Of a stretch of DNA of 64,000 nucleotides, positions 1-64,000 are shown piece by piece. Position numbers and translations under genes: made by a program. The DNA is from Deltaproteobacteria bacterium CG11_big_fil_rev_8_21_14_0_20_47_16 (lineage in GTDB: Bacteria > UBA10199 > GCA-002796325 > 1-14-0-20-47-16): NCBI GenBank assembly GCA_002796325.1, contig PCXA01000018.1, positions 62,001-126,000 on the forward strand. The letters are read 5' to 3'. Below the pieces are notes generated by a model, which ran no database searches, was not told the DNA's origin, and saw only the letters and a list, made by a program, of their open reading frames with translations. The stretch's first letter is position 1, and each line of letters begins with the position of its first letter.

Positions 1-36
1 TGTTTGTGGCATTCACGTTGAAATAAAAGGGAACCC

Positions 37-2616
37 ATGAGACTCGATAAATTTACACTAAAGTCCCAAGAAGCGTTGCAGGCTGCGCAGAACTTGGCTT
101 CCAAGATGCACCAGCAGCAGATCGAACCTGAACATTTGCTGGTGGCATTGCTTGAACAGGCCGAAGGTATGGCCCCGCTGATCTGCCAAAAAATTGGTGT
201 GAATCTGGATTTGCTCAAAGAAAAGGCCAATGCGCTTTTGAATAAAATTCCATCCGTCAAGGGTGGTAGCGTGGGGGATGCCTTCATTAGTAATGCTCTG
301 AAGGAAGTGTTTGATTTTGCTGATAAAGAAGCCGCTGCGCTGCAAGATCAATTCATTAGCACCGAACATTTGCTCTTAGCGATTGCATCGCATGGTAAAT
401 CCCCAGCAGGCGAATTGCTGCGTAAAGAGGGGATCAGCAAAGCGGCTATTCTGAAAGTGCTGCAAACGATTCGCGGCAGTCACAAGGTGACCGACCAAGA
501 TCCCGAAGGAAAATACCGCTCATTGGAAAAGTACTGCCGTGATTTTACTGAAATGGCAAAGTCTGGAAAGTTGGATCCGGTCATTGGTCGTGACGATGAA
601 ATTCGCCGAGTGGTGCAGGTGTTATCGCGTCGCACCAAAAATAATCCGGTGTTGATTGGTGAGCCGGGTGTGGGGAAAACCGCTATTGTTGAAGGCTTGG
701 CCCAACGTATTGCTGATAAGGACGTGCCTGAAACCTTGCAAAACAAGCGATTGTTGTCACTCGATTTAGGCGCGTTGCTTGCTGGTGCCAAGTACCGTGG
801 TGAATTTGAAGATCGCTTGAAGGCGCTACTCAAAGAAATTCAAGATGCCGGTGGTGAAATTATTTTGTTCATTGATGAGCTGCATACATTGGTGGGTGCG
901 GGTGGATCAGAAGGCGCCATGGATGCATCCAACATGTTAAAGCCGGCGTTGGCGCGCGGTGAATTGCGCTGTGTGGGTGCGACAACACTGGATGAATATC
1001 GCAAATATATTGAAAAGGATGCCGCACTCGAACGACGTTTCCAAAAAGTGTTCGTGGGTGAGCCGAGCGTTGAAGACACCATCGCCATTTTGCGCGGACT
1101 CAAAGAAAAATACGAAGTGCATCACGGTGTGCGCATTCAAGATAACGCAATTGTCGCCGCTGCAGTGTTGTCGAATCGTTATATTACAGACCGCTTCTTG
1201 CCAGATAAAGCCATCGACTTGGTGGATGAGTCTGCCAGCAAGATTCGCATGGAGATCGACAGTCTGCCGACAGAAATCGATGAAATTAAGCGTCGCATGA
1301 CTCAGTTGCAGATGGAACAGACGGCACTCAAGAAGGAAAGCGATAAGGGCAGCAAGGAACGCCTGGGCAAAATCGAAGCGGAAATCAAAGAGCTGCATTC
1401 CAAAAATGAAACGCTGACCGCACAATGGCAGACGGAAAAAACAGCGATTCAGTCCATTCGCCAGATTAAGGAAAAAATTGAAACCGCCAAGGTGGATCAA
1501 GAACGCGCCGAACGCGAAGGCAATTTAGAGCTGGCATCAGAACTCAAGTTTGGCACGTTGTGGAAGCTGCAAAAGGAATTGGAAGATGCGAATGCCAAGA
1601 TTGCAGAAATGCAGAAGAGCCAAACCATGCTCAAGGAAGAAGTGGACGAAGATGATATTGCAGAGGTGGTGAGCAAGTGGACAGGGATTCCGGTCACCAA
1701 AATGTTGGAGTCCGATGTGCAAAAGCTCATTCACATGGAAGAGCGTTTGGGTGAGCGCGTGATTGGGCAACAGGAAGCGATTAATAAAGTGGCGAGTGCG
1801 GTACGCCGTGCCCGTGCGGGGTTGCAAGACCCCAATCGTCCGATGGGGTCATTCTTCTTCATGGGCTCCAGTGGTGTGGGAAAAACCGAAACCGCACGCG
1901 CGCTTGCGGAATTTTTATTTGATGATGAGCACGCCATGGTGCGCATTGATATGAGTGAGTTCATGGAAAAGCACAGCGTGTCGCGCCTAATCGGTGCGCC
2001 GCCAGGCTATGTGGGCTATGAAGAAGGCGGATTTTTAACGGAAGCTGTGCGTCGTCGTCCGTATTCTGTCATCCTTTTGGATGAAATGGAAAAAGCCCAT
2101 CCCGATGTGTTGAATGTGTTGCTGCAAGTCTTGGATGATGGCCGCTTAACCGATGGCCAAGGGCGCACCGTGGATTTCAAAAATACCGTCATCATTATGA
2201 CCAGCAATATCGGCAGTCAGTTTATTGCCGAGGCCAAGGGTGATGAGAAGAAGATTGAAAATGATGTGATGCAAGCCCTGCGTGCGCACTTCCGCCCGGA
2301 ATTTTTAAATCGCATTGATGATGTTATTATTTTCCATACACTCAAAGAAGATCAGATCACCAAGATCGTCGATATTCAACTCAAGAAGCTGGATAAGATG
2401 CTTGCGGACCGCCATCTGAAAGTGGCGCTTACCAAAGGGGCTAAAGAGTTCCTGGGCAAGCAAGGCTACGACGTGATTTACGGCGCTCGTCCGCTCAAAC
2501 GTGCGATCCAAAAATACCTGCAAGATCCGCTATCGATGGCCATTCTGGAAGGCAAATACAAGGATGGTGACACCATCAAGGTGGATGCCGCTAACGATAC
2601 CCTGAAATTTAATTAA
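37..2616 (+). CDS. clpB: ATP-dependent disaggregase ClpB
   Basis: Hsp100 chaperone that threads aggregated proteins through its hexamer pore together with DnaK. At 859 residues it has the usual family length and the full architecture. An N-terminal Clp repeat domain covers about residues 1-145. AAA+ module 1 has Walker A GEPGVGKT near 209 and Walker [11 protein letters not shown] near 278. A long charged coiled-coil middle domain runs from about 400 to 525, which marks ClpB rather than ClpA or ClpC. AAA+ module 2 has GSSGVGKTE near 611 and [12 protein letters not shown] near 678. The start is ATG at 37 behind AAGGGA. No CIRCE- or sigma-32-like site could be judged because only 36 bases precede the gene. 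The 3' end overlaps the convergent desaturase gene by 8 bp. Confidence 0.97.
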
Positions 2617-3694
2617 TATGCGTTCGCCCCATGTATTTTAATGTGGCGAAATGGGACTTAACGCCTGCAAAAAAATTGGGATGCGTGTGATAGGGCAGGT
2701 GAAATTCTTCTGCAGTCGTTTGCACAATTTTGGATAGTGCGGGGTAGTGCACGTGGCAGATGCGCGGAAACAAATGATGCTCGATCTGATAGTTTAATCC
2801 ACCACAAAAAAATGTAGCCCAGAATCCCGTGCCAAAATTGGCGCTCGTGCGGAGTTGATGCTCGGCATAGGGTTCGGTGATAACGTCTGGGGTGGGAAGG
2901 GGGATGGTATCTGGCCCATCCACCAAGTGCCCCAATTGAAAGACGATCGCTAACGTAAACCCCGTCACAAAATGCATGAGCACAAAGCCCAGCGCGATCA
3001 CCCAAAAGGGTTCATTCAAGGTCAAATATGGCACCACCAAAAACAATGTCAGATGGAACAGTTTGAAAAAGATAAGTGTGGCATACGTCATTGCCGGTGG
3101 CTTGTGACCCATGCGTTGATCGCGGCGTTCTTCCATGATGTGGACGAAATCCTTTTTGAAAATCCAAACCAGTGATGCGAAGCAATACAGGAATGGCGCG
3201 TACCAATGCTGGTAGCGATGATACCACTTAAGTCCCGGCTTCACACAAAAACGCAACAGTGGCATGGATTCCAAGTCGCCATCGGACCCCACAATGTTGG
3301 TGTATGAATGATGAATGACATTGTGACGGATGCGCCAGGTGTAGGTGCACGCACCAATGAATTCAAATCCACCACTCATAAGTTGATTGATTTTGGGATT
3401 TGCAGAGTAGGACCCATGAATGGCATCGTGCCCAATGTTAAACCCAATGCCTGCCAGAAAAAATCCCAGAAGCATCATGACCAAAAGTTGTTCGGGAATT
3501 GAAAGTACGCCTGAAATGACAAGCGCATAAAGTGCCACAAAGCCACCAACATAAAATGCAGTCTTGGCCAGCATCTGCGCGTTGGCGTGTCGTGAAATCT
3601 GGTTATCCTTGAAATAAGTTGCAACGCGCTGTTTGACGGTTTCTGTAAAGCCGCGTCGGTCCGTATTTGGGAAGGCCACTTTGGTTAAACCCAT
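2609..3694 (-). CDS. membrane fatty acid desaturase (front-end type)
   Basis: Integral membrane di-iron desaturase that should introduce a double bond into acyl chains. Three histidine boxes are visible: HDAIH near residue 88, HNVIHH near 123 and QIEHH near 300. Glutamine in place of the first histidine of the third box is typical of front-end (delta-5/6 type) desaturases. The cytochrome b5 domain of eukaryotic members is missing, as is usual for bacterial ones. Hydrophobic segments lie between the boxes. I chose ATG at 3694 (361 residues) because GGAGG sits 5 bases upstream; an in-frame start 20 codons earlier has no ribosome site. Regiospecificity and electron donor cannot be read from the sequence. 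Confidence 0.88.
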
Positions 3695-3818
3695 GTTGCC
3701 TCCGGTGAAGAACTGAATTATCAGGCCAGTAGGCGGTTTTGCGGCAAAGCGCAATCAGTAAGCAACTTTTTTGGCCATTAGTCGATATGGCCCATATCAT
3801 TAAATCAAGGAGTAATGC

Positions 3819-4502
3819 GTGTCGAATCACTATATTGCAAAGACTGTTATTAGCTTTCCTAAGACAACGATAGTTGCGTTTGTCCAAAAAGAACCTCGTC
3901 GTGACAACTTGAAGGGCTTTGCATTCAAGGACTCCAACAATAATGGCGTGTTGGATACAGCAGATCAAAAGGTGTCCTTCTATGATGATACTTCAAAAGG
4001 GAAGACAATTGGGCGACGGGTTGAGCCGTATAAGGGGCATCCTGTCTTTTTGAGCCGTGTGAGTGCGGCAGACGTTGAACAATACGGAACAATAACGAGT
4101 CGCTTGTTTGCATTGGCCCAAAAGCAACGCCAAGATGTCAAAAAGGTGCCCGAACTCGTGGCAGGTGCAAGCGAAGGCACATGCCTTTCTGATACTGTTC
4201 TTAATTTTGAGCCACCACTCTCATTATCCACACGTCCGAAGAAGGTGAGACATTCGGAATCATTAACTGTGGATCCTGCAACATGTGAAAGTGCAGGAGT
4301 CGTTATTTTCAATTTTCATAACGCACTGATTCCAACGCAAGATAACAAAATCGACATTAGTATTGAAAATGCGCAGGCTATATCAGCCGAGGTATTCTTT
4401 GGTTTTTATAAAGCACTCGGTGTCCGCAACGTTCGTGTGATTACCGTGTCGTATGTCAGTAAAGAAGCCAGCGCCGAAGTCGTGCATGCCGAGCTAAAGT
4501 AA
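3819..4502 (+). CDS. hypothetical protein with an EF-hand/dockerin-like loop
   Basis: 227 residues from a GTG start with AAGGAG seven bases upstream. I do not recognise the family and see no signal peptide or membrane segment. Near residue 39 the sequence DSNNNGVLDTAD has acidic or Asn residues at loop positions 1, 3, 5, 9 and 12 and Gly at 6, which is the pattern of a calcium-binding EF-hand or dockerin loop. Such loops also occur in SdrD/Cna B-type repeats. The C-terminal part (about 140-227) alternates beta-like stretches such as CESAGVVIFNF. The gene stands alone between the divergent desaturase and ispE; ispE begins 48 bp downstream. Confidence 0.7.
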   Translation: MSNHYIAKTVISFPKTTIVAFVQKEPRRDNLKGFAFKDSNNNGVLDTADQKVSFYDDTSKGKTIGRRVEPYKGHPVFLSRVSAADVEQYGTITSRLFALAQKQRQDVKKVPELVAGASEGTCLSDTVLNFEPPLSLSTRPKKVRHSESLTVDPATCESAGVVIFNFHNALIPTQDNKIDISIENAQAISAEVFFGFYKALGVRNVRVITVSYVSKEASAEVVHAELK

Positions 4503-4550
4503 ACACACTCACCTCTTGTCTATCTGCACCATCTTTGTTAGTCGCCCCAC

Positions 4551-5411
4551 ATGCCAACCGTGACACGCCTAGCACCAGCTAAAATTAATACGATCCTGCG
4601 CATTACGGGGACTCGCCCGAATGGCTATCATGACTTGGAAATGGTCATGGTGCCGCTCGCATTTGGGGACGAAATCTCTGTGACGATAACCCCAACTGAA
4701 ATGACAACTATCACGGTGACCTGTACAGACCCTGCCTTGGAATGTGATGAAACCAATTTGTGCTATCGCGCCGCCGCAGCGTTGCTGCCTCTAGCGCCAT
4801 TTCCTCAGGCCATTTCCATTGCCATCAACAAACACTGCCCAGTGGGGGCAGGCTTGGGGGGTGGGTCAAGTGATGCCGCTGCTGTACTCCTGGCATTGAA
4901 CACATTTTGGGGCTTAGAGCTCAGTCCTGACCAGTTGGGGGAGTACGCCGTTAAGCTGGGCGCCGACGTTCCATTCTTCTGCCACGGGGTGCCAGCTGTC
5001 TGTGAAGGCATTGGTGAAAAAATCACTGCTTTAACGAAGTTTCCTAAGTTATCGATTTTGCTGGTCAATCCAGGTTTCCATCTGGCCACGCCAACCGTCT
5101 ATAAAGCCTATGATTTGCAATTGACACCCCAAAAGTCGCGTGGTAGTTGCCCCCAACTTTTTGAGGGATTGCAAGAGGTTGCAGCCACTTTAGAGAATGA
5201 TCTTCAAGGTGTGGCCGAAGAGCTTCATCCCATTATTCGCAGCATTCGCGAAGACCTGATCCAGCTGGGTGCAGTTGCCAGTCAAATGAGTGGCAGCGGA
5301 CCAACTGTATTCGGGATTTTTTCGTCTGATGCAGATGCAAAACGCGCTGCCGAAAAAATTAAGCAGCCGGGTTGGAAAGTATTTGTTACTGAAACATTAA
5401 GTTGTGAGTAG
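4551..5411 (+). CDS. ispE: 4-diphosphocytidyl-2-C-methyl-D-erythritol kinase
   Basis: Cytosolic GHMP kinase that phosphorylates CDP-ME in the MEP route to isopentenyl diphosphate. The N-terminus begins with APAKINTILRITG and carries RPNGYHDLEMV. The glycine-rich ATP loop PVGAGLGGGSSDAAA lies near residue 98, and the C-terminal GHMP motif MSGSGPTVFG near 245. The length of 286 residues is normal. The ATG at 4551 has no clear Shine-Dalgarno sequence. The gene is followed after 4 bp by tRNA-Gln and then prs, an order familiar from Deltaproteobacteria, so the tRNA is probably co-transcribed with ispE. Confidence 0.95.
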   Translation: MPTVTRLAPAKINTILRITGTRPNGYHDLEMVMVPLAFGDEISVTITPTEMTTITVTCTDPALECDETNLCYRAAAALLPLAPFPQAISIAINKHCPVGAGLGGGSSDAAAVLLALNTFWGLELSPDQLGEYAVKLGADVPFFCHGVPAVCEGIGEKITALTKFPKLSILLVNPGFHLATPTVYKAYDLQLTPQKSRGSCPQLFEGLQEVAATLENDLQGVAEELHPIIRSIREDLIQLGAVASQMSGSGPTVFGIFSSDADAKRAAEKIKQPGWKVFVTETLSCE

Positions 5412-5415
5412 TTTT

Positions 5416-5487
5416 TGGGGCGTCGGCAAGTGGTAAGCCACTGGATTTTGATTCCAGCATCCCTAGGTTCGAATCCTAGCGCCCCAG
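5416..5487 (+). tRNA. tRNA-Gln (anticodon TTG)
   Basis: The 7-bp acceptor stem TGGGGCG pairs with CGCCCCA, with discriminator G at 5487. The anticodon stem CTGGA/TCCAG encloses TTTTGAT, giving anticodon TTG. The T arm contains GGTTCGAATCC. The 3' CCA is not encoded, as the genome reads CAA. It lies between ispE and prs. Confidence 0.95.
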
Positions 5488-5515
5488 CAAGGTGTTAGGA
5501 ATTATTAAGGAGTTT

Positions 5516-6463
5516 ATGCCAGCAGCAAACCACATCAAGGTGTTCTCGGGAAATTCAAATCGCCCGTTAGCTGAAGCGATTTGTAAATCCCTGAGCATCC
5601 CGCTGTCAAAAGCAGAAGTGAAGCGCTTTAGCGACGGTGAGACGTGGGTTGAAATTGGTGAAAATGTGCGCGGTCAGGATGTCTTTGTGATTCAACCTAC
5701 ATCGCAACCTGCCAATGAAAATTTGATGGAGTTGTTAATCATGATCGATGCGTTAAAGCGCGCAAGTGCGGAACGCATCACGGCTGTGATTCCATATTAT
5801 GGTTATGCCCGGCAGGAACGTAAAGTTCAGCCACGTACACCCATTACAGCAAAGCTCGTTGCTGATTTAGTGACGGCAACTGGCGCTAATCGTGTGTTGG
5901 CATGTGATCTTCACGCGGGTCAGATCCAAGGGTTCTTTAATATTCCGGTGGATCACTTATACGCGGCACCTGTTCTTTTAGACTATGTTAAAACAATGCC
6001 AACAGACGATATGGTCATTGTGTCACCCGATGTCGGTGGTGCAGAACGTGCACGCATGTTCGCCAGTAAGTTGCATGTGCCATTGGCCTTGGTCGACAAG
6101 CGTCGTCCAGCGCCCAACAAGGCAGAAATATCCAACGTGATTGGTGATGTGTCAGGCAAGGTAGCAGTTGTAGTAGATGATATGATTGATACAGCGGGCA
6201 CTCTTTGCAAGGTGGTGGATGCACTCATCGACCACGGTGCAAAGGAAGTCCGCGCAGTTGCGACCCATGGTGTATTGTCGGGGCCGGCTGTGCAGCGGAT
6301 CAAAGAATCAAAGTTGAAAGAAATGGTGGTGACCGACACCATTCAAACACGGGCCGATGTGGCTGCGTGTGACAAAATCAAGGTGAAATCTGTGGCTGAG
6401 CTATTAGCGGAAGCCATTCGCCGCATTCATAATGCGGATTCGGTATCATCACTGTTTGTGTAA
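5516..6463 (+). CDS. prs: ribose-phosphate pyrophosphokinase
   Basis: Transfers pyrophosphate from ATP to ribose 5-phosphate to make PRPP for nucleotide, His and Trp synthesis. The catalytic flexible loop region [11 protein letters not shown] lies near residue 92 and the PRPP-binding loop [11 protein letters not shown] near 218. The ATG at 5516 with AAGGAG upstream gives 315 residues, the standard length; a GTG eight codons earlier lies next to the tRNA and lacks a ribosome site. It stands 12 bp before rplY in a co-directional run. Confidence 0.96.
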
Positions 6464-6475
6464 AGGAGAAGGAAA

Positions 6476-7159
6476 ATGGAAAAGACATCATTAAATGCAG
6501 AGGCACGTGTTGCGGGTAAGTCTCTGAACAATGGTTTACGTAATGCCGGTAAGGTTCCAGCCATTCTGTATGGTCGTGAGCATAAACCAGTGAGCATTGC
6601 CGTGGACAATAAAGAAGTCCGTAAAGCCGTGAGCACAAAGGCTGGCTTCAACGTACTGATTGATTTGAATATTGGTGGAAAGGAAAACATCATGGCCCGT
6701 GTTTGTGATTATCAAGCACACCCCATTACCCGTGATTTTACCCATATTGATTTTCAAGTTGTCGACTTAAAGCGTAAGATTGAAGTCGAGGTTCCTCTGC
6801 ATATCGAAGGCAAGTCCCCAGGTGTCAAAGAGGGTGGTGTTCTCGATATTCAACGCCGTACATTGCATGTCAAATGTCTGCCAACATCCATCCCAGAATT
6901 TATTTCGGTTGATATCAGTGCATTGAATATTGGTGATAACGTTCACATTAATGATTTGAAGCTTCCTGAAGGTGTTGAATGTCCGCATGACGTGAACTTT
7001 ACCATCTTGGCAGTTGTCCCACCTGCGAAGGAAGAAGAAGTTGTTGCAGCTGCTCCTGCTGAAGGTGAAGTTGCTGCTGGTGCGGTTCCATCCGATAAGG
7101 GTGCTGCCCCTGCTGAAGGTGCTGCCCCCGCTGCTGAGAAGAAGTCGGCTGGGAAGTAA
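6476..7159 (+). CDS. rplY: 50S ribosomal protein L25/general stress protein Ctc
   Basis: Binds 5S rRNA in the large subunit. At 227 residues it is the long TL5/CTC form. The N-terminal L25 domain (about 1-95) contains GLRNAGKVPAILYG; the C-terminal beta domain (about 100-185) contains VEVPLHIEGKSPGVKEGGVL. The last 35 residues form an Ala/Glu/Pro-rich low-complexity tail ending in Lys. Strong GGAG-type ribosome site before ATG at 6476. The gene lies 12 bp after prs and 3 bp before pth, consistent with one operon. Confidence 0.95.
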   Translation: MEKTSLNAEARVAGKSLNNGLRNAGKVPAILYGREHKPVSIAVDNKEVRKAVSTKAGFNVLIDLNIGGKENIMARVCDYQAHPITRDFTHIDFQVVDLKRKIEVEVPLHIEGKSPGVKEGGVLDIQRRTLHVKCLPTSIPEFISVDISALNIGDNVHINDLKLPEGVECPHDVNFTILAVVPPAKEEEVVAAAPAEGEVAAGAVPSDKGAAPAEGAAPAAEKKSAGK

Positions 7160-7162
7160 CTC

Positions 7163-7726
7163 ATGTTGGGTATTGTAGGGCTTGGGAATCCAGGCTCAGA
7201 GTTTGCGCGGACGAGACATAATATTGGATTTATGGTTGTTTCCGCATTTGCAGACAAACACCATATTGCGTGTGACCGTGAAAAATTTAAAAGTGAGTAT
7301 GGTAAGGGCCGCGTGGGGCAGCAAGAAGCAATGCTGATTATGCCCCAAACGTTCATGAATTTGAGTGGCCAATCTGTGCAGGGGTGGTGGAACTTTTATC
7401 ACTGGACAGGTGACGATTTGGTGGTGGTACATGACGAGATTGACCTGCCACTTGGTCAAATCAAGTTTGCATTTGGTCGGGGTGCGGCGGGCCATAATGG
7501 AATTAAGTCGATCATTGAATCTATTGGTACACAGGGGTTTTACAGGTTGCGTGTTGGTGTCGGTCGCCCTAAAGGGCAGCAACCAGTGGCTGATTATGTG
7601 TTGAGCTCGTTTGCAGGGAGTGAAAAAAACGAGGTTCAGCAAGAGATTGACCGTGCATGTGAGGCGTTGCACTGTTTTGTAACAGAGGGTGCTGCCAAAG
7701 CAATGCAACTTTTTCATAGTGAATAA
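7163..7726 (+). CDS. pth: peptidyl-tRNA hydrolase
   Basis: Cleaves peptidyl-tRNA released from stalled ribosomes. The N-terminus GLGNPGSEFARTRHNIGF holds the catalytic histidine (HN, near residue 21). The motif HDEIDLPLG lies near 89 and GAAGHNGIKS near 110. The length of 187 residues is normal. It follows rplY after 3 bp, so translation is probably coupled. The ychF gene often found after pth in related genomes is absent here. Confidence 0.96.
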   Translation: MLGIVGLGNPGSEFARTRHNIGFMVVSAFADKHHIACDREKFKSEYGKGRVGQQEAMLIMPQTFMNLSGQSVQGWWNFYHWTGDDLVVVHDEIDLPLGQIKFAFGRGAAGHNGIKSIIESIGTQGFYRLRVGVGRPKGQQPVADYVLSSFAGSEKNEVQQEIDRACEALHCFVTEGAAKAMQLFHSE

Positions 7727-7736
7727 AGATGTACCT

Positions 7737-7782
7737 TTGTCCCATCTTTAGAATGGGGCAGAACGGGTGGCAATTCCGCCGT
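7737..7782 (+). promoter_or_regulatory. two-hairpin leader of rpsF (possible S6:S18 autoregulatory RNA)
   Basis: Between pth and rpsF two stem-loops can be drawn. The first is CCCAT (7741-7745) with ATGGG (7753-7757), extended by pairs on each side. The second is GGTGG (7766-7770) with CCGCC (7776-7780), closed by AC/GT pairs across one bulged G. They end 10 bases before the AAGGAG of rpsF. A leader with a CCG-containing hairpin that binds the S6:S18 complex is known in many bacteria; whether this one matches that fold is inference. Confidence 0.35.
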
Positions 7783-7804
7783 CCGGAACCAAAAGGAGTC
7801 ACGC

Positions 7805-8248
7805 ATGCGTGAGTATGAAACCACGTTTATCGTTCGTGCTGAATTGAGCGATGACGCTGTCCGCCAATTATCGGATCGTATTAAATCCGTCATTGAGCGC
7901 CACAATGGGGCTGTTCTGGATTTTCAGATTATGGGCCGCCAAAACCTGGCATATCGTATCGAAAAGCAAGCCAAGGGAAATTATGTTTTTATCGACTACA
8001 CCGGTGATACCGCTGTTGTGGCCGAAGTAGAACGTACTTTGCGTCTTGATGAAGGCATCCTCAAATTTTTGACCGTTAAGACTGGTGAAAATGTCGATGC
8101 AAAAGTTCGCCTCGAAGAAATTCGTGTCCGTAAAGAAAAATTAGCTGAAGCTATGGCTGCACCTGCAGTTGCTGCAGAAGCAGCAAGCAAGTCAGAAGAG
8201 GCAACCGAAGAAGTGACGGAAGCCATTGAGGAGAATGCCAATGCCTAA
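7805..8248 (+). CDS. rpsF: 30S ribosomal protein S6
   Basis: Small-subunit protein that pairs with S18 on the platform. The N-terminal [15 protein letters not shown] and the central [16 protein letters not shown] are typical S6 sequence. At 147 residues it is longer than the roughly 100-residue core because of an Ala/Glu-rich C-terminal tail. AAGGAG lies six bases before ATG at 7805. The 3' end overlaps rpsR by 8 bp. Confidence 0.95.
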
Positions 8249-8531
8249 GAAGAAATTTGACAAAAAGTTTGATAAGAAAAATGACAAAAAGAAGTTTGGT
8301 ACAGGTCGTAAAAAGAGCTGTCGCTTTTGCCAAGATAAAGAGCTGCGCATTGATTATAAGGATGGCAGACTTCTTTTGGGTTTTGTCACTGAGCGCGGTC
8401 GTTTGGTACCACGCCGCATTACGGGCAATTGTGCCTTTCACCAACGAGAAGTTACATTAGCAGTCAAACGTGCTCGAATCTTGGCGTATATTCCATTTAC
8501 CGCCACACAGGTTCGCCACGCCAACTTCTAA
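8241..8531 (+). CDS. rpsR: 30S ribosomal protein S18
   Basis: Partner of S6 in the 30S platform. The core has [29 protein letters not shown] and [12 protein letters not shown], all S18 signatures. The N-terminus is a Lys/Asp-rich stretch of about 25 residues. I chose ATG at 8241 (96 residues) because GAGGAG at 8228-8233 is seven bases away; ATG 8235 and TTG 8226 are too close to that site. The overlap with the end of rpsF suggests translational coupling. Confidence 0.94.
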
Positions 8532-8541
8532 TTGAGTTGAC

Positions 8542-9522
8542 ATGATCCAACTACTTTTGGGTCTTACGTTTTTTGCGTTCTTTGTCATTACGATATTCGT
8601 TAGCAGCGTATCAGTGCCGATATATGCGCTGATTACACGGGGTCGATGGGCTTTGGCAGCTGGCTACATCTTAGTTACCTTTGCTTGGATTTGGGGCATG
8701 CAACACTTTATGAGCCCTGAATTGGCCGATGTGCCTGCAAGTGCCCCCGAAATTTGGTGGAACACCTACTGGTGGATGGCATCACTTGTTTTCTATCAGT
8801 GTGTGGGAATCGCCATGGGGGTGGCTGTTCTGAACCAATGGGGTACCGGACGTGCCATATTTATTCCGGTACTGTCTGGGAGCCTGGTCTTAGCTGCAGC
8901 CGTGGTAGCAGTTGTAGTATATGGGCCAACTTACCTTGGGCAAGATGTGGGGCAGTTTATTACTACAGAAGTGGACCATGTTGTTCACCAGACCATTGCC
9001 TATTACGAGGCTGCCAATATCCCACAGGATCAGTTGGCAATGCTGAAGGCTGTTGGTGAACAAATGATGGGTGGCATTTCTTTTGTTATGTTGCCTGCAA
9101 TTGTTTGGTTGATGGGCCTTGCGGCAACGATGCTGACGTTACTATTGGGAAAGTGGTTGGTGCCACGTTCACTCTGGATGAAATATCAGGGAGGGCTAAC
9201 ACGCTGGAAGGCGCCAAGTTTTTGCATTTGGCTCGTGATTGTGCTGGGTGCACTGTACTTTGCCAACCTATATGTCATGAAAATGGCAATTATGATTCCA
9301 GTGGTTTCTAACGGGTTACTTGCACTGGGTGGTTTATTCCTGCTGCAGGGGGCGTTGATTTTGGTGTACTACATTCGACGTCAGCGTGACGGAATTTTCC
9401 GTTGGGTATGGTATGGATTGATCTTGTTGTTCTTTCAAACAGCATTGATCATTATGGTTGTATTAGGGTTATTTGATTATTGGGTAGATTTTAGACGGAT
9501 CGAGAAACGATCTTTAGTATAA
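8542..9522 (+). CDS. multi-pass membrane protein, DUF2232-like
   Basis: 326 residues with about eight hydrophobic segments, including an N-terminal one (MIQLLLGLTFFAFFVITIF) and a C-terminal one near 290-315. No catalytic motif is visible. Its place between rpsR and rplI is where DUF2232 (YybS-like) membrane proteins sit in Deltaproteobacteria and Firmicutes; I assign the family mainly on position and topology. The function of that family is unknown to me. It starts 10 bp after rpsR and ends 14 bp before rplI, so it belongs to the ribosomal operon. Confidence 0.75.
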   Translation: MIQLLLGLTFFAFFVITIFVSSVSVPIYALITRGRWALAAGYILVTFAWIWGMQHFMSPELADVPASAPEIWWNTYWWMASLVFYQCVGIAMGVAVLNQWGTGRAIFIPVLSGSLVLAAAVVAVVVYGPTYLGQDVGQFITTEVDHVVHQTIAYYEAANIPQDQLAMLKAVGEQMMGGISFVMLPAIVWLMGLAATMLTLLLGKWLVPRSLWMKYQGGLTRWKAPSFCIWLVIVLGALYFANLYVMKMAIMIPVVSNGLLALGGLFLLQGALILVYYIRRQRDGIFRWVWYGLILLFFQTALIIMVVLGLFDYWVDFRRIEKRSLV

Positions 9523-9536
9523 TTTAAGGAGGCAGT

Positions 9537-9986
9537 ATGGAAATCATTCTTCAAGAAGATGTGGAAGCTCTGGGTAAAGCCGGTGAAATTGTCAAAGTGC
9601 GTGCAGGATTTGCCCGTAACTTTCTACTTCCAAAGAAAAAAGCAGTGCTTGCCAATGCAGGTAACCTTAAAGGACTTGAGCATTTTCGCAAAGTTGCCGC
9701 TGCAAAGCAGGCCAAACTGACAGCAGAAGCACAAGCCAAAGCAGCCGAATTGTCTAAACTGCAATTGACCATTGAAGTTGAAGTGGGCGAAGAGGGCAAG
9801 CTGTTTGGTTCTGTGACCACATCAGATATCGTTGCACAAATCAAAGCGAAGGGTCAGTCTGTTGAAAAACAACAGATTCAACTTAAAGAGCATATCAAAC
9901 AAGTTGGAAGCTACTCAATCCCTGTTAAATTACAGTCTGACGTAATTGCACAGGTTGCTTTGAACGTTGTTGCTAGCACGAAGTAA
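9537..9986 (+). CDS. rplI: 50S ribosomal protein L9
   Basis: Large-subunit protein bound near the base of the L1 stalk. The N-domain begins MEIILQEDVEALGKAGEIV and continues VRAGFARNFLLPKKKA. A long connecting helix spans about residues 42-75, followed by the C-domain with GKLFGSVTTSDI. Normal length of 149 residues. AAGGAGG precedes ATG at 9537. dnaB follows after 12 bp. Confidence 0.97.
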   Translation: MEIILQEDVEALGKAGEIVKVRAGFARNFLLPKKKAVLANAGNLKGLEHFRKVAAAKQAKLTAEAQAKAAELSKLQLTIEVEVGEEGKLFGSVTTSDIVAQIKAKGQSVEKQQIQLKEHIKQVGSYSIPVKLQSDVIAQVALNVVASTK

Positions 9987-9998
9987 CTGAGGGGGAGC

Positions 9999-11381
9999 AT
10001 GGCTGATAATACAGCCTCAAGCGGGCATCTGCCTCCACAAAACGTTGAGGCGGAGCAGTCTGTTTTGGGGGGGATGCTAATCGATAATGAGACCGTCAAT
10101 CAGGTCATTGAGATTTTGCGCCCTGAGGATTTTTATCGTCCAACCCACCAAGTTATTTATCAGGCCATTTTGTCCCAGTACCAAAAGAATGAGCCTTCCG
10201 ATCTGATTACCGTTACCAATTGGCTTAAGAAAGAAGGGCGCTTGGATGATATTGGCGGCCCCGCATATTTAGCCATGTTGGTTGATCAGGTGCCTGCCAC
10301 AACGAATATCGCCCACTATGCGCGAATTGTGTATGACAAGTCTGTGTTAAGGCATGTTATTAGCGGTGCTGGAGAAATTATTCAAAAGGGATATGACTCC
10401 AAAGGAGATGTTGAACAGTATCTGGATCAAGCTGAGAAAATCATTTTTGAAATTGCGCAGCGCAGAATCAACAAGTCGTTTGCGCATGTAAAAGACATCG
10501 TAAAAGATAGTTTTAAGATGATTGAGCAGCTATACGAAAAGAAGGATGCTGTAACAGGTGTCCCAACTGGTTTTGAAGAATTTGACAATATGACATCGGG
10601 GTTACAGCCTTCGGACTTGGTAATTATTGCAGGTCGCCCATCGATGGGTAAAACCGCATTGGCGTTGAATATGGCTGGCCATGCCGCAATTCATGCGGGT
10701 TTCCGGGTAGCTGTATTCTCTTTGGAAATGAGCAAAGAGCAGTTAGTACAACGTCTGTTATGTTCTGAAGCACGTGTTGATGCCTCGCGCTTACGTGTTG
10801 GATTTTTACATGAATCTGATTGGCCCAAATTGACAAAAGCGGCTGGTTTATTATCCGAAGCACCCATCTATATTGACGATGCTGCTGCCCAGACCGTTTT
10901 GGAAATGCGTGCAAAATGTAGGCGCTTGCAACGTGAGAAGGGCCTAGACATGATTATTGTAGACTACTTACAATTAGTACGCGGCAGTGCTCGCTATTCA
11001 GAAAGTCGCGAGCGTGAAATTTCAGATATCTCACGGTCATTGAAGGCACTTGCTAAAGAATTGCATGTTCCAGTTGTTGCATTATCGCAGTTGAATCGTA
11101 GCGTGGAATCACGTCAGGATAAACGCCCACAATTGTCTGATCTTCGTGAATCTGGTGCATTAGAACAAGATGCGGACGTTATTGCCTTTGTGTATCGTGA
11201 TGAAGTGTATAACAAAGAAACTCCTGATAAGGGTGTTGCTGAAGTAATTATTGGCAAACAGCGTAACGGTCCCATTGGAACGGCACGCTTGGCATTCCTG
11301 AACTCGTATACCCGCTTTGAAAACTTATCACGCGCCATGGAACCTGCCATGGGTGATCTTCCGCCAGCTCTCGCAGAATAA
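9999..11381 (+). CDS. dnaB: replicative DNA helicase DnaB
   Basis: Hexameric 5'-3' helicase of the replisome. The N-terminal DnaB domain covers about 10-110 (LPPQNVEAEQSVLGGML). The RecA-like domain has Walker A GRPSMGKTALALN near 212, VFSLEMSKEQLVQRL near 240, Walker B MIIVDYLQLV near 318 and VVALSQLNRSVE near 356. The length of 460 residues is normal and no intein is present. A GAGGGGGAG ribosome site precedes ATG at 9999. It is the last gene of the ribosomal block; a palindrome-rich gap follows. Confidence 0.97.
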   Translation: MADNTASSGHLPPQNVEAEQSVLGGMLIDNETVNQVIEILRPEDFYRPTHQVIYQAILSQYQKNEPSDLITVTNWLKKEGRLDDIGGPAYLAMLVDQVPATTNIAHYARIVYDKSVLRHVISGAGEIIQKGYDSKGDVEQYLDQAEKIIFEIAQRRINKSFAHVKDIVKDSFKMIEQLYEKKDAVTGVPTGFEEFDNMTSGLQPSDLVIIAGRPSMGKTALALNMAGHAAIHAGFRVAVFSLEMSKEQLVQRLLCSEARVDASRLRVGFLHESDWPKLTKAAGLLSEAPIYIDDAAAQTVLEMRAKCRRLQREKGLDMIIVDYLQLVRGSARYSESREREISDISRSLKALAKELHVPVVALSQLNRSVESRQDKRPQLSDLRESGALEQDADVIAFVYRDEVYNKETPDKGVAEVIIGKQRNGPIGTARLAFLNSYTRFENLSRAMEPAMGDLPPALAE

Positions 11382-11390
11382 TTTACATAA

Positions 11391-11596
11391 AAGCGATTAA
11401 AGTTCATTCAGTTCAACGCACGCCAGCGTTCGGCGCCATACGCCTGCTGGGGTTTGGCGCCGAACGCTGGCGCGCGCTCATACTTCACTCATGTGAGCCG
11501 CATTGAACGAATGGTATACCCACACAATGCCGCGTAGGGTTGGAGAGGCATTGTGTGGGTATCGCGATAAAACTTAGGCGCTTCGGATAATCGCTT
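11391..11596. repeat. nested inverted repeats between dnaB and a convergent gene
   Basis: Four sets of complementary arms lie in the 236-bp gap. (1) An 18-bp perfect inverted repeat, CGCCAGCGTTCGGCGCCA at 11421-11438 with its complement at 11455-11472. (2) A 16-bp perfect one, ATACCCACACAATGCC at 11516-11531 with its complement at 11547-11562. (3) An 11/10-base arm pair near 11406-11416 and 11503-11512 with one bulge. (4) An outer 9-bp pair, AAGCGATTA at 11391-11399 and TAATCGCTT at 11588-11596. No T-run follows the big stems. As both flanking genes end here, a bidirectional transcription stop is one reading; a structured RNA or DNA element is another. Confidence 0.7.
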
Positions 11597-11617
11597 ATAT
11601 GTAATGAATATCAGAGG

Positions 11618-12778
11618 TTAGAACGGGAAGTTGAGTTCGGCACCATAATGGTAGATGCCTTTTTCACGCTTCACGAGACCTGCCTCTTCACCGTAAGCAA
11701 GTAGGGTGAGTTTGACGTGTTCAAAGTCAAGTGTGGCACCACCAGTGGGATAGCCCTGGTTAACACCTGTTCGGAGACTTAGCTTAAAGATACCAAGGCG
11801 AGGGCATTCTAACTCAACACCGCCGTGCGTTTTGAGCAAAAAGTCCATGTCTTGGTTGAGTTGCGATGCTGAAAATTCAATATGAAGTCTGAAGTCGGCT
11901 AACTCTGGGTGAACACCAATTGCAGTTGTGACAGATTGTTTGATGCGCGATGGGGTACCGCCGTTTTGCGACTTAAATGCTTTAAATCGCGTATCACCAA
12001 TATCCTGCCAGACTGCGCCCAAGACAGGTGCCCAAGAATCCCAGATAGGCAGTGTGTATTTTGCACCAATATCTGCACCACCACCGATTCCCTTATTCCA
12101 TTGTTTCAAGCCAATGATATTTTGCAGCTTAGATTGAGCAATAATATCAGCCGTTGTAACTGTTGTATCGATGTTCATGCGATACAATGCTTTTGCTGCA
12201 ACACCGGCCTGGAATCCTTCGAATAGCTCCCATGCAGTCGATAGAAAAATGCCACCATCGCCAGTACCTTTCATCTGGATGTTTGGAAAGGCGGGATTAC
12301 GCATTGAAAGCACTGTATTGGCTTCAGCAATCACGGTGCCTGTAAAATGCTTTCTTCGCATGGCATAGGGAATGATACGTGAGTCAATTTCAACAAACTG
12401 CCCAACATGCTGATTGAAGAACGTTTGGAATGCAGAGACTTTACCATTGGTTGTAGAAGAATTGCTGATGTCCTTAGCCATATTTCTTAGGTCTTTGAAA
12501 ACAGAGTAAGATTTGGAGTCAGCCTGACCGAATATATCCATGACTTCAAACTCCCAGTCTTGATGGAAGTCATCTGCGGAAGCAGGGTTGTAAAATTGTC
12601 CGTTAATATCGCTGCCGGGCATTGTGATAAAGGCACTACCCATGCCAAGTGGGCGTGCACCTGCACCAAGATTTGGATAGCGGTCAGGGATGGATGTTTG
12701 GGCTGATGCAAGTGTGGGGGCCAAAATTCCAAATAGTGTAATGGCCAATCCTATGTGTCGCAGTAATGATCGTGTCAT
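11618..12778 (-). CDS. outer-membrane beta-barrel protein (PorV/TraF-like)
   Basis: 386 residues with a Sec signal peptide ending near LASAQT (about residue 27). The mature start contains GARPLGMGSAF and NGQFYNPAS, a motif pair seen in PorV/UPF0164-type and TraF-like outer-membrane barrels. The rest alternates short amphipathic strands and ends in aromatic NFPF, as barrel proteins do. The start at 12778 has GAGGGG upstream. A lipoprotein gene lies 33 bp upstream on the same strand, so the two are probably co-transcribed. Cargo or partner is unknown. Confidence 0.75.
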   Translation of the reverse strand: MTRSLLRHIGLAITLFGILAPTLASAQTSIPDRYPNLGAGARPLGMGSAFITMPGSDINGQFYNPASADDFHQDWEFEVMDIFGQADSKSYSVFKDLRNMAKDISNSSTTNGKVSAFQTFFNQHVGQFVEIDSRIIPYAMRRKHFTGTVIAEANTVLSMRNPAFPNIQMKGTGDGGIFLSTAWELFEGFQAGVAAKALYRMNIDTTVTTADIIAQSKLQNIIGLKQWNKGIGGGADIGAKYTLPIWDSWAPVLGAVWQDIGDTRFKAFKSQNGGTPSRIKQSVTTAIGVHPELADFRLHIEFSASQLNQDMDFLLKTHGGVELECPRLGIFKLSLRTGVNQGYPTGGATLDFEHVKLTLLAYGEEAGLVKREKGIYHYGAELNFPF

Positions 12779-12811
12779 AATAAAAGCCCCTCAAAAGAGT
12801 TAGTCTGCATT

Positions 12812-13663
12812 TTATAAGGCAGGTGCTGTAGTTCCGTCACAAACACTAAAGTCAAAGGCTGCACAATTCGCAATGCCGCTGGCAAATGGGCCTGCGTAGC
12901 TTGTATTGAGCTGACACACAGTCAGATCTTGTAAAACAGTCTGGCTAATGCCCGATGCTGCTGTTCCAGTGGCCACTGTAGCATTTTTTAACACGCAATA
13001 GTTCTGACTCATACCCGTCAGGAGAGCATTACTTGTCAGGATACCAGTGGCCGGATTTGCCAGTGCTGCATAACCGCTAATAAAGTCGTTTTGTACAGTT
13101 AGGGTTTGTGCAGCTGTGATGTTACTTTGGGTGATGGCCACGCCACCTGCGGTTGTTCCAGGCTGTGCAGTGATTGTGGGGAGAGCAATAGCTTGAATAT
13201 ACATTAAAAGGCCAAGTTGGAAGTAATACTCATTTTGAACCACACTGCTATTCGAGCTAATGGTTCCTGTGTAACCAGAGAGAGTGCTTATGGCTGAAGA
13301 AAGGCTTGTAAATCCTGAGGAATAGTCAGTGGTTGTATGGGTAAGTTCTGTTGCGAGCTCCGCGTGCATATCGCTAAAGATAGTGGTGCTACTGGACGAG
13401 TTGGTTAATACTTGCGCAAGAGTTAGTAGGTTGATGCCAGATTGGCCTGAATATGCAGACGACAGTAAATTGAATGCATCCAGATCGGTAGGCGAAGCAA
13501 CCGTGGCTGCAGTTGCAGACGTAATTGCTGAAGCGTAGTCTGATTTGTCCAAAGCAAAACGGGCATCATCCAAGTTCTTATTCAGGGCACTACCGCAGGA
13601 CATCATTACCAAACCGGAAACTATTGCTAGGCTAAATAGAGAAATATTACGGATGGTTCTCAT
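12812..13663 (-). CDS. lipoprotein, possibly with a TPR-like region
   Basis: 283 residues. The signal sequence ends in a lipobox (VMMSC, Cys near residue 23). After it, KNLDDARFALDKSDYASAITSATAA resembles a tetratricopeptide helix pair, followed by another helical stretch (DLDAFNLLSSAYSGQSG). The remainder is Ser/Thr/Ala-rich with several cysteines near the C-terminus (CVLKN, CQLN, CAAFDFSVCDG). I do not know the family. It sits directly upstream of the PorV/TraF-like barrel gene, suggesting a shared envelope role. Confidence 0.7.
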   Translation of the reverse strand: MRTIRNISLFSLAIVSGLVMMSCGSALNKNLDDARFALDKSDYASAITSATAATVASPTDLDAFNLLSSAYSGQSGINLLTLAQVLTNSSSSTTIFSDMHAELATELTHTTTDYSSGFTSLSSAISTLSGYTGTISSNSSVVQNEYYFQLGLLMYIQAIALPTITAQPGTTAGGVAITQSNITAAQTLTVQNDFISGYAALANPATGILTSNALLTGMSQNYCVLKNATVATGTAASGISQTVLQDLTVCQLNTSYAGPFASGIANCAAFDFSVCDGTTAPAL

Positions 13664-13768
13664 AGGGTATCATCCTTCAAAGTATCGATCTGTTTTGTTG
13701 TGAAATCCCCCCACTGGGAATTGGCTCACTATCCGAAGTGAAGAGTAAAAGTCAAGCTGGGAAGATGA

Positions 13769-14413
13769 CTAAAAGTGTACACCGGTGTTGAACGAAACAC
13801 CCCATTGTTTATCCCAGCCACCTGCATATACAGGAGTTGATGAACCGGAAATCACTTGCGAGCGTTCGATGAAATAGGGAAAGTCGCCTTGTGCCATGAC
13901 ACCAAGGTAAACATAACGAGAGAAAAGAAAATTGATTCCACCGACAACACCTGGACCGACCCCATAGCGGTCCACAACTCCTGTGCCAACGCTTGGGTCC
14001 GAAGGAAGTGCAGCAATTTGCATGGCAACGTCTGGACCTAAGAATGGTAAAATGCGTAGTGATTTGAAATTGGTCAGTGCGTCAAAAATAAATGTGTAGG
14101 TGGCACCGACGTTACCATTGATGATGTGGAGTCGACTACCACTATTGCCATCGGTTGAATATCGGGCCTCCAAAAATGGACCAATGTGGTCGTTGATGTG
14201 CCATCCAAACATAAATCCAACGGCAAACTCCACATCGCGTCCGGTTGGGCTTCCATTCTGTAGATTAACGTCAAAATCTGCACTAACGGCACCTGTAACC
14301 AATTGCAGGTAAGGCCCTGTATGAAACCCTTTTACGGGTTTTGCGTGGGTTGACTGTGGTATTAGAGTGCAAAACAAAATTGATAGCAAAGTACGTGTAA
14401 CATGTTTGAACAT
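13769..14413 (-). CDS. outer-membrane beta-barrel protein, OmpW/OmpA-barrel-like
   Basis: 214 residues with an N-terminal signal peptide (cleavage near THAKPVKG, about residue 25). It then shows glycine- and aromatic-rich alternating strands, for example GPYLQLVTGAVSADFDV and HIGPFLEARYS, and a C-terminus ending GVHF with a terminal Phe, the usual mark for BAM-dependent insertion. It is the size of an eight-stranded barrel. The family cannot be named with confidence. It reads divergently from rdgB across a gap with a perfect 17-base palindrome. Confidence 0.7.
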   Translation of the reverse strand: MFKHVTRTLLSILFCTLIPQSTHAKPVKGFHTGPYLQLVTGAVSADFDVNLQNGSPTGRDVEFAVGFMFGWHINDHIGPFLEARYSTDGNSGSRLHIINGNVGATYTFIFDALTNFKSLRILPFLGPDVAMQIAALPSDPSVGTGVVDRYGVGPGVVGGINFLFSRYVYLGVMAQGDFPYFIERSQVISGSSTPVYAGGWDKQWGVSFNTGVHF

Positions 14414-14440
14414 AAGTGCGCCGTATCATGGACTGTCGTG

Positions 14441-14457
14441 AAGCACAACTTGTGCTT
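14441..14457. promoter_or_regulatory. perfect palindrome between divergent genes (operator candidate)
   Basis: AAGCACAACTTGTGCTT is an 8-bp perfect inverted repeat around one central base. It lies in the 72-bp gap between the minus-strand barrel gene (start 14413) and plus-strand rdgB (start 14486). TTGTGC within it, followed after 18 bases by TATTCT, could act as a -35/-10 pair for rdgB, so a bound dimeric repressor would block it. No regulator is encoded next to it. Confidence 0.4.
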
Positions 14458-14485
14458 TGAAGTCTAAACATGGTATTCTGCACAC

Positions 14486-15091
14486 ATGGAAATTGTAATT
14501 GCGACACATAATCAGGGAAAAATGGCAGAGTTTGAACGCCTGATGAAGGGGTGGCCAGTGCACTTGCGGTCTTTGCGCGAATTTGATTCAGTAAAACTTC
14601 CACCTGAAGATGGCGAATCCTTTAAAGATAATGCGTTGATTAAAGCACGGGCGGTTTGCTCGATTTTAGGGATGCCAGCATTGGCAGATGATTCGGGATT
14701 GGTGGTTCACTCCCTTAACGATGAGCCCGGAATTTACTCGGCAAGATATGCGGGGCCTAACGCAACGTCAGCAGAAAATATTACTAAACTGCTCGAAAAA
14801 GTTCATGGGAAGAGTGACAAAGATCGTCTCGCGAGTTTCTTCTGCGTGATGGCATTGGTATGCCCGGATGGTCGTGAATGGATCCGGACGGGACAGTGTG
14901 ATGGCCTCATTACTTCGGCACCATCAGGCGACAAAGGATTTGGGTATGATCCCGTCTTTCTAATTCCGGAATACCATCTGACGATGGCACAGCTATCACC
15001 GGAGTTTAAGGATGCCATTAGTCATCGCGGTAAGGCCGTTAGAGATATCCAGTCGGTGATCGTAGATTTGGCACGCGAAAAGGTCCAATAG
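14486..15091 (+). CDS. rdgB: non-canonical purine NTP pyrophosphatase (RdgB/HAM1)
   Basis: House-cleaning enzyme that hydrolyses ITP, dITP and XTP to monophosphates. The N-terminal THNQGKMAEF binds the triphosphate. LADDSGLVV near residue 68 and PGIYSARYAG near 82 are family motifs. GFGYDPVFLIPEY lies near 153 and the C-terminal SHRGKAV near 180. The length of 201 residues is normal. No clear Shine-Dalgarno sequence precedes ATG at 14486. Confidence 0.95.
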   Translation: MEIVIATHNQGKMAEFERLMKGWPVHLRSLREFDSVKLPPEDGESFKDNALIKARAVCSILGMPALADDSGLVVHSLNDEPGIYSARYAGPNATSAENITKLLEKVHGKSDKDRLASFFCVMALVCPDGREWIRTGQCDGLITSAPSGDKGFGYDPVFLIPEYHLTMAQLSPEFKDAISHRGKAVRDIQSVIVDLAREKVQ

Positions 15092-15208
15092 CATGGTTGC
15101 GTAATTGACCAGACTCCAAAAATATGATGCATATTTGATTTGTCATGTACCCACAACTGATGATACTATGATTTCCTAAATTTCTAGTATAATTATCGGG
15201 GGATATTT

Positions 15209-16939
15209 ATGTCGACAGCTTGTCATTATAAAGCGCTATTTCGGTTACTAGCTTTGGGTGTTATCTCGCTCACTCCCGCGTGCGGAGACCAGCTCAGTAC
15301 CAGCACCAATACAGTACCTGCTCCTGCAGTTTCGGCCTTTGGCACAACGGATGGTACCTTGATTGCGACGACTGGAACCACTGATATACCTGTGGCAGCT
15401 GCGTTCTCCCTCTATTTTTCTACGGCAATGAATAGCGCAACAGTCAACACGACCAATGTGACGTTGAGTTGTGATGCCACAAGCCAGACTGTCACGATTG
15501 CTACCGTTACTAACTCAAATTACACCATTACACCTGCGAGTAGTTTGGCAGAAGGGGTGAGCTGTGTGATGACGTTGAGCACGTCTATTACAAGTTCCAC
15601 GGGGACCGCGTTGGCATCGACTGTCACGTTTACATTTACCACGGCCTCTACAGTGCCAACGGTGTCGTCACTGGTGCAGGGAAGTACGACGATCGCAACA
15701 TCTGGAACAACCGGTATCAGTCGTACAGCCGCCTATACATTAACATTCTCCCAAGCCATGCTGGCGAGTACAGTTACGACCAGTAGTGTGACATTGACTT
15801 GTAGTACGAGCAGGACCATTACTGTTGCGCAGGTAACCTCTGGTACTACAAGTACTGCATATACAGTGACACCATCGGCTACACTCCCTGCAAGCACGTC
15901 GTGTACCTTGGCTGTTGGAACCGGTGCAACCAATTCGAGTGGGACGGCAGTAACCGCCAAAAGCTATACGTTTACGACCGCCGCTGCGACAGCGCCTACT
16001 GTGAGCTTGACGGGAACATTGTTGAGTTCGGGTTCCAGTACGACAATTAATACGAGTGGCACGACTGATATTTCAGGTGCAATTGCTGCACCGCTGACGG
16101 CCACATTCTCCACGGCGATGGATACCGACAGTTTCGGATCGGTCACGTTGGAATGCCCAGCCTCAACAAGTAAGAGCTTTACAACAGGGACAGGTAGTAA
16201 TCCTACAATTACATTCACACCATCCGCTGCCTTACCGCAGATGCAGACCTGTGTACTTACCTTACCGACCTCAGTGACATCGAGCGGTGGGGATCCTATT
16301 GCGGCAACCACCTTTACTTATACGACGGGGTGCGGCACGAGCGATGATTTTAGTACAGCCACATTCTCAAGCAGCTCGACTATTTGTTGGACACCATCGA
16401 ATGCAGCGAATGCAGGTACGTTTACCTCTGTAAGTGGGGATTTAGTGATTACCCCAACGACATCTGGGGCAGCTCAAAATACAGAACCAACCGCAACCAA
16501 GACGTTTCCGTCGAGTACGACAGCGATTGTGTTAACAGCCAAAATTGGCTATTCGAATATTACCGAATCGGGTGAACGGTGTACGCTAGGAATCTTCTCT
16601 GGGTTTGATAACAGTGCGTCCGTTGGATTGGTTTATGCGGGTGAGGTGCAGGTTAACGGATTTGCGACGAATGGTGGTGCTGGTGTGGATGTATCTGCCA
16701 CTGCGCCCGCGTCGCCGGTCTATGTTCGTATAACGATTTCAGGCGGTGCTACGACAACGGCATACAGTAGTGATGGGACTTCCTATACAAACCTCTTTAC
16801 CAATGGTGTTTGGACGGATCCTGCGGGAGATGTTTCGGTTTATTTGTCTGCCCGAAGCAGTGGTTCCGTTAACCCCGTCTGTACTTTCCAAGAGTTTACC
16901 GTCTCTGGGGCAACTGCAACGGGCCAATACAGCAACTAA
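15209..16939 (+). CDS. Ser/Thr-rich lipoprotein with Ig-like (Big_5/SbsA) repeats
   Basis: 576 residues. The signal sequence ends in lipobox LTPAC (Cys near 26). Three tandem domains of about 105 residues follow, each with the Big_5-type features GTTDI or GTTGI, then FSxAM (YFSTAMNS, FSQAMLAS, FSTAMDTD), a Cys in the VTLxC strand, and a C-terminal TFTFTT-like strand. The last part (about 375-576) resembles a lectin-like or laminin-G-like beta domain, but I cannot name it. The protein is likely surface-exposed or periplasmic. Composition is strongly biased to Thr, Ser and Ala. GGGGGA precedes ATG at 15209. Confidence 0.8.
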   Translation: MSTACHYKALFRLLALGVISLTPACGDQLSTSTNTVPAPAVSAFGTTDGTLIATTGTTDIPVAAAFSLYFSTAMNSATVNTTNVTLSCDATSQTVTIATVTNSNYTITPASSLAEGVSCVMTLSTSITSSTGTALASTVTFTFTTASTVPTVSSLVQGSTTIATSGTTGISRTAAYTLTFSQAMLASTVTTSSVTLTCSTSRTITVAQVTSGTTSTAYTVTPSATLPASTSCTLAVGTGATNSSGTAVTAKSYTFTTAAATAPTVSLTGTLLSSGSSTTINTSGTTDISGAIAAPLTATFSTAMDTDSFGSVTLECPASTSKSFTTGTGSNPTITFTPSAALPQMQTCVLTLPTSVTSSGGDPIAATTFTYTTGCGTSDDFSTATFSSSSTICWTPSNAANAGTFTSVSGDLVITPTTSGAAQNTEPTATKTFPSSTTAIVLTAKIGYSNITESGERCTLGIFSGFDNSASVGLVYAGEVQVNGFATNGGAGVDVSATAPASPVYVRITISGGATTTAYSSDGTSYTNLFTNGVWTDPAGDVSVYLSARSSGSVNPVCTFQEFTVSGATATGQYSN

Positions 16940-16959
16940 AAGAATCAGTTTAGTAATCC

Positions 16960-16988
16960 TTGACCTCAATTGCTAAAATGGGTCATAA
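16960..16988 (+). promoter_or_regulatory. possible promoter of tRNA-Pro
   Basis: TTGACC (16960-16965) is followed after 17 bases by TCATAA (16983-16988), then a GC-rich stretch. The -35 is good and the -10 poor. A GC-rich discriminator is usual for growth-rate-controlled stable RNA promoters. Confidence 0.3.
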
Positions 16989-16995
16989 GGCGCTC

Positions 16996-17012
16996 CCTCC
17001 CCACTGGGGAGG
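16996..17012 (+). other. hairpin in the 5' leader of tRNA-Pro
   Basis: CCTCCCC (16996-17002) pairs perfectly with GGGGAGG (17006-17012) around a three-base loop, ending three bases before the mature 5' end of tRNA-Pro. It could influence RNase P processing of the precursor. There is no T-run, so it is not a terminator. Confidence 0.45.
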
Positions 17013-17015
17013 AGA

Positions 17016-17093
17016 CGGGGCGTAGCTCAGCCTGGCTAGAGCGCTTGCTTTGGGAGCAAGAAGTCGCTGGTTCGAATCCAGTCGCCCCGACCA
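17016..17093 (+). tRNA. tRNA-Pro (anticodon TGG)
   Basis: Acceptor stem CGGGGCG/CGCCCCG, discriminator A at 17090, CCA encoded at 17091-17093. The anticodon stem CTTGC/GCAAG encloses TTTGGGA, giving anticodon TGG. The T arm contains GGTTCGAATCC. Confidence 0.95.
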
Positions 17094-17151
17094 ATAAAAT
17101 TGTATCAAAAATCACTCCGATTTCACATTCAGTGCTTCAAGTCTTATAAAG

Positions 17152-17160
17152 TTATCCACA
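17152..17160 (+). other. single DnaA-box consensus
   Basis: TTATCCACA, a perfect match to the strong DnaA box, lies in the 188-bp gap between tRNA-Pro and the 1391-residue gene. Only one intergenic copy was seen. It could be a regulatory or titration site, or chance. Confidence 0.3.
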
Positions 17161-17281
17161 ATATCTTGTATGTCACAATGAGTTCACACTCAATCCGTTG
17201 TGGTCTTTCGATCTTTCATATAAATGCGGCTGCCATTAGGTAATTCAGAATCTTCAATTTCTAACGAAATGGAAACTTTTG

Positions 17282-20200
17282 ATGACAGCGATTTGTGACC
17301 CACACCAACGCGTTACATGTAAGCAAGATTCTTATCCCTCTATAGCTACAGCAACAACGTTAAGCCCAGAAAAATGGCCAGCGATAAGCCCTGCTGATCT
17401 TGCACAGCTTTTGGATGGCTGCGTTTTTCAAAGTGTATCGACACGCTGCCAATCAGCACTACAAAATCTTGAAGCGTATACTAGTGGTATTTGGATAAAT
17501 GCAGCGCATAAGCGTTGGGAAGATTCTCTGTCTCAGAGTAACGAATGGAATACTGCCCAATTAACATATAATCCTCAGAAGCAATCTTCTCACAATTTGC
17601 AGGCAGTGGTTTCACTGGTCCGCGCTGCATATGCGGCAACCGATCTCAGCTCACATGGACTCCTATTGAAGGCCACGACTGAAGCAGAAGATTATGATCA
17701 ACCAGGTTTTGTTCAATTTGCACCAGTGGAGCTTAACGACGTGTGGAAGCAAATTGATCGTGAGCGTACCTTGGCAAGGGACTGGGTCGAATTGCATCTA
17801 ACACAAGTTTTGTCAGGCAATAGGAGTGCTTCTAATGCCTTGCTGGATGTAGATGTTTTAGGCGCAATAGGTGATGCTTATTCTGACCTGCGTGAATCCA
17901 CTCTGGCGCGTTATTATTATGAACGGGCTGCTCAACAGACGCGATTACTGAATAAAAACGCTGCAATAGCAGTGTGGTATGAACTGCAAGCTTTTGAAAC
18001 ATATTCTAGTGCTGAAAAACAGGAACATCGCTTACAATTAGCCGAGATTCGATCAAGAATCCCAGCAATGTTGCAGCAAGCTAGAACGCACGCATCTATT
18101 CCAAAATTTGAACAGCCAGTCATTGTGCATATGCCAGAAGGCTTAATGAATGCTGATGCTGAGACGATTGCCAACTATCCAACAGTAATTGTGCCAGCAA
18201 CTTCAACGGCAGATGGTCTTGAAGCATCGGGCCCATTAGAAGTACGCAATGTACGCTCTGTGGATATGCAGGAGTTGGGTGAACGGGCTATTAAAGAGGG
18301 TGTGGAGCAGGGGGATTGGGCTGCTTTACGGGATGTGATCACATCTCCATGGGAGCAAGTTGCTGGTCAAAAGACCCAGTTAATTGAGCAAGAACCCATC
18401 ATTATTTACACACCTGACAACTCAGATATTGTGGAATCCAGTGCTTATTCCGGCTCAATCGAGCAGGTTCGTAACGTCGAGGAATTGGCATGGCAGATGT
18501 CGTATCGTTTGGCGCTTACTGATTTGCAAGATCCCACCGCTGCTAAGCAAGCACAAAGCGACATTGGTTTCTTAGAAGCCGCGTTGTTTGAACGCATTAA
18601 TCGGCTTAAATACACGTCAGTGAGTCATGACGAAGCGTATCTCATGACTCAAGATTTACAGTTGGTGACTTCGCGCTGGCTCAGCCGTGGTGGCCCGATT
18701 GAATCATTGCATATGAGTGAAGGGCAAGCGGCTGCATCTGCTCGGCTAAAGAACGATCTGCTTCCGATGGCCAAAGCTGTTCAAGAGATGTCCACACCAT
18801 ACATGACGAATGATGCGAAGGATCCTTCTACAAACGTGATGGGTCAATTGTTTTGGGCGCTTAATTGGGACGCAAATTTATTGCTGGACCAACCCCAAGA
18901 CTCTATTCGAGGTGTGTTGGCCAATGTGCTGCCGCGTTATGGCAAGACTGCCACCGTGCAAATGCGCATGAATCAACTGCGTACCGAAAGCTCATGGTTG
19001 TTTGATGGCAATGCTCAATTAGATCCAGCGGTTGATGTCTCGCATGTGCCAGAGGGTGAACGTGCCAAAATGCTTGCTGCCAGTCGATATTGGGTCAGTG
19101 ACAGTGATGTTGAAAACATGGCAGCACCTATTGGTGGTGCGATGGCGGGTGGCTGGTTGGCGTCTTTGGGCGCTGGCCTGCTCTGTGGTCCTGACGCGCC
19201 CATTTGTATTGGTGCTATTATTATGTTTGGTGGTGGTCTTGGTGCCGGTGGCGGACTTGTGGCAGATCGCCAGGTGAATATTGCACGGCATTCAGCTGAA
19301 ACGGCCCAGGCAGCACGCACTGGTCTTGCGCTTGTGACGCAAGATGAATGGGAGAACCGTTCAAGTCGATGGAAATTTGGGTTGTACGCATCCATGGTTT
19401 TGGGTGCACCTATGGGGCCTGTTGGAGAAACAGCTGGGACGCTTGGTAAGGCACTGTTAGCAAAAGGTGCAAGTGCATCAGCGATGAGTGCTGCTGAAGG
19501 GACCATCGCTGTGGATTTGAGTGCGCAACTTTCTGCTGGTCTGAAAACAATGGGTAGAAGTGTTGTCAAGGGCATGAAAGCGCCTGGTAGCATGTGGCGT
19601 ATGGGGATTGCGGGCTTTGGTATAGCTGCAGATATGGTTACCGATGAAAATTACGATTTGAAGTTGGATATGTCTGTGAATAACATGTTGGGTTGGGGTG
19701 GTGGTGCACTATTGTGGAATGAGGCTATGGGCACCTATATTTTAGGTGTGAGCGCTAGTGGTCAAGTGGTCTCGTTGGTCATGAATACTGCGGGTGAAGT
19801 GGGTATTCAGGCCCTTCAGGATCGTCCCATTACGAGACCAGATGGTAAGCGTTGCTTTGTATCCAACATGTTTTCGACCCTTGCCACTGGCCTAGTCCGG
19901 AAGCCAGTGTTAATGGGACGTCGTCACTTTGGCAGTTTTGTATTTGGAAAAGAAGTCCTGTTGCCCATTGCTGAACGATTCCCCCGCGTTTCAAATGCTC
20001 TTCGCTCAGTGACACGCCGTAAAGGAGCCGTCAAACAATGGATAGCACCTCCCAATCTCACGATAGCGGAGTCCAAATATACTCAATTATTAAGAGGTGT
20101 AGCTTTAGATGATTTTATGGCGGCGCATCCCAATACATTTTCTTCCAAGTGGATTCCACCGAGCGCTGCTACAAGATACCGATTCCAATTACGTGAAGGA

Positions 20201-21457
20201 CTGACGCAAGCGGAATTTGATCAGCTGCGTATCAACGTTGAAGGTAAGTGGAGCGCAACTACTGCAAGAGATGGTACCGTAAGATACAATTTGGCCAATA
20301 CAAATGGCGATATTGCGGTCAACAATTGGTTGAGCATTCATCAGATGGATCATGTATGGCAATGGCAGAAGGGTACTGCTGGTCAAGTGGGTACCTTCCG
20401 TTTGAAGAGCGGTGTACAGCCAACAGCCATTCCAGAAGAATTACAGCAATCCCTGCAACCCATTGTTGGAGAGTGGCGTGCAGTGGAAACATCAGGCGGT
20501 CTCAAATACGTCTGGGCTAAACCTCGGATTGCGGCTTCCCAGTTTGAGCAGGTGGAAAATATACTGACTGGAGTTGGTGTTGGAAAGTGGTCACCACAAC
20601 TAACGGTACGTGGCATGATGGATAATTTGGGGCCGTATTTGGGCGGCGTTTTGGCCCTTAATGCTGTGGCTGGTGCGCGTGCCCAAGAGGCAGATCCCTA
20701 CTATCAGCCTGTTAACCGTGTTTTCGACTATGGATTTGGGGCTGTCTTGACAGAACCCTTTATGAAGGCACCTTTGGGCATTGATACCGTGCGGGCACAG
20801 TTGGTGGGATATAGCATGGCACTTGCCTCACGTGCGGTGCTCAACCCATTCTTCCCAACTTATTCAGAACCATGGATTGGTCGTCATAAACATTTCGAGC
20901 GTTTGGAAGATGGAGATTTAGATGGTGCATATGCGGTGACAAGTCGCAATATGACCAGTTTGACCACACCAATGAGCCCATTATTAGATTCGTTCATTGG
21001 TAATAATGGAACAGTAACGGGAACGATGTGGCGTTTGGAATATCGGGCAATTCATACCTTGCGTAAGGAATATGATGCTCTGTTTGAAGCGGCAGTATCA
21101 CGTCACGCAATGGGTTCCGGGATGCCAGATGTCGCTATTGCCGAGCGACGCCTAAAAATGTTTGCGCGTATGTTGGATCATCAATTGGTCGCACTTGAAG
21201 AAGAATCAGTAGATTTAGATGACGGTCGTTTAACTTTGGTTCTTGCGGCGTATGTACAATCTCGTTTGGGGAATAGCTTCAAGAAAACTGGAAAAGTGCC
21301 AATGAGTACTGATGTGATGGGCTCATTTGTGCCTCTGTTAACACAGCATAAAGCTATTTTTGATCAGCTTCCTACATTACCTAATTCAAATGAGGTTTGG
21401 GAACAATGGATCAAATCTGTAAACGATGGTAAGCTTGATCACCTGATAAAGTCCTAG
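17282..21457 (+). CDS. very large protein of unknown function (1391 residues)
   Basis: I do not recognise this protein. No signal peptide is seen. Residues about 170-260 are helical and TPR-like (ARYYYERAAQQTRLL). Near 620-665 there is a Gly-rich hydrophobic hairpin (MAGGWLASLGAGLLCG, then GAIIMFGGGLGAGGGLVA) that may insert in or cross a membrane. More hydrophobic Gly-rich segments occur near 795-840. Between about 965 and 1105 a degenerate repeat appears: FDQLRINVEGKWSATT, LQQSLQPIVGEWRAVE and QVENILTGVGVGKWS. A predicted helical C-terminus follows. ATG at 17282 is preferred over the adjacent TTG; the ribosome site is weak. The gene lies alone between tRNA-Pro and tRNA-Arg. A structural, envelope-associated or toxin-like role are all possible. 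Confidence 0.75.
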   Translation: MTAICDPHQRVTCKQDSYPSIATATTLSPEKWPAISPADLAQLLDGCVFQSVSTRCQSALQNLEAYTSGIWINAAHKRWEDSLSQSNEWNTAQLTYNPQKQSSHNLQAVVSLVRAAYAATDLSSHGLLLKATTEAEDYDQPGFVQFAPVELNDVWKQIDRERTLARDWVELHLTQVLSGNRSASNALLDVDVLGAIGDAYSDLRESTLARYYYERAAQQTRLLNKNAAIAVWYELQAFETYSSAEKQEHRLQLAEIRSRIPAMLQQARTHASIPKFEQPVIVHMPEGLMNADAETIANYPTVIVPATSTADGLEASGPLEVRNVRSVDMQELGERAIKEGVEQGDWAALRDVITSPWEQVAGQKTQLIEQEPIIIYTPDNSDIVESSAYSGSIEQVRNVEELAWQMSYRLALTDLQDPTAAKQAQSDIGFLEAALFERINRLKYTSVSHDEAYLMTQDLQLVTSRWLSRGGPIESLHMSEGQAAASARLKNDLLPMAKAVQEMSTPYMTNDAKDPSTNVMGQLFWALNWDANLLLDQPQDSIRGVLANVLPRYGKTATVQMRMNQLRTESSWLFDGNAQLDPAVDVSHVPEGERAKMLAASRYWVSDSDVENMAAPIGGAMAGGWLASLGAGLLCGPDAPICIGAIIMFGGGLGAGGGLVADRQVNIARHSAETAQAARTGLALVTQDEWENRSSRWKFGLYASMVLGAPMGPVGETAGTLGKALLAKGASASAMSAAEGTIAVDLSAQLSAGLKTMGRSVVKGMKAPGSMWRMGIAGFGIAADMVTDENYDLKLDMSVNNMLGWGGGALLWNEAMGTYILGVSASGQVVSLVMNTAGEVGIQALQDRPITRPDGKRCFVSNMFSTLATGLVRKPVLMGRRHFGSFVFGKEVLLPIAERFPRVSNALRSVTRRKGAVKQWIAPPNLTIAESKYTQLLRGVALDDFMAAHPNTFSSKWIPPSAATRYRFQLREGLTQAEFDQLRINVEGKWSATTARDGTVRYNLANTNGDIAVNNWLSIHQMDHVWQWQKGTAGQVGTFRLKSGVQPTAIPEELQQSLQPIVGEWRAVETSGGLKYVWAKPRIAASQFEQVENILTGVGVGKWSPQLTVRGMMDNLGPYLGGVLALNAVAGARAQEADPYYQPVNRVFDYGFGAVLTEPFMKAPLGIDTVRAQLVGYSMALASRAVLNPFFPTYSEPWIGRHKHFERLEDGDLDGAYAVTSRNMTSLTTPMSPLLDSFIGNNGTVTGTMWRLEYRAIHTLRKEYDALFEAAVSRHAMGSGMPDVAIAERRLKMFARMLDHQLVALEEESVDLDDGRLTLVLAAYVQSRLGNSFKKTGKVPMSTDVMGSFVPLLTQHKAIFDQLPTLPNSNEVWEQWIKSVNDGKLDHLIKS

Positions 21458-21497
21458 AAAACCCTTAACAATAATGGTAGCTGCGCCCTGAAAGTAT

Positions 21498-21574
21498 GTG
21501 CCCGTAGCTCAGCCGGATAGAGCATCGGTTTTCTAAACCGAGGGTCGCAGGTTCAAGTCCTGCCGGGCACGCCA
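21498..21574 (+). tRNA. tRNA-Arg (anticodon TCT)
   Basis: Acceptor stem GTGCCCG/CGGGCAC, discriminator G at 21571, CCA encoded at 21572-21574. The anticodon stem TCGGT/ACCGA encloses TTTCTAA, giving anticodon TCT. The T arm contains GGTTCAAGTCC. Confidence 0.95.
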
Positions 21575-21577
21575 GTA

Positions 21578-22558
21578 TTATGGAGTTTGGGTGCTTTGTA
21601 TCGGCGTTGCTCCTGTGTGAATTGCCAATTTCCTTTCTAAATTTAGTTCTGAAGATCGGCAAACAACCTCAACAATATCGTCAGAAGCGCTCCGCTCCTT
21701 GGTACACTTAACTGGAAGGTGATCTCTTAATTCCCAAAATTTAGCGCGACCTACAGGTGTGTTGAGGAGGGTTGCTAAATAATGCCGGAGCACATCATAC
21801 CGACGCTTCAATTCTGCTTTGTTGGCATCATTTGAAAACCGTGAAAGCGATTTGATATTGGCAGCATCAATTAATGCCTCAAGATATTCACGATGGTGGT
21901 TACGAATAGAGGGCACTTCGTCTTCTAAGCTTGCCAGGAAATATTGTGTAAACTCCAGAACTGTTCTGTGGAATTTTGAATAGTATAGATAGGACAATTT
22001 AAATGTACCATTAGGATTATCTAATGTGGCTTCGAATGGTTTAAAGGGGAAATGACTCAGATTTGCTTCTGAATCACTGTTTCCCCATCCAACAGTCGCA
22101 AACATGCCACAAGAATTGGCATCCTCCTGAAGACAACGCATGTAATTAACAACTGCAGTATCAAACGCATTTCGTGCAAACTGGGGTGCCGGGAAATAAC
22201 TTGTGCCTGCCATGAGATAGTAGGCTAACCGGTAATTGATGGTGCAGCTTTGATTGCGATCAAAGCGGGTTATCTGATTGTATTCTACCAAAATATGTTG
22301 CGATGTCTTTTGAGCGTCGGTGTATTCAAAGAGGGTGCGGTGAGGAGATCGATTGCTTTGATGAATATCCACTTTTGGTGAGTGTAGAACTGGCGCAAGA
22401 AAGGCTTCCAATTGATCGAGTGTATTGACGGAACATGATGCAGCAGGCGTTGATAAGGATGATGGCGGGACCCACTCCAAGCGATGATATGTGTCCTGCG
22501 GTGCAAATACGCCAACTGCTGTTCGCAGCGTGCTAACGATATTTCTGAGATCAGTCAT
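21578..22558 (-). CDS. hypothetical protein
   Basis: 326 residues, family not recognised. There is no signal peptide or membrane segment. The middle (about 100-220) is rich in aromatic residues and holds a few cysteines (CLQEDANSCG); the region near 215-275 looks helical and charged (NDANKAELKRRYDVLRHYL). AGGAGG seven bases before ATG at 22558 supports translation. The stop codon lies 3 bp beyond the 3' end of tRNA-Arg on the other strand. No co-transcribed neighbour is seen. Confidence 0.7.
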   Translation of the reverse strand: MTDLRNIVSTLRTAVGVFAPQDTYHRLEWVPPSSLSTPAASCSVNTLDQLEAFLAPVLHSPKVDIHQSNRSPHRTLFEYTDAQKTSQHILVEYNQITRFDRNQSCTINYRLAYYLMAGTSYFPAPQFARNAFDTAVVNYMRCLQEDANSCGMFATVGWGNSDSEANLSHFPFKPFEATLDNPNGTFKLSYLYYSKFHRTVLEFTQYFLASLEDEVPSIRNHHREYLEALIDAANIKSLSRFSNDANKAELKRRYDVLRHYLATLLNTPVGRAKFWELRDHLPVKCTKERSASDDIVEVVCRSSELNLERKLAIHTGATPIQSTQTP

Positions 22559-22663
22559 GATAAAACCTCCTGGTTGGGAGTGTATTCTTCAATTGTCATG
22601 CCAGCGATGTCAGAAAAATGAAGCTGATAAGAAGTGATTTAGAAACAGTAAGATACAGGAGTG

Positions 22664-22795
22664 ATGATGTTGAGCGCGTTAATGTTGCTGCTATGTGTGT
22701 TCATAACTGATGTTCAGGTGTTCGGATTTGTGACACAGAAATTAAGAAACTTAGGCGATGCCCCAAAAGTGGATCATTGCCTTTCCAAAGAGTAG
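22664..22795 (+). CDS. possible small hydrophobic protein (43 residues)
   Basis: ATG at 22664 follows CAGGAG at a spacing of 5-6 bases and opens a 43-codon frame beginning MMLSALMLLLCVFITDVQV, a plausible single membrane helix, with a charged C-terminus. The last 45 bases overlap the DASS transporter gene on the opposite strand. The support is only the ribosome site and the hydrophobic N-terminus. Confidence 0.25.
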   Translation: MMLSALMLLLCVFITDVQVFGFVTQKLRNLGDAPKVDHCLSKE

Positions 22796-24151
22796 AATCA
22801 GAACTACTCCTAACCCTCCAATCACCAACCCCGGAAAAATAAAATCACGTGTGGTAACGCCACCCTCTGAATATGCAATTTGATTGGGCGGAGTGCTGAC
22901 AGGAAGAGCCATGGCCACAGAGGCGCACAGCGCAATACTAATGGCCATTTGATAGCTTAGCTCGGGTAGTAGCGATTTCATCTGCATGCAATAGGCAATG
23001 CCAATGGGCAATAGTAAGTTCGCAGCCGCCGTGTTTGAAATGAATGTGCTGAGTGCAAATGTGGCCACCACAAATGGCATGACAAGTAGTATGGTATTGG
23101 TACTGGTGCTTGATGTGAGCCACCCTGCCAGTACCTGATCAAATCCTGTCATCATGAAACCCGAACCCAGTGCCAATCCACCAGCAATCAAAATTAATGC
23201 ATCCCATGAAATATGATTAATATCATGACGACCCAAAAGGCCGGTTATGCTGAATATAATGATGGGGAAGAGTGCAACCAAAGAGGACGGTAATCCGTGG
23301 AGTGAATTGGTTAGCCACAGGATGACTGTGAGTGCAAAAATAACGATTACGAAGAACTTCTTTGCATTGAGAGGTGCCTTTGGAATCGGTTGTCGTTTGA
23401 TAGGTTGTTTGAGTTTGAAATGGATTGATAATAGCAACCACGTCACAATTAATAGGCCCAGCATGAGTGGTACCGCAAGGGCCATCCACTTTAGAAAGTC
23501 AACGGAGTAGCCTTGTTGGTCTAAAAATCCGAGAGCAACTGCATTGGGCGGTGAGCCAATGGGGGTACCCATGCCGCCAATGTTTGCCGCAAATGGAACA
23601 CCCAGTAGAAAGGCCTTCTTAAAAGAATGGTGTTCCCTTTGAAATGAATTAAGCAGCGGAATAAGAACCGAAAACATCATAGCGGTTGTTGCTGTATTGC
23701 TCATCCACATTGAGAAGCATGCCGTTGCCAACATAATATTAAATAGTAAAAGCGCAGGATGTGATCTGCTGACGCGAACAATGAGTGCAGATACTGTTTG
23801 ATCAACACCGCTATTTTGGGCCACACGTGCTAGACAGAATCCACCCAGAAATAGGAGGAGGACCGGGTCAACGGCTCCAACCAAAATGGCGTGTACAGTA
23901 GGAGGGGTGGCATGTTCAAATCCAAAGATGGCCCACTTTCCTGGGTTGGCCAGCATCAGGATTTCCAAGCCGATAATGAGAAGGGCTGTTGCGAAAAGGG
24001 GAATGACATCGGTGATCCATAACAGTGCCGCCAAGATAAAAATAATGAGCATAAAATACTGCTCTTTGGAAAGTGTGTGTGGAGGTACAAAAAAGTGAAG
24101 ACCGCCAATGGCGGCACAGAGAGCAATTAAAAAAATCAGCCATTTCTTCAT
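22751..24151 (-). CDS. DASS (SLC13) family anion:sodium symporter
   Basis: 466 residues with about 11-12 hydrophobic segments. The two DASS signature motifs are present: MSNTATTAMM near residue 150 and ISNTAAANLLLP near 370, the SNT elements that coordinate sodium and substrate. GGMGTPIGSPPNAVALG near 192 is also typical. Likely substrates are dicarboxylates, citrate or sulfate; the sequence does not decide. It starts 5 bp after the stop of purE, so it should share the purK-purE transcript. Confidence 0.9.
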   Translation of the reverse strand: MKKWLIFLIALCAAIGGLHFFVPPHTLSKEQYFMLIIFILAALLWITDVIPLFATALLIIGLEILMLANPGKWAIFGFEHATPPTVHAILVGAVDPVLLLFLGGFCLARVAQNSGVDQTVSALIVRVSRSHPALLLFNIMLATACFSMWMSNTATTAMMFSVLIPLLNSFQREHHSFKKAFLLGVPFAANIGGMGTPIGSPPNAVALGFLDQQGYSVDFLKWMALAVPLMLGLLIVTWLLLSIHFKLKQPIKRQPIPKAPLNAKKFFVIVIFALTVILWLTNSLHGLPSSLVALFPIIIFSITGLLGRHDINHISWDALILIAGGLALGSGFMMTGFDQVLAGWLTSSTSTNTILLVMPFVVATFALSTFISNTAAANLLLPIGIAYCMQMKSLLPELSYQMAISIALCASVAMALPVSTPPNQIAYSEGGVTTRDFIFPGLVIGGLGVVLILLFGKAMIHFWGIA

Positions 24152-24156
24152 GAGTT

Positions 24157-24660
24157 CTATTTACGTCTTTGTAGTTTTCTATCTTTCCCAACCACCATTT
24201 TATATAGCTTCATTTTGAATGCCGCCAACTTTCTGTGAAGATCTGGGTTGGAGGCTGCGAGCATCTGACAGGCCAGAAGTCCTGCGTTGCGGCCGCCACC
24301 AATGGAGACAGTTGCTACAGGAACACCAGGAGGCATTTGGACGATGGATAGTAATGAATCCATGCCAGCCAATGATTTGGTGGGAATTGGAACGCCAATA
24401 ACGGGTAAGGTGGTAATAGCCGCAACCATACCCGGCAGGTGTGCTGCGCCACCCGCGCCGGCAATAATTACCCGAACGCCGCGTGCAATGGCGCTTTCTG
24501 CGTACTGGGCCATGATTTTGGGGGTGCGATGTGCAGATAAAATGCGCATTTCAAACGGTACACCCAATTCTTTGCATGATGCTGCGGCTTCTTTCATGAT
24601 CGGCAAATCGGAATCGCTCCCCATGACAATGCCGACCAATGGCTTTATTTTTTTGGACAT
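24157..24660 (-). CDS. purE: N5-carboxyaminoimidazole ribonucleotide mutase
   Basis: Class I PurE that converts N5-CAIR to CAIR in purine synthesis. Family motifs are [13 protein letters not shown] near residue 14, [15 protein letters not shown] near 41 and [15 protein letters not shown] near 68. The length of 167 residues is normal. It ends in a TAG stop. AAAGGAAA lies before its ATG inside the end of purK, overlapping that gene by 16 bp, so translation is probably coupled. PurK supplies its substrate. Confidence 0.96.
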
Positions 24661-25799
24661 AATTCAATTTCCTTTCGTGCTTCAATGGCTGTGGCGAGTG
24701 CAGCGTTAGCGGTGTCGCCCCAAGCGGTGATGTGTCCGAGTTTGCGACCACGGCGGGAATCTTGTTTGTGATACCAGTGAAGTGCAGCATGACCATTAGC
24801 GAGTGATGATGGGGATTGGATGTCACATTGACCGTCAAACTCTCCAAGAATATTGAGCATGGCAACACCTGGGTAGGTGAGTGATGTTTCTCCTAAGGCG
24901 AGCCCACTAACGGCGCGGATGTGTTGTTCAAACTGTGATGTCTTGCAGCCTTCAATCGTATAATGACCCGAGTTGTGAACACGCGGTGCAAGTTCGTTGA
25001 TAAAAATTTCTCCGCTTGCGGTATAAAACAGTTCAACGGCAAAGACGCCCACGGCATTCAGTTGATTTATGACAGTGCTTGCCATTTGTTTAATGGCAGT
25101 GGCGTCGTTGCGGGGGATGAGCGCAGGGCATTTGGCCCACAAACAGATGCTATTGGATTGAAAAGTTTCTACCACTGGGAAATGCGCGACAGATCCGTCT
25201 TTTCCGCGGGCAACTTGAATGGCGAGTTCAGTTGCAAATGGAATGAATTCCTCGGCCATTAAGTCGCGGCCAGCATGATAGTGTGACCAAAATCCGTCAA
25301 GCGCATCCGGGCCACGTAAGACAAACGTACCCTTACCGTCATACCCCATGCGTCTTTCCTTTAATACCAATGGCCAGCCCCAATCGTCAGCGCAGGCTTC
25401 ACAGTCCGCCATGGTACTCACAGATCGAAATCGTGGAACCGGAAGCCCTGCATTTTTTAGAAATTCTTTTTGATATAATTTGTCCTGAATTAAATCGATG
25501 GCGTCGAGTGATGGGAAAAATTGCAAATTTGAATGTGCAGCCTCTCGCAATGCGCCGGTATCCACGAATTCATTTTCGAATGTGACAATGGAAAGGGAGG
25601 CAAGCCATGTTTTGAGATCAGAGGGATTGCGCCAATCGCCAATGGTAACAGGAAAGTGTGCTGCGTGGGCAGGGGAGGCACTGTTGCGTTCCAATATTGA
25701 AGTGGGCATATTTAAACGTTGCGCTGCTTCACCCAGCATCATGGCCAATTGGCCGCCGCCCAATATGCCGACAGGAGATGTTTGTGAGGCATGTGCCAT
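24645..25799 (-). CDS. purK: N5-carboxyaminoimidazole ribonucleotide synthase
   Basis: ATP-grasp enzyme that carboxylates AIR with bicarbonate. The N-terminus holds [19 protein letters not shown]. The ATP-grasp core has [18 protein letters not shown] near 145, and [19 protein letters not shown] near 268 carries the metal and substrate residues. 384 residues is normal. It reads divergently from the SulP permease. It forms an operon with purE and, probably, the downstream DASS transporter. Confidence 0.95.
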
Positions 25800-25874
25800 G
25801 GAAGCCCTAAATCATGAAGCGGGGGAAAAAACAAGAAATTGACAGCAGTGATTGCAAAGGCGTATTGCGCGCAC

Positions 25875-27563
25875 ATGAAAAATCGCGACGCGGTCTTTTT
25901 CCCTAAGATTTTAACCACTCTTAAGCACTACTCCATCCAACAATTGGGCAAAGATCTGGCGGCTGGGGTTATTGTGGGCATTGTGGCGTTGCCACTCGCT
26001 ATTGCCTTTGCGATTGCGTCTGGTGTGACGCCCGATCGTGGACTGGCCACGGCCATTGTTGCTGGTTTTTTGATTTCATCTTTGGGGGGCTCTCGGGTGC
26101 AAATTGGGGGTCCCACTGGTGCGTTTGTCGTTATTGTGTATGGTATTGTCCAAAAATTTGGAGTGGATGGGCTCATCATCAGTACGCTCATTGCGGGAGT
26201 GCTACTCATTTTAATGGGGTCACTGCGTTTGGGTGCCATTATCAAGTTTATCCCATACCCGCTGACAGTGGGGTTCACAGCGGGTATTGCCGTGGTTATT
26301 TTTACTTCGCAGGTGAAGGACTTCTTTGGATTTCCGATGGCAACCTTGCCATCAGAATTTATTGATAAATGGGAAGCCTATTTTCATGCGCTGCCGCAAC
26401 TGGATCCCGTAACTGTAACGCTCGCGACGTCGGCATTTGCAATTTTGATTTTATGGCCCAAGGTGACACATCGTATCCCAGGGTCAATCATTGCCATTGT
26501 GTTGTTAACGGTGGTGGCCTATTTTTTCCAATTGCCAGTTGAAACCATTGGTTCCCGTTTTGGTGAGCTGTCGTCGGGGTTTCCACAACCTCACTGGCCA
26601 CACGCCAGTTTATCAGAGATTAAACAATTAATCCCCTCAGCTATGACCATTGCGCTTTTAGGGGCAATTGAATCACTGCTGTCTGCAACAGTTGCGGATG
26701 GGATGATTGAAAGTCATCATCGCTCCAATACAGAATTGATTGCACAGGGGATTGCCAACATTGCCTCACCGCTATTTGGTGGTATTCCTGCAACAGGTGC
26801 TATTGCGCGTACAGCAACAAACGTTAAAAATGGAGGGCGTACACCCATTGCAGGCATCACCCATGCGTTGGTGCTGTTGCTCATTGTCCTATTGTTTGGG
26901 AAGTGGGCTTCACTGATTCCTTTGTGTGTACTGTCGGCCATTTTGATGATGGTTGCGTATCATATGAGTGAGTGGCGCTCATTCAAGTCGCTCTTGCGGG
27001 CGCCGCGCATGGATGTGGCGGTCCTGCTGACAACATTTATTCTAACAGTCTTGCTGGATTTGACGGTAGCTGTTGAAATCGGACTGCTCATGGCAGCGGC
27101 GTTATTTGTAAAACGTATGACAGATGCCACAACCGTGCGCTCATTAACCAAAGCGCTGTCGGATGCAGAGCAACAAAATCATGACGACCATGTGGATCCA
27201 GCGCGTATTCCCAAAGGCGTTGAAGTCTATGAAGTAGAGGGAGCATTCTTCTTTGGTGCTGCTGAAACCTTGCGCAATGCCCTGACCATTGTTGAAACAC
27301 CACCTAAGGTAATGATTTTGCGTCTGCGTCACGTGCTGGCATTGGATGCCACGGGTATTCGGGCGATATTGGATATCTGTCGTTGGTGTAGGCGGGCAGG
27401 GGCGACATTGATTTTATCAGGTGTGCATGCCCAACCACTAATTGCGTTGGAACAAGCAGGGTCGCTTGACACAATTGGCATGGAAAATGTGTTAGGGACA
27501 TTTGATGAAGCTCTGAATCGTGCGGTCAATGTATTAAGGGCTGGATCGACCTCTGAGGCGTGA
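25875..27563 (+). CDS. SulP family anion permease with STAS domain
   Basis: 562 residues from ATG at 25875; a TTG at 25839 would add 12 residues, and neither start has a strong ribosome site. The N-terminal transport domain begins DLAAGVIVGIVALPLAIAFAIASG and has about 12-14 helices. A C-terminal STAS domain (about 450-545) contains ILRLRHVLALDATG, with the DATG turn typical of STAS phosphorylation or nucleotide sites. SulP proteins move sulfate, bicarbonate or other anions; the substrate is open. A terminator lies downstream. Confidence 0.92.
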   Translation: MKNRDAVFFPKILTTLKHYSIQQLGKDLAAGVIVGIVALPLAIAFAIASGVTPDRGLATAIVAGFLISSLGGSRVQIGGPTGAFVVIVYGIVQKFGVDGLIISTLIAGVLLILMGSLRLGAIIKFIPYPLTVGFTAGIAVVIFTSQVKDFFGFPMATLPSEFIDKWEAYFHALPQLDPVTVTLATSAFAILILWPKVTHRIPGSIIAIVLLTVVAYFFQLPVETIGSRFGELSSGFPQPHWPHASLSEIKQLIPSAMTIALLGAIESLLSATVADGMIESHHRSNTELIAQGIANIASPLFGGIPATGAIARTATNVKNGGRTPIAGITHALVLLLIVLLFGKWASLIPLCVLSAILMMVAYHMSEWRSFKSLLRAPRMDVAVLLTTFILTVLLDLTVAVEIGLLMAAALFVKRMTDATTVRSLTKALSDAEQQNHDDHVDPARIPKGVEVYEVEGAFFFGAAETLRNALTIVETPPKVMILRLRHVLALDATGIRAILDICRWCRRAGATLILSGVHAQPLIALEQAGSLDTIGMENVLGTFDEALNRAVNVLRAGSTSEA

Positions 27564-27573
27564 ATCATACCCA

Positions 27574-27591
27574 CCATATTGCCAAATATGG
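27574..27591. repeat. short inverted repeat after the SulP gene
   Basis: CCATATT (27574-27580) and AATATGG (27585-27591) form a perfect 7-bp stem with a four-base loop, 11 bp after the SulP stop codon. There is no T-run, so it is not a terminator by itself. It may protect the mRNA 3' end. Confidence 0.4.
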
Positions 27592-27631
27592 CCATCTCCC
27601 ATGACATAGCTTTCATAAATTCAAGCATGTT

Positions 27632-27659
27632 GCCCCCAATTACAATGGGGGCAAATTTT
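27632..27659 (+). terminator. Rho-independent terminator after the SulP gene
   Basis: GCCCCCA (27632-27638) pairs with TGGGGGC (27646-27652) around a seven-base loop and is followed by AAATTTT. It should stop SulP transcription before the dehydrogenase operon. Confidence 0.65.
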
Positions 27660-27670
27660 CTCAGGAAACC

Positions 27671-27716
27671 TTGACGGTTGTGTCTATGGGTCATTATATG
27701 CCCGCGCTCTTATAAT
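27671..27716 (+). promoter_or_regulatory. promoter-like sequence upstream of the E1alpha gene
   Basis: TTGACG (27671-27676) is followed after 18 bases by TATATG (27695-27700). A perfect TATAAT also occurs at 27711-27716, but without a good -35. Either could start the dehydrogenase operon at 27737. Confidence 0.35.
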
Positions 27717-27736
27717 ATATAGATGAGGATGACGAT

Positions 27737-28765
27737 ATGACGACCCATACCCTGAAATATGATGAAAAGGCCCCAATTCCGGAGGAGAAGCTGCATGAGA
27801 TGTATCATTATCTCTTGTTGACCCGGACTATCGAAAATCAAATTGACTACATTTGTGCCAATCAGACCAAGGCCAATCCCTTTTTGATTGGTAAGGGATA
27901 TTTGAGTATCGGCCAAGAAGCCATTTCGGTTGGTGCCGCATGCACTATTGGCGAGAAAGATTGGTTTGCACAATCGCATCGCGATTTGGCGGCTCATTTG
28001 ATCCGTGGTGTGACACCTCTTGAAATTTTCCTACAGTACCGTTGCACGTCTCGTTCACCCACTCAGGGTAAAGAAGGAAACGTTCATTTTGGTCCAACGG
28101 ATCGTCACCTGATTGGATTTACCTCACACATGGGTCAGAACTTGGCTATTGCTCTGGGGACGGCGTGGGCGTCTCAATACCGCGGTGAAGATGCAGTTAC
28201 GTTGACGGCGTGTGGCGAAGGGGCATCCCAACAAGGTGTTGTCCATGAATCCATGAATTACGCAGCCGTATTCAAATTGCCGGTGGTGTTCATCATTAAC
28301 AACAATGGTTGGGCCATTTCAGTGCCGGTGAAAGAGCAAATGATTATTGAGGATGTTGCCGATCGCGCTGCAGGGTACGGCATGCCTGCCACCGTTGTAG
28401 ATGGTAACGATGTGATGGCTGTTTATCGTGCTGTCAAGGCAGGTGTGGATCGCGCGCGTAAGGGTGAGGGCCCTTGTGTGATTGAGTGTAAAACATTCCG
28501 CATGACAGGTCACGGCACCCATGATCCCGCAACCTATGTGCCCAAGGCAGACAAAGAAAAGTGGGCGAAACATGACCCGATTGACTTTATGAAGAATTAT
28601 TTAATCAGCAATAAATTGTGGGATGAAGACCGCGATCAAAAGTTACGTGCTGAAATTAAAAAGACAATTGATGTTGCGGTGAATGAAGCAGCAACCGACG
28701 TTCCACCTGATCCCAGTGTTGCGGTTCAAGGTGTGTGGAGCGATCCCAGCATTCCGGTGGAATAA
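27737..28765 (+). CDS. pdhA: 2-oxoacid (pyruvate) dehydrogenase E1 component, alpha subunit
   Basis: Thiamine-diphosphate subunit that decarboxylates the 2-oxoacid. The TPP/Mg motif GEGASQQG starts near residue 160 and ends with INNNGWAIS near 188. SRSPTQGKEGNVHFG near 103 belongs to the substrate region and MTGHGTHDPATY near 255 to the phosphorylation-loop region. 342 residues. GAGGATG upstream of ATG. E1beta and E2 follow closely in one operon. A branched-chain 2-oxoacid complex is an alternative; the alpha/beta E1 layout fits both. Confidence 0.9.
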   Translation: MTTHTLKYDEKAPIPEEKLHEMYHYLLLTRTIENQIDYICANQTKANPFLIGKGYLSIGQEAISVGAACTIGEKDWFAQSHRDLAAHLIRGVTPLEIFLQYRCTSRSPTQGKEGNVHFGPTDRHLIGFTSHMGQNLAIALGTAWASQYRGEDAVTLTACGEGASQQGVVHESMNYAAVFKLPVVFIINNNGWAISVPVKEQMIIEDVADRAAGYGMPATVVDGNDVMAVYRAVKAGVDRARKGEGPCVIECKTFRMTGHGTHDPATYVPKADKEKWAKHDPIDFMKNYLISNKLWDEDRDQKLRAEIKKTIDVAVNEAATDVPPDPSVAVQGVWSDPSIPVE

Positions 28766-28774
28766 GGAGCAACT

Positions 28775-29749
28775 ATGGTAAAGATGAATTACATGGAAGC
28801 GGTTCGCGATGGCATGCGTCAAGCCATGATCAAAGACGAACGCGCATATATTTATGGCGAAGACGTCGGCTTTTACGGAGGCGTGTTCGGTGTGACCAAA
28901 GGTCTTTTCGAAGAGTTTGGTCCTAAGCGTGTGCGCAACACGCCACTTTCAGAGTGTGCTATTTTGGGAGAAGCAATGGGAGCTGCGTTAAATGGTTTGC
29001 GCCCCATTCCTGAAATTCAGTTCGCTGATTTTATTACAGTGGCGATGGCGCAGTTGGTGGATTGCATCGGTACTTACCGCTACCGCTTTGGTTACAATTT
29101 GCCGATCACAATCCGCATGCCCTCTGGTGGTGGTATGAGCATCGGGCCATTCCATTCCAAGAGCTTGGAAGCCTGGTTCATTCACTCACCAGGGTTTAAA
29201 ATTGTGATGCCGTCCACACCAAGTGATGCCAAGGGCTTGTTCCTGGCTGCATTTGAAGATCCAGATCCGGTGCTCTTCATGGAACACAAGCGCCTCTACA
29301 ATACGATCAGTGAAGATGTGCAAGAAGGGTACTACACATTGCCATTGGGTAAAGCCGCTGTGCGACGCGAAGGTAATGCCGCAACCATCGTGACCTATGG
29401 TGGTATGGTCGGTTTGGCGATGGATGCCGCTGACATTTTGGCCAAAGAAGACATTGCAGTTGAAGTGATTGACTTGCGCACCTTGTGGCCATTGGATGAA
29501 GAAACGGTTCTGAACTCCATCAAGAAAACCAACCGTGTGTTGATGCTTCACGAAGCAGTTAAGATCGGTGGATTTGGTGGTGAATTGGTCGCGCGTGTGT
29601 GTGAAAAGGCATTTGGTTATTTGGCAGCACCACCATTGCGGATGGGTGCAAAATTAACAGCACCACCTGTGCACCCCGTTTTGGAAAAGGTGTTCTTGCC
29701 GCAGGTAGAAGGCGTTGTCGCGAAGATTAAGGAATTATTACAATACTAA
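28775..29749 (+). CDS. pdhB: 2-oxoacid (pyruvate) dehydrogenase E1 component, beta subunit
   Basis: Partner of the alpha subunit in the E1 heterotetramer. Typical motifs are YIYGEDVGFYGGVFGVT near residue 26, RNTPLSECAILGEAMGAAL near 55, and LRPIPEIQFADF near 75. The C-terminal transketolase domain has EVIDLRTLWPLDEETV near 232. 324 residues, normal. AAGGAG precedes ATG, 9 bp after the alpha gene. Confidence 0.93.
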   Translation: MVKMNYMEAVRDGMRQAMIKDERAYIYGEDVGFYGGVFGVTKGLFEEFGPKRVRNTPLSECAILGEAMGAALNGLRPIPEIQFADFITVAMAQLVDCIGTYRYRFGYNLPITIRMPSGGGMSIGPFHSKSLEAWFIHSPGFKIVMPSTPSDAKGLFLAAFEDPDPVLFMEHKRLYNTISEDVQEGYYTLPLGKAAVRREGNAATIVTYGGMVGLAMDAADILAKEDIAVEVIDLRTLWPLDEETVLNSIKKTNRVLMLHEAVKIGGFGGELVARVCEKAFGYLAAPPLRMGAKLTAPPVHPVLEKVFLPQVEGVVAKIKELLQY

Positions 29750-29762
29750 GAAGGAGTTTATT

Positions 29763-31037
29763 ATGTCCGTTCAACTCGGTTTAGCAATGCCCCAGCCTGG
29801 TGAAACCATTACCGAAGGTGTGGTCATGCAATGGCTTAAAAAAGAAGGCGATATGATCAAGGAAAAAGATCCTGTCGTTGAATTGGAAACAGCCAAAGCG
29901 GTGTATGACTTTGAATCCCCATTGGAAGGCAAGTTGATTAAGATTTTGGTGCAACCCAATGAGACTCAGCAAGTGGGTAAGTCGCTGGCCATTATTGAAT
30001 GTGACGATGAAAAGGCTAAAAAATATTTGATGTTTGGTGTTGCTGTCCCCTTGGATAATGCGCCAGCCGCTGCCGCTGCACCAAGCACAGCGACGGCCGT
30101 AACACCCGCCGCAACAACTGCTGCAACTGGTACAGGTGCGGGGGCTTTGCAATATTCGCCACTCATTCGTACGCTTGCACAAGAACACGGTATTCCAGTG
30201 GGCGACTTGGCCAAGATCCCGGCAACAGGTGCGGGTGGTAAGCTCACCAAAGAAGACATTCTAAATTACGCAGGTAATAAGGGCGGTGCAGCGGCACCAA
30301 CACCTGCAGTCACTGTGAATACAGGTGTTTCGGGAAAGCGTACCGAAGCCACCGCCATTCGCAAACGCATTGCAGATAATCTGCATCTGTCCAAAACCAC
30401 CATTCCCCATGCAGGGAGTGCGGTGGATGTGGACATGACTACTCTGATGAACTTCCGCAATGCGAAGAAGGATGAGTTCCAGAAGAAGAATGGTGTGCCA
30501 TTGTCATTTGGCCCATTCTTTATGACTGCGGTCATGGAAGCCATCAAACAATATCCCCAAGCCAATTCGTTCTATATTGTAGAAGGTGCTAAACACTTCA
30601 TTGAAGCTCACGATATGATTAATATTGGGTTTGCGGTCGGTGCCCAAAAGGGTCTTATGGTGCCGGTGCTCAAAAATGCCCAGTCCAAGAGCTTTGTGGA
30701 ATTGGCCAAGGGCGTGAATGAATTGGTCACCAAGGCCAAAGATGGCAAGTTAAGCCCCGATGACTTGACCGGTGGCACTATCACCGTCAATAACCCCGGT
30801 GCATTAGGGTCAACCCGTGGCAATCAGATCATTGTGTACCCACAGGCGATCATTGTGGGCTTCCAAAAGATGGTGGAGCGCCCAGCTGTGGTGAATGGTA
30901 AGGTCGAAGTGCGCACCATTATGGAATGTGATTGTAGCTTTGACCACCGCATCCTGGATGGTGTAGAGGCCGTCGGCTTCCTGGAGGCCATCCGAAATGT
31001 GTTGGAAAACCCAGAGAAGTATTTTAATACTATCTAA
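29763..31037 (+). CDS. pdhC: dihydrolipoyl acyltransferase (E2) of the 2-oxoacid dehydrogenase complex
   Basis: Core of the complex; transfers the acyl group from lipoate to CoA. One lipoyl domain (about 1-80) with the lipoylated Lys in ELETAKAVYDF near residue 44. An Ala/Pro/Thr-rich linker leads to the peripheral-subunit-binding domain (about 130-170, SPLIRTLAQEHGIP). The catalytic domain ends with the DHRILDG signature near 393. ATG at 29763 with AAGGAG gives 424 residues; an upstream in-frame start inside the E1beta gene has no ribosome site. No E3 gene follows, so lipoamide dehydrogenase must be encoded elsewhere. Confidence 0.94.
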   Translation: MSVQLGLAMPQPGETITEGVVMQWLKKEGDMIKEKDPVVELETAKAVYDFESPLEGKLIKILVQPNETQQVGKSLAIIECDDEKAKKYLMFGVAVPLDNAPAAAAAPSTATAVTPAATTAATGTGAGALQYSPLIRTLAQEHGIPVGDLAKIPATGAGGKLTKEDILNYAGNKGGAAAPTPAVTVNTGVSGKRTEATAIRKRIADNLHLSKTTIPHAGSAVDVDMTTLMNFRNAKKDEFQKKNGVPLSFGPFFMTAVMEAIKQYPQANSFYIVEGAKHFIEAHDMINIGFAVGAQKGLMVPVLKNAQSKSFVELAKGVNELVTKAKDGKLSPDDLTGGTITVNNPGALGSTRGNQIIVYPQAIIVGFQKMVERPAVVNGKVEVRTIMECDCSFDHRILDGVEAVGFLEAIRNVLENPEKYFNTI

Positions 31038-31044
31038 GTACGAT

Positions 31045-31122
31045 GGTGGCTGTAGTTCAGTTGGTTAGAACACCTGATTGTGATTCAGGGGGTCGTGGGT
31101 TCAAGTCCCATCAGCCACCCCA
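31045..31122 (+). tRNA. tRNA-His (anticodon GTG)
   Basis: The acceptor stem GTGGCTG/CAGCCAC is extended by the extra G at 31045 (G-1) opposite C73 at 31119, the hallmark of tRNA-His. CCA is encoded at 31120-31122. The anticodon stem CCTGA/TCAGG encloses TTGTGAT, anticodon GTG. Confidence 0.96.
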
Positions 31123-31126
31123 ACGT

Positions 31127-31154
31127 AAAAGCCCCGCATTTTTGCGGGGCTTTT
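31127..31154 (+). terminator. Rho-independent terminator after tRNA-His
   Basis: AAAAGCCCCGCA (31127-31138) pairs with TGCGGGGCTTTT (31143-31154) around TTTT: a perfect 12-bp stem whose A/U base supplies the U-run. It works in both directions and closes the dehydrogenase/tRNA-His unit. Confidence 0.9.
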
Positions 31155-31202
31155 ATTTTGATTGAGATTGAATATCTCCCGCAATTTTAATACAGCCTCT
31201 CC

Positions 31203-32003
31203 ATGCCAAAAATTAAAACATCAAGCGGTATCACCATGTATTACGAGCAGCACGGTCAGGGGCCAGACTTGGTTCTGGTCAGTGGCTTTTCATCAGATCA
31301 TAATGCGTGGATAATGCCGCTGGACACCCTCAGTAAAAAATTCCGAGTGACTGTTTTTGATAATCGGGGAGTGGGGCAGACCGATGCGCCACAGGGGCCT
31401 TACACGATTGCCATGATGGCCCAAGATACAATTGCATTGATGGATGCACTCTCCATTCAGAGCGCCCATGTGATTGGTCATTCCATGGGGGGTATGATTC
31501 TGCAGCAGATCTGCTTGCACTATCCGGATCGAGTAAAAAAGGCCATTCTGAATGCATCTGCAGCCGTATCCCCATCTCACGCATCTGCGCAAATAATGTC
31601 GTTTGTTAAGCAGAGAGAAGCCAATGTGCCTGATGAAGTAATTATCGAAACGATATTGCCTTGGTTGTACTCAGATACATTTTTCAATGATCCAGAAGGG
31701 GTGGCCAAAACGATTGCCATTATAATGGCCAATCCCTATCCCCAAACGTTGGAAGGTCTTAAGGCTCAGGCGCATGCCTGTTTGGAAAAAGAGTTGCCCC
31801 CAAAAATTTCGGGCATCAAGACACCCACTTTGGTTATTGCAGGTCAGGAAGATGTTTTGTTCCCTCTGCATTGCTCTGAATATCTTCATCAGAAAATTGC
31901 CGGGTCACAATTGGCAGTTCTTTCTCAATCGGGCCATATCACCCAAGTTGAACAGACGGACTTGTTTTGTAAGGCGGTAGTCGACTTTCTTGGTCATGCG
32001 TAA
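31203..32003 (+). CDS. alpha/beta hydrolase
   Basis: 266 residues. The oxyanion region LVLVSGFSSDHNAW lies near residue 23, the nucleophile elbow GHSMGG near 93 with Ser95, the acid in GQEDVLFP near 217 and the catalytic His in SQSGHITQVEQ near 245. The closest known patterns are 3-oxoadipate enol-lactonase-like and haloalkane-dehalogenase-like esterases; the substrate is not clear. It begins just after the strong terminator without an obvious Shine-Dalgarno sequence. Confidence 0.88.
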   Translation: MPKIKTSSGITMYYEQHGQGPDLVLVSGFSSDHNAWIMPLDTLSKKFRVTVFDNRGVGQTDAPQGPYTIAMMAQDTIALMDALSIQSAHVIGHSMGGMILQQICLHYPDRVKKAILNASAAVSPSHASAQIMSFVKQREANVPDEVIIETILPWLYSDTFFNDPEGVAKTIAIIMANPYPQTLEGLKAQAHACLEKELPPKISGIKTPTLVIAGQEDVLFPLHCSEYLHQKIAGSQLAVLSQSGHITQVEQTDLFCKAVVDFLGHA

Positions 32004-32068
32004 ATCTACTAACCCTTTTGGTCCATAATCACTTGCATTGATGATGTAAAAGATGCTGAAATGCCGGA

Positions 32069-32728
32069 ATGCCCCATTTTAACTTGCGACATTTTATGGA
32101 AACGCTGCATGCCCAGAAGGGCAGTGATGTATTTGTGTTGCAAGTGGGGGCGATGGATGGGGTGAGTTTTGATCCGATGTACGAGTACATTCAATCGTAT
32201 CGCTGGAACGGGTTGTTGGTGGAACCGATTTCGGAGCATTTCAAAAGCTTGAAAGAAACTTACCAAAATTCCCCACACATTAAGATCGCCAATGTGGCAA
32301 TTGCAGATCACTCCGGAACGGCGACTATGCACCGGATTGCAACAGAACATGTGGTGAGTAAACAGGTGCCACGTTGGGGAATGGGTGCATCGTCATTTTA
32401 CAATGATCGTAATGCGCTAGCATTCGATGACGTGAAATCATTTGTAACTCAAGAAAATGTGAAGTGTGTGACGTTACCTGAGTTGCTTGCAACGAACGCA
32501 GTTGAGAAAATTGATATTTTCCAAATCGATGCAGAAGGGCACGACTATCACGTAATGAAACAATTAGATTTTACGCGTTATCAGCCCGCGGTGATCCATC
32601 TGGAAATTGTGAATTTGCCCAAGTCTGAACAGGTGGCGTGTAAGGCCCTGCTCGATACCCATGGATACCTTCATGTGAAGGCGGGGTACAATCTGCTGGC
32701 GGTTTCCCCAAGGCTTATTCATGACTAA
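32069..32728 (+). CDS. FkbM-family methyltransferase
   Basis: 219 residues. VLQVGAMDGVSFDPM near residue 24 is the SAM-binding glycine motif, LLVEPISEHFKSLKE near 49 contains the acidic residue for the SAM ribose, and DIFQIDAEGHDYHVMKQ near 149 is the FkbM C-terminal motif. FkbM enzymes O-methylate sugars or small molecules. The end overlaps the start of the next hydrolase gene by 8 bp, pointing to co-translation. Confidence 0.85.
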   Translation: MPHFNLRHFMETLHAQKGSDVFVLQVGAMDGVSFDPMYEYIQSYRWNGLLVEPISEHFKSLKETYQNSPHIKIANVAIADHSGTATMHRIATEHVVSKQVPRWGMGASSFYNDRNALAFDDVKSFVTQENVKCVTLPELLATNAVEKIDIFQIDAEGHDYHVMKQLDFTRYQPAVIHLEIVNLPKSEQVACKALLDTHGYLHVKAGYNLLAVSPRLIHD

Positions 32729-33491
32729 GCCCACTTTGTTTTGCATCCATGGTGGTCCAGGCATGGATCACACATCTCTTAAACCCGGAATTCTTTCACT
32801 CCAATCCCTTTTTGATTTGCACTTCATTGACTTAAATCACGATGGTGGGGCGTATAGCCTGTCGCGGTATGCGAGCGATGTATGTGAGGTTGTTAAAAAG
32901 GTGGCACCATCCAGTCCTATTGGACTTTTCGGGCACTCCTTTGGCGGGCATGTGGCGATGGAAGCACTTCTGCAAGCACCCGCATTTTTTGATTTTGCGA
33001 TTTTGGCAAACACCTTTTGTAATGTGGCTGATTGGATTGACTATATTTCCTACACGTCAAAACTCCTACATAACCCCAGCGCCGAAGCGATTGAAGCAGC
33101 TTATAATAACAGTTCCAAAAAGGATGCGGATTTCAAACAATTGATGTTGGGCTATGCGCCGCTGTACTTTCCTGAAATTTCTTTGGAAGAAGCACGCCGG
33201 ATCATGGCGCAGTGGCACTATTACGCCGCACCTTATAACGATGCTGTAGCGAATATCTATTCCAAAATTGATATGACCCAAAAGTGCCGCCACATTTTGG
33301 CAAAGTGTCTGGTGATCGGTGGCGCACAAGATAAAATTGTGGCCCCTCAAGAAGTTGATCGTCTGGTGCAACTGATTCCAAATGCGACAGGAGTTAAGAT
33401 TCCAAACGCATGCCATTTTCCATTCATAACTGAATCAAAGATGTTTGAATCTGCTGTTCAAAAGTGGTGCAAAAAAGTGGCCTTGTGTTAG
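32721..33491 (+). CDS. alpha/beta hydrolase (proline iminopeptidase-like)
   Basis: 256 residues. CIHGGPGMDH near the N-terminus is the HGGPG oxyanion motif of proline iminopeptidase-type enzymes. The nucleophile elbow GLFGHSFGGHVAME lies near residue 71, the acid in GGAQDKIVAP near 201, and the His in NACHFPF near 233. Substrate unknown. It overlaps the FkbM methyltransferase gene and is followed 9 bp later by the YkgJ-like gene. Confidence 0.85.
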   Translation: MTKPTLFCIHGGPGMDHTSLKPGILSLQSLFDLHFIDLNHDGGAYSLSRYASDVCEVVKKVAPSSPIGLFGHSFGGHVAMEALLQAPAFFDFAILANTFCNVADWIDYISYTSKLLHNPSAEAIEAAYNNSSKKDADFKQLMLGYAPLYFPEISLEEARRIMAQWHYYAAPYNDAVANIYSKIDMTQKCRHILAKCLVIGGAQDKIVAPQEVDRLVQLIPNATGVKIPNACHFPFITESKMFESAVQKWCKKVALC

Positions 33492-33500
33492 GGGGGAACC

Positions 33501-33923
33501 ATGTGGTGGGAAAAAGGAATTCAATTTAGTTGTACCTGCTCGGGCCAGTGCTGCCGTACCAATGGTAAGTATGCCTATGTCTACATGACACTCGCCGAAA
33601 TTCGCAAGGCCGCAGCTCATATGAAGATGAGTGAAAACGACTTTAAAGCCAAATACATTACAAAAGATGGTCCTTATTATTACGTCAAAGATCCAGAACG
33701 CGATTGCCATTTTTTACAAAAGGATGGCCGATGCGCGATTTATCCGGCGCGCCCACAGCAATGCAGTGAATGGCCCTTTTGGGGCGAAAACCTAAAGTCC
33801 CGCACAACATGGGAAAAAGAAGTGAAGCCCATTTGCCGAGGTGTACGAGAAGGGGCAGAAGGTAAGGGAAAGTTCTATTCAGCAGCGGAAATCAAAAAAA
33901 TCCTCGCACGTCAGCGTGATTAA
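33501..33923 (+). CDS. YkgJ-family cysteine cluster protein (UPF0153-like)
   Basis: 140 residues with the cysteine pattern of the YkgJ/Fe-S or zinc-chelating family: FSCTCSGQCCR near residue 11, then CHFLQKDGRCAIYPARPQQC near 68. The family probably binds a metal cluster; its function is not known. GGGGGG-type ribosome site before ATG. It ends 8 bp from the convergent methyltransferase gene. Confidence 0.88.
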   Translation: MWWEKGIQFSCTCSGQCCRTNGKYAYVYMTLAEIRKAAAHMKMSENDFKAKYITKDGPYYYVKDPERDCHFLQKDGRCAIYPARPQQCSEWPFWGENLKSRTTWEKEVKPICRGVREGAEGKGKFYSAAEIKKILARQRD

Positions 33924-33931
33924 CGTCAGTG

Positions 33932-34591
33932 TTACTTCTGTGCGATAACGTAAATAGAATGGTGTTGGTGGTGATCGTTTCTGGGAAAGTCGGGGCCGTG
34001 TCCCGGGTCGTCGTGCCATACGGAAGTTGTTTCTAAAATTGTAAAATCCTTGAGCAGGTGTCTTGCATCTGATTCTGAATAAAACTGATGAAAGACACCA
34101 TTCGACATGAAGCTATTTTGTTCACCGCCATGTGCGACACATGCAGGGTCTTGTGTGGACAGAAATTCAATCAGTAACAGGCCCTTCGGTTTTAAGGCAT
34201 TGTAAAAATTGGTCACAACTTGTTTGGGATTTTGCAGGTGCACCGCGACGTAATCACAGGCAATGGCATCAAATTCTTCTGAAAAGGGGAGAGATTCCAG
34301 GTTATGCTGTTGAAGTGTCACATTTTTAAATGTAGATGTATTTTTTGCAGCACGGGCCAGTGCTTTTTCAGAGAAATCGACTCCAACAACTTGAAATCCG
34401 CTTTCAGCAAAGGCACGTGTATTGCGGGCATCGCCGCACGCCGCATCCAAAATGCGGTTGGCCCCCAACTCTTTTAAGAAAGCCATTTTGGAAACAAACC
34501 AGGGTGTTGCGGCTTCCTTCCAAACAGAGTGACGTTCATGTTGAAATTTTTCGTAAATGGAGTTCCATGTGTTGGGGCCGTTTTCAGTCAT
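33932..34591 (-). CDS. class I SAM-dependent methyltransferase
   Basis: 219 residues from ATG at 34591, chosen because AAGGAG lies six bases upstream; a longer frame reaching 34663 would run into the preceding gene. Motif I is ILDAACGDARNTRAFAESG near residue 49, motif II VVGVDFSEKALARA near 70, and post-I DAIACDYVAVHLQNP near 110. This is a UbiE/methyltransf_25-type fold. The C-terminal HDDPGHGPDFPRNDHHQHH is His-rich. It lies 10 bp downstream of the DUF4198-like gene on the same strand; if a metal is the shared theme, the His-rich tail fits. Confidence 0.85.
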   Translation of the reverse strand: MTENGPNTWNSIYEKFQHERHSVWKEAATPWFVSKMAFLKELGANRILDAACGDARNTRAFAESGFQVVGVDFSEKALARAAKNTSTFKNVTLQQHNLESLPFSEEFDAIACDYVAVHLQNPKQVVTNFYNALKPKGLLLIEFLSTQDPACVAHGGEQNSFMSNGVFHQFYSESDARHLLKDFTILETTSVWHDDPGHGPDFPRNDHHQHHSIYVIAQK

Positions 34592-34601
34592 TAATAACTC
34601 C

Positions 34602-35369
34602 TTAAATCTTCCGAGCTGGCATAAACCAGGTGAGAGTGGTGCGAAGGGTTTGATGGATTCCATCTGATTTTGGCGGCATATGGGTAACGTGAATCATGAT
34701 GGGGCCAGTTGCATTGATTGGAACGGTTGCTTTTCCATCATTATCGGCGCGGGTTATGCCATCCAAACCCATTTGATCGCTGGGGACAGGTTTGTTGCTT
34801 TGCCACCGGACCCAAGCATTTACTTGGGGTTTACCTTTATATAAAACTTGTACTGGAAGTTGGTCCCCCATGCGCAACGTAAATGGGTTGGCCATGGGAA
34901 CAATTTCGTAATCAAGGCCGACGGGTGTGCCAAAAAAACCATTGTTGTTATCTCCAACTCTAACAAGGGTCTTGGCATACTGTGAACGGTTGGTAGATCC
35001 TGATTTATTGGTTTCAACATTGGATGATACAGCAATGACGTAGATGCCCGGCGTAGTTGGAGTAAAATCAATTTGGGTTGCCCGTTTTTTGACACTCCCT
35101 AAGGTGAGCGGCATGCGATGGTTGTCCGGGGTGATGAGCCAAATAGAATTAATGTCATTTGTCGCTAAAGCCTTACTGCTTGTGGGATAGCGCAGGCCTT
35201 CACCTAATAACGCCGTTCCACTTTGAGAGACTTGAAGCTCTTGAGGTGGAAGTAGCCAAATGTTGTATGCCAAAGCTGGAGTAGAAAATAATATGAGACA
35301 TATGAATAGCGCTTCCCAAGGTATGAATTTTGGAATAATGTATTTGGTCATTGCCAGTGCACTAAACAT
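34602..35369 (-). CDS. secreted DUF4198-like protein
   Basis: 255 residues; an alternative ATG at 35351 would remove six. A hydrophobic signal segment ends near STPALA (about residue 33), followed directly by YNIWLLPP, the start typical of DUF4198 domains that occur with Ni/Co uptake systems. A beta-rich middle (TPGIYVIAVSSN, LDYEIVPMANPF) and C-terminal WFMPARKI follow. The family call rests on the N-terminal pattern and length. It is co-directional with the methyltransferase gene downstream. Confidence 0.65.
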   Translation of the reverse strand: MFSALAMTKYIIPKFIPWEALFICLILFSTPALAYNIWLLPPQELQVSQSGTALLGEGLRYPTSSKALATNDINSIWLITPDNHRMPLTLGSVKKRATQIDFTPTTPGIYVIAVSSNVETNKSGSTNRSQYAKTLVRVGDNNNGFFGTPVGLDYEIVPMANPFTLRMGDQLPVQVLYKGKPQVNAWVRWQSNKPVPSDQMGLDGITRADNDGKATVPINATGPIMIHVTHMPPKSDGIHQTLRTTLTWFMPARKI

Positions 35370-35435
35370 AAAGATACTTGTTATTGCAACAGCTTACTCA
35401 ATTGATTTTTGAATTGGCCTATCCCGGGGGGGATT

Positions 35436-36869
35436 ATGAAACGGACATTGTCTTGGGTGTTTGCAGCGGCATTTGCAGCAGGTGTTGCCGTTATTATCGG
35501 TCTTCAAGCATGCGGTGGGGGCAGCAGCAGTAGCGGTGGCGGATCGACACCTACCGTTACATGTTCGTCTTCAGAGCGAACATTCACAATGGTTAACAAC
35601 TCCGGTCAAGACATTTGGGTTGGTATTACCTCGGGATCCGTATCGTGCACTGTCGATGCAGACTGCCCTACTGGTGCTTCAGGTTCCTGTGTTGCTCAGG
35701 TCTGTAATTGTCCAACTGGAAATGAATGTGGATCTATTGCAACCTGTAAAGCAAGTAACAGTTTATGCTATTGGAATACACCATCGTTGACTACTGCGCA
35801 GGCAAATTTGGCATCAGGGGCATCGTCCACGGTGTGTTTCCCTGCGCCAGGTGCTGGTCAGGATAATCAATGGGGCGGCAAAATCTTTGCGCGCACAGGT
35901 TGTGATAGCAATGGCCAGAATTGTAAAACAGGTGATTGTGGTGCTAACTCGTCAGGTATTTGCCCAACTGCAACTGGCGGTAACCCACCCACAACACTTG
36001 CGGAATTTACGTTGAGCAATCAATCATCATTTACGACAACGCCCAATACAGACTATTACGACATCAGTATCATCAACGGCATCAACGTTGGTATTAAAAT
36101 GGCACCTGTTTCAGGTACCTATTCAGCGGGTGCGAGCCCATATTCATGCGGCATTCCCGGAAATACCTCGGCAGTGGGGCAACTTTCCGCATGTTCTTGG
36201 ACGGTATCACCGACTGTCAGTGGCACTGATCGTACAACCCTTTTAAGAGATGTGTATCCTACTTCATTCACCGGAAGCACATGTCCCGATGGTGGTTCTC
36301 CAAACAGCTTGGGGTACTGCACCTGTACTCTCGATTCCCAATGTTCTTCGTCAGGTTTAGTTTGTGGTCTGGCGCAGAATGCTTCATCGGCGCAGTACAC
36401 ACAGGTCTGTGGTTCAGCAATTGGATGGTGGACGGCTGATCAGTTGTGCGGTTCTGTCTCAGGAACTTCAGCTGCTTTGGAACCACTGGGTTGTAGCTTA
36501 ACGGTGACCAATAGCGATGGTAGTAGCAGCACATATACCCAATTGTATGAATGTACTGGAACACAGCACCAATCCTGTTACACCAGTGGAGCTGCAGCGT
36601 ACTGTTGTGGATGTGCTACCAGCGTATCAGCCGACTATACGGCATGGCCAACGGTTGTGAGTTCTAGCTTTGGTGGATCGGATAATGGTTGTTACAACAA
36701 CAACACCAATTGGGTGTCTATTTCTCAGCCATGGTTGGTCTTCTTGAAATCAGCATGTCCCACTGCGTATACCTACCCGTATGACGATGCAACAAGCACC
36801 TTTACATGTATCGGGTCAAGTACTGTTGGTGCAACTAACTACACGATCACCTTCTTGCCAACACAATAG
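35436..36869 (+). CDS. thaumatin-like lipoprotein
   Basis: 477 residues from ATG at 35436 with GGGGGG upstream. Lipobox GLQAC near residue 26, then a Gly/Ser linker. The domain starts FTMVNNSGQDIWVG near 50. TLAEFTLSNQ near 189 and NTDYYDISIINGINVGIKM near 205 are strong thaumatin signatures. The C-terminus ACPTAYTYPYDDATSTFTC followed by NYTITF is the usual thaumatin end. More than 20 cysteines suggest many disulfides, and an inserted Cys-rich segment near 75-105 is unusual. Thaumatin-like folds are mostly eukaryotic glucan-binding proteins; bacterial members exist, role unknown. A second copy lies at 62068-63237. Confidence 0.88.
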   Translation: MKRTLSWVFAAAFAAGVAVIIGLQACGGGSSSSGGGSTPTVTCSSSERTFTMVNNSGQDIWVGITSGSVSCTVDADCPTGASGSCVAQVCNCPTGNECGSIATCKASNSLCYWNTPSLTTAQANLASGASSTVCFPAPGAGQDNQWGGKIFARTGCDSNGQNCKTGDCGANSSGICPTATGGNPPTTLAEFTLSNQSSFTTTPNTDYYDISIINGINVGIKMAPVSGTYSAGASPYSCGIPGNTSAVGQLSACSWTVSPTVSGTDRTTLLRDVYPTSFTGSTCPDGGSPNSLGYCTCTLDSQCSSSGLVCGLAQNASSAQYTQVCGSAIGWWTADQLCGSVSGTSAALEPLGCSLTVTNSDGSSSTYTQLYECTGTQHQSCYTSGAAAYCCGCATSVSADYTAWPTVVSSSFGGSDNGCYNNNTNWVSISQPWLVFLKSACPTAYTYPYDDATSTFTCIGSSTVGATNYTITFLPTQ

Positions 36870-36897
36870 CCCTGTAGATCAAGTATTGCCTCGGTTT

Positions 36898-36932
36898 CAA
36901 GGTCATGTTAGCTATACAGCTATATGGCCTTG
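36898..36932 (+). promoter_or_regulatory. hairpin enclosing the start codon of the HD-domain gene
   Basis: CAAGGTCAT (36898-36906) pairs with ATGGCCTTG (36924-36932), nine pairs with one G-T. Inside, TAGCT (36909-36913) pairs with AGCTA (36918-36922) around ATAC. The ATG at 36924 lies in the 3' arm. There is no T-run, so it is not a classic terminator. It could hide the start codon. Confidence 0.5.
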
Positions 36933-37514
36933 ACGTTTCCCGAAGAGCAAATTCTGCGCGATACAATATTGCCAGACTTGGAGAGAGGGCGACCCGACTG
37001 GGATCGCCCCCACACCGAAGCTGTCGTGCATTGGATGAAGACGCTTCTTAAAGATAGCACTCTTGATCCCAAGATTCTTGTGACAGCTGCATATGCTCAT
37101 GATTGGGGCTATATTGATCTGTTTCAAGAAAATTGTGATTACGACATTATTCAGGATCGTAAAATTCTCCACATGGAGCTTGGGGCCAAACGTATTGTCG
37201 AATTGCTTCGTAGTAAATGTCGTTCTGGATATACCGATAATCAAATTGAACGTATAAGACATCTTGTCTATGTCCACGATCGTTTACAGCAATTGAAAGA
37301 TGATGATGAACTAATGCTGATGGAAGCAGACACGATGGGTGCCTTGGATTCGGATTTGGTAAAACCCACGTATGATAAAGCAGATCATGAAAAGTATATT
37401 GTAGAAGTCGAGGGTAAACGACGACCTTTATTTATCCATCCCACTGCGATTTCAAATTATCCGATCCTCCTTCAAAAAAATAACGACTTCTACGAAAATC
37501 AATATAAAAATTAA
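36924..37514 (+). CDS. HD-domain phosphohydrolase-like protein
   Basis: 196 residues. The metal-binding pattern of the HD superfamily is visible: HTEAVVHW near residue 32, AHDWGY near 60 with the His-Asp pair, and YVHDR near 114. HD enzymes hydrolyse phosphate esters, often nucleotides; no substrate can be named. No Shine-Dalgarno sequence is seen; a TTG at 36930 is a possible alternative start. The start codon is embedded in a hairpin. Confidence 0.8.
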   Translation: MALTFPEEQILRDTILPDLERGRPDWDRPHTEAVVHWMKTLLKDSTLDPKILVTAAYAHDWGYIDLFQENCDYDIIQDRKILHMELGAKRIVELLRSKCRSGYTDNQIERIRHLVYVHDRLQQLKDDDELMLMEADTMGALDSDLVKPTYDKADHEKYIVEVEGKRRPLFIHPTAISNYPILLQKNNDFYENQYKN

Positions 37515-37613
37515 TATGTTATAGACGTTCGGTTTATATGGTGCCTGCCAAATGTCTGGCTTTGCAGGGCATTTCTCTATGCTAACATTAATAGCTCATT
37601 ACGGGGAGGCCAT

Positions 37614-39086
37614 ATGACGCGTATGAAATGGCTTTGGGTGATTGTGATTCCTTTGGTGGTAGCGTGTAGCGGTGCGTCTGATAGCAGTGGTGCAGGTGGT
37701 GACGGTGGAACTGATAGCGGTGTAGGATCAGAAGGCGTAGCGTCGGGTCAGTGTTCTGAAAGTGTTTCTGTTGCCCAAGAATCAGAAAGTGAAGAGGATT
37801 GTACGACAATAGCTATCTTCATTAACTTACAGGCGCAGGAACGATTATTATCTATTACAAAACTCCTGGGAGAAGCTGCTGCAACAGGGCTTGGAGAATC
37901 CTTAAAGAGAGCCAGTGTGATCAGTAATACGGATGTAGCTACCCTTGTAGCGTATCTTGAGATGGTGCAGCTGTTGGGTGGAGATGATGATGGCTCGGCA
38001 GCACTTCGAATTGCGGAAAGTTATTCAAATGCAGACATACTCGTTACAATGGCTGTGTCAGGTGATCCAAATGGACTGATGTCGAGTCGATTATCTGCAT
38101 ATGACAAGAAGAATAATCGAAGCTTGGGATCAGTGGGTGTTTCCGGAGATGCAACGCGTTTGGCTAAAAATGCACAGTCAATGGGAGTCAATTTAGCTGA
38201 AAAAATCAAGGAAGCACGGGTGTGTTTGAGTTTAACGCCTGTACGGGCTGTAATTGATTTCGATAAGGAGAGTAAACGTCAGCAGACATTTACGATGAAT
38301 GTCAAAAACCTGAAGAATGAAAATGTTGATGATGGTGAGGTGAGTTTTGAGCTTTCACAACCAGATTGGGGAACCTTGAGCCGTAGTAGTAGTCGTGTAT
38401 CAGGTGGGACGGCAGATACCGTATTTACAATGACCAAGAAAAAACCGAACTTGATCAAGGGAACTTATAAAAATGATTTCACTACGCAAGAGGATGAATC
38501 AGTCATTATGCCACTCTGTGGATGGTTGCTCACCATCGAGGGTAATAAAGTTTTTGATTTGAATCATGCCAGTCCACCATTGTTCCATGCTCTTTTTGGT
38601 GATGGCGCCTGGATAACAATTAATGGAGAAAATACAGTGAGCGGGCGCGTGCCTTTGGCAATTGAGGATGATGGTATCACAGTATTTGGCGTGGGATGGC
38701 TTACTGAAAAGCATGATACCTCAGGGGCGGTGTTTACCTATATCCGGTCTGATGGCGGCATTATTGGTGAATGTAGTAGTAAATCGAGTATTAACGGGCT
38801 TGCCTCTGGCGATTGGTTGGTGTGGGGTACCGTGAGCGATGATAAAATAACCATTCAAGGGCTCGGTTCCGGAATCGCACCCAATGGTGAAACGGGCTCC
38901 GGAAAATGTACCCTTGCTGGTTTATCTGCGGGTGGTGGTGGATCAAAAGATACCGGTCTTATTTCAGAGTTCCATGATGTTACCTTGCCACTTGAAGCAG
39001 GTGCTTCAGCAAGTACTTCGGGGCAGGGTGCATTATTTGAAGAAAAATATAACTACACATTGACCCTTAAACGAGCAGCGCCATAG
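37614..39086 (+). CDS. lipoprotein of unknown function
   Basis: 490 residues. Signal sequence with lipobox VVACS (Cys near 18) followed by a Ser/Gly/Asp-rich linker. The region about 60-205 looks helical and includes DILVTMAVSGDPNG, similar to a periplasmic nucleotide-free alpha/beta domain, but I cannot name it. The C-terminal half is beta-rich with Gly-rich turns (GDWLVWGTVSDDKITIQGLG). GGGGAGG precedes ATG. The stop codon abuts the end of the convergent antiporter gene with no gap. Confidence 0.75.
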   Translation: MTRMKWLWVIVIPLVVACSGASDSSGAGGDGGTDSGVGSEGVASGQCSESVSVAQESESEEDCTTIAIFINLQAQERLLSITKLLGEAAATGLGESLKRASVISNTDVATLVAYLEMVQLLGGDDDGSAALRIAESYSNADILVTMAVSGDPNGLMSSRLSAYDKKNNRSLGSVGVSGDATRLAKNAQSMGVNLAEKIKEARVCLSLTPVRAVIDFDKESKRQQTFTMNVKNLKNENVDDGEVSFELSQPDWGTLSRSSSRVSGGTADTVFTMTKKKPNLIKGTYKNDFTTQEDESVIMPLCGWLLTIEGNKVFDLNHASPPLFHALFGDGAWITINGENTVSGRVPLAIEDDGITVFGVGWLTEKHDTSGAVFTYIRSDGGIIGECSSKSSINGLASGDWLVWGTVSDDKITIQGLGSGIAPNGETGSGKCTLAGLSAGGGGSKDTGLISEFHDVTLPLEAGASASTSGQGALFEEKYNYTLTLKRAAP

Positions 39087-40268
39087 TTATTTCGTTTTGG
39101 TTGGTGTGATGAGTTTGATAATTGGATCCGCATTTCGGATTAGGTAAGGTGTGAGTAAGGTGGTAATTGCAGAGACCGAAACTGCAATGGGGTAGAGGAA
39201 TGCGCTTGTCACCTTCAGTGATTCGCCAAGGGTCGCAATAATAAACGAAAACTCACCAATCTGTGTAAGGCCAAGTCCAATTTTAATAGATGTGTTCCAG
39301 TCGTTTCCTGATAGTCGCGATCCAAAGGAACAAGTGATAACTTTGCCAAGCACCACAACAATGGTGAGAATAATAATTGGCCACATGTAATGATAGATAA
39401 CGTCCGGATCAATCAGCATGCCGACCGCCACAAAGAAGAGTGCTGAGAACATATCACGTAGCGGTTCGATCAGATGATCAATTTTAGTGGTATTGGGCAT
39501 TTCGGCAATTATGGCACCCATCATGAATGCACCTAAAGCGCTGCTATACCCCAGTGACATGGCCAAGTACGAACTACTGAAGCACAAACCAAGTGCGACA
39601 ATGAGGGTTCCTTCCTCGCTTTTGAATGAGGTGACATATTTGAAAATGGGATTGATAACCTTCAATCCTACCAACATGATAATGCCCAAGAATAAGAGCA
39701 ATCGACCAATTGTATCGGCAAATTCATACACCGTGATAGCGTCAGTCAGTGCAATGGCTGATAGAATTGCCATGACCGCCACACCTAAAATGTCTTCAGC
39801 AATTAATATCCCAAAAATCATTTCAGAAAAACGATGTGCCGTAAGGCCAAGTTCACTGAGGGCTTTGACAATGATGGTTGTGGATGAAATTGACAGAATG
39901 GCGCCTAGAAATAAACTGTCAGTCGTGTTCCATCCAAATAGCTGGCCGATGCCATAGCCAACGATAATCATGACCACAATTTCAATTACTGCAGTATTGA
40001 TTGCGGTTTTACCAACAGATCGTAGCTTTTTTAAATTGAAGTGCAGTCCCAAAGAGAACATTAAGAAGATCACACCAATTTCAGCCATGGTATGAATGGT
40101 CTCTTGGTTGTTTACCAACACAAATGGGGGGGTGTAGGGCCCGATGATAAATCCGGCGACAATATAGCCCAAGACAACAGGTTGATTAAAACGACGGAAG
40201 AGCAGGGTGACAAACCCTGCAATGATCATAACGACAGCCAAATCCTGAATAAAGGAAATGTGCTCCAT
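39087..40268 (-). CDS. CPA2-type cation:proton antiporter (KefB/YbaL-like membrane domain)
   Basis: 393 residues with about 12 hydrophobic segments. QPVVLGYIVAGFIIGPY near residue 29, FLMFSLGLHFNLKKLR near 68, and AEDILGVAVMAI near 155 are typical CPA2 sequence. The C-terminal TrkA-N regulatory domain of KefB/KefC is missing, so this is the membrane domain alone. Likely Na+/H+ or K+/H+ exchange. It starts 9 bp after the small gene at 40278 on the same strand, probably one operon. Confidence 0.9.
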   Translation of the reverse strand: MEHISFIQDLAVVMIIAGFVTLLFRRFNQPVVLGYIVAGFIIGPYTPPFVLVNNQETIHTMAEIGVIFLMFSLGLHFNLKKLRSVGKTAINTAVIEIVVMIIVGYGIGQLFGWNTTDSLFLGAILSISSTTIIVKALSELGLTAHRFSEMIFGILIAEDILGVAVMAILSAIALTDAITVYEFADTIGRLLLFLGIIMLVGLKVINPIFKYVTSFKSEEGTLIVALGLCFSSSYLAMSLGYSSALGAFMMGAIIAEMPNTTKIDHLIEPLRDMFSALFFVAVGMLIDPDVIYHYMWPIIILTIVVVLGKVITCSFGSRLSGNDWNTSIKIGLGLTQIGEFSFIIATLGESLKVTSAFLYPIAVSVSAITTLLTPYLIRNADPIIKLITPTKTK

Positions 40269-40277
40269 GTTGTCGCT

Positions 40278-40583
40278 TTATGAGGTGGCGTGGTTCTTGG
40301 CCTCTTGTTTGGCTTGCCAGTCTTCCCATGATTTGCCAGCGGCGGTGTCTTCGCCAGTCAGCGCAATGGATTTGATTTTGCTGATATCAAAACGAACAGC
40401 GGCAGCCCCTTTTTCTTGCGGGTAGGCCTGGATGGAACCAGCCCCATTGGTGATGTCTCGGTTAAACACAAAACCGTCAAAGGTGGTGCCGTCGTTGAAA
40501 GTAACCGTCACATCGCCGCGGTAGTCAAATGCGGCCTCAATCTGATCGGCCAGGGTGTCGAGTTTATAAGAATGGGTGCTCAT
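40278..40583 (-). CDS. small conserved-type hypothetical protein
   Basis: 101 residues; function unknown. The first 75 residues look like a small beta barrel (VTVTFNDGTTFDGFVF, then VRFDISKIKSIALTGED), similar to Sm-like or SH3-like modules. The C-terminus is charged and helical (KSWEDWQAKQEAK). GAGGAG precedes ATG at 40583. It reads into the antiporter gene. Confidence 0.75.
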   Translation of the reverse strand: MSTHSYKLDTLADQIEAAFDYRGDVTVTFNDGTTFDGFVFNRDITNGAGSIQAYPQEKGAAAVRFDISKIKSIALTGEDTAAGKSWEDWQAKQEAKNHATS

Positions 40584-40657
40584 GTCGATCTCCTCATTAG
40601 TGTGGGGACTGTCTAACTTACAGTTGCAAAAAATGTAAACAGGTTTATGAGGAATCC

Positions 40658-41818
40658 ATGTCCAACTGGCCCAATCGCCTGCTCAAATGGTTTGAAGCGC
40701 ATCAGCGCGAAATGCCCTGGCGCAGTAACCCCCAGCCGTATTGGGTCTGGGTCAGCGAAGCCATGCTGCAACAAACCCAGGTGGATACTGTCATTCCTTA
40801 CTTTAATCGTTTTATCCACAAATTCCCAACTGTTGACGCATTAGCGTCTGCCCATCAGCAAGAAGTTCTCAAGTTGTGGGAAGGTTTGGGCTACTATTCC
40901 CGTGCGCGCAATCTGCACAAGGCTGCACAAGTGGTGATGTCGCAATACAGGGGTCAGATCCCCAACACCTATGAGTCGCTCCAGGAACTTCCCGGCGTTG
41001 GGCCTTATATTGCTGCTGCGATTGCCAGCATCGCGTTTAACCTTCCCGTACCGGTGGTTGATGGCAATGTCTTGCGGGTCTTCGCACGGTTTTGGGGAAT
41101 CAAAGACGACATTCGTGATCCTAAACTGCGCGATGTGCTGTTCAATAAACTTACACCGTTCATTCAGAAGAGCAAACCGTCGCAATTCAATCAGGCCATG
41201 ATGGAACTGGGTGCACTCATCTGCACACCGCGCAATCCCAAATGCTGCGATTGCCCGCTCGCTAAAAATTGCATCGCGCTGCAAACACAACAAGCCGACA
41301 CGCTGCCGTTCAAATCCAAAAAGGCGCCTGTTCCGCATTACGATATTGCGGTGGGTGTGGTGTGGCAGGATGGTAAGATTCTCATTGGTCGCCGCAAGGA
41401 AACCCAGATGCTGGGTGGCTTGTGGGAATTCCCAGGCGGAAAGCTCAAGGCAGGGGAGTCTGCAGAAGATGCGGTGGTACGTGAAGTCCGCGAGGAAACC
41501 GGTCTTGCAACACGTGTGCTCCATCAATACTGCACAGTGAAGCATGCCTATACCCATTTCAAAATTACGCTAACAGCGTTTGCGTGCGAAGTAATTTCAG
41601 GAAAGCCGTCCCCTAAGTCGGCAGACGAACTTAAGTGGGTTGCACCCCAATCATTACAGGAGTATCCCTTTCCTACGGCCAACAAAAAGGTGATCTCAAT
41701 AATTGACCAGGGACCACTTTTTGGCATAGAAGCCCCACACCATGGAAAAGTTGCTACAAAAAGCCGTGGCCATGCAAGGCCTCATCAAGCGGTCGCTTCC
41801 GGTCGGTCCTCTTCATAA
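40658..41818 (+). CDS. mutY: adenine DNA glycosylase with C-terminal Nudix domain
   Basis: Removes adenine mispaired with 8-oxoguanine. The catalytic Glu lies in EAMLQQTQVDTV near residue 34. The helix-hairpin-helix LPGVGPYIAAAI near 109 and catalytic Asp in VVDGNVLRV near 134 follow. The [4Fe-4S] cysteines are spaced Cx6Cx2Cx5C at about 188-204. The C-terminal domain has a complete Nudix box, G(x5)E(x7)REVREETGL at about 259-282; in E. coli MutY this domain has lost these residues. 386 residues. The last 77 bp overlap the next gene. GAGGA precedes ATG at 40658. Confidence 0.95.
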   Translation: MSNWPNRLLKWFEAHQREMPWRSNPQPYWVWVSEAMLQQTQVDTVIPYFNRFIHKFPTVDALASAHQQEVLKLWEGLGYYSRARNLHKAAQVVMSQYRGQIPNTYESLQELPGVGPYIAAAIASIAFNLPVPVVDGNVLRVFARFWGIKDDIRDPKLRDVLFNKLTPFIQKSKPSQFNQAMMELGALICTPRNPKCCDCPLAKNCIALQTQQADTLPFKSKKAPVPHYDIAVGVVWQDGKILIGRRKETQMLGGLWEFPGGKLKAGESAEDAVVREVREETGLATRVLHQYCTVKHAYTHFKITLTAFACEVISGKPSPKSADELKWVAPQSLQEYPFPTANKKVISIIDQGPLFGIEAPHHGKVATKSRGHARPHQAVASGRSSS

Positions 41819-42920
41819 GTGGGTGGAGCAACACAGTATCGCGCATGAACTGGCCGACTCTGTGTCTGAGTTGTTACCGTGTGTCATTCCTGTTCATGTT
41901 CCTGAAACATCTTCCACTCCCGATGTCGGCCACACATTTCGTACTGTTGCTTGGAATGTCGACCGCGGGAAAAAAACCGATGAGATTATTGCAGAGCTTC
42001 AAACACACCCCGACCTTAAAGATACGGACTTTTTGCTTCTCACTGAAACTGATTGGGGTATGGCACGCTCTGGCAACCGAGATGTTACGGGGGATATTGC
42101 CAGGGCATTGGGAATGTATGGATGGTTTGCACCATCGTATCTCAATCTTACCACGGGGCATGGTGCAGAACGTGCCAAGGGTGGTGAAAATAAATATGGG
42201 TTACACGGCAATAGTATCTTGAGTCGCTATCCGCTCGAAAATTTGCGTGTGGTCAAACTCAAAAATGCGACTGATAAATTTCGCAGTATCGAAGTTCGAC
42301 TTGGGCAGCAAACAGTGCTCATGGGCGACTTCAAGTGTGCAAATCAAACGCTGAGTTTGGCATGTATCCACTTAGATGCGTATTCTTCACAACGTCAACG
42401 TGCTAACCAGTTGCGTACGGTATTGGAAGCATTGCCAAGCAATCATGCGGTATTGATTGGCGGCGATTTTAATACCAGCACCTATAACGCGAAGCATAGT
42501 TTCTACACAGGACTGGGGTTAATTTATAAAACCCTTTTCTTTGGTCCGGCACGCATCATGCGTAATCATTATCTTCACCCGTACAAGCGTTTCGATAAGC
42601 CTGTATTTCAGGAGCTGGAACGGTTTGGTTACAATTACCGGGATTGCAATGAAATGGGTGTGGGAACCTTTGATATTGTTTTGGGGGATGACAATATGAG
42701 GAGTATGGCATCCGACAAGTTTCCCCGGATTGTTGAAAAATATGTGGAGTGGGCAATCGGTTTAAATGGGGGAGCATGCAGTACTCGTCTGGATTGGTTT
42801 GCGGCCCGTCACATTCAGCCCAAAACGTCTAAAGTGGTACGTTTAACAGATGGTACAAGTAACCATATTAAAAAGAGATTGTCGGATCACCATCCCATTG
42901 CACTTCAATTCCAGTTGTAG
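41742..42920 (+). CDS. endonuclease/exonuclease/phosphatase (EEP) family protein
   Basis: 392 residues from ATG at 41742, which overlaps mutY by 77 bp and lacks a ribosome site; ATG at 41772 is also possible. EEP motifs: FRTVAWNVDRG near 67, LLLTETDWG near 98 with the metal Glu, VLIGGDFNTSTYN near 238, and the terminal SDHHPIALQF near 382 with Asp-His. These metal-dependent enzymes cleave phosphodiesters of nucleic acids or lipids. Overlap with mutY hints at a DNA-repair link but does not prove it. Confidence 0.85.
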   Translation: MEKLLQKAVAMQGLIKRSLPVGPLHKWVEQHSIAHELADSVSELLPCVIPVHVPETSSTPDVGHTFRTVAWNVDRGKKTDEIIAELQTHPDLKDTDFLLLTETDWGMARSGNRDVTGDIARALGMYGWFAPSYLNLTTGHGAERAKGGENKYGLHGNSILSRYPLENLRVVKLKNATDKFRSIEVRLGQQTVLMGDFKCANQTLSLACIHLDAYSSQRQRANQLRTVLEALPSNHAVLIGGDFNTSTYNAKHSFYTGLGLIYKTLFFGPARIMRNHYLHPYKRFDKPVFQELERFGYNYRDCNEMGVGTFDIVLGDDNMRSMASDKFPRIVEKYVEWAIGLNGGACSTRLDWFAARHIQPKTSKVVRLTDGTSNHIKKRLSDHHPIALQFQL

Positions 42921-42923
42921 TCT

Positions 42924-43526
42924 TTATTCAGCGACAGAATCTGAAAGACCTGAGCGTTCCAGGAAGGTGACAAAGCGTTCCATGTGCATACCGCTAAACT
43001 TTAGGCCTGCTTCATAGATGGGATTGCCGAAACGTTGGGGGATCATGCGATGCCACTGCACTGTTCCCTGAATAACAAAACCAGGGTCTTGAGCAAAACT
43101 GACTTCGATGGTTTCACGTGACTTGATTTTTTGTGTGGTGCGCAGTTTGAGACCATAGAGCGAAATGTCCTGCGTTTGCGCCGCGGCAGCATTATCGCCA
43201 TTCGATTTCTGAATGTATACCTCATTCACATAGGGAATACGTTTGACCCGACGTCGATTTTGAGTGGGCTTGTCTTGCTCTTCTGCGATCTCGGCTTGGG
43301 TTTCTGCAACATGGATGAGATAGATGCGATCGTAGGCTGCACGGCGCATAGGATCTTTCAAAACAGTATAAGCCTCATTGATAAGTAATGCTTCGTCTTC
43401 ACTGCCACCCAAGTCAGGGTGTTTTCGGGATTTTTGAAGTAGGTGTTTCCATGCCCGCTTTATTTCTTGGGGCTGCGCATCTACGGATACCTGCAAAACA
43501 GCGTAGTAATTGGGATAGCGCGACAT
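42924..43526 (-). CDS. J-domain protein fused to a PilZ-like domain
   Basis: 200 residues from ATG at 43526; an ATG at 43538 would add four. Residues about 2-68 form a J domain: NYYAVLQVSVDAQPQEIKRAW, the HPD tripeptide in RKHPDLGG, and NEAYTVLKDPMRRAAYDRIY. About 95-190 resemble PilZ: RRRVKRIPY supplies the RxxxR-type motif and DISLYGLKL the DxSxxG motif, both used to bind cyclic di-GMP. The HPD should stimulate DnaK. The pairing suggests a chaperone partner controlled by c-di-GMP; that link is inference. Confidence 0.85.
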   Translation of the reverse strand: MSRYPNYYAVLQVSVDAQPQEIKRAWKHLLQKSRKHPDLGGSEDEALLINEAYTVLKDPMRRAAYDRIYLIHVAETQAEIAEEQDKPTQNRRRVKRIPYVNEVYIQKSNGDNAAAAQTQDISLYGLKLRTTQKIKSRETIEVSFAQDPGFVIQGTVQWHRMIPQRFGNPIYEAGLKFSGMHMERFVTFLERSGLSDSVAE

Positions 43527-43618
43527 GGCTATGTCCATAACACATCAATAAGACTTTGCAACTGCCAATTCTTATGCTACACAAATTTTACAAATCTTAG
43601 GGTACACAAGGAGGGGTG

Positions 43619-44020
43619 ATGATCGAGATTCTGAAAAACCTGACAGCGCGGGATGTCATGAAAAAAGACGTCCTGTCCATCGACGAGACGGAAACCGTTC
43701 TGGATGCGGTAAAGCTGATGGACCGTCACAATGTGGGTGCTGTTGTCGTCATGAGTGCGATTAAAGATGCCATGGGCATTTTTACAGAGCGTGACCTGCT
43801 ACGCCGTGTGGTGGCTGTGGGGAAAGTCCCCCAAGCAACACGTATTACAGAAGTCATGACCCCAGAATTTGAATGTGCCCAAGCCTCGGATGATGCCTAT
43901 GAGTTGTTGAGCATTATGGTCATCCAGCGGTTTCGTCATTTGCCTGTAATGGATGGCCGCAAGCTTGTGGGAATCGTTTCAACGCGTGACCTCTACACCA
44001 AGCTCGTCAAATTATCATAA
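43619..44020 (+). CDS. two-CBS-domain protein
   Basis: 133 residues from ATG at 43619 with AAGGAGG upstream; GTG at 43616 is an alternative. Two CBS motifs: LTARDVMKKDVLSIDETETV with GIFTERDLLRRVV (about 8-70) and TRITEVMTPEFECAQASDDA with LVGIVSTRDLYTKLV (about 75-133). Stand-alone CBS pairs bind adenine nucleotides and sense energy state; the partner is unknown. It ends 1 bp before the convergent DMT transporter gene. Confidence 0.9.
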   Translation: MIEILKNLTARDVMKKDVLSIDETETVLDAVKLMDRHNVGAVVVMSAIKDAMGIFTERDLLRRVVAVGKVPQATRITEVMTPEFECAQASDDAYELLSIMVIQRFRHLPVMDGRKLVGIVSTRDLYTKLVKLS

Positions 44021-44021
44021 A

Positions 44022-44915
44022 TTATTGTCGGAGTTGACTACTTGCAGGAACAGCAGGGCAGGTATCTGCTTTGGGTGCTGTCCGAATGCGTGACACAATA
44101 ACAGTCGCGCTCAAGATCAGCATGCCACCAATGACCATGGGTATTGTTAGTAATTCATCAAACAATGTGACGCCCCAAATGCTGGCCCAAACGGGGCCAA
44201 TTGCCGAAATGAGCCCGAGCTTTGAGGCTTTGTCGTGACCCAGTGCCCATGTGAATGCCAGTTGTGCCAGTGTGGTTGCAAGAATGATGACCGTGATAAG
44301 GCCAATTTGAACGGGTGATGGGGTTACGGGATGAAGTAAAAAGCCAGGACCTGTAACGAGCAGTGAACCCATTGCAAAATAATTCACAATGACCCAGGCG
44401 TTTTCGGTGTGGCGCAATTTGCGAATGAGACACATGACAACAGCAGTACAAACGGATGCAATAACCGCATATGACGCGGCATCAATGGGCCAACTGCCAT
44501 TGAATGCCGGTAGATACAAAAGACTGACGCCAAGTAATGCCAACGCCATTCCCACAAAATTCTGAATCACGAGACGTTCCTTTAATAAAAATACTGCGAA
44601 GACCGGGATTAAAATGGGGTGCAAATTGCGCAGGAGTGAGGCTGTTGCCAGGGGCAGTATTTGAAGCGCATGAAATGTGAGGTCAAGGGCTAGACCACCA
44701 ATCAATCCGCGGATGATGAGAACGCGTGGGTTGGATCCCCAAAATGGTACGCCCTTGGCGAACAGGTAGGGGGTGATAATGGCAAAGGTCCCCAGGCTGC
44801 GTAGAAAGGCGATTTCCGCTGCAGGGAGCCCCATGCCAATAAATTTGATACAGACCCCCTGAATGCTGAAGAGGAGGGTGGATGCGATCATCATGAGAAT
44901 GGGTGGATGTTTCAT
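44022..44915 (-). CDS. DMT-superfamily (EamA-type) transporter
   Basis: 297 residues with ten hydrophobic segments forming two EamA repeats, the first including FLRSLGTFAIITPYLFAKG, the second AQLAFTWALGHDKASKLGLI. Members export amino acids, nucleotides or drugs. It reads divergently from a LysR regulator, and the gap carries an inverted repeat, so that regulator probably controls it. Confidence 0.88.
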   Translation of the reverse strand: MKHPPILMMIASTLLFSIQGVCIKFIGMGLPAAEIAFLRSLGTFAIITPYLFAKGVPFWGSNPRVLIIRGLIGGLALDLTFHALQILPLATASLLRNLHPILIPVFAVFLLKERLVIQNFVGMALALLGVSLLYLPAFNGSWPIDAASYAVIASVCTAVVMCLIRKLRHTENAWVIVNYFAMGSLLVTGPGFLLHPVTPSPVQIGLITVIILATTLAQLAFTWALGHDKASKLGLISAIGPVWASIWGVTLFDELLTIPMVIGGMLILSATVIVSRIRTAPKADTCPAVPASSQLRQ

Positions 44916-44939
44916 GATGTCATCATGCGGGATTATTTT

Positions 44940-44989
44940 ATATTAGTAAAATATATAAATATTAAGTAACATATAAGTATTACTAATAT
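44940..44989. promoter_or_regulatory. LysR operator candidate overlapping the lysR start codon
   Basis: ATATTAGTAA (44940-44949) and TTACTAATAT (44980-44989) form a perfect 10-bp inverted repeat in the very AT-rich gap between the DMT transporter and lysR genes. The right arm overlaps the ATG at 44988. Two half-sites about 40 bp apart suit a LysR tetramer that represses itself and controls the divergent gene. Confidence 0.5.
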
Positions 44990-45881
44990 GAATCTCTATC
45001 AACTCGACTACTTTAAGGAAATTGTGGATGCCGGAAGCATGAGCGCTGCAGCTGTGCGGTTGCGTATTTCACAGTCCGCATTGAGCCAAAGCCTCAAACA
45101 GTTAGAGGAGAGTGTGGGGCAACCGCTCTTTGAGCGAAGTGGTCGCCAGTTGCTGATTACAGAAGCCGGACAGGTTTTATACCGACATGCAAAATCAGTT
45201 GCGCGTGAACTGCATGATGCGCAGCATGAGATCGAAGATCTTCGGAAGGGTGTTCGTGGGGACGTTCATTGGGGCGCGCCAGAATATATTGCATCATATT
45301 GGTTGCCGCAGAAGATTAAGCAGCTCATGCACCAAATGCCTGGGGCACGTATGCAGTTACGCACCGCACATTCGGAGCAGTTGCGTGATTGGGTGATGCA
45401 AGAAGAAATCACGTTTGCAATTATCGCCTGTCCCAGTGGTCGGACTTCTTCCTTGGAGCTTGTGCCTCTCTCTCAGGGGAAATATCCACTTTATATTTCA
45501 ACAAAGCATCCGTTGGCCAAGTTGGGCCACCTTTCGTTAAAGCAACTGGAGGATGTGCCGCTCCTGCGTTCTTACAAACCCCGTTATGAAGGGAGTGCGC
45601 AGGTGGATCGCCTGATGGCGCAGAAACAATTTCGTCCCAAATTTGTACATCAAGTGGAGTCGTTTGAATTACGCTGCCAGATGTTGATGGATGGATTGGG
45701 GGTGGGTTTTTTCCCAGAGGCTCATTTTGCCGATGCTGAAAAGCAGGGGCGGGTGCAGCGGGTCAAGGCGATGGGTCATGTTGTTTTAGAATATGCATTA
45801 ATCTACAAGCGGGACCGCTACATTCCCAAGGCGGCACGCTTGGTGATGGAGCTTCTTCAAAAGAAAACCCCGACTGCGTAA
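44988..45881 (+). CDS. LysR-family transcriptional regulator
   Basis: 297 residues. The N-terminal winged helix-turn-helix (about 1-60) contains MSAAAVRLRISQSALSQSLK and the following SVGQPLFERSGRQLLITEAG. The C-terminal effector domain (about 88-290) has a periplasmic-binding-protein-like fold. It is divergent from the DMT transporter gene, the usual layout for a LysR regulator and its target. No Shine-Dalgarno sequence is seen; the start codon lies in the inverted repeat. Its 3' end carries the stem of a terminator. Confidence 0.92.
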   Translation: MNLYQLDYFKEIVDAGSMSAAAVRLRISQSALSQSLKQLEESVGQPLFERSGRQLLITEAGQVLYRHAKSVARELHDAQHEIEDLRKGVRGDVHWGAPEYIASYWLPQKIKQLMHQMPGARMQLRTAHSEQLRDWVMQEEITFAIIACPSGRTSSLELVPLSQGKYPLYISTKHPLAKLGHLSLKQLEDVPLLRSYKPRYEGSAQVDRLMAQKQFRPKFVHQVESFELRCQMLMDGLGVGFFPEAHFADAEKQGRVQRVKAMGHVVLEYALIYKRDRYIPKAARLVMELLQKKTPTA

Positions 45882-45896
45882 ACACAATCGGGGTTT
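45865..45896 (-). terminator. bidirectional terminator in the end of lysR, serving tRNA-Lys
   Basis: AAACCCCGA (45865-45873) pairs with TCGGGGTTT (45888-45896) around a 14-base loop that contains the lysR stop codon. Read on the minus strand, the stem follows tRNA-Lys by three bases and continues into TTTTCTTTT, a good U-rich tail. On the plus strand the tail is short, so the main use is probably for tRNA-Lys. Confidence 0.7.
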
Positions 45897-45899
45897 CTG

Positions 45900-45972
45900 T
45901 GGGCCGTGCAGGGGTCGAACCTGCGACCCGATGATTAAGAGTCATCTGCTCTACCAGCTGAGCTAACGGCCC
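45900..45972 (-). tRNA. tRNA-Lys (anticodon CTT)
   Basis: On the minus strand the acceptor stem is GGGCCGT/ACGGCCC with discriminator A. The anticodon stem GATGA/TCATC encloses CTCTTAA, anticodon CTT. The T arm reads GCAGGTTCGACCCCTGC. CCA is not encoded. Confidence 0.95.
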
Positions 45973-46113
45973 AAAGCAGGGCGCGACGTAATCAATAACC
46001 ATGCTCATGACAAGGAAATTTTGATTCTCTGATATCCCAAAATGCCTCCTTTTTCGAAAAATATGATGCAGCTTTCTATATATATTGACCAGCCGATAGA
46101 ATATTGACATCGG

Positions 46114-46141
46114 GTGGGGGGCATACTAATCACGCCCCCAC
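46114..46141 (+). promoter_or_regulatory. G/C hairpin just upstream of the first Fe-S carrier gene
   Basis: GTGGGGG (46114-46120) pairs with CCCCCAC (46135-46141) around 14 bases. It ends about 7 bases before the AAGGAGG of the gene at 46161. It may affect translation or mRNA stability. No known Fe-S regulator site could be matched. Confidence 0.35.
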
Positions 46142-46160
46142 ACAAATAAGGAGGAAGTCC

Positions 46161-46484
46161 ATGGTTACACTCACCGAAAATGCAGTCAAAAAGGTAAAGG
46201 ATTACTTTAACGCAGACACTACTCTTAGCGGAAAAACCCTACGTATTTTTATCGAAGCGGGTGGATGCTCAGGGTATCAATATGGCTTCACATTTGATGA
46301 AAAGCGTGAAGGCGATCAGGAATTTGATAATCATGGAATCAAAGTGTTGGTAGATGCAGCCAGCATCCCAGTCTTGAATGGTTGCGTGATTGACTATGTT
46401 GAAGACTTCAACGGTGCTGGATTCTCTGTGAAAAATCCCAATGCCAAGAAGAGCTGCGGCTGCGGCAGTTCATTTGATGCCTAA
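46161..46484 (+). CDS. A-type iron-sulfur carrier protein (ErpA/IscA family)
   Basis: 107 residues from ATG at 46161 with a perfect AAGGAGG; a longer frame upstream has no ribosome site. The three cluster-binding cysteines of the family are present: GGCSGYQYGF near residue 35 and CGCGSSF near 98-100. The protein accepts or hands on Fe-S clusters to apo-enzymes. It is followed 19 bp later by a second, more divergent family member. Confidence 0.93.
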   Translation: MVTLTENAVKKVKDYFNADTTLSGKTLRIFIEAGGCSGYQYGFTFDEKREGDQEFDNHGIKVLVDAASIPVLNGCVIDYVEDFNGAGFSVKNPNAKKSCGCGSSFDA

Positions 46485-46503
46485 ACAAAATTAAGGGGAA
46501 TTC

Positions 46504-46875
46504 ATGAGTTTACTCACGATTAATGCAAAGGCCTCTGAGAAGGCGAAGACGATGCTTGGGCGTATTGGTAAGTCGGTGATGCGCCTTTCTGTGGCACCTT
46601 CTGGTTGTGCAGGTATGTCGTATCACTTCAGTCCCGAAGACGCTCCCGCCCCCAATGACATTATCGTTGAAGCGGATGGATTTTCAGTGGTTGTTGATCG
46701 TAAGTCGTTTCTCTATGTTGCTGGCTCAGAAATTATTTATGACGAAGGGCTAATGTCTGCTGGTTTTCGTCTGAATAATCCCAATGCCCAAGGCTGTTGC
46801 TCTTGTGGCACATCATTTTCAATTGAACCTTGGAGTGGTGAAAAGCAGGGATGCTGCTCAAAGCCAGGTGCATGA
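46504..46875 (+). CDS. second A-type (HesB/IscA-like) Fe-S carrier
   Basis: 123 residues. SGCAGMSYHF near residue 35 holds the first cysteine and CCSCGTSF near 99 the other pair. An extra C-terminal tail, EPWSGEKQGCCSKPGA, adds two cysteines not usual in this family. GGGGAA precedes ATG. The stop codon overlaps the deoC start as ATGA, giving translational coupling. The tandem with the gene at 46161 may form a hetero-oligomer. Confidence 0.9.
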   Translation: MSLLTINAKASEKAKTMLGRIGKSVMRLSVAPSGCAGMSYHFSPEDAPAPNDIIVEADGFSVVVDRKSFLYVAGSEIIYDEGLMSAGFRLNNPNAQGCCSCGTSFSIEPWSGEKQGCCSKPGA

Positions 46876-47759
46876 TGAAAGACATCGGCACCGTTGACCA
46901 AGTCAATATCGAAGCGCGTGTTGCAATGCTTTGCAAGCGCAGCATTAAAAACCAAGCCAAAATTGCTGGACTCAAGATGGCCATTAGCATGATGGACCTT
47001 ACTACGCTTGAAGGTAAAGATTCGGCGGGCAAGGTGTTGGCCATGTGTAATAAGGCAATGCATCCGTTGGAGTCTGACCCCAGCATTCCGTCAGTGGCTG
47101 CCGTTTGTGTGTATCCCAACATGGTGCCTGTTGCTAAAAAGGCGTTGAAAGGTTCGTCGGTCAAAGTGGCTTCAGTTGCGACTGCCTTTCCAAGTGGCTT
47201 AGCGCCACTTCCTATCAAATTGGATGAGGTTAAGCGTGTTGTTGAAATGGGTGCCGATGAAGTTGATATGGTGATCAATCGTGGCGACTTTTTAGCGGGT
47301 CGCTATGATGATGTTGCCAATGAAATTGCCCAAGTCAAGACCGCATGTGGCAATGCACATCTCAAAGTGATTTTGGAAACCGGTGAATTGGAAACATTTG
47401 ATAACGTCCGCTTGGCGAGTTTTATTGCAATGCAAGCAGGTGCAGATTTTATTAAAACATCAACGGGTAAAGCTGCGGTGAACGCCACCTTGCCTGTCAC
47501 ACTCGTGATGCTCGAAGCAATTCGTGATTATTATTACGCTACTGGCAAAAGGATTGGCATGAAGCCTGCTGGTGGTATTCGTACCGCCAAGCAAGCGTTG
47601 CAGTATTTGGTTTTGGTCAATGAAACTCTGGGTGATGCATGGCTCTCGCCAGACATGTTCCGATTTGGCGCATCCACATTGCTAAATGATGTACTGATGC
47701 AGCTCGAAAAGCAGAGAACGGGTGCTTATCAAGCCGGCGACTACTTTACAAAAGACTAA
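46872..47759 (+). CDS. deoC: deoxyribose-phosphate aldolase
   Basis: Cleaves 2-deoxyribose 5-phosphate to acetaldehyde and glyceraldehyde 3-phosphate. The Schiff-base Lys is in FIKTSTGKAAV near residue 194, with the second Lys in GMKPAGGIRT near 230. VKVASVATAFPSG near 100 and ADEVDMVINRGDF near 132 are family motifs. At 295 residues it is the longer, eukaryote-like form of about 300 residues. I chose ATG at 46872 because it overlaps the upstream stop codon. The two dehydrogenase genes downstream could oxidise the acetaldehyde. Confidence 0.95.
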   Translation: MMKDIGTVDQVNIEARVAMLCKRSIKNQAKIAGLKMAISMMDLTTLEGKDSAGKVLAMCNKAMHPLESDPSIPSVAAVCVYPNMVPVAKKALKGSSVKVASVATAFPSGLAPLPIKLDEVKRVVEMGADEVDMVINRGDFLAGRYDDVANEIAQVKTACGNAHLKVILETGELETFDNVRLASFIAMQAGADFIKTSTGKAAVNATLPVTLVMLEAIRDYYYATGKRIGMKPAGGIRTAKQALQYLVLVNETLGDAWLSPDMFRFGASTLLNDVLMQLEKQRTGAYQAGDYFTKD

Positions 47760-47772
47760 TTTTGGGGGTGTT

Positions 47773-49272
47773 ATGGCAACAGAAAAACCAGCGGCGCGTT
47801 TGGAGTTGGTAAATGAGCGCATGCTTCAGTTTGGCGGTAAGTGGCAATATGCATCCGCACCTGAGAGTACTGAACCTGTTAAACTCGAAAAAAAGTATAA
47901 TCTTTTTATTAATGGCAAGTTTGTTGCACCTAAATCAGGTCGCTATTACCCCACGATTAATCCCGCAACCGAAGAGACTCTTGCAGAAGTAGCTGATGCC
48001 AGTGATACCGATGTGGATTTGGCGGTGCGTTCCGCGCGTCAGGCTTATGAAAAATATTGGCGAAAATTAAAACCGAGTGAACGTGCAAAATATATTTTTC
48101 GTATTGCACGTATGATTCAAGAGCGTGCGCGTGAATTGTCGATTTTGGAAACAATGAATGGGGGTAAGCCCATTCGTATGTCGCGCGATGATGATATCCC
48201 GTTGGCTGCTGCCCATTTCTTCTACTATGCTGGCTGGGCGGATAAGTTAGAATATGCATTCCCTGGGCGCAATCCACAATCATTGGGTGTTGCAGGTCAG
48301 ATCATTCCTTGGAACTTTCCATTACTGATGGCGGCATGGAAAATTGCGCCAGCGCTTGCATGTGGTAACACAGTTGTATTGAAACCTTCTGAGACTACGC
48401 CACTCACTGCACTGGAATTGGCTCGTATTGTTCAAGATGCGGATCTTCCACCAGGTGTGGTGAATATTGTTACGGGTTTTGGGGCAACGGGTGCGGCGAT
48501 TGTGAATCACCCCAATGTGAATAAGGTTGCATTTACAGGTTCAACTGAAGTGGGGAAAATTATTCAACGTGCTGTTGCCGGAACTGGTAAAAAATTGACA
48601 TTGGAGTTGGGTGGCAAGTCCGCCAATATTATTTTTAATGACGCAGCAATTGACCAAGCCGTGGAAGGAATTATCAACGGTATCTTCTATAATCAGGGGC
48701 ATGTTTGCTGTGCAGGATCACGTCTTTTTGTACAGGAAGGTGTTGCTGAAAAGGTTATTCGAAAACTGAATGATCGTATCCAAACCCTGCGGGTGGGTGA
48801 CCCCCTGGATAAGAATACCGATGTGGGGGCAATCAATTCCAAGATGCAACTCGATAAAATTACAGAACTTGTCAAAGCCGGTAAAGATGAGGGCTGTGTG
48901 CCACACCAAACACGTTGCACACTTCCCAAAAAGGGTTTTTGGTTTGCACCCACCGTTTTCACAAACGTGGCGATGTCCAATCGTATTGCCCAAGAAGAAA
49001 TCTTTGGTCCAGTGTTATCGGTGCTGACTTTCCGCACCCCGGAAGAGGCTGTAGAGAAAGCCAACAACACACCATATGGTTTAGCTGCAGGTGTTTGGAG
49101 CGACAAGGGCGCCAAGCTCTTTAAAATTGCGAATAAACTGAGGGCTGGGGTGGTATGGGGAAATACATATAATCAGTTTGATCCAACATCGCCATTTGGT
49201 GGTTACAAGGAGAGTGGGTTTGGTCGAGAAGGTGGTGTACAAGGCCTTCTTCCATATCTTTCACTGGAGTAA
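47773..49272 (+). CDS. NAD(P)-dependent aldehyde dehydrogenase (catalytic partner)
   Basis: 499 residues from ATG at 47773 behind GGGGG. The full ALDH set is present: QIIPWNFPLLMAAWKIAPAL near 176, FTGSTEVGK near 252, catalytic Glu in LELGGKSAN near 277, catalytic Cys in GHVCCAGSR near 310, and EEIFGPV near 412. It lies 13 bp after deoC and 3 bp before a truncated ALDH. Acetaldehyde from DeoC is the likely substrate. The arrangement of full ALDH plus partial ALDH resembles the two halves of ALDH16 proteins. Confidence 0.93.
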   Translation: MATEKPAARLELVNERMLQFGGKWQYASAPESTEPVKLEKKYNLFINGKFVAPKSGRYYPTINPATEETLAEVADASDTDVDLAVRSARQAYEKYWRKLKPSERAKYIFRIARMIQERARELSILETMNGGKPIRMSRDDDIPLAAAHFFYYAGWADKLEYAFPGRNPQSLGVAGQIIPWNFPLLMAAWKIAPALACGNTVVLKPSETTPLTALELARIVQDADLPPGVVNIVTGFGATGAAIVNHPNVNKVAFTGSTEVGKIIQRAVAGTGKKLTLELGGKSANIIFNDAAIDQAVEGIINGIFYNQGHVCCAGSRLFVQEGVAEKVIRKLNDRIQTLRVGDPLDKNTDVGAINSKMQLDKITELVKAGKDEGCVPHQTRCTLPKKGFWFAPTVFTNVAMSNRIAQEEIFGPVLSVLTFRTPEEAVEKANNTPYGLAAGVWSDKGAKLFKIANKLRAGVVWGNTYNQFDPTSPFGGYKESGFGREGGVQGLLPYLSLE

Positions 49273-49275
49273 ACT

Positions 49276-50148
49276 ATGAGACTGACTGTGCAAAAAACGT
49301 ATAAGATGTTTGTAAATGGGCAATTCCCACGAACAGAGTCGGGTCGCTCTTTGGAGGTCAAAGATGCCAAAGGCAAATTTTTAGCCAATGTTTGTTGGGG
49401 ATCTCGCAAAGATGTCCGTGAAGCCGCTGTCGCGGCACGCAAAGCGTTTGGTGGTTGGCAAAAGAAAACTGCATATTTACGGGGTCAGATTTTATATCGC
49501 ATGGCTGAGATGTTGGAGCGTCGCAATGCTGAGTTTATAACAGAGCTTATGGCAATGTCAGGCAAGACTCGTGTTCAAGCCGATCAAGAGGTGGCCAAAT
49601 CAATTGATCGCTTGGTGTGGTATGCAGGTTGGGCAGACAAGTTCACGCAGCAATTTGGTTGTGTTAACCCAGTTGCTGGATCATTCTTTAATTTTTCAGT
49701 ACCCGAGCCCACAGGCGTGGTTGGAATAGTAGCACCTGAGCGTCCTGCATTACTGGGTATTGTTTCAACTATTGCACCTGTTATTCTAACAGGTAATACT
49801 TGCGTAGTAATTGCTTCACAAAAACATCCATTGTGCGCTGTTAGCTTGGGTGAGGTATTGGTGACATCGGATTTGCCAGCTGGAGTTGTTAATATTATTA
49901 CTGGAAAAGCCTCTGAGTTAGTGCCAACGCTTTCCAAACACATGGATGTAAATGCAGTGGTCGACTATCGTAGTGACATGGCCACCTTCAAGGCATCTGC
50001 AGTTGAAGGTGCTGACAGTGTGAAGCGCGTAATTGGTCATTTAAATATTACTGAAAAATCATGGTACGATGATAAGAAGTGCCAAAATCCATATTGGATT
50101 CAAGAGGTTACAGAGATTAAAACCGCATGGCACCCCATCGGCGTCTAG
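49276..50148 (+). CDS. truncated aldehyde dehydrogenase-like protein (pseudo-ALDH)
   Basis: 290 residues. The N-terminal part follows ALDH: MFVNGQFPRTESGRS near 12, AFGGWQKKTAYLRGQILYRM near 56, and PTGVVGIVAPERPALLG near 145 in the NAD-binding fold. In place of FTGSTEVGK it has VVDYRSDMATF, and the sequence stops before the catalytic Glu and Cys. It is therefore not a frameshifted gene but a designed short form, as in the C-terminal half of ALDH16. It follows the catalytic ALDH after 3 bp and is probably its structural partner. Confidence 0.85.
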   Translation: MRLTVQKTYKMFVNGQFPRTESGRSLEVKDAKGKFLANVCWGSRKDVREAAVAARKAFGGWQKKTAYLRGQILYRMAEMLERRNAEFITELMAMSGKTRVQADQEVAKSIDRLVWYAGWADKFTQQFGCVNPVAGSFFNFSVPEPTGVVGIVAPERPALLGIVSTIAPVILTGNTCVVIASQKHPLCAVSLGEVLVTSDLPAGVVNIITGKASELVPTLSKHMDVNAVVDYRSDMATFKASAVEGADSVKRVIGHLNITEKSWYDDKKCQNPYWIQEVTEIKTAWHPIGV

Positions 50149-50160
50149 TGTACACTTAAG

Positions 50161-50234
50161 GCACCTGTAGCTCAGCTGGATAGAGTACCTGGCTTCGAAC
50201 CAGGGGGTCGGGAGTTCGAGTCTCTCCAGGTGCG
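50161..50234 (+). tRNA. tRNA-Arg (anticodon TCG)
   Basis: Acceptor stem GCACCTG/CAGGTGC, discriminator G at 50234. The anticodon stem CCTGG/CCAGG encloses CTTCGAA, anticodon TCG. T arm GGGAGTTCGAGTCTCTC. CCA is not encoded. Confidence 0.95.
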
Positions 50235-50290
50235 CAGGTAAAAAATAGGATGGATAGCCGCAGAGCGGCGTTGAGGAGCAACTACCAATT

Positions 50291-51433
50291 ATGAAACAAT
50301 ACAAGCAACGCAATATGCAACGTACATCAATTTTTCTGATAGTGGCAATGCTGGTTTCGATGATGCCCATTCAGTTAAGTGCGCAGTTGGTTCAAAATGG
50401 TGCAGGATATGGCCAGGCTTTGGGAGAGCGTCGTAGCCAAGCGCGACCTCTTAATATGGAATCAGCAGGTATGGCAGGCTCCAGTGATAATCAGTTAGAT
50501 GACCAGGCACAAGGTATGATGCGTTCTACAGGTAGAAGAAGCGCGTTCGATCACAATTCGTACCAAATTCATATTTTAGGTCAGGTTCGTATGCCGGGCA
50601 CTTATCGTTTGCCGCCGTCAACTCGCATGGCGGAGGCTATTGAGATGGCAGGTGGTATTGGACCAAGGGGATCAATGCGTAAGATTGAGCTGAAGCGTAA
50701 TAACCGCACTGTTAGGACGTATGATTTGAATGCGTTTTTGTATGAAGGTCATTTGGATCAAAATCCATTTTTATTGGATAACGACGAAATTTTTATTCCA
50801 TTTGCTCAAAAAGTTGTTTCTGTGCAGGGACCAGTTAATAAGAATGGGGTTATCGAGTTAACCAATGAAGCATCATTGTCGGATGTTGTGAAACTTGCAA
50901 ATGGTTATTCAGTTGGTATACTCAAAACAGACCCTGTGACAGTGATTCGTTATGTAAATGGGAAGAAGGTTGTCTCCACGGTAGAAATGAATCCAGAAGA
51001 TATGGGTCAGTTTGAAGTACATGATGGTGATGTGATTGTATTTCCTCATCAACTTACTAAGGGCCGTAAGTTCGACTACAATATTGCTAAGCTCCCAAAT
51101 GACACGCTCTTTTATCCATCCTACAATGATAATATTTTTGTGATGGGCGCGGTGTCGCAACCAGGTGCTTATCCATTCAATCCATTCTATGATGTACGCA
51201 ATTACGTCAATATGGCTGGTCCTGTGCGCTATGCTTCATTGAAGCATATGAAAATTCTGGATGCGAATAATAAAGAAGTGAAATACAAAGAGGGTTATAT
51301 TCTAAGCCCGGGTGATACTGTGATTGTCCCTTATAAATCATGGACAACAGACAACGTTTTGAAGTGGTATAACACACTTTCAAGTACGGTCTTTACAGGG
51401 TTTGCATTGCAACAGCTTATCAAACAGCAATAA
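50291..51433 (+). CDS. secreted SLBB-domain protein
   Basis: 380 residues from ATG at 50291, with GAGGAG 12 bases upstream; ATG at 50315 is an alternative. A signal peptide ends near QLSAQ (about residue 36). Three SLBB-like beta-grasp repeats follow: IHILGQVRMPGTYRLPPST near 94, VVSVQGPVNKNGVIEL near 175, and IFVMGAVSQPGAYPFN near 280. The N-terminal poly-export domain of Wza is missing. SLBB proteins line outer-membrane polysaccharide channels or bind sugars. It lies 15 bp upstream of the ChaN-like gene and is probably in the same operon. Confidence 0.85.
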   Translation: MKQYKQRNMQRTSIFLIVAMLVSMMPIQLSAQLVQNGAGYGQALGERRSQARPLNMESAGMAGSSDNQLDDQAQGMMRSTGRRSAFDHNSYQIHILGQVRMPGTYRLPPSTRMAEAIEMAGGIGPRGSMRKIELKRNNRTVRTYDLNAFLYEGHLDQNPFLLDNDEIFIPFAQKVVSVQGPVNKNGVIELTNEASLSDVVKLANGYSVGILKTDPVTVIRYVNGKKVVSTVEMNPEDMGQFEVHDGDVIVFPHQLTKGRKFDYNIAKLPNDTLFYPSYNDNIFVMGAVSQPGAYPFNPFYDVRNYVNMAGPVRYASLKHMKILDANNKEVKYKEGYILSPGDTVIVPYKSWTTDNVLKWYNTLSSTVFTGFALQQLIKQQ

Positions 51434-51448
51434 TACCTATGGGCCCAG

Positions 51449-53062
51449 ATGCTTTCACCAAGAGCTGAGCTGATTCACATCCAAAAGAAGATCTATGAGG
51501 CCAACCAACGCCGCATACATGAATCTATCCATGTTGGAGAGGCAGGCTTCCTAAAGTACGAGAGACAGTATCAACTTTCCGTAGCAAAATATAAAAGGAT
51601 CGTGGATCATGATGTTTTACTGCGGTCTTTGATATCATCAGATATTATTTACATAGGTGATTATCACACCTGTCATCAATCTCAGCGATCATTCCTGCGT
51701 ATTTTAAAGACTTTGCAGAAGAACAGTAAACGCCCAATGCTTCTCTGTTTGGAGCTGTTTCATAAATCACTTCAACCAATTGTTGATGGTTATATGGCAG
51801 GTCGTTTATCTGAAGAAGTATTTCTAAAGAGAATTCGCTTACGTGAACGGTGGGTGTTTGATCTTTGGAGTAATTTTAAACCTATCTTAGATTTTGCTAA
51901 ATACCATCATATCCCTATTGTTGGGACTGAAGTAGCACCTGTTGGCGCATCTCTTGGCCGTCGTGACAAGGCAGCGGGTCGATATATTGCAGAAATTTCA
52001 GAGAAATACCCAGAGCATCAACTATTAATTTTGGTTGGTGATTTGCATTTGGCTCCACCACACTTACCAAAAGAAGTGGATCAAGCGCTGAAAAAGCGTT
52101 GTTTGGTTCGTAAAACACTGACAGTTTTTCAGAATAGTGACGCTATCTATTGGCAACTGGCAAAAGAAGGTGTTGTTGAGAAAGTTGATGTTGTACAGTT
52201 AAGTGACAATAAATTTTGTTTGATGAATACTCCGCCGATTGTTTGCCAGCAATCTTACTTAAATTGGTTAGAGCATGAGGAAGGAGAGATTGACTTTTCA
52301 GATGCTCGTCACCACTTTTTGGAATTGGTAGATCGTATTGCGCATTATTTACGGATCCCACTCAAAAGGAAGCAGGACGAGGTAGAGGTCTATACCTGTG
52401 GCGATCTCAGTTTTCTCAAGAAATTGAAAAATAGTTACCATTTTTCAAACCAAGAAATTCGGCAAGTCAAGCAACAGGTGATGGCCTCTGAGAGTTACTT
52501 CATTCCCAAGGTGCCACTTGTCTATTTGGCAAATTTGTCCCTGAATCATGCGGCTGAAGAGGCAAGTCACTACCTGAAATTTTTATGCACCGGTGAAGAA
52601 AAACCCCGTGATAGAGTTGATGCATTTTATGCCAATGTTTTACATGAAGCATTAGGTTTTTTTGGATCGAAGCTAATTAATCCCAAGCGTAAGTGCTTTC
52701 ACATGAACGAGTATCGTGCCTTGTTGAGGTACTTTAAGAAGCATCGGGTTCCTAAGGGGCGTGGCCTTGAAATAGAAATGGCCAGGTTGTTGCTTGCATA
52801 TAAAATGTGGGAACATCGAGGTATGGCACTGGCTGCAGGTTTTGTTTTTGATCAACCCTTTGAGATGTTTTTCGCAATTACACACGCGCTTGGGTATATG
52901 TTGGGTGACCTAATGTTTTATGGACTTATGTCAGGTGCTATTAAAAAGTCTGATATTCGCAAAGTGTTTATGGATAAGTGGAAAGCTGAAGGCGCCACAT
53001 ACGAGACATACTTTCGCTTACTCACCAAGTTGCGAGGCGTTAAAATACCTAAAAGAATGTAA
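51449..53062 (+). CDS. large ChaN-like protein
   Basis: 537 residues, nearly twice the size of ChaN. The region about 60-270 follows the ChaN/DUF399 pattern: IIYIGDYHTCHQSQRSFLRI near 68 with its histidine, MLLCLELFHKSLQPIVDGY near 103, and LLILVGDLHLAPPHLP near 190. The ChaN fold binds haem or resembles erythromycin esterases. The C-terminal half (about 280-537) is helical and unknown to me. No signal peptide is evident. A cytosolic rather than outer-membrane place would be unusual for ChaN. Downstream of the SLBB gene. Confidence 0.8.
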   Translation: MLSPRAELIHIQKKIYEANQRRIHESIHVGEAGFLKYERQYQLSVAKYKRIVDHDVLLRSLISSDIIYIGDYHTCHQSQRSFLRILKTLQKNSKRPMLLCLELFHKSLQPIVDGYMAGRLSEEVFLKRIRLRERWVFDLWSNFKPILDFAKYHHIPIVGTEVAPVGASLGRRDKAAGRYIAEISEKYPEHQLLILVGDLHLAPPHLPKEVDQALKKRCLVRKTLTVFQNSDAIYWQLAKEGVVEKVDVVQLSDNKFCLMNTPPIVCQQSYLNWLEHEEGEIDFSDARHHFLELVDRIAHYLRIPLKRKQDEVEVYTCGDLSFLKKLKNSYHFSNQEIRQVKQQVMASESYFIPKVPLVYLANLSLNHAAEEASHYLKFLCTGEEKPRDRVDAFYANVLHEALGFFGSKLINPKRKCFHMNEYRALLRYFKKHRVPKGRGLEIEMARLLLAYKMWEHRGMALAAGFVFDQPFEMFFAITHALGYMLGDLMFYGLMSGAIKKSDIRKVFMDKWKAEGATYETYFRLLTKLRGVKIPKRM

Positions 53063-53074
53063 AACGGGTGGTTA

Positions 53075-54394
53075 CTACTGATAGTAATCCATACCCAAAT
53101 GCGTGATCTGGGTTTCACCCATCAGATAACGAAGTGTATTCTGGAGCTTCATTTCCTGAGTGAATAAGTTGTGTTCAGGGTAGAGTCCTGGACCAACCAA
53201 TGGTGCTTTGTAGTAGAAGGAAAGCCATTCTTGGATTCCCTTAAGGCCGGAACGTTTGGCCAAATCCATAAATAAAACCAGGTCCAAAACGAGTGGGGCA
53301 GCCAAGATAGAGTCGCGGCACAAGAAGTTAACCTTGATTTGCATGGGGTAGCCCAGCCAACCAAAGATATCGATGTTGTCCCAGCCTTCTTTATTATCAC
53401 CACGGGGTGGGTAGTAGTTGATACACACCTTATGATAGATATTGCCGTATAAGTCAGGGTGGAGCTCTGGGTGCAAGATGGTGTCAAGTACGGAGAGCTT
53501 GCTTTCTTCCTTGGTTTTAAATGATTCTGGATCGTCCAAAACTTCACCATCGCGGTTGCCCAAGATGTTTGTGGAATACCAACCAGAAATGCCCAATTCA
53601 CGGGCTTTCAAACCAGGTGCCAAAATAGTCTTCATGAGTGTCTGGCCGGTTTTGAAATCTTTACCCGAAAGTGGGGACTGGGTTTCATTGGCCAGCTCAA
53701 TTAATGCTGGGATGTCAGTGGTCAGGTTTGGAGCACCATTGGCATATGGGACACCCATTTTGAGGGCAGCGTACGCATAGATCATGCTAGGTGCAATTGC
53801 TGGGTCGCTATCCTTTAAGGCCTTTTCAAATGCTGCCAGTGTTTTGTGGCAGTCCTTTTGGGTCATGAATACTTCTGTTGAACCACACCAAATCATTGAA
53901 AGACGCTTGGCACCTGTTGTTTCCTGGAATTTGCGGATGTCTTCCATAATCTGTTCGGCCCATTCCATTTTGGAGCCCTTTTTTACATGGGTACTGCTGA
54001 GCCGCTTAACGTAATTGGGATCGAATGCAGCCGTCCAAGGTTTTAGCGCGCTGAGACTGTCTTTAAGGCTGTCTACTAATGTGCGATCAAGTACCCCGGC
54101 CTTTATGGCAGATTCATACGCGTTATCTGGGAATAGGTCCCACGCACCAAAGACCAAATCTTCAAGTGATGCAAGTGGGACAAAGTCTTTAACCAGCGGT
54201 GTGTTATGTTCGGTTCGCTTGCCCAAACGGATGGTGCCCATCTGGGTATAGGAGCCAATTGGTTTGGCCAAGCCTCGACGAACTGCTTCCACTCCAGCGA
54301 CAAATGTGGTACTGACAGCACCGAGACCAACGAGAAGAATACCTAGTTTGCCTTCGGCAGGTTTGATTGTTTGTGGTTGTTGCGCCATAGTCAT
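53075..54394 (-). CDS. ino1: inositol-3-phosphate synthase
   Basis: Converts glucose 6-phosphate to myo-inositol phosphate with NAD. The Rossmann motif LLVGLGAVSTTFVAGVEAV lies near residue 18. The C-terminal catalytic core has FLCRDSILAAPLVLDLVLF near 367, matching the conserved DSxLAAP motif of the family. 439 residues from ATG at 54394, chosen for AAGGGG upstream; a frame reaching 54430 has no ribosome site. It is separated by a small gene from the nucleotidyltransferase/CDP-alcohol transferase operon, and likely provides its inositol phosphate. Confidence 0.92.
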   Translation of the reverse strand: MTMAQQPQTIKPAEGKLGILLVGLGAVSTTFVAGVEAVRRGLAKPIGSYTQMGTIRLGKRTEHNTPLVKDFVPLASLEDLVFGAWDLFPDNAYESAIKAGVLDRTLVDSLKDSLSALKPWTAAFDPNYVKRLSSTHVKKGSKMEWAEQIMEDIRKFQETTGAKRLSMIWCGSTEVFMTQKDCHKTLAAFEKALKDSDPAIAPSMIYAYAALKMGVPYANGAPNLTTDIPALIELANETQSPLSGKDFKTGQTLMKTILAPGLKARELGISGWYSTNILGNRDGEVLDDPESFKTKEESKLSVLDTILHPELHPDLYGNIYHKVCINYYPPRGDNKEGWDNIDIFGWLGYPMQIKVNFLCRDSILAAPLVLDLVLFMDLAKRSGLKGIQEWLSFYYKAPLVGPGLYPEHNLFTQEMKLQNTLRYLMGETQITHLGMDYYQ

Positions 54395-54548
54395 TTTACC
54401 CCTTAATAAGTAAGGGGGGCTGGCTACCATAGGGAAGGGGGGAACCCAAGTTTTTTGTCCGAAAATATTTTTTCAATTTTACGCAACTTTTTTGATGAAA
54501 GCGCGATAACCAGGATGAATCTGTTATGACTGCTTTCTAGAGGAAAAT

Positions 54549-54911
54549 ATGATCATCAAAAAATGGCTCCAGACCCTATTTAAAGGTGATTCTAATGTGG
54601 TCGCCTTACCCGAAAAATTAGGAAAAGGCCGGATTACCGGACCAAAACCGCTGCTTGATGTAGCCCAAGAAGCCATGCGCCAAGAGGCTGCCCACCTTCA
54701 GGGTTTAGTGGCTCATGGTGCTGCGAACGCACGTGAGAAGCGTTTGAAAGAAAAGGTGCGTAAGAAGGTCGCAAAGGTCATTGACCCTGTCTATAGCTCG
54801 CCCGATATTATTGAAGAAGTGACTGAAAAGATTGTCCTCGCTGCAACGATTGATCCGCACTACGAAGAATTGGTGAAAGCGTTTGAAAAGGAAGAATCCA
54901 AAGAATCTTAA
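54549..54911 (+). CDS. small hypothetical protein
   Basis: 120 residues, family not recognised. It starts MIIKKWLQTLFKGDSN; the rest is charged and helical with Lys/Arg clusters (REKRLKEKVRKKVAKV) and a Glu-rich C-terminus. AGAGGA precedes ATG. It is divergent from ino1 and overlaps the end of the opposite-strand nucleotidyltransferase gene by 4 bp. A small soluble helical protein. Confidence 0.65.
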   Translation: MIIKKWLQTLFKGDSNVVALPEKLGKGRITGPKPLLDVAQEAMRQEAAHLQGLVAHGAANAREKRLKEKVRKKVAKVIDPVYSSPDIIEEVTEKIVLAATIDPHYEELVKAFEKEESKES

Positions 54912-56587
54912 TGTTTGCGTTCTTGTATGTTGAGGGCGCCGAACCCTAAGGCTATCCAAATCCCTTGTCGTATACGCCGTACAATTTGAATTGTGATGCC
55001 TACTGATCCCGGAATACCCATGATCATGAGCGTACCTGCACTCGCACCCTCAAGAACACCTACAGCACCAGGAATAAACGTAAATAGCGTATTGATGATG
55101 GGAGCAACTGCTCCCAAGATCCATGCTTGTAAAAATGTAAATCCAGGGTAGGCGACTATCGCAATCAAATAGATTTCAATAATACCCAGGATACGTCCTC
55201 CAAAATGTAGTGCGAACGCTGCCCAAAATCCCTCTGCGTTATGTAAGTAAAATTTAGAAATATCAATATCGAGCTCTTTGGCACGTTGAACTGTTTCGGG
55301 CTTGAATGATCGTTTGATGTGGAGCGTGCGGGCGAGCTCCATCAGGAACGAAAAGAATCCACGACGCTGGTGTAGAAAAACAAATGCGACGAAGATGATA
55401 AATACAGACAGTACAATTGGGAGACCAATTTTGATGTTTTGGGGGATGGTATCTAGCCGCCAAAATGCAAGGCTAGTGCCGATAATAATGGCGAGTGTAC
55501 TGGCCATAGCGTGTAGTGTACGATCTACCACTACCGATGCGGCACCGGCGGTCCAACGATAATACTTTTTAAGTAAATAAATACGAATAGGGTCCCCGCC
55601 TAGAAAGTTGGCGGGAGTGACCGTATTAACGGCTTCACCTGCAAGCTTAATTCTGAAGAGTGCCCAAAATGGGATGTTGCCACCATGGTCTTTCAAAAAG
55701 ACCTGCCAGGCAATTGTGTATAAAAGATTCCACCCAACTCCTACGGCAAAAATGGGAAGTGTCATCCAGCCTAATGACCGAATTTGCGACCAAATGGTGC
55801 CATACCCAACTTTGTGAATCAAAATGGCTAAGAATATCAGTCCAATTGTTAATGAAATTGCTCGGACCGTTTTACTTACTCCAGACATGCGTAGCTTTGA
55901 TTCTGCAATTGATCGGTCATCTTGAGTGTCAACTTCCAGCCAGCCCACGCCGCTGACATCGGCAACACGAATGGGTTTTCCATTTTTGGCCATCCAGCGT
56001 AGTGCCGATTCAACTGCAACGGTATCGCCGTTTTCGGATAGCGCTGCCTCTACTGCAGCCTTATATTCTGGAATCTTTTCGGCTGAGCAAAAGGTCATGC
56101 CGATATAGCCTACATCATGCTGGGTTAATTTTTTATCGATGTCAGCAATCAGGCCATCTGATCGTCGTAGCACCTTCATGTCGTCTTCAACCAATGAGCG
56201 ATCCCCATCACAAACTGCTGTGAGGTCACGGCACTGAGGCAATAGTTTCTTCATGAGCCGACGGGGATAAATATGATCGGTATTCATGATGAGCGTGTCT
56301 TTTGTCAAATAGGGTAACGCCGTGCGAATGGTGAGAATGCTGCCACGCGTATAATCAGGATTTTCAACACAACGCACGTGTGGGTGATGCTTTTTAAGAT
56401 ATGCTTCGACTTGTTTGAATTGGTAACCACCAATGACTGTAATTTCTTCAACAGCCGAATGATTTAGAAAATCCATGACATAGTGGAGCAGAGGCTTGCC
56501 GTTGACGGTAACCAAAGTTTTGGGCAATGCACGTGTTGCATCGCCAAGTCGGTTCCCCATGCCAGCAGCAAGAATGATGACATTCAT
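54908..56587 (-). CDS. nucleotidyltransferase fused to a UPF0104 (LPG-synthase-TM-like) membrane domain
   Basis: 559 residues in two parts. Residues about 1-230 are a sugar-phosphate-type nucleotidyltransferase: ILAAGMGNRLGDATRALPKTL near 5, the metal Asp in MNTDHIYP near 103, and VDTQDDRSIAESK near 216. Residues about 238-555 are a multi-pass UPF0104/AglD-like domain with VNTVTPANFLGGDPIRIYLL near 322. The enzyme half resembles inositol-1-phosphate cytidylyltransferases. The membrane half is of a family linked with lipid flipping. ATG overlaps the HAD gene stop codon as ATGA. Confidence 0.88.
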   Translation of the reverse strand: MNVIILAAGMGNRLGDATRALPKTLVTVNGKPLLHYVMDFLNHSAVEEITVIGGYQFKQVEAYLKKHHPHVRCVENPDYTRGSILTIRTALPYLTKDTLIMNTDHIYPRRLMKKLLPQCRDLTAVCDGDRSLVEDDMKVLRRSDGLIADIDKKLTQHDVGYIGMTFCSAEKIPEYKAAVEAALSENGDTVAVESALRWMAKNGKPIRVADVSGVGWLEVDTQDDRSIAESKLRMSGVSKTVRAISLTIGLIFLAILIHKVGYGTIWSQIRSLGWMTLPIFAVGVGWNLLYTIAWQVFLKDHGGNIPFWALFRIKLAGEAVNTVTPANFLGGDPIRIYLLKKYYRWTAGAASVVVDRTLHAMASTLAIIIGTSLAFWRLDTIPQNIKIGLPIVLSVFIIFVAFVFLHQRRGFFSFLMELARTLHIKRSFKPETVQRAKELDIDISKFYLHNAEGFWAAFALHFGGRILGIIEIYLIAIVAYPGFTFLQAWILGAVAPIINTLFTFIPGAVGVLEGASAGTLMIMGIPGSVGITIQIVRRIRQGIWIALGFGALNIQERKH

Positions 56588-57234
56588 GAGGGGGGATACA
56601 GCTCCGTTAAAAGTTTAGGTAACTCTGATAGCTTTTGGATCATAGGGACTTCTGGAAATCGACTTTCAAAATCATCGCGTGAAAACGTGCCTAGCCGAGC
56701 AATGAAATCAATTTCACATTGCTGTGCATGTTCAGCGTCTTTAAGGGAGTCCCCAACAAAAACAAGTGAATCGCGGCTGACACCAAAAGTTTTACAAATG
56801 TGATCAAAATGCGCATCTCCCTTGGCGAAATTGTCGCGCAAACCAAGTGCCATATCGACGGGGAGTTTGAGATGTTGGGTTAACTGGTCAACTAGAGCCT
56901 GAAAGTTATTGGAAGAAATAACAGTTTGGTAGCCCATATTTTTTAGCGCAATTAGCATGTCATGGGCATCTTCATAAGCAGGTTTGGTTAAATAACGGGT
57001 TGCCTTTTCGGACTCGAATGCGGAGATTGCAGTTTCAGTATTGGCATGGCCCGGAAATAAAACACCTACTTGATCGCAAAATGGAAGACCCGATGTTGCT
57101 TTGTAGAGTGCTGCACCTTGGGATTGAGTGACGCCAAAATATTGCTGTAATACACGTGCAGCAATATTGGTAAAATCACCCATTGAATCCACTAATGTTC
57201 CATCAAAATCAAAGACAACAACTTGTTTAGGCAT
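56584..57234 (-). CDS. HAD-superfamily phosphatase
   Basis: 216 residues. Motif I VVFDFDGTLVDSMGDF near residue 6 carries the nucleophile Asp; motif II TVISSNNF near 99; motif III/IV KGDAHFDHICKTFG with FVGDSLKDAEHAQQC near 158. This is a phosphoglycolate-phosphatase-like class. GAAGGA precedes ATG at 57234 and the start overlaps the CDP-alcohol transferase gene by 8 bp, while the stop overlaps the next gene by 4 bp. Its tight place in this operon suggests it dephosphorylates an inositol phosphate product. Confidence 0.9.
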   Translation of the reverse strand: MPKQVVVFDFDGTLVDSMGDFTNIAARVLQQYFGVTQSQGAALYKATSGLPFCDQVGVLFPGHANTETAISAFESEKATRYLTKPAYEDAHDMLIALKNMGYQTVISSNNFQALVDQLTQHLKLPVDMALGLRDNFAKGDAHFDHICKTFGVSRDSLVFVGDSLKDAEHAQQCEIDFIARLGTFSRDDFESRFPEVPMIQKLSELPKLLTELYPPS

Positions 57235-58525
57235 GGGTACGTCCTTCTATGCGTAGGTAAAAAATCAGGATGAAACCAATCCAGACGGCAAGAGTTGCAA
57301 ATACTAAGGCTAGTGGTAATACATTGAAGATGGCCAATGCCAGAAAGAACATGGAGAAGAAGTCTTTCTTTATAAGATATTTCGCGTGCTGAACAAACCA
57401 TACGATATAGGGATGCTTATCACGACTCATGCTGTCGATGAATTGCTTTTCAAAAGCGACTAAACTTGCCGAGTTGGAGTGATGATACAGGTAATGGATC
57501 ATTGTTCCCAGTAGGCAAACCAAGCCGATCAAGAGAGGTGCACCCCAGCCAATTGCGCTTGCAGACCCGTATACGCGGTATTGGTGAATGACCAAGCCAA
57601 TCAAAAAGCTGAAAAGAGCAGAGTTGTCAGCAAGCGTATCTATATATTGCCCAAACTTGGAAGTGCGGAAGGTAAGTTTGGCCACTTCGCCATCGCAACC
57701 ATCAATGATGGATGCAGTTTGGAATAAAATGGCACCTATTAGTAAGCTGGTGTTTGTCATGCCACCCGTACCAATACCAGACGCGAGCCCGATGAGCATA
57801 TTGACAACTGTAATGGTGTTGGGGCGGATGTGTAAACGGGTGAGCAATTTGCTAATGGGTAATGAAATGCGCTTGTTAATATTGCGTGCGGTCCAGCCTG
57901 TTGCTGACTTACGAATGTATTCGCATAGAAAGTCTTCGCCTCGGGAGATGTCGGCCCTGTGGTAAAGTGGGAAACAATCTTCTCTACCGCCCGTGAAAAC
58001 TTTGGCGGAAAACCCCTGTGACACAATAACTGGCAAAATATGGTCGAGTAGATTTTCGTGCACCTGAGATGCAACCTCATGCATGGGCTTTAAATCTTGG
58101 GCCCGCAAAATAGCCCAAGGCATAGGATATTGTGGTGAAGCAATATAGTCCTTACGCTTGGCCAGTAAGGGGAGCACACAGTCATTGACCCAGGCAGGGG
58201 TGAAGAGGGTGTTGGTGCCCATCCATAGAAAATGAGGGGCTGTGACCTGCTCAAGCTCATGAAAATGCTTTTCTTCCCAGCGGTGTCCATCTAGCCAAAT
58301 AGTGCATAGCTTAAGCTGGGGCATGCGGCGCAGGATCTTTTGCCAGGCCCGTTGAATTTGCCGCCGGTATTGGGCGGGGGCAATTAAAACAAAATCAGTC
58401 ATACCTGAGCTGGCTAAAGTTAGGATTCCACGTAAATAGAGGGGAACTCCGGCTACACGGCGAAAGGCTAAATGCAGGTCTTCCGAGCGACCCGTCGGGA
58501 TATAAAATACCGCTTGTGCATGCAT
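57227..58525 (-). CDS. CDP-alcohol phosphotransferase with a degenerate nucleotidyltransferase-like N-terminus
   Basis: 432 residues from ATG at 58525 with GGAG nine bases upstream. Residues about 200-425 form the membrane CDP-alcohol phosphatidyltransferase domain with DGCDGEVAKLTFRTSKFG followed by DTLAD near 272-297, the DxxDGxxA...GxxxDxxxD motif; the usual Arg is Lys. The N-terminal 190 residues resemble a nucleotidyltransferase fold (GVPLYLRGILTLASSGM, then FLWMGTNTLF) but lack GxGxR. The layout equals the bifunctional inositol-phosphate cytidylyltransferase/DIPP synthase of thermophiles. It should join CDP-inositol, or another CDP-alcohol, to an acceptor. Confidence 0.87.
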   Translation of the reverse strand: MHAQAVFYIPTGRSEDLHLAFRRVAGVPLYLRGILTLASSGMTDFVLIAPAQYRRQIQRAWQKILRRMPQLKLCTIWLDGHRWEEKHFHELEQVTAPHFLWMGTNTLFTPAWVNDCVLPLLAKRKDYIASPQYPMPWAILRAQDLKPMHEVASQVHENLLDHILPVIVSQGFSAKVFTGGREDCFPLYHRADISRGEDFLCEYIRKSATGWTARNINKRISLPISKLLTRLHIRPNTITVVNMLIGLASGIGTGGMTNTSLLIGAILFQTASIIDGCDGEVAKLTFRTSKFGQYIDTLADNSALFSFLIGLVIHQYRVYGSASAIGWGAPLLIGLVCLLGTMIHYLYHHSNSASLVAFEKQFIDSMSRDKHPYIVWFVQHAKYLIKKDFFSMFFLALAIFNVLPLALVFATLAVWIGFILIFYLRIEGRTHA

Positions 58526-58627
58526 GTCGTACGGCTCCAAAAGTCGTTACAAACTCTTTACATAGAACGCGAAAGCCACTATCAGAGCCCACCTAAATTT
58601 GTAAAGTTACAAAAGGAGTTTTACCGG

Positions 58628-59611
58628 ATGCCAGATAATCTATTTACAGATGTGGATGCCGCAATACGCCCTGGAAAGCTTCGGGGTGCCCGTTGGTACT
58701 TCCGCAATAAGATTCAGAAGCGTCCATTGCTCATGAATTTGGAATTTACCAAGCTCTGCAATGCCAAGTGTCACTTTTGTGGTTGCTGGCAGGTGGAATC
58801 CCCAAATGAATTGCCGGATTACACACCAGTCGTTGAAAAAATTAAGCCGCTGGTGGTGTCTGTTTCGGGTGGAGAGCCCCTGTTACGCAAAGATCGCATC
58901 GAGTTGCTCCGTAAGATGCGTCCGCACTGCCAATACTTAATGATTATCACGAACGGTGGCTTGTTAACCGAGGAAATTGCTGATGATTTGTGGGTGAAGG
59001 CGGGTGTGGATCAGATCACGATCTCATTAGATTATAATAGTAAGAAGCACGACGAGGTCCGCCGCATTGAAGGGCTGTATGACCACTTGTCGACCATTAT
59101 CCCCAAGATGACGGCCAAGGGATATAATGTGGTGTTGAACACCATTATTATGGACACCAATTTGCAGGATATCATTCCGCTCGCACACCAGGCCAAGGCC
59201 TGGGGCGCCAATATCTCCTATAGCTCATTTTGTACGCTGAAACGTGACGAAGAAGGTGGCATGATTCCACAGCATCGCATTGTAGAAGTAGAACGTGTGG
59301 TGAAGGAATTGATTCGTTTGAAGCGTAAATTGGGCAATATTAAAAGTTCTGATTATTACTTGTCTCGCGTGCCAGATTATTTTAGCAGCGGCCAAGTCAA
59401 GAAGTGCAAGGCGGGGCAGGTATTTGTGCAAGTGACACCCGATGGTTATTTGCAACATTGTGCCGAAATGCCGCGCGTGATGCATTATAATGATTTTGTT
59501 CCCGGAAAATTCCCCGAAACATCGTGCACCAAGTGTTGGTACTCATGTCGCGGTGAAACCGAAGCACCCCATTTATCACCAGGTCGCTTGGGTGAAATTT
59601 TAAGAAGTTAA
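58628..59611 (+). CDS. radical SAM protein with a C-terminal auxiliary cysteine region
   Basis: 327 residues from ATG at 58628 with AAGGAG upstream; a longer frame overlaps the divergent gene. The radical SAM cluster motif CNAKCHFC lies near residue 44, followed by VVSVSGGEPLLRKDR near 75. C-terminal cysteines in SSGQVKKCKAG and HCAEM, and CTKCWYSC near 300, fit a SPASM/twitch-like auxiliary cluster or an HpnH-type domain. The substrate is unknown. It is divergent from the CDP-alcohol transferase gene by about 100 bp, and is followed 12 bp later by rpoZ. Confidence 0.88.
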   Translation: MPDNLFTDVDAAIRPGKLRGARWYFRNKIQKRPLLMNLEFTKLCNAKCHFCGCWQVESPNELPDYTPVVEKIKPLVVSVSGGEPLLRKDRIELLRKMRPHCQYLMIITNGGLLTEEIADDLWVKAGVDQITISLDYNSKKHDEVRRIEGLYDHLSTIIPKMTAKGYNVVLNTIIMDTNLQDIIPLAHQAKAWGANISYSSFCTLKRDEEGGMIPQHRIVEVERVVKELIRLKRKLGNIKSSDYYLSRVPDYFSSGQVKKCKAGQVFVQVTPDGYLQHCAEMPRVMHYNDFVPGKFPETSCTKCWYSCRGETEAPHLSPGRLGEILRS

Positions 59612-59623
59612 AGAGGAGGCCTT

Positions 59624-59857
59624 ATGGCTCGCGTTACCGTTGAAGATTGTTTGGAACACGTTGAAAACCGCTTTACGCTCGTGCATGCCGCTGCTAAGCG
59701 CGCCAAGGAATTGGCCCGTGGTGCCAAGGCATTGTACAAGTGCAAAAATACCGACATTGTAACCGCACTGCGTGAAATCGCTGTTGGTAAAGTCCGTATT
59801 GCCAATGTAACTGTTGTTGAAGATGTGCCTGCTGCCAAGAAGGGCAAGGGGCACTAA
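59624..59857 (+). CDS. rpoZ: RNA polymerase omega subunit
   Basis: 77 residues. MARVTVEDCLEHVENRF at the start and VHAAAKRAKELARG near 20, then TDIVTALREIAVGKV near 44, match omega. It assists assembly of beta prime. GAGGAGG precedes ATG. It follows the radical SAM gene after 12 bp; tRNA-Leu follows after 9 bp. Confidence 0.94.
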   Translation: MARVTVEDCLEHVENRFTLVHAAAKRAKELARGAKALYKCKNTDIVTALREIAVGKVRIANVTVVEDVPAAKKGKGH

Positions 59858-59866
59858 AATTTGTAC

Positions 59867-59952
59867 GCCGGAGTGGCGAAATGGCAGACGCGTCAGACTC
59901 AAAATCTGATAGGGGCAACTCTGTGCCGGTTCAAGTCCGGCCTCCGGCACCA
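59867..59952 (+). tRNA. tRNA-Leu (anticodon CAA)
   Basis: Acceptor stem GCCGGAG/CTCCGGC, discriminator A at 59949, CCA encoded at 59950-59952. The anticodon stem TCAGA/TCTGA encloses CTCAAAA, anticodon CAA. A long variable arm marks the class II fold of tRNA-Leu. Confidence 0.95.
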
Positions 59953-59956
59953 AGCA

Positions 59957-59984
59957 ATGGCTCACGTAAGTGGGCCATTTTTTT
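59957..59984 (+). terminator. Rho-independent terminator after tRNA-Leu
   Basis: ATGGCTCAC (59957-59965) pairs with GTGGGCCAT (59970-59978) with one G-T pair around GTAA, followed by TTTTTT. It ends the rpoZ/tRNA-Leu transcript. Confidence 0.85.
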
Positions 59985-59996
59985 GAAGGAGCGTTT

Positions 59997-60269
59997 ATGA
60001 AACGTTCAATGAAGTGGGTTGCCGCAGCAGTCGTTATGGCGCCATTTGCGGCAATGGCAGCCAGCCAAACACTACAGATGAATATTGATGGCATGACGTG
60101 TGGCAATTGTGCTGCCAAAGTGAAGAAGACATTGGCGCCCATATGCAAGGAAGTGACAGTGAACTTGAAAGCAGGGACAGGTACCTGTATATATGATGCG
60201 CCTGTGACGGCCGAGCAAGTCTTGGCCGAGGCCCAGAAAACGGGCTTTACTATTACCCAAAAGAAATAA
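59997..60269 (+). CDS. periplasmic heavy-metal-associated (HMA) domain protein
   Basis: 90 residues from ATG at 59997 with GAAGGAG upstream. Signal peptide MKRSMKWVAAAVVMAPFAAMA, then an HMA fold with the metal-binding motif GMTCGNC near residue 31. A MerP/CopZ-like copper or mercury chaperone. It lies just upstream of tRNA-Thr and the DipZ-like gene; a redox or copper-handling role in the periplasm fits. Confidence 0.9.
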   Translation: MKRSMKWVAAAVVMAPFAAMAASQTLQMNIDGMTCGNCAAKVKKTLAPICKEVTVNLKAGTGTCIYDAPVTAEQVLAEAQKTGFTITQKK

Positions 60270-60276
60270 GCAGTTT

Positions 60277-60348
<72 letters not shown>

Positions 60349-60353
60349 CAATA

Positions 60354-61973
60354 ATGATCCTCTATCTCTTCGCATTTCTGTCGGGTCTCGTTACAATTTT
60401 TGCGCCATGTATTTGGCCGATTTTACCGCTGGTGTTGTCGTCGTCTGCAACGGGTGGGCGGTCGCGTCCGCTCGGCGTGACACTGGGCATTGTGATTGTT
60501 TTTTCACTGTTGGCAGCAGTGGGCTCTCTGATCTTTGATCTGTTGGGGTTGAATGCCGATGTGCTGCGCTATCTGGCCATTGCAATTTTGGTGCTGATGG
60601 GTGTGGCCATGCTGGTGCCGCGTATTGGTGCAGCTTTGGAAACATTGATTTCGCGCGTGTTGCCTCAGTTGAAACAAGACGATTCGTCGCGCACTGGATT
60701 TTGGGGTGGATTTGTTTCAGGTGCGGCAATTGGACTTATTTGGACGCCGTGTGCCGGGCCCATTTTGGCAACGGTGATTGCGCTGTCGGCAACGCATCAG
60801 TTTTCTGGCGGTGGGTTTGCATTGCTTGCCGCATATGCCGTGGGTGTTGCTATTCCACTTTTTGCATTTGCAACACTGGGTAACGTGATCTTTACGCGCA
60901 TGAAATGGTTTAACCGTTACACGGGCCGCGTGCAGCAAGTGTTTGGTGCGGTGATTTTGCTAGCCGCGTTGGCGATTGCCACTAACGTGGACAAAAAAAT
61001 CAGCGTGGAACTCCTCAATCGATTCCCAGCATATGCGCAGTGGCTTAATCGCATTGAATCCCAAGATGCGGTGCAAAAAAGTTTAGAAGCCCTAAGCGTT
61101 CCGCAGTCCAATGTGCATGCGCCTGAAATCACTAAAATCCAAACCTGGTTTAATTCACCACCACTGACACTTGCAGCGCTGCGCGGCAAAGTAGTGCTGG
61201 TGGATTTTTGGACGTACACCTGTATTAATTGCATTCGTACATTGCCGCACGTGGAAGGTTGGTATGAAAAATATAAAGATGCGGGGCTTGTGATTATTGG
61301 CGTGCACACACCGGAATTTGAATTTGAAAAGAATCCAGCGAACGTGAAAGCAGCGATTGCGCAATATGGCATTACGTATCCAGTCGCATTGGATAACAAC
61401 TATGGCACATGGCAGGCATTTTCAAATCGCTATTGGCCCGCGGAATATTTAATTGATGCCGAAGGCCACATTCGTCACACGCACTTTGGTGAAGGGGACT
61501 ATGACGAAACCGAGCAGTCGATTCGCGCGTTGCTGAAAGAAGCGGGGCATGCGTTGCCAATGGAAACAACAGCTGTGGCGGACACCACACCCGATCAACG
61601 TAGCACACCCGAAACTTATTTGGGGTCATACCGTGGCAATCCCGATAACCCGATCATTCAGTTGGGTGGCAAGTGGGATGTGGATGATGAATATATTGAA
61701 GCTTCCGCCGGCGCATCGCTTGAATTGAAATTTGTGGCATCGAAAGTGTTTTTGGTGATTCACCCTGTTGCAGGAAAAGCAGCAACGGTGAAAGTGTTGC
61801 TCGATGGCCAAGACCCAGGTGCGCAATCGGGAGCCGATGTGAAAAAGGGAAGTGTGAATGTCACCGAGCCGCGCTTGTACGAGTTAATTAATCTGCAACA
61901 ACATGGTTCCCACACCTTGAAGCTCATTTGCCCCGATGGGGGCGTGCAGTTTTACGCATTCACGTTTGGGTGA
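60354..61973 (+). CDS. DipZ-like thiol:disulfide protein (CcdA + thioredoxin + C-terminal beta domain)
   Basis: 539 residues in three parts. Residues about 1-235 form a CcdA/DsbD-type membrane domain with the redox Cys in FAPCIWPILPL and WTPCAGPILA. About 265-400 form a TlpA-type thioredoxin domain with active site TCINCIRTLP near 289. About 415-539 form a beta domain like those in DipZ (VFLVIHPVAGKAATVKVLLDG). It should carry reducing power from cytosol to periplasm. ATG at 60354 lies close to tRNA-Thr, without a clear Shine-Dalgarno sequence. Confidence 0.9.
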   Translation: MILYLFAFLSGLVTIFAPCIWPILPLVLSSSATGGRSRPLGVTLGIVIVFSLLAAVGSLIFDLLGLNADVLRYLAIAILVLMGVAMLVPRIGAALETLISRVLPQLKQDDSSRTGFWGGFVSGAAIGLIWTPCAGPILATVIALSATHQFSGGGFALLAAYAVGVAIPLFAFATLGNVIFTRMKWFNRYTGRVQQVFGAVILLAALAIATNVDKKISVELLNRFPAYAQWLNRIESQDAVQKSLEALSVPQSNVHAPEITKIQTWFNSPPLTLAALRGKVVLVDFWTYTCINCIRTLPHVEGWYEKYKDAGLVIIGVHTPEFEFEKNPANVKAAIAQYGITYPVALDNNYGTWQAFSNRYWPAEYLIDAEGHIRHTHFGEGDYDETEQSIRALLKEAGHALPMETTAVADTTPDQRSTPETYLGSYRGNPDNPIIQLGGKWDVDDEYIEASAGASLELKFVASKVFLVIHPVAGKAATVKVLLDGQDPGAQSGADVKKGSVNVTEPRLYELINLQQHGSHTLKLICPDGGVQFYAFTFG

Positions 61974-62067
61974 AAAACCTCTCGATTTTGCATGTGAATT
62001 TCCACTTTTAAAATGGCCGTCATTTTTTTGATGCGCCGCTGCTTTGTAGCGGACGTAGAATAATGGC

Positions 62068-63237
62068 ATGAAGCACATTCTGCTCGTCATGCTGTCCGCC
62101 GCTATGGTGGCTGTGGCGGCGTGCGGCTTAGGTGGCAGCGCAAGCCCTGGTGGGGCGAGTGTGGACGGCGGCTCAGGCGCTGGTGATACAGCGGGTGGCG
62201 CAGCCGGTGGAACAACTGGTGGCGAGGTCATTGGTTCCGGCGGCGGTGGTGGTGTGATCATCACGGGTGGTTCGGAAGTGGATGACTCCGGAGACAATTC
62301 AGGTGGTGGCAGTGAAGAAGTCGTTGCGGATGACCCCGTAGACGGCAGCCCCGTCGATGAAGGTGTGAGTGGTGAAGAAATCCCCACGCAAACAGAACGT
62401 CTGCAAATCGTGAATAAGTGTTCGTACAGCATTTGGATTCAACAACAAAATATGCCGAGCGGTGTGCCATCGGTGATCAAGCTTGATGCGGGTGGTTCAG
62501 CGCAATGGATTATTCCGGCTGCTGGTTTGGCGGCCACACGGTTATGGCCCAAAAAAGGATGTGATGCGGATGGTAACAATTGCTTGATGGGACAGAGCTC
62601 GCCACCGTGCCCGCCAACAGGCTGCCCACCACCTGTGGATTCAAAATTTGAAGCGACGTGGGGCTGCACGCTGGCAGATGTGAACCAGTGTGCAGTGAAC
62701 CCCTCGGCGCCATCGCAAAAATTATCGGGCGACACGTATTGGAACACGAGCGCAGTTGATGGGTACACATTCCCATTCACTGCAACAGTAACAGACAACA
62801 CATTGCCCGCATCGATTTGTTCACCGGTGGATTGCAGCGCACTGACTATGGACCAGTGCCCCACGAACGAAGATTTAAGCGTGGGCATGAGCGGTTCGGT
62901 CAACGCATTGTATAGTAGTTTGGATCTGCATTTGCGTAACAACTTGGGTGAGCTGATGGGTTGCTATTCACCGTGTCCCGCACTGACGTATCCCACCTAT
63001 GGCGGATTTGGGTTGTCTAACACTGGTACCGAAGCGGCTATGTATTGCTGCCCCACACCACCCGTGAGCCCGAGCGAATGCAGTGCGGGCCCCGTGGAGA
63101 CCACGCAATACGTTGCGCGCGTGCGCAGCATGTGTGGTGGAACCGTTTACACCTACGCCTATGACGATGGCGACGGCCTACGCCAATGTTCGGGCGCGAC
63201 CAAAGTGCGTTTGATCATCGGACCGAATTGCCCATGA
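62068..63237 (+). CDS. second thaumatin-like lipoprotein
   Basis: 389 residues. Lipobox VAVAACG (Cys near 19), then a long Gly/Asp/Ser-rich linker (about 20-105). The domain begins RLQIVNKCSYSIWIQ near 111. GCDADGNNC near 167, KFEATWGCTL near 194 and TYWNTSAVDGYTFPF near 222 match thaumatin signatures, and the end MCGGTVYTYAYDDGDGLRQC is the usual thaumatin C-terminus. It shares the layout of the lipoprotein at 35436-36869 but is not a close copy. Likely surface-anchored; the sugar or protein it binds is unknown. Confidence 0.85.
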   Translation: MKHILLVMLSAAMVAVAACGLGGSASPGGASVDGGSGAGDTAGGAAGGTTGGEVIGSGGGGGVIITGGSEVDDSGDNSGGGSEEVVADDPVDGSPVDEGVSGEEIPTQTERLQIVNKCSYSIWIQQQNMPSGVPSVIKLDAGGSAQWIIPAAGLAATRLWPKKGCDADGNNCLMGQSSPPCPPTGCPPPVDSKFEATWGCTLADVNQCAVNPSAPSQKLSGDTYWNTSAVDGYTFPFTATVTDNTLPASICSPVDCSALTMDQCPTNEDLSVGMSGSVNALYSSLDLHLRNNLGELMGCYSPCPALTYPTYGGFGLSNTGTEAAMYCCPTPPVSPSECSAGPVETTQYVARVRSMCGGTVYTYAYDDGDGLRQCSGATKVRLIIGPNCP

Positions 63238-63243
63238 TTGATT

Positions 63244-64000
63244 TTAGTTAAACGTCGCGACGTAACCGTAGCTGATGCCAGTGCCTGTTTGGAAAATTCC
63301 CAATGCATTATTGAGAAAGATCGTATTGGCCGACGTGATGGTGGCGCCTGGGTAAGCATAGCTTGTCCAAGTGGCAGTACCGAACGCACCGTTGCTGGTG
63401 CGCGGAATGTTAACAAACGCCGCACCGAGCGTATTGCCAATCACCCAGTCGGCAACCAAGTTGTAGCCGCCGTTGTTGTCGGTGGTAATGCCTTCAAAGT
63501 GCGTAATTGCAGACGCCAGGTTGTTGTAGGTGTAAGTCGTCCAGTTGGACGTGGTGTGTGTCGATGAATCCCAATCTACTACATAGGCAGTCGAGATACC
63601 GCCGCTGTTGGTGTTACTGAAGCCACCGGCGATGGTGTAGCTGGTGCCGCCGTTATACCAAATGCCATAGGCCGTGATGCTGACCGCGCCCGGTTTGGTA
63701 ATGGCGTAATAGGTGTCGTTTGCAATGTCGTAGATGAACGCCTTGCCCGTGATCAAGTCGGTGTCGTAGTTGCCGACGACAAATCCACCCATGGTGCTGT
63801 GCGCGATGGTGTTGAGAATGCTGCGGTGGGGCTCCAGGCTTTGCGGATTGAGCGTTGACCACGTGCCGCTGCCATCGGTGGCGCCTTGATACAATAGACC
63901 CAACGCGCCGCTGCCGTTTTCGGTGGTGGTGTAGTTGCCAACGATTTGCACGGTGCCAGAGGTGCTGCCATTGTTGGGGCCGTAAAGTTCGGTGCCGGAA
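63244..64000 (-). CDS. secreted-type repeat protein, 5' part outside the window
   Basis: The frame is open to the right edge, so the N-terminus is missing; 252 codons are visible. The sequence is Gly/Thr/Asn/Tyr-rich and beta-like, with recurring blocks such as IVGNYTTTENGSGALGLLYQ and FVVGNYDTDLITGKAFIYD, then TIAGGFSNTNSGGISTAYVVDW: (V/A)GxY or GG followed by a xAFxYD-type strand, spaced about 55-60 residues. This looks like a propeller or repeat surface protein; no known family is certain. It ends 6 bp after the thaumatin-like gene on the other strand. Confidence 0.65.
   Translation of the reverse strand, partial: SGTELYGPNNGSTSGTVQIVGNYTTTENGSGALGLLYQGATDGSGTWSTLNPQSLEPHRSILNTIAHSTMGGFVVGNYDTDLITGKAFIYDIANDTYYAITKPGAVSITAYGIWYNGGTSYTIAGGFSNTNSGGISTAYVVDWDSSTHTTSNWTTYTYNNLASAITHFEGITTDNNGGYNLVADWVIGNTLGAAFVNIPRTSNGAFGTATWTSYAYPGATITSANTIFLNNALGIFQTGTGISYGYVATFN

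Follow-up and report, generated by a model that had tools for sequence, protein, structure and literature searches.

The window, by which we mean the whole 64,000-nucleotide stretch of DNA that was analysed, encodes a 200-aa protein in which a J domain is fused to a PilZ domain (hereafter J-PilZ). The fusion is real and conserved, and it occurs in several bacterial groups when a form with a zinc ribbon between the domains (J-Zn ribbon-PilZ) is counted. Our preferred reading, to which we give a probability of about 55%, is that J-PilZ is a J-domain co-chaperone with client or partner recognition under c-di-GMP control, coupled to the single DnaK of the host. Its two biochemical components are each predicted from sequence: J-PilZ quite likely binds c-di-GMP, and likely, with slightly less confidence, stimulates DnaK. 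The features of the gene are as follows.

42924–43526, minus strand: J-PilZ gene, 200 aa, from the ORF list and orthologue alignment
43329–43511, minus strand: J domain (Pfam DnaJ, PF00226), from the Pfam profile, AlphaFold helices, and match to solved J domains
43413–43421, minus strand: HPD tripeptide, read directly from the sequence
43254–43325, minus strand: variable inter-domain linker, poorly conserved and gapped, modelled as disordered over residues 80–92 (pLDDT <50)
42978–43259, minus strand: PilZ domain (PF07238), from the Pfam profile, modelled beta barrel, and fold matches
43239–43253, minus strand: RxxxR half of the c-di-GMP motif (RRVKR, R92 and R96), from the sequence and invariant in the alignment
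43152–43169, minus strand: [DN]xSxxG half of the c-di-GMP motif (DISLYG, D120–G125), from the sequence and alignment

The longest ORF in the list spans 42924–43538 on the minus strand (204 aa), as an alternative in-frame upstream ATG at 43538 adds four residues. Orthologue starts match the second ATG, so 42924–43526 is the likely gene, in agreement with the span given by the sequence-only reading. A promoter and terminator scan returned signal no higher than in shuffles. The sequence-only reading had also proposed a J domain and a PilZ-like region in one protein, and both Pfam profiles exceeded their curated cut-offs. DnaJ matched residues 10–70 (E 2.8e-12, 47 bits against 27.8), and PilZ, whose recognition by a profile had been named beforehand as a point on which the idea could fail, matched residues 94–187 (E 4.2e-8, 33.9 bits against 22.5). 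The HPD, RxxxR-type (RRVKR), and DISLYG motifs are all intact, and with the five key c-di-GMP residues in place (R92, R96, D120, S122, and G125), the c-di-GMP motif is complete.

Full-length J-PilZ fusions were found in 14 of the 46 genomes of the host's class, two of which carry a second, more divergent copy. Against the genome contigs, a single-protein query returned zero relatives, and a profile search with a 9-row alignment gave matches. The named matches among GTDB genomes come from metagenome assemblies that bear the title Deltaproteobacteria bacterium or, in one case, Bdellovibrio sp. Across 14 aligned proteins, the J-PilZ of the window can be aligned over its full length with proteins of other families in the class (27–47% identity), which argues that the fusion did not arise by chance. 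A spurious fusion, whether an assembly artefact or a decaying gene, is refuted by this conservation and has a negligible probability; nothing was found in its favour, and the same fusion appears in 14 genomes from separate assemblies, in different neighbourhoods, and with zero internal stops. Outside the class, no full-length J-PilZ match was found in about 340 sampled bacterial genomes.

Conservation within the PilZ domain is concentrated at the ligand motif. The invariant positions among the 14 aligned proteins are R92, R96, S122, G125, V156, W158, G174, and F177, while position 120 holds Asp in 13 proteins and Asn in the remaining one. Of the five key c-di-GMP residues, four thus coincide with invariant columns, of which the 98-residue PilZ region has eight (hypergeometric p about 9e-5, indicative only because the aligned rows are related). 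On the J side, HPD is present in 13 of the 14 proteins, with HPE in the remaining one.

An AlphaFold2 model built with eight sequences had a mean pLDDT of 81. The modelled J domain has four helices (residues 7–11, 19–32, 43–57, and 59–83), and the PilZ part forms a six-stranded barrel followed by a C-terminal helix, with blocks over residues 101–190 at pLDDT 86–94. Confidence drops to about 59 around the HPD. The pTM of 0.49 leaves the domain orientation undefined, and the modelled inter-domain arrangement was therefore not used. When searched against the PDB with Foldseek, the PilZ part matched BcsA (cellulose synthase), VCA0042 (2rde), MrkH (5kgo), YcgR (5y6g), and PA0012 (8u0i), several with c-di-GMP bound, and the J part matched DnaJ J domains (4j7z). 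A profile search of PDB sequences gave matches through the J part only, except for one DnaJ chain that aligned slightly further.

In PilZ receptors, RxxxR in an N-terminal arm and [DN]xSxxG on the barrel grip c-di-GMP, and binding orders the arm. The flexible linker of J-PilZ stops directly at RxxxR. Because this arm directly follows the J-domain linker and is the part ordered on binding, we infer that the ligand may hold the J domain in a set position with respect to the barrel or to a bound partner, and in this way steer DnaK. In the proposed sequence of events, c-di-GMP would bind across RxxxR and DxSxxG, order the linker end, and alter either how the J domain is oriented or a partner-holding PilZ surface. 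At high c-di-GMP, the single canonical DnaK would be brought to the partner of J-PilZ. Should the coupling exist, the reach of c-di-GMP would extend beyond motility, transcription, and polysaccharide synthesis to direct control of protein folding or turnover by way of the Hsp70 cycle.

The host genome (1.95 Mb, 99.75% complete) was searched for the components of such a system. It encodes three PilZ genes only, one canonical DnaK, adjacent to a DnaJ gene, and two strong full GGDEF proteins with GGEEF sites; a third GGDEF protein is weak and degenerate. No EAL domain match was found in the host genome, and one HD-GYP response regulator has its HD and GYP motifs intact. By gene content, the host is predicted to make and degrade c-di-GMP. 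GGDEF was present in all 46 genomes of the class, so its presence does not separate J-PilZ carriers from non-carriers. With few PilZ and GGDEF proteins and one DnaK, this genome offers a simple setting, and the small protein should be easy to assay.

The host also carries a Pel-like exopolysaccharide locus (L177 3864–11049; G000:C1 about 471863–479048). The weak GGDEF protein also contains a GAF domain, and its gene is followed downstream by HEAT-repeat, PelF-like (DUF3492 plus glycosyltransferase), and PelG genes. From this combination it is probably the c-di-GMP receptor PelD, the names PelD and PelF both being inferred. Pel-type polysaccharide machinery and other c-di-GMP effectors are candidates only for the client of J-PilZ.

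PilZ proteins that lack the motif and act as scaffolds exist, the founding member from P. aeruginosa among them. J-PilZ could by analogy be a co-chaperone in which the PilZ barrel mediates protein interaction independently of any ligand, and a fully conserved motif is reported for just one of the two studied M. xanthus PilZ-DnaK proteins, CsdK2 (PMC10313047). We consider this reading quite improbable, however, since no part of the PilZ domain of J-PilZ is more conserved than the c-di-GMP motif and the host encodes enzymes of both c-di-GMP synthesis and degradation.

A second alternative concerns the J domain. It was observed that J-PilZ departs from the usual spacing, with two more residues between helix II and the HPD than canonical DnaJ. 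The same extension was seen in 7/7 J-PilZ proteins counted and 16/17 J-Zn ribbon proteins versus 7/70 other J domains of the same set, proportions that are not a census because the set was collected by motif patterns. The longer segment and the low model confidence there mean that canonical stimulation of DnaK by J-PilZ is not assured. PilZ might then bind c-di-GMP while the J domain acts to dock or localise the protein, or engages DnaK but does not productively stimulate its ATPase, a reading also favoured by the one HPE variant. Yet the HPD and the flanking J core are nearly invariant across deep divergence, a constraint that a J domain without function would not require, and one orthologue (L015) has the canonical helix II–HPD spacing. 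We regard this alternative as unlikely and retain the c-di-GMP-controlled co-chaperone as the preferred reading. A separate J-domain clade in Bacillota/Terrabacteria MAGs (L092, L095, L098, L099, L115) has the same two-residue extension, with HPDLGG or HPDVGG, and gave no PilZ hit.

Beyond the class, an arrangement of a J domain, two CxxC, and PilZ was found in records labelled Gammaproteobacteria, Desulfuromonadales and other Thermodesulfobacteriota, Acidobacteria, and Gemmatimonadetes. This J-Zn ribbon-PilZ form is present in several phyla. Like J-PilZ, the J-Zn ribbon-PilZ proteins begin with a J domain, in most cases bearing HPDLGG and the two-residue extension, and end with a PilZ that has both motif halves. 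Unlike J-PilZ, they have a zinc ribbon (the two CxxC) between the domains, and their PilZ is divergent and partly under the Pfam cut-off. In a Pfam check of ten, five were above the PilZ cut-off, four were below, and one was without a PilZ match at 0.01, while RxxxR and [DN]xSxxG occurred at the expected spacing in 14 of the 15 proteins examined. Neither Pfam nor NCBIfam yielded a model covering the complete J-zinc ribbon architecture. Members of the J-zinc ribbon family (L087–L106, L114), with or without PilZ, show HPDLGG and two extra residues before the HPD, and the two Nitrospirota forms seen are without PilZ.

In a J-domain tree, J-PilZ and 17 of the 18 J-Zn ribbon sequences grouped weakly (support 56/77) because the alignment has few columns. 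The grouping would suggest, rather than establish, common ancestry of the two sets of J domains. It is a tentative idea, and one we think doubtful as it stands, that J-PilZ and J-Zn ribbon-PilZ belong to a single family of c-di-GMP-gated co-chaperones that spans phyla and has its own J-domain subtype, through which the second messenger would send the general DnaK to selected clients.

J-PilZ shares a J domain with HPD with canonical DnaJ and CbpA (type A/B), but it is without their G/F region, zinc centre, and C-terminal substrate domains, having PilZ instead, and it is neither DnaJ- nor CbpA-type. As in YcgR-type receptors, a PilZ barrel with RxxxR and [DN]xSxxG lies behind an N-terminal domain, which in J-PilZ is a J domain and not YcgR-N. 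Precedents are found in M. xanthus, where 4 of the 24 PilZ proteins have a DnaK or DnaJ domain and so, like J-PilZ, combine PilZ and a chaperone-system domain in one protein (PMC8316039). The PilZ-DnaJ forms are known as survey architecture and are likened here by description, not by domain order or sequence, and no chaperone-related role has been shown for them (PMC8316039). Mutants in all 24 PilZ genes, including the ones with DnaK or DnaJ domains, showed motility or development defects for plpA, pixA, pixB, and pkn1 only, an outcome that counts against the reading of J-PilZ as a c-di-GMP-controlled co-chaperone (PMC8316039). CsdK1 and CsdK2 are studied PilZ-DnaK chaperones of M. xanthus whose client is the PilZ protein CdbS (PMC10313047). 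They resemble J-PilZ in coupling PilZ to the Hsp70 system, CsdK2 with the full c-di-GMP motif, but differ in that PilZ is fused to DnaK itself and not to a J co-chaperone (PMC10313047).

Overall, the sequence-only reading is supported in part. Its claim that a link between DnaK recruitment and c-di-GMP is not commonly described is true in general but not absolute, given the DnaK- or DnaJ-bearing PilZ proteins of M. xanthus, CsdK1/CsdK2, and J-Zn ribbon-PilZ. In the open-access literature searched for PilZ together with J-domain proteins, we found no study of a J-PilZ protein, and the M. xanthus papers were the only relevant ones. The architecture of PilZ with DnaJ or DnaK is already known and barely studied, and the J-PilZ of the window is a new, well-conserved member.

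Gene neighbourhoods were compared for 15 loci and the window. They vary by family and lack a shared client gene; an operon-derived client for J-PilZ was rejected, as no common partner emerged. The neighbours by family are epimerase/RsuA-type, rnc-era-der, TrmJ-like and TrkA-like, or MnmA-like genes, several of these names being readings of sequence starts and not profile results. In one family, a stand-alone PilZ gene with an intact motif lies directly upstream of J-PilZ on the same strand (L168 6618–6980, L170 5490–5918, L085 5369–5896), which hints that its product may be a PilZ partner of J-PilZ; the M. xanthus PilZ-DnaK chaperones likewise have a PilZ protein, CdbS, as their client. In another, J-PilZ is flanked by two GTPase genes, one era-like (preceded by an rnc-like gene) and one der-like (L172/L017 1465–2007; L169 5995–6546), and the L017 protein of this family has the HPD changed to HPE. 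Elsewhere in the window, two tandem neighbouring IscA/HesB-like ORFs lie at 46104–46875, of which Pfam confirmed the first only. Finally, a MutY-like gene (40658–41818) and an endonuclease/exonuclease/phosphatase gene (41742–42920) overlap at 41742–41818 if the latter uses its first ATG.
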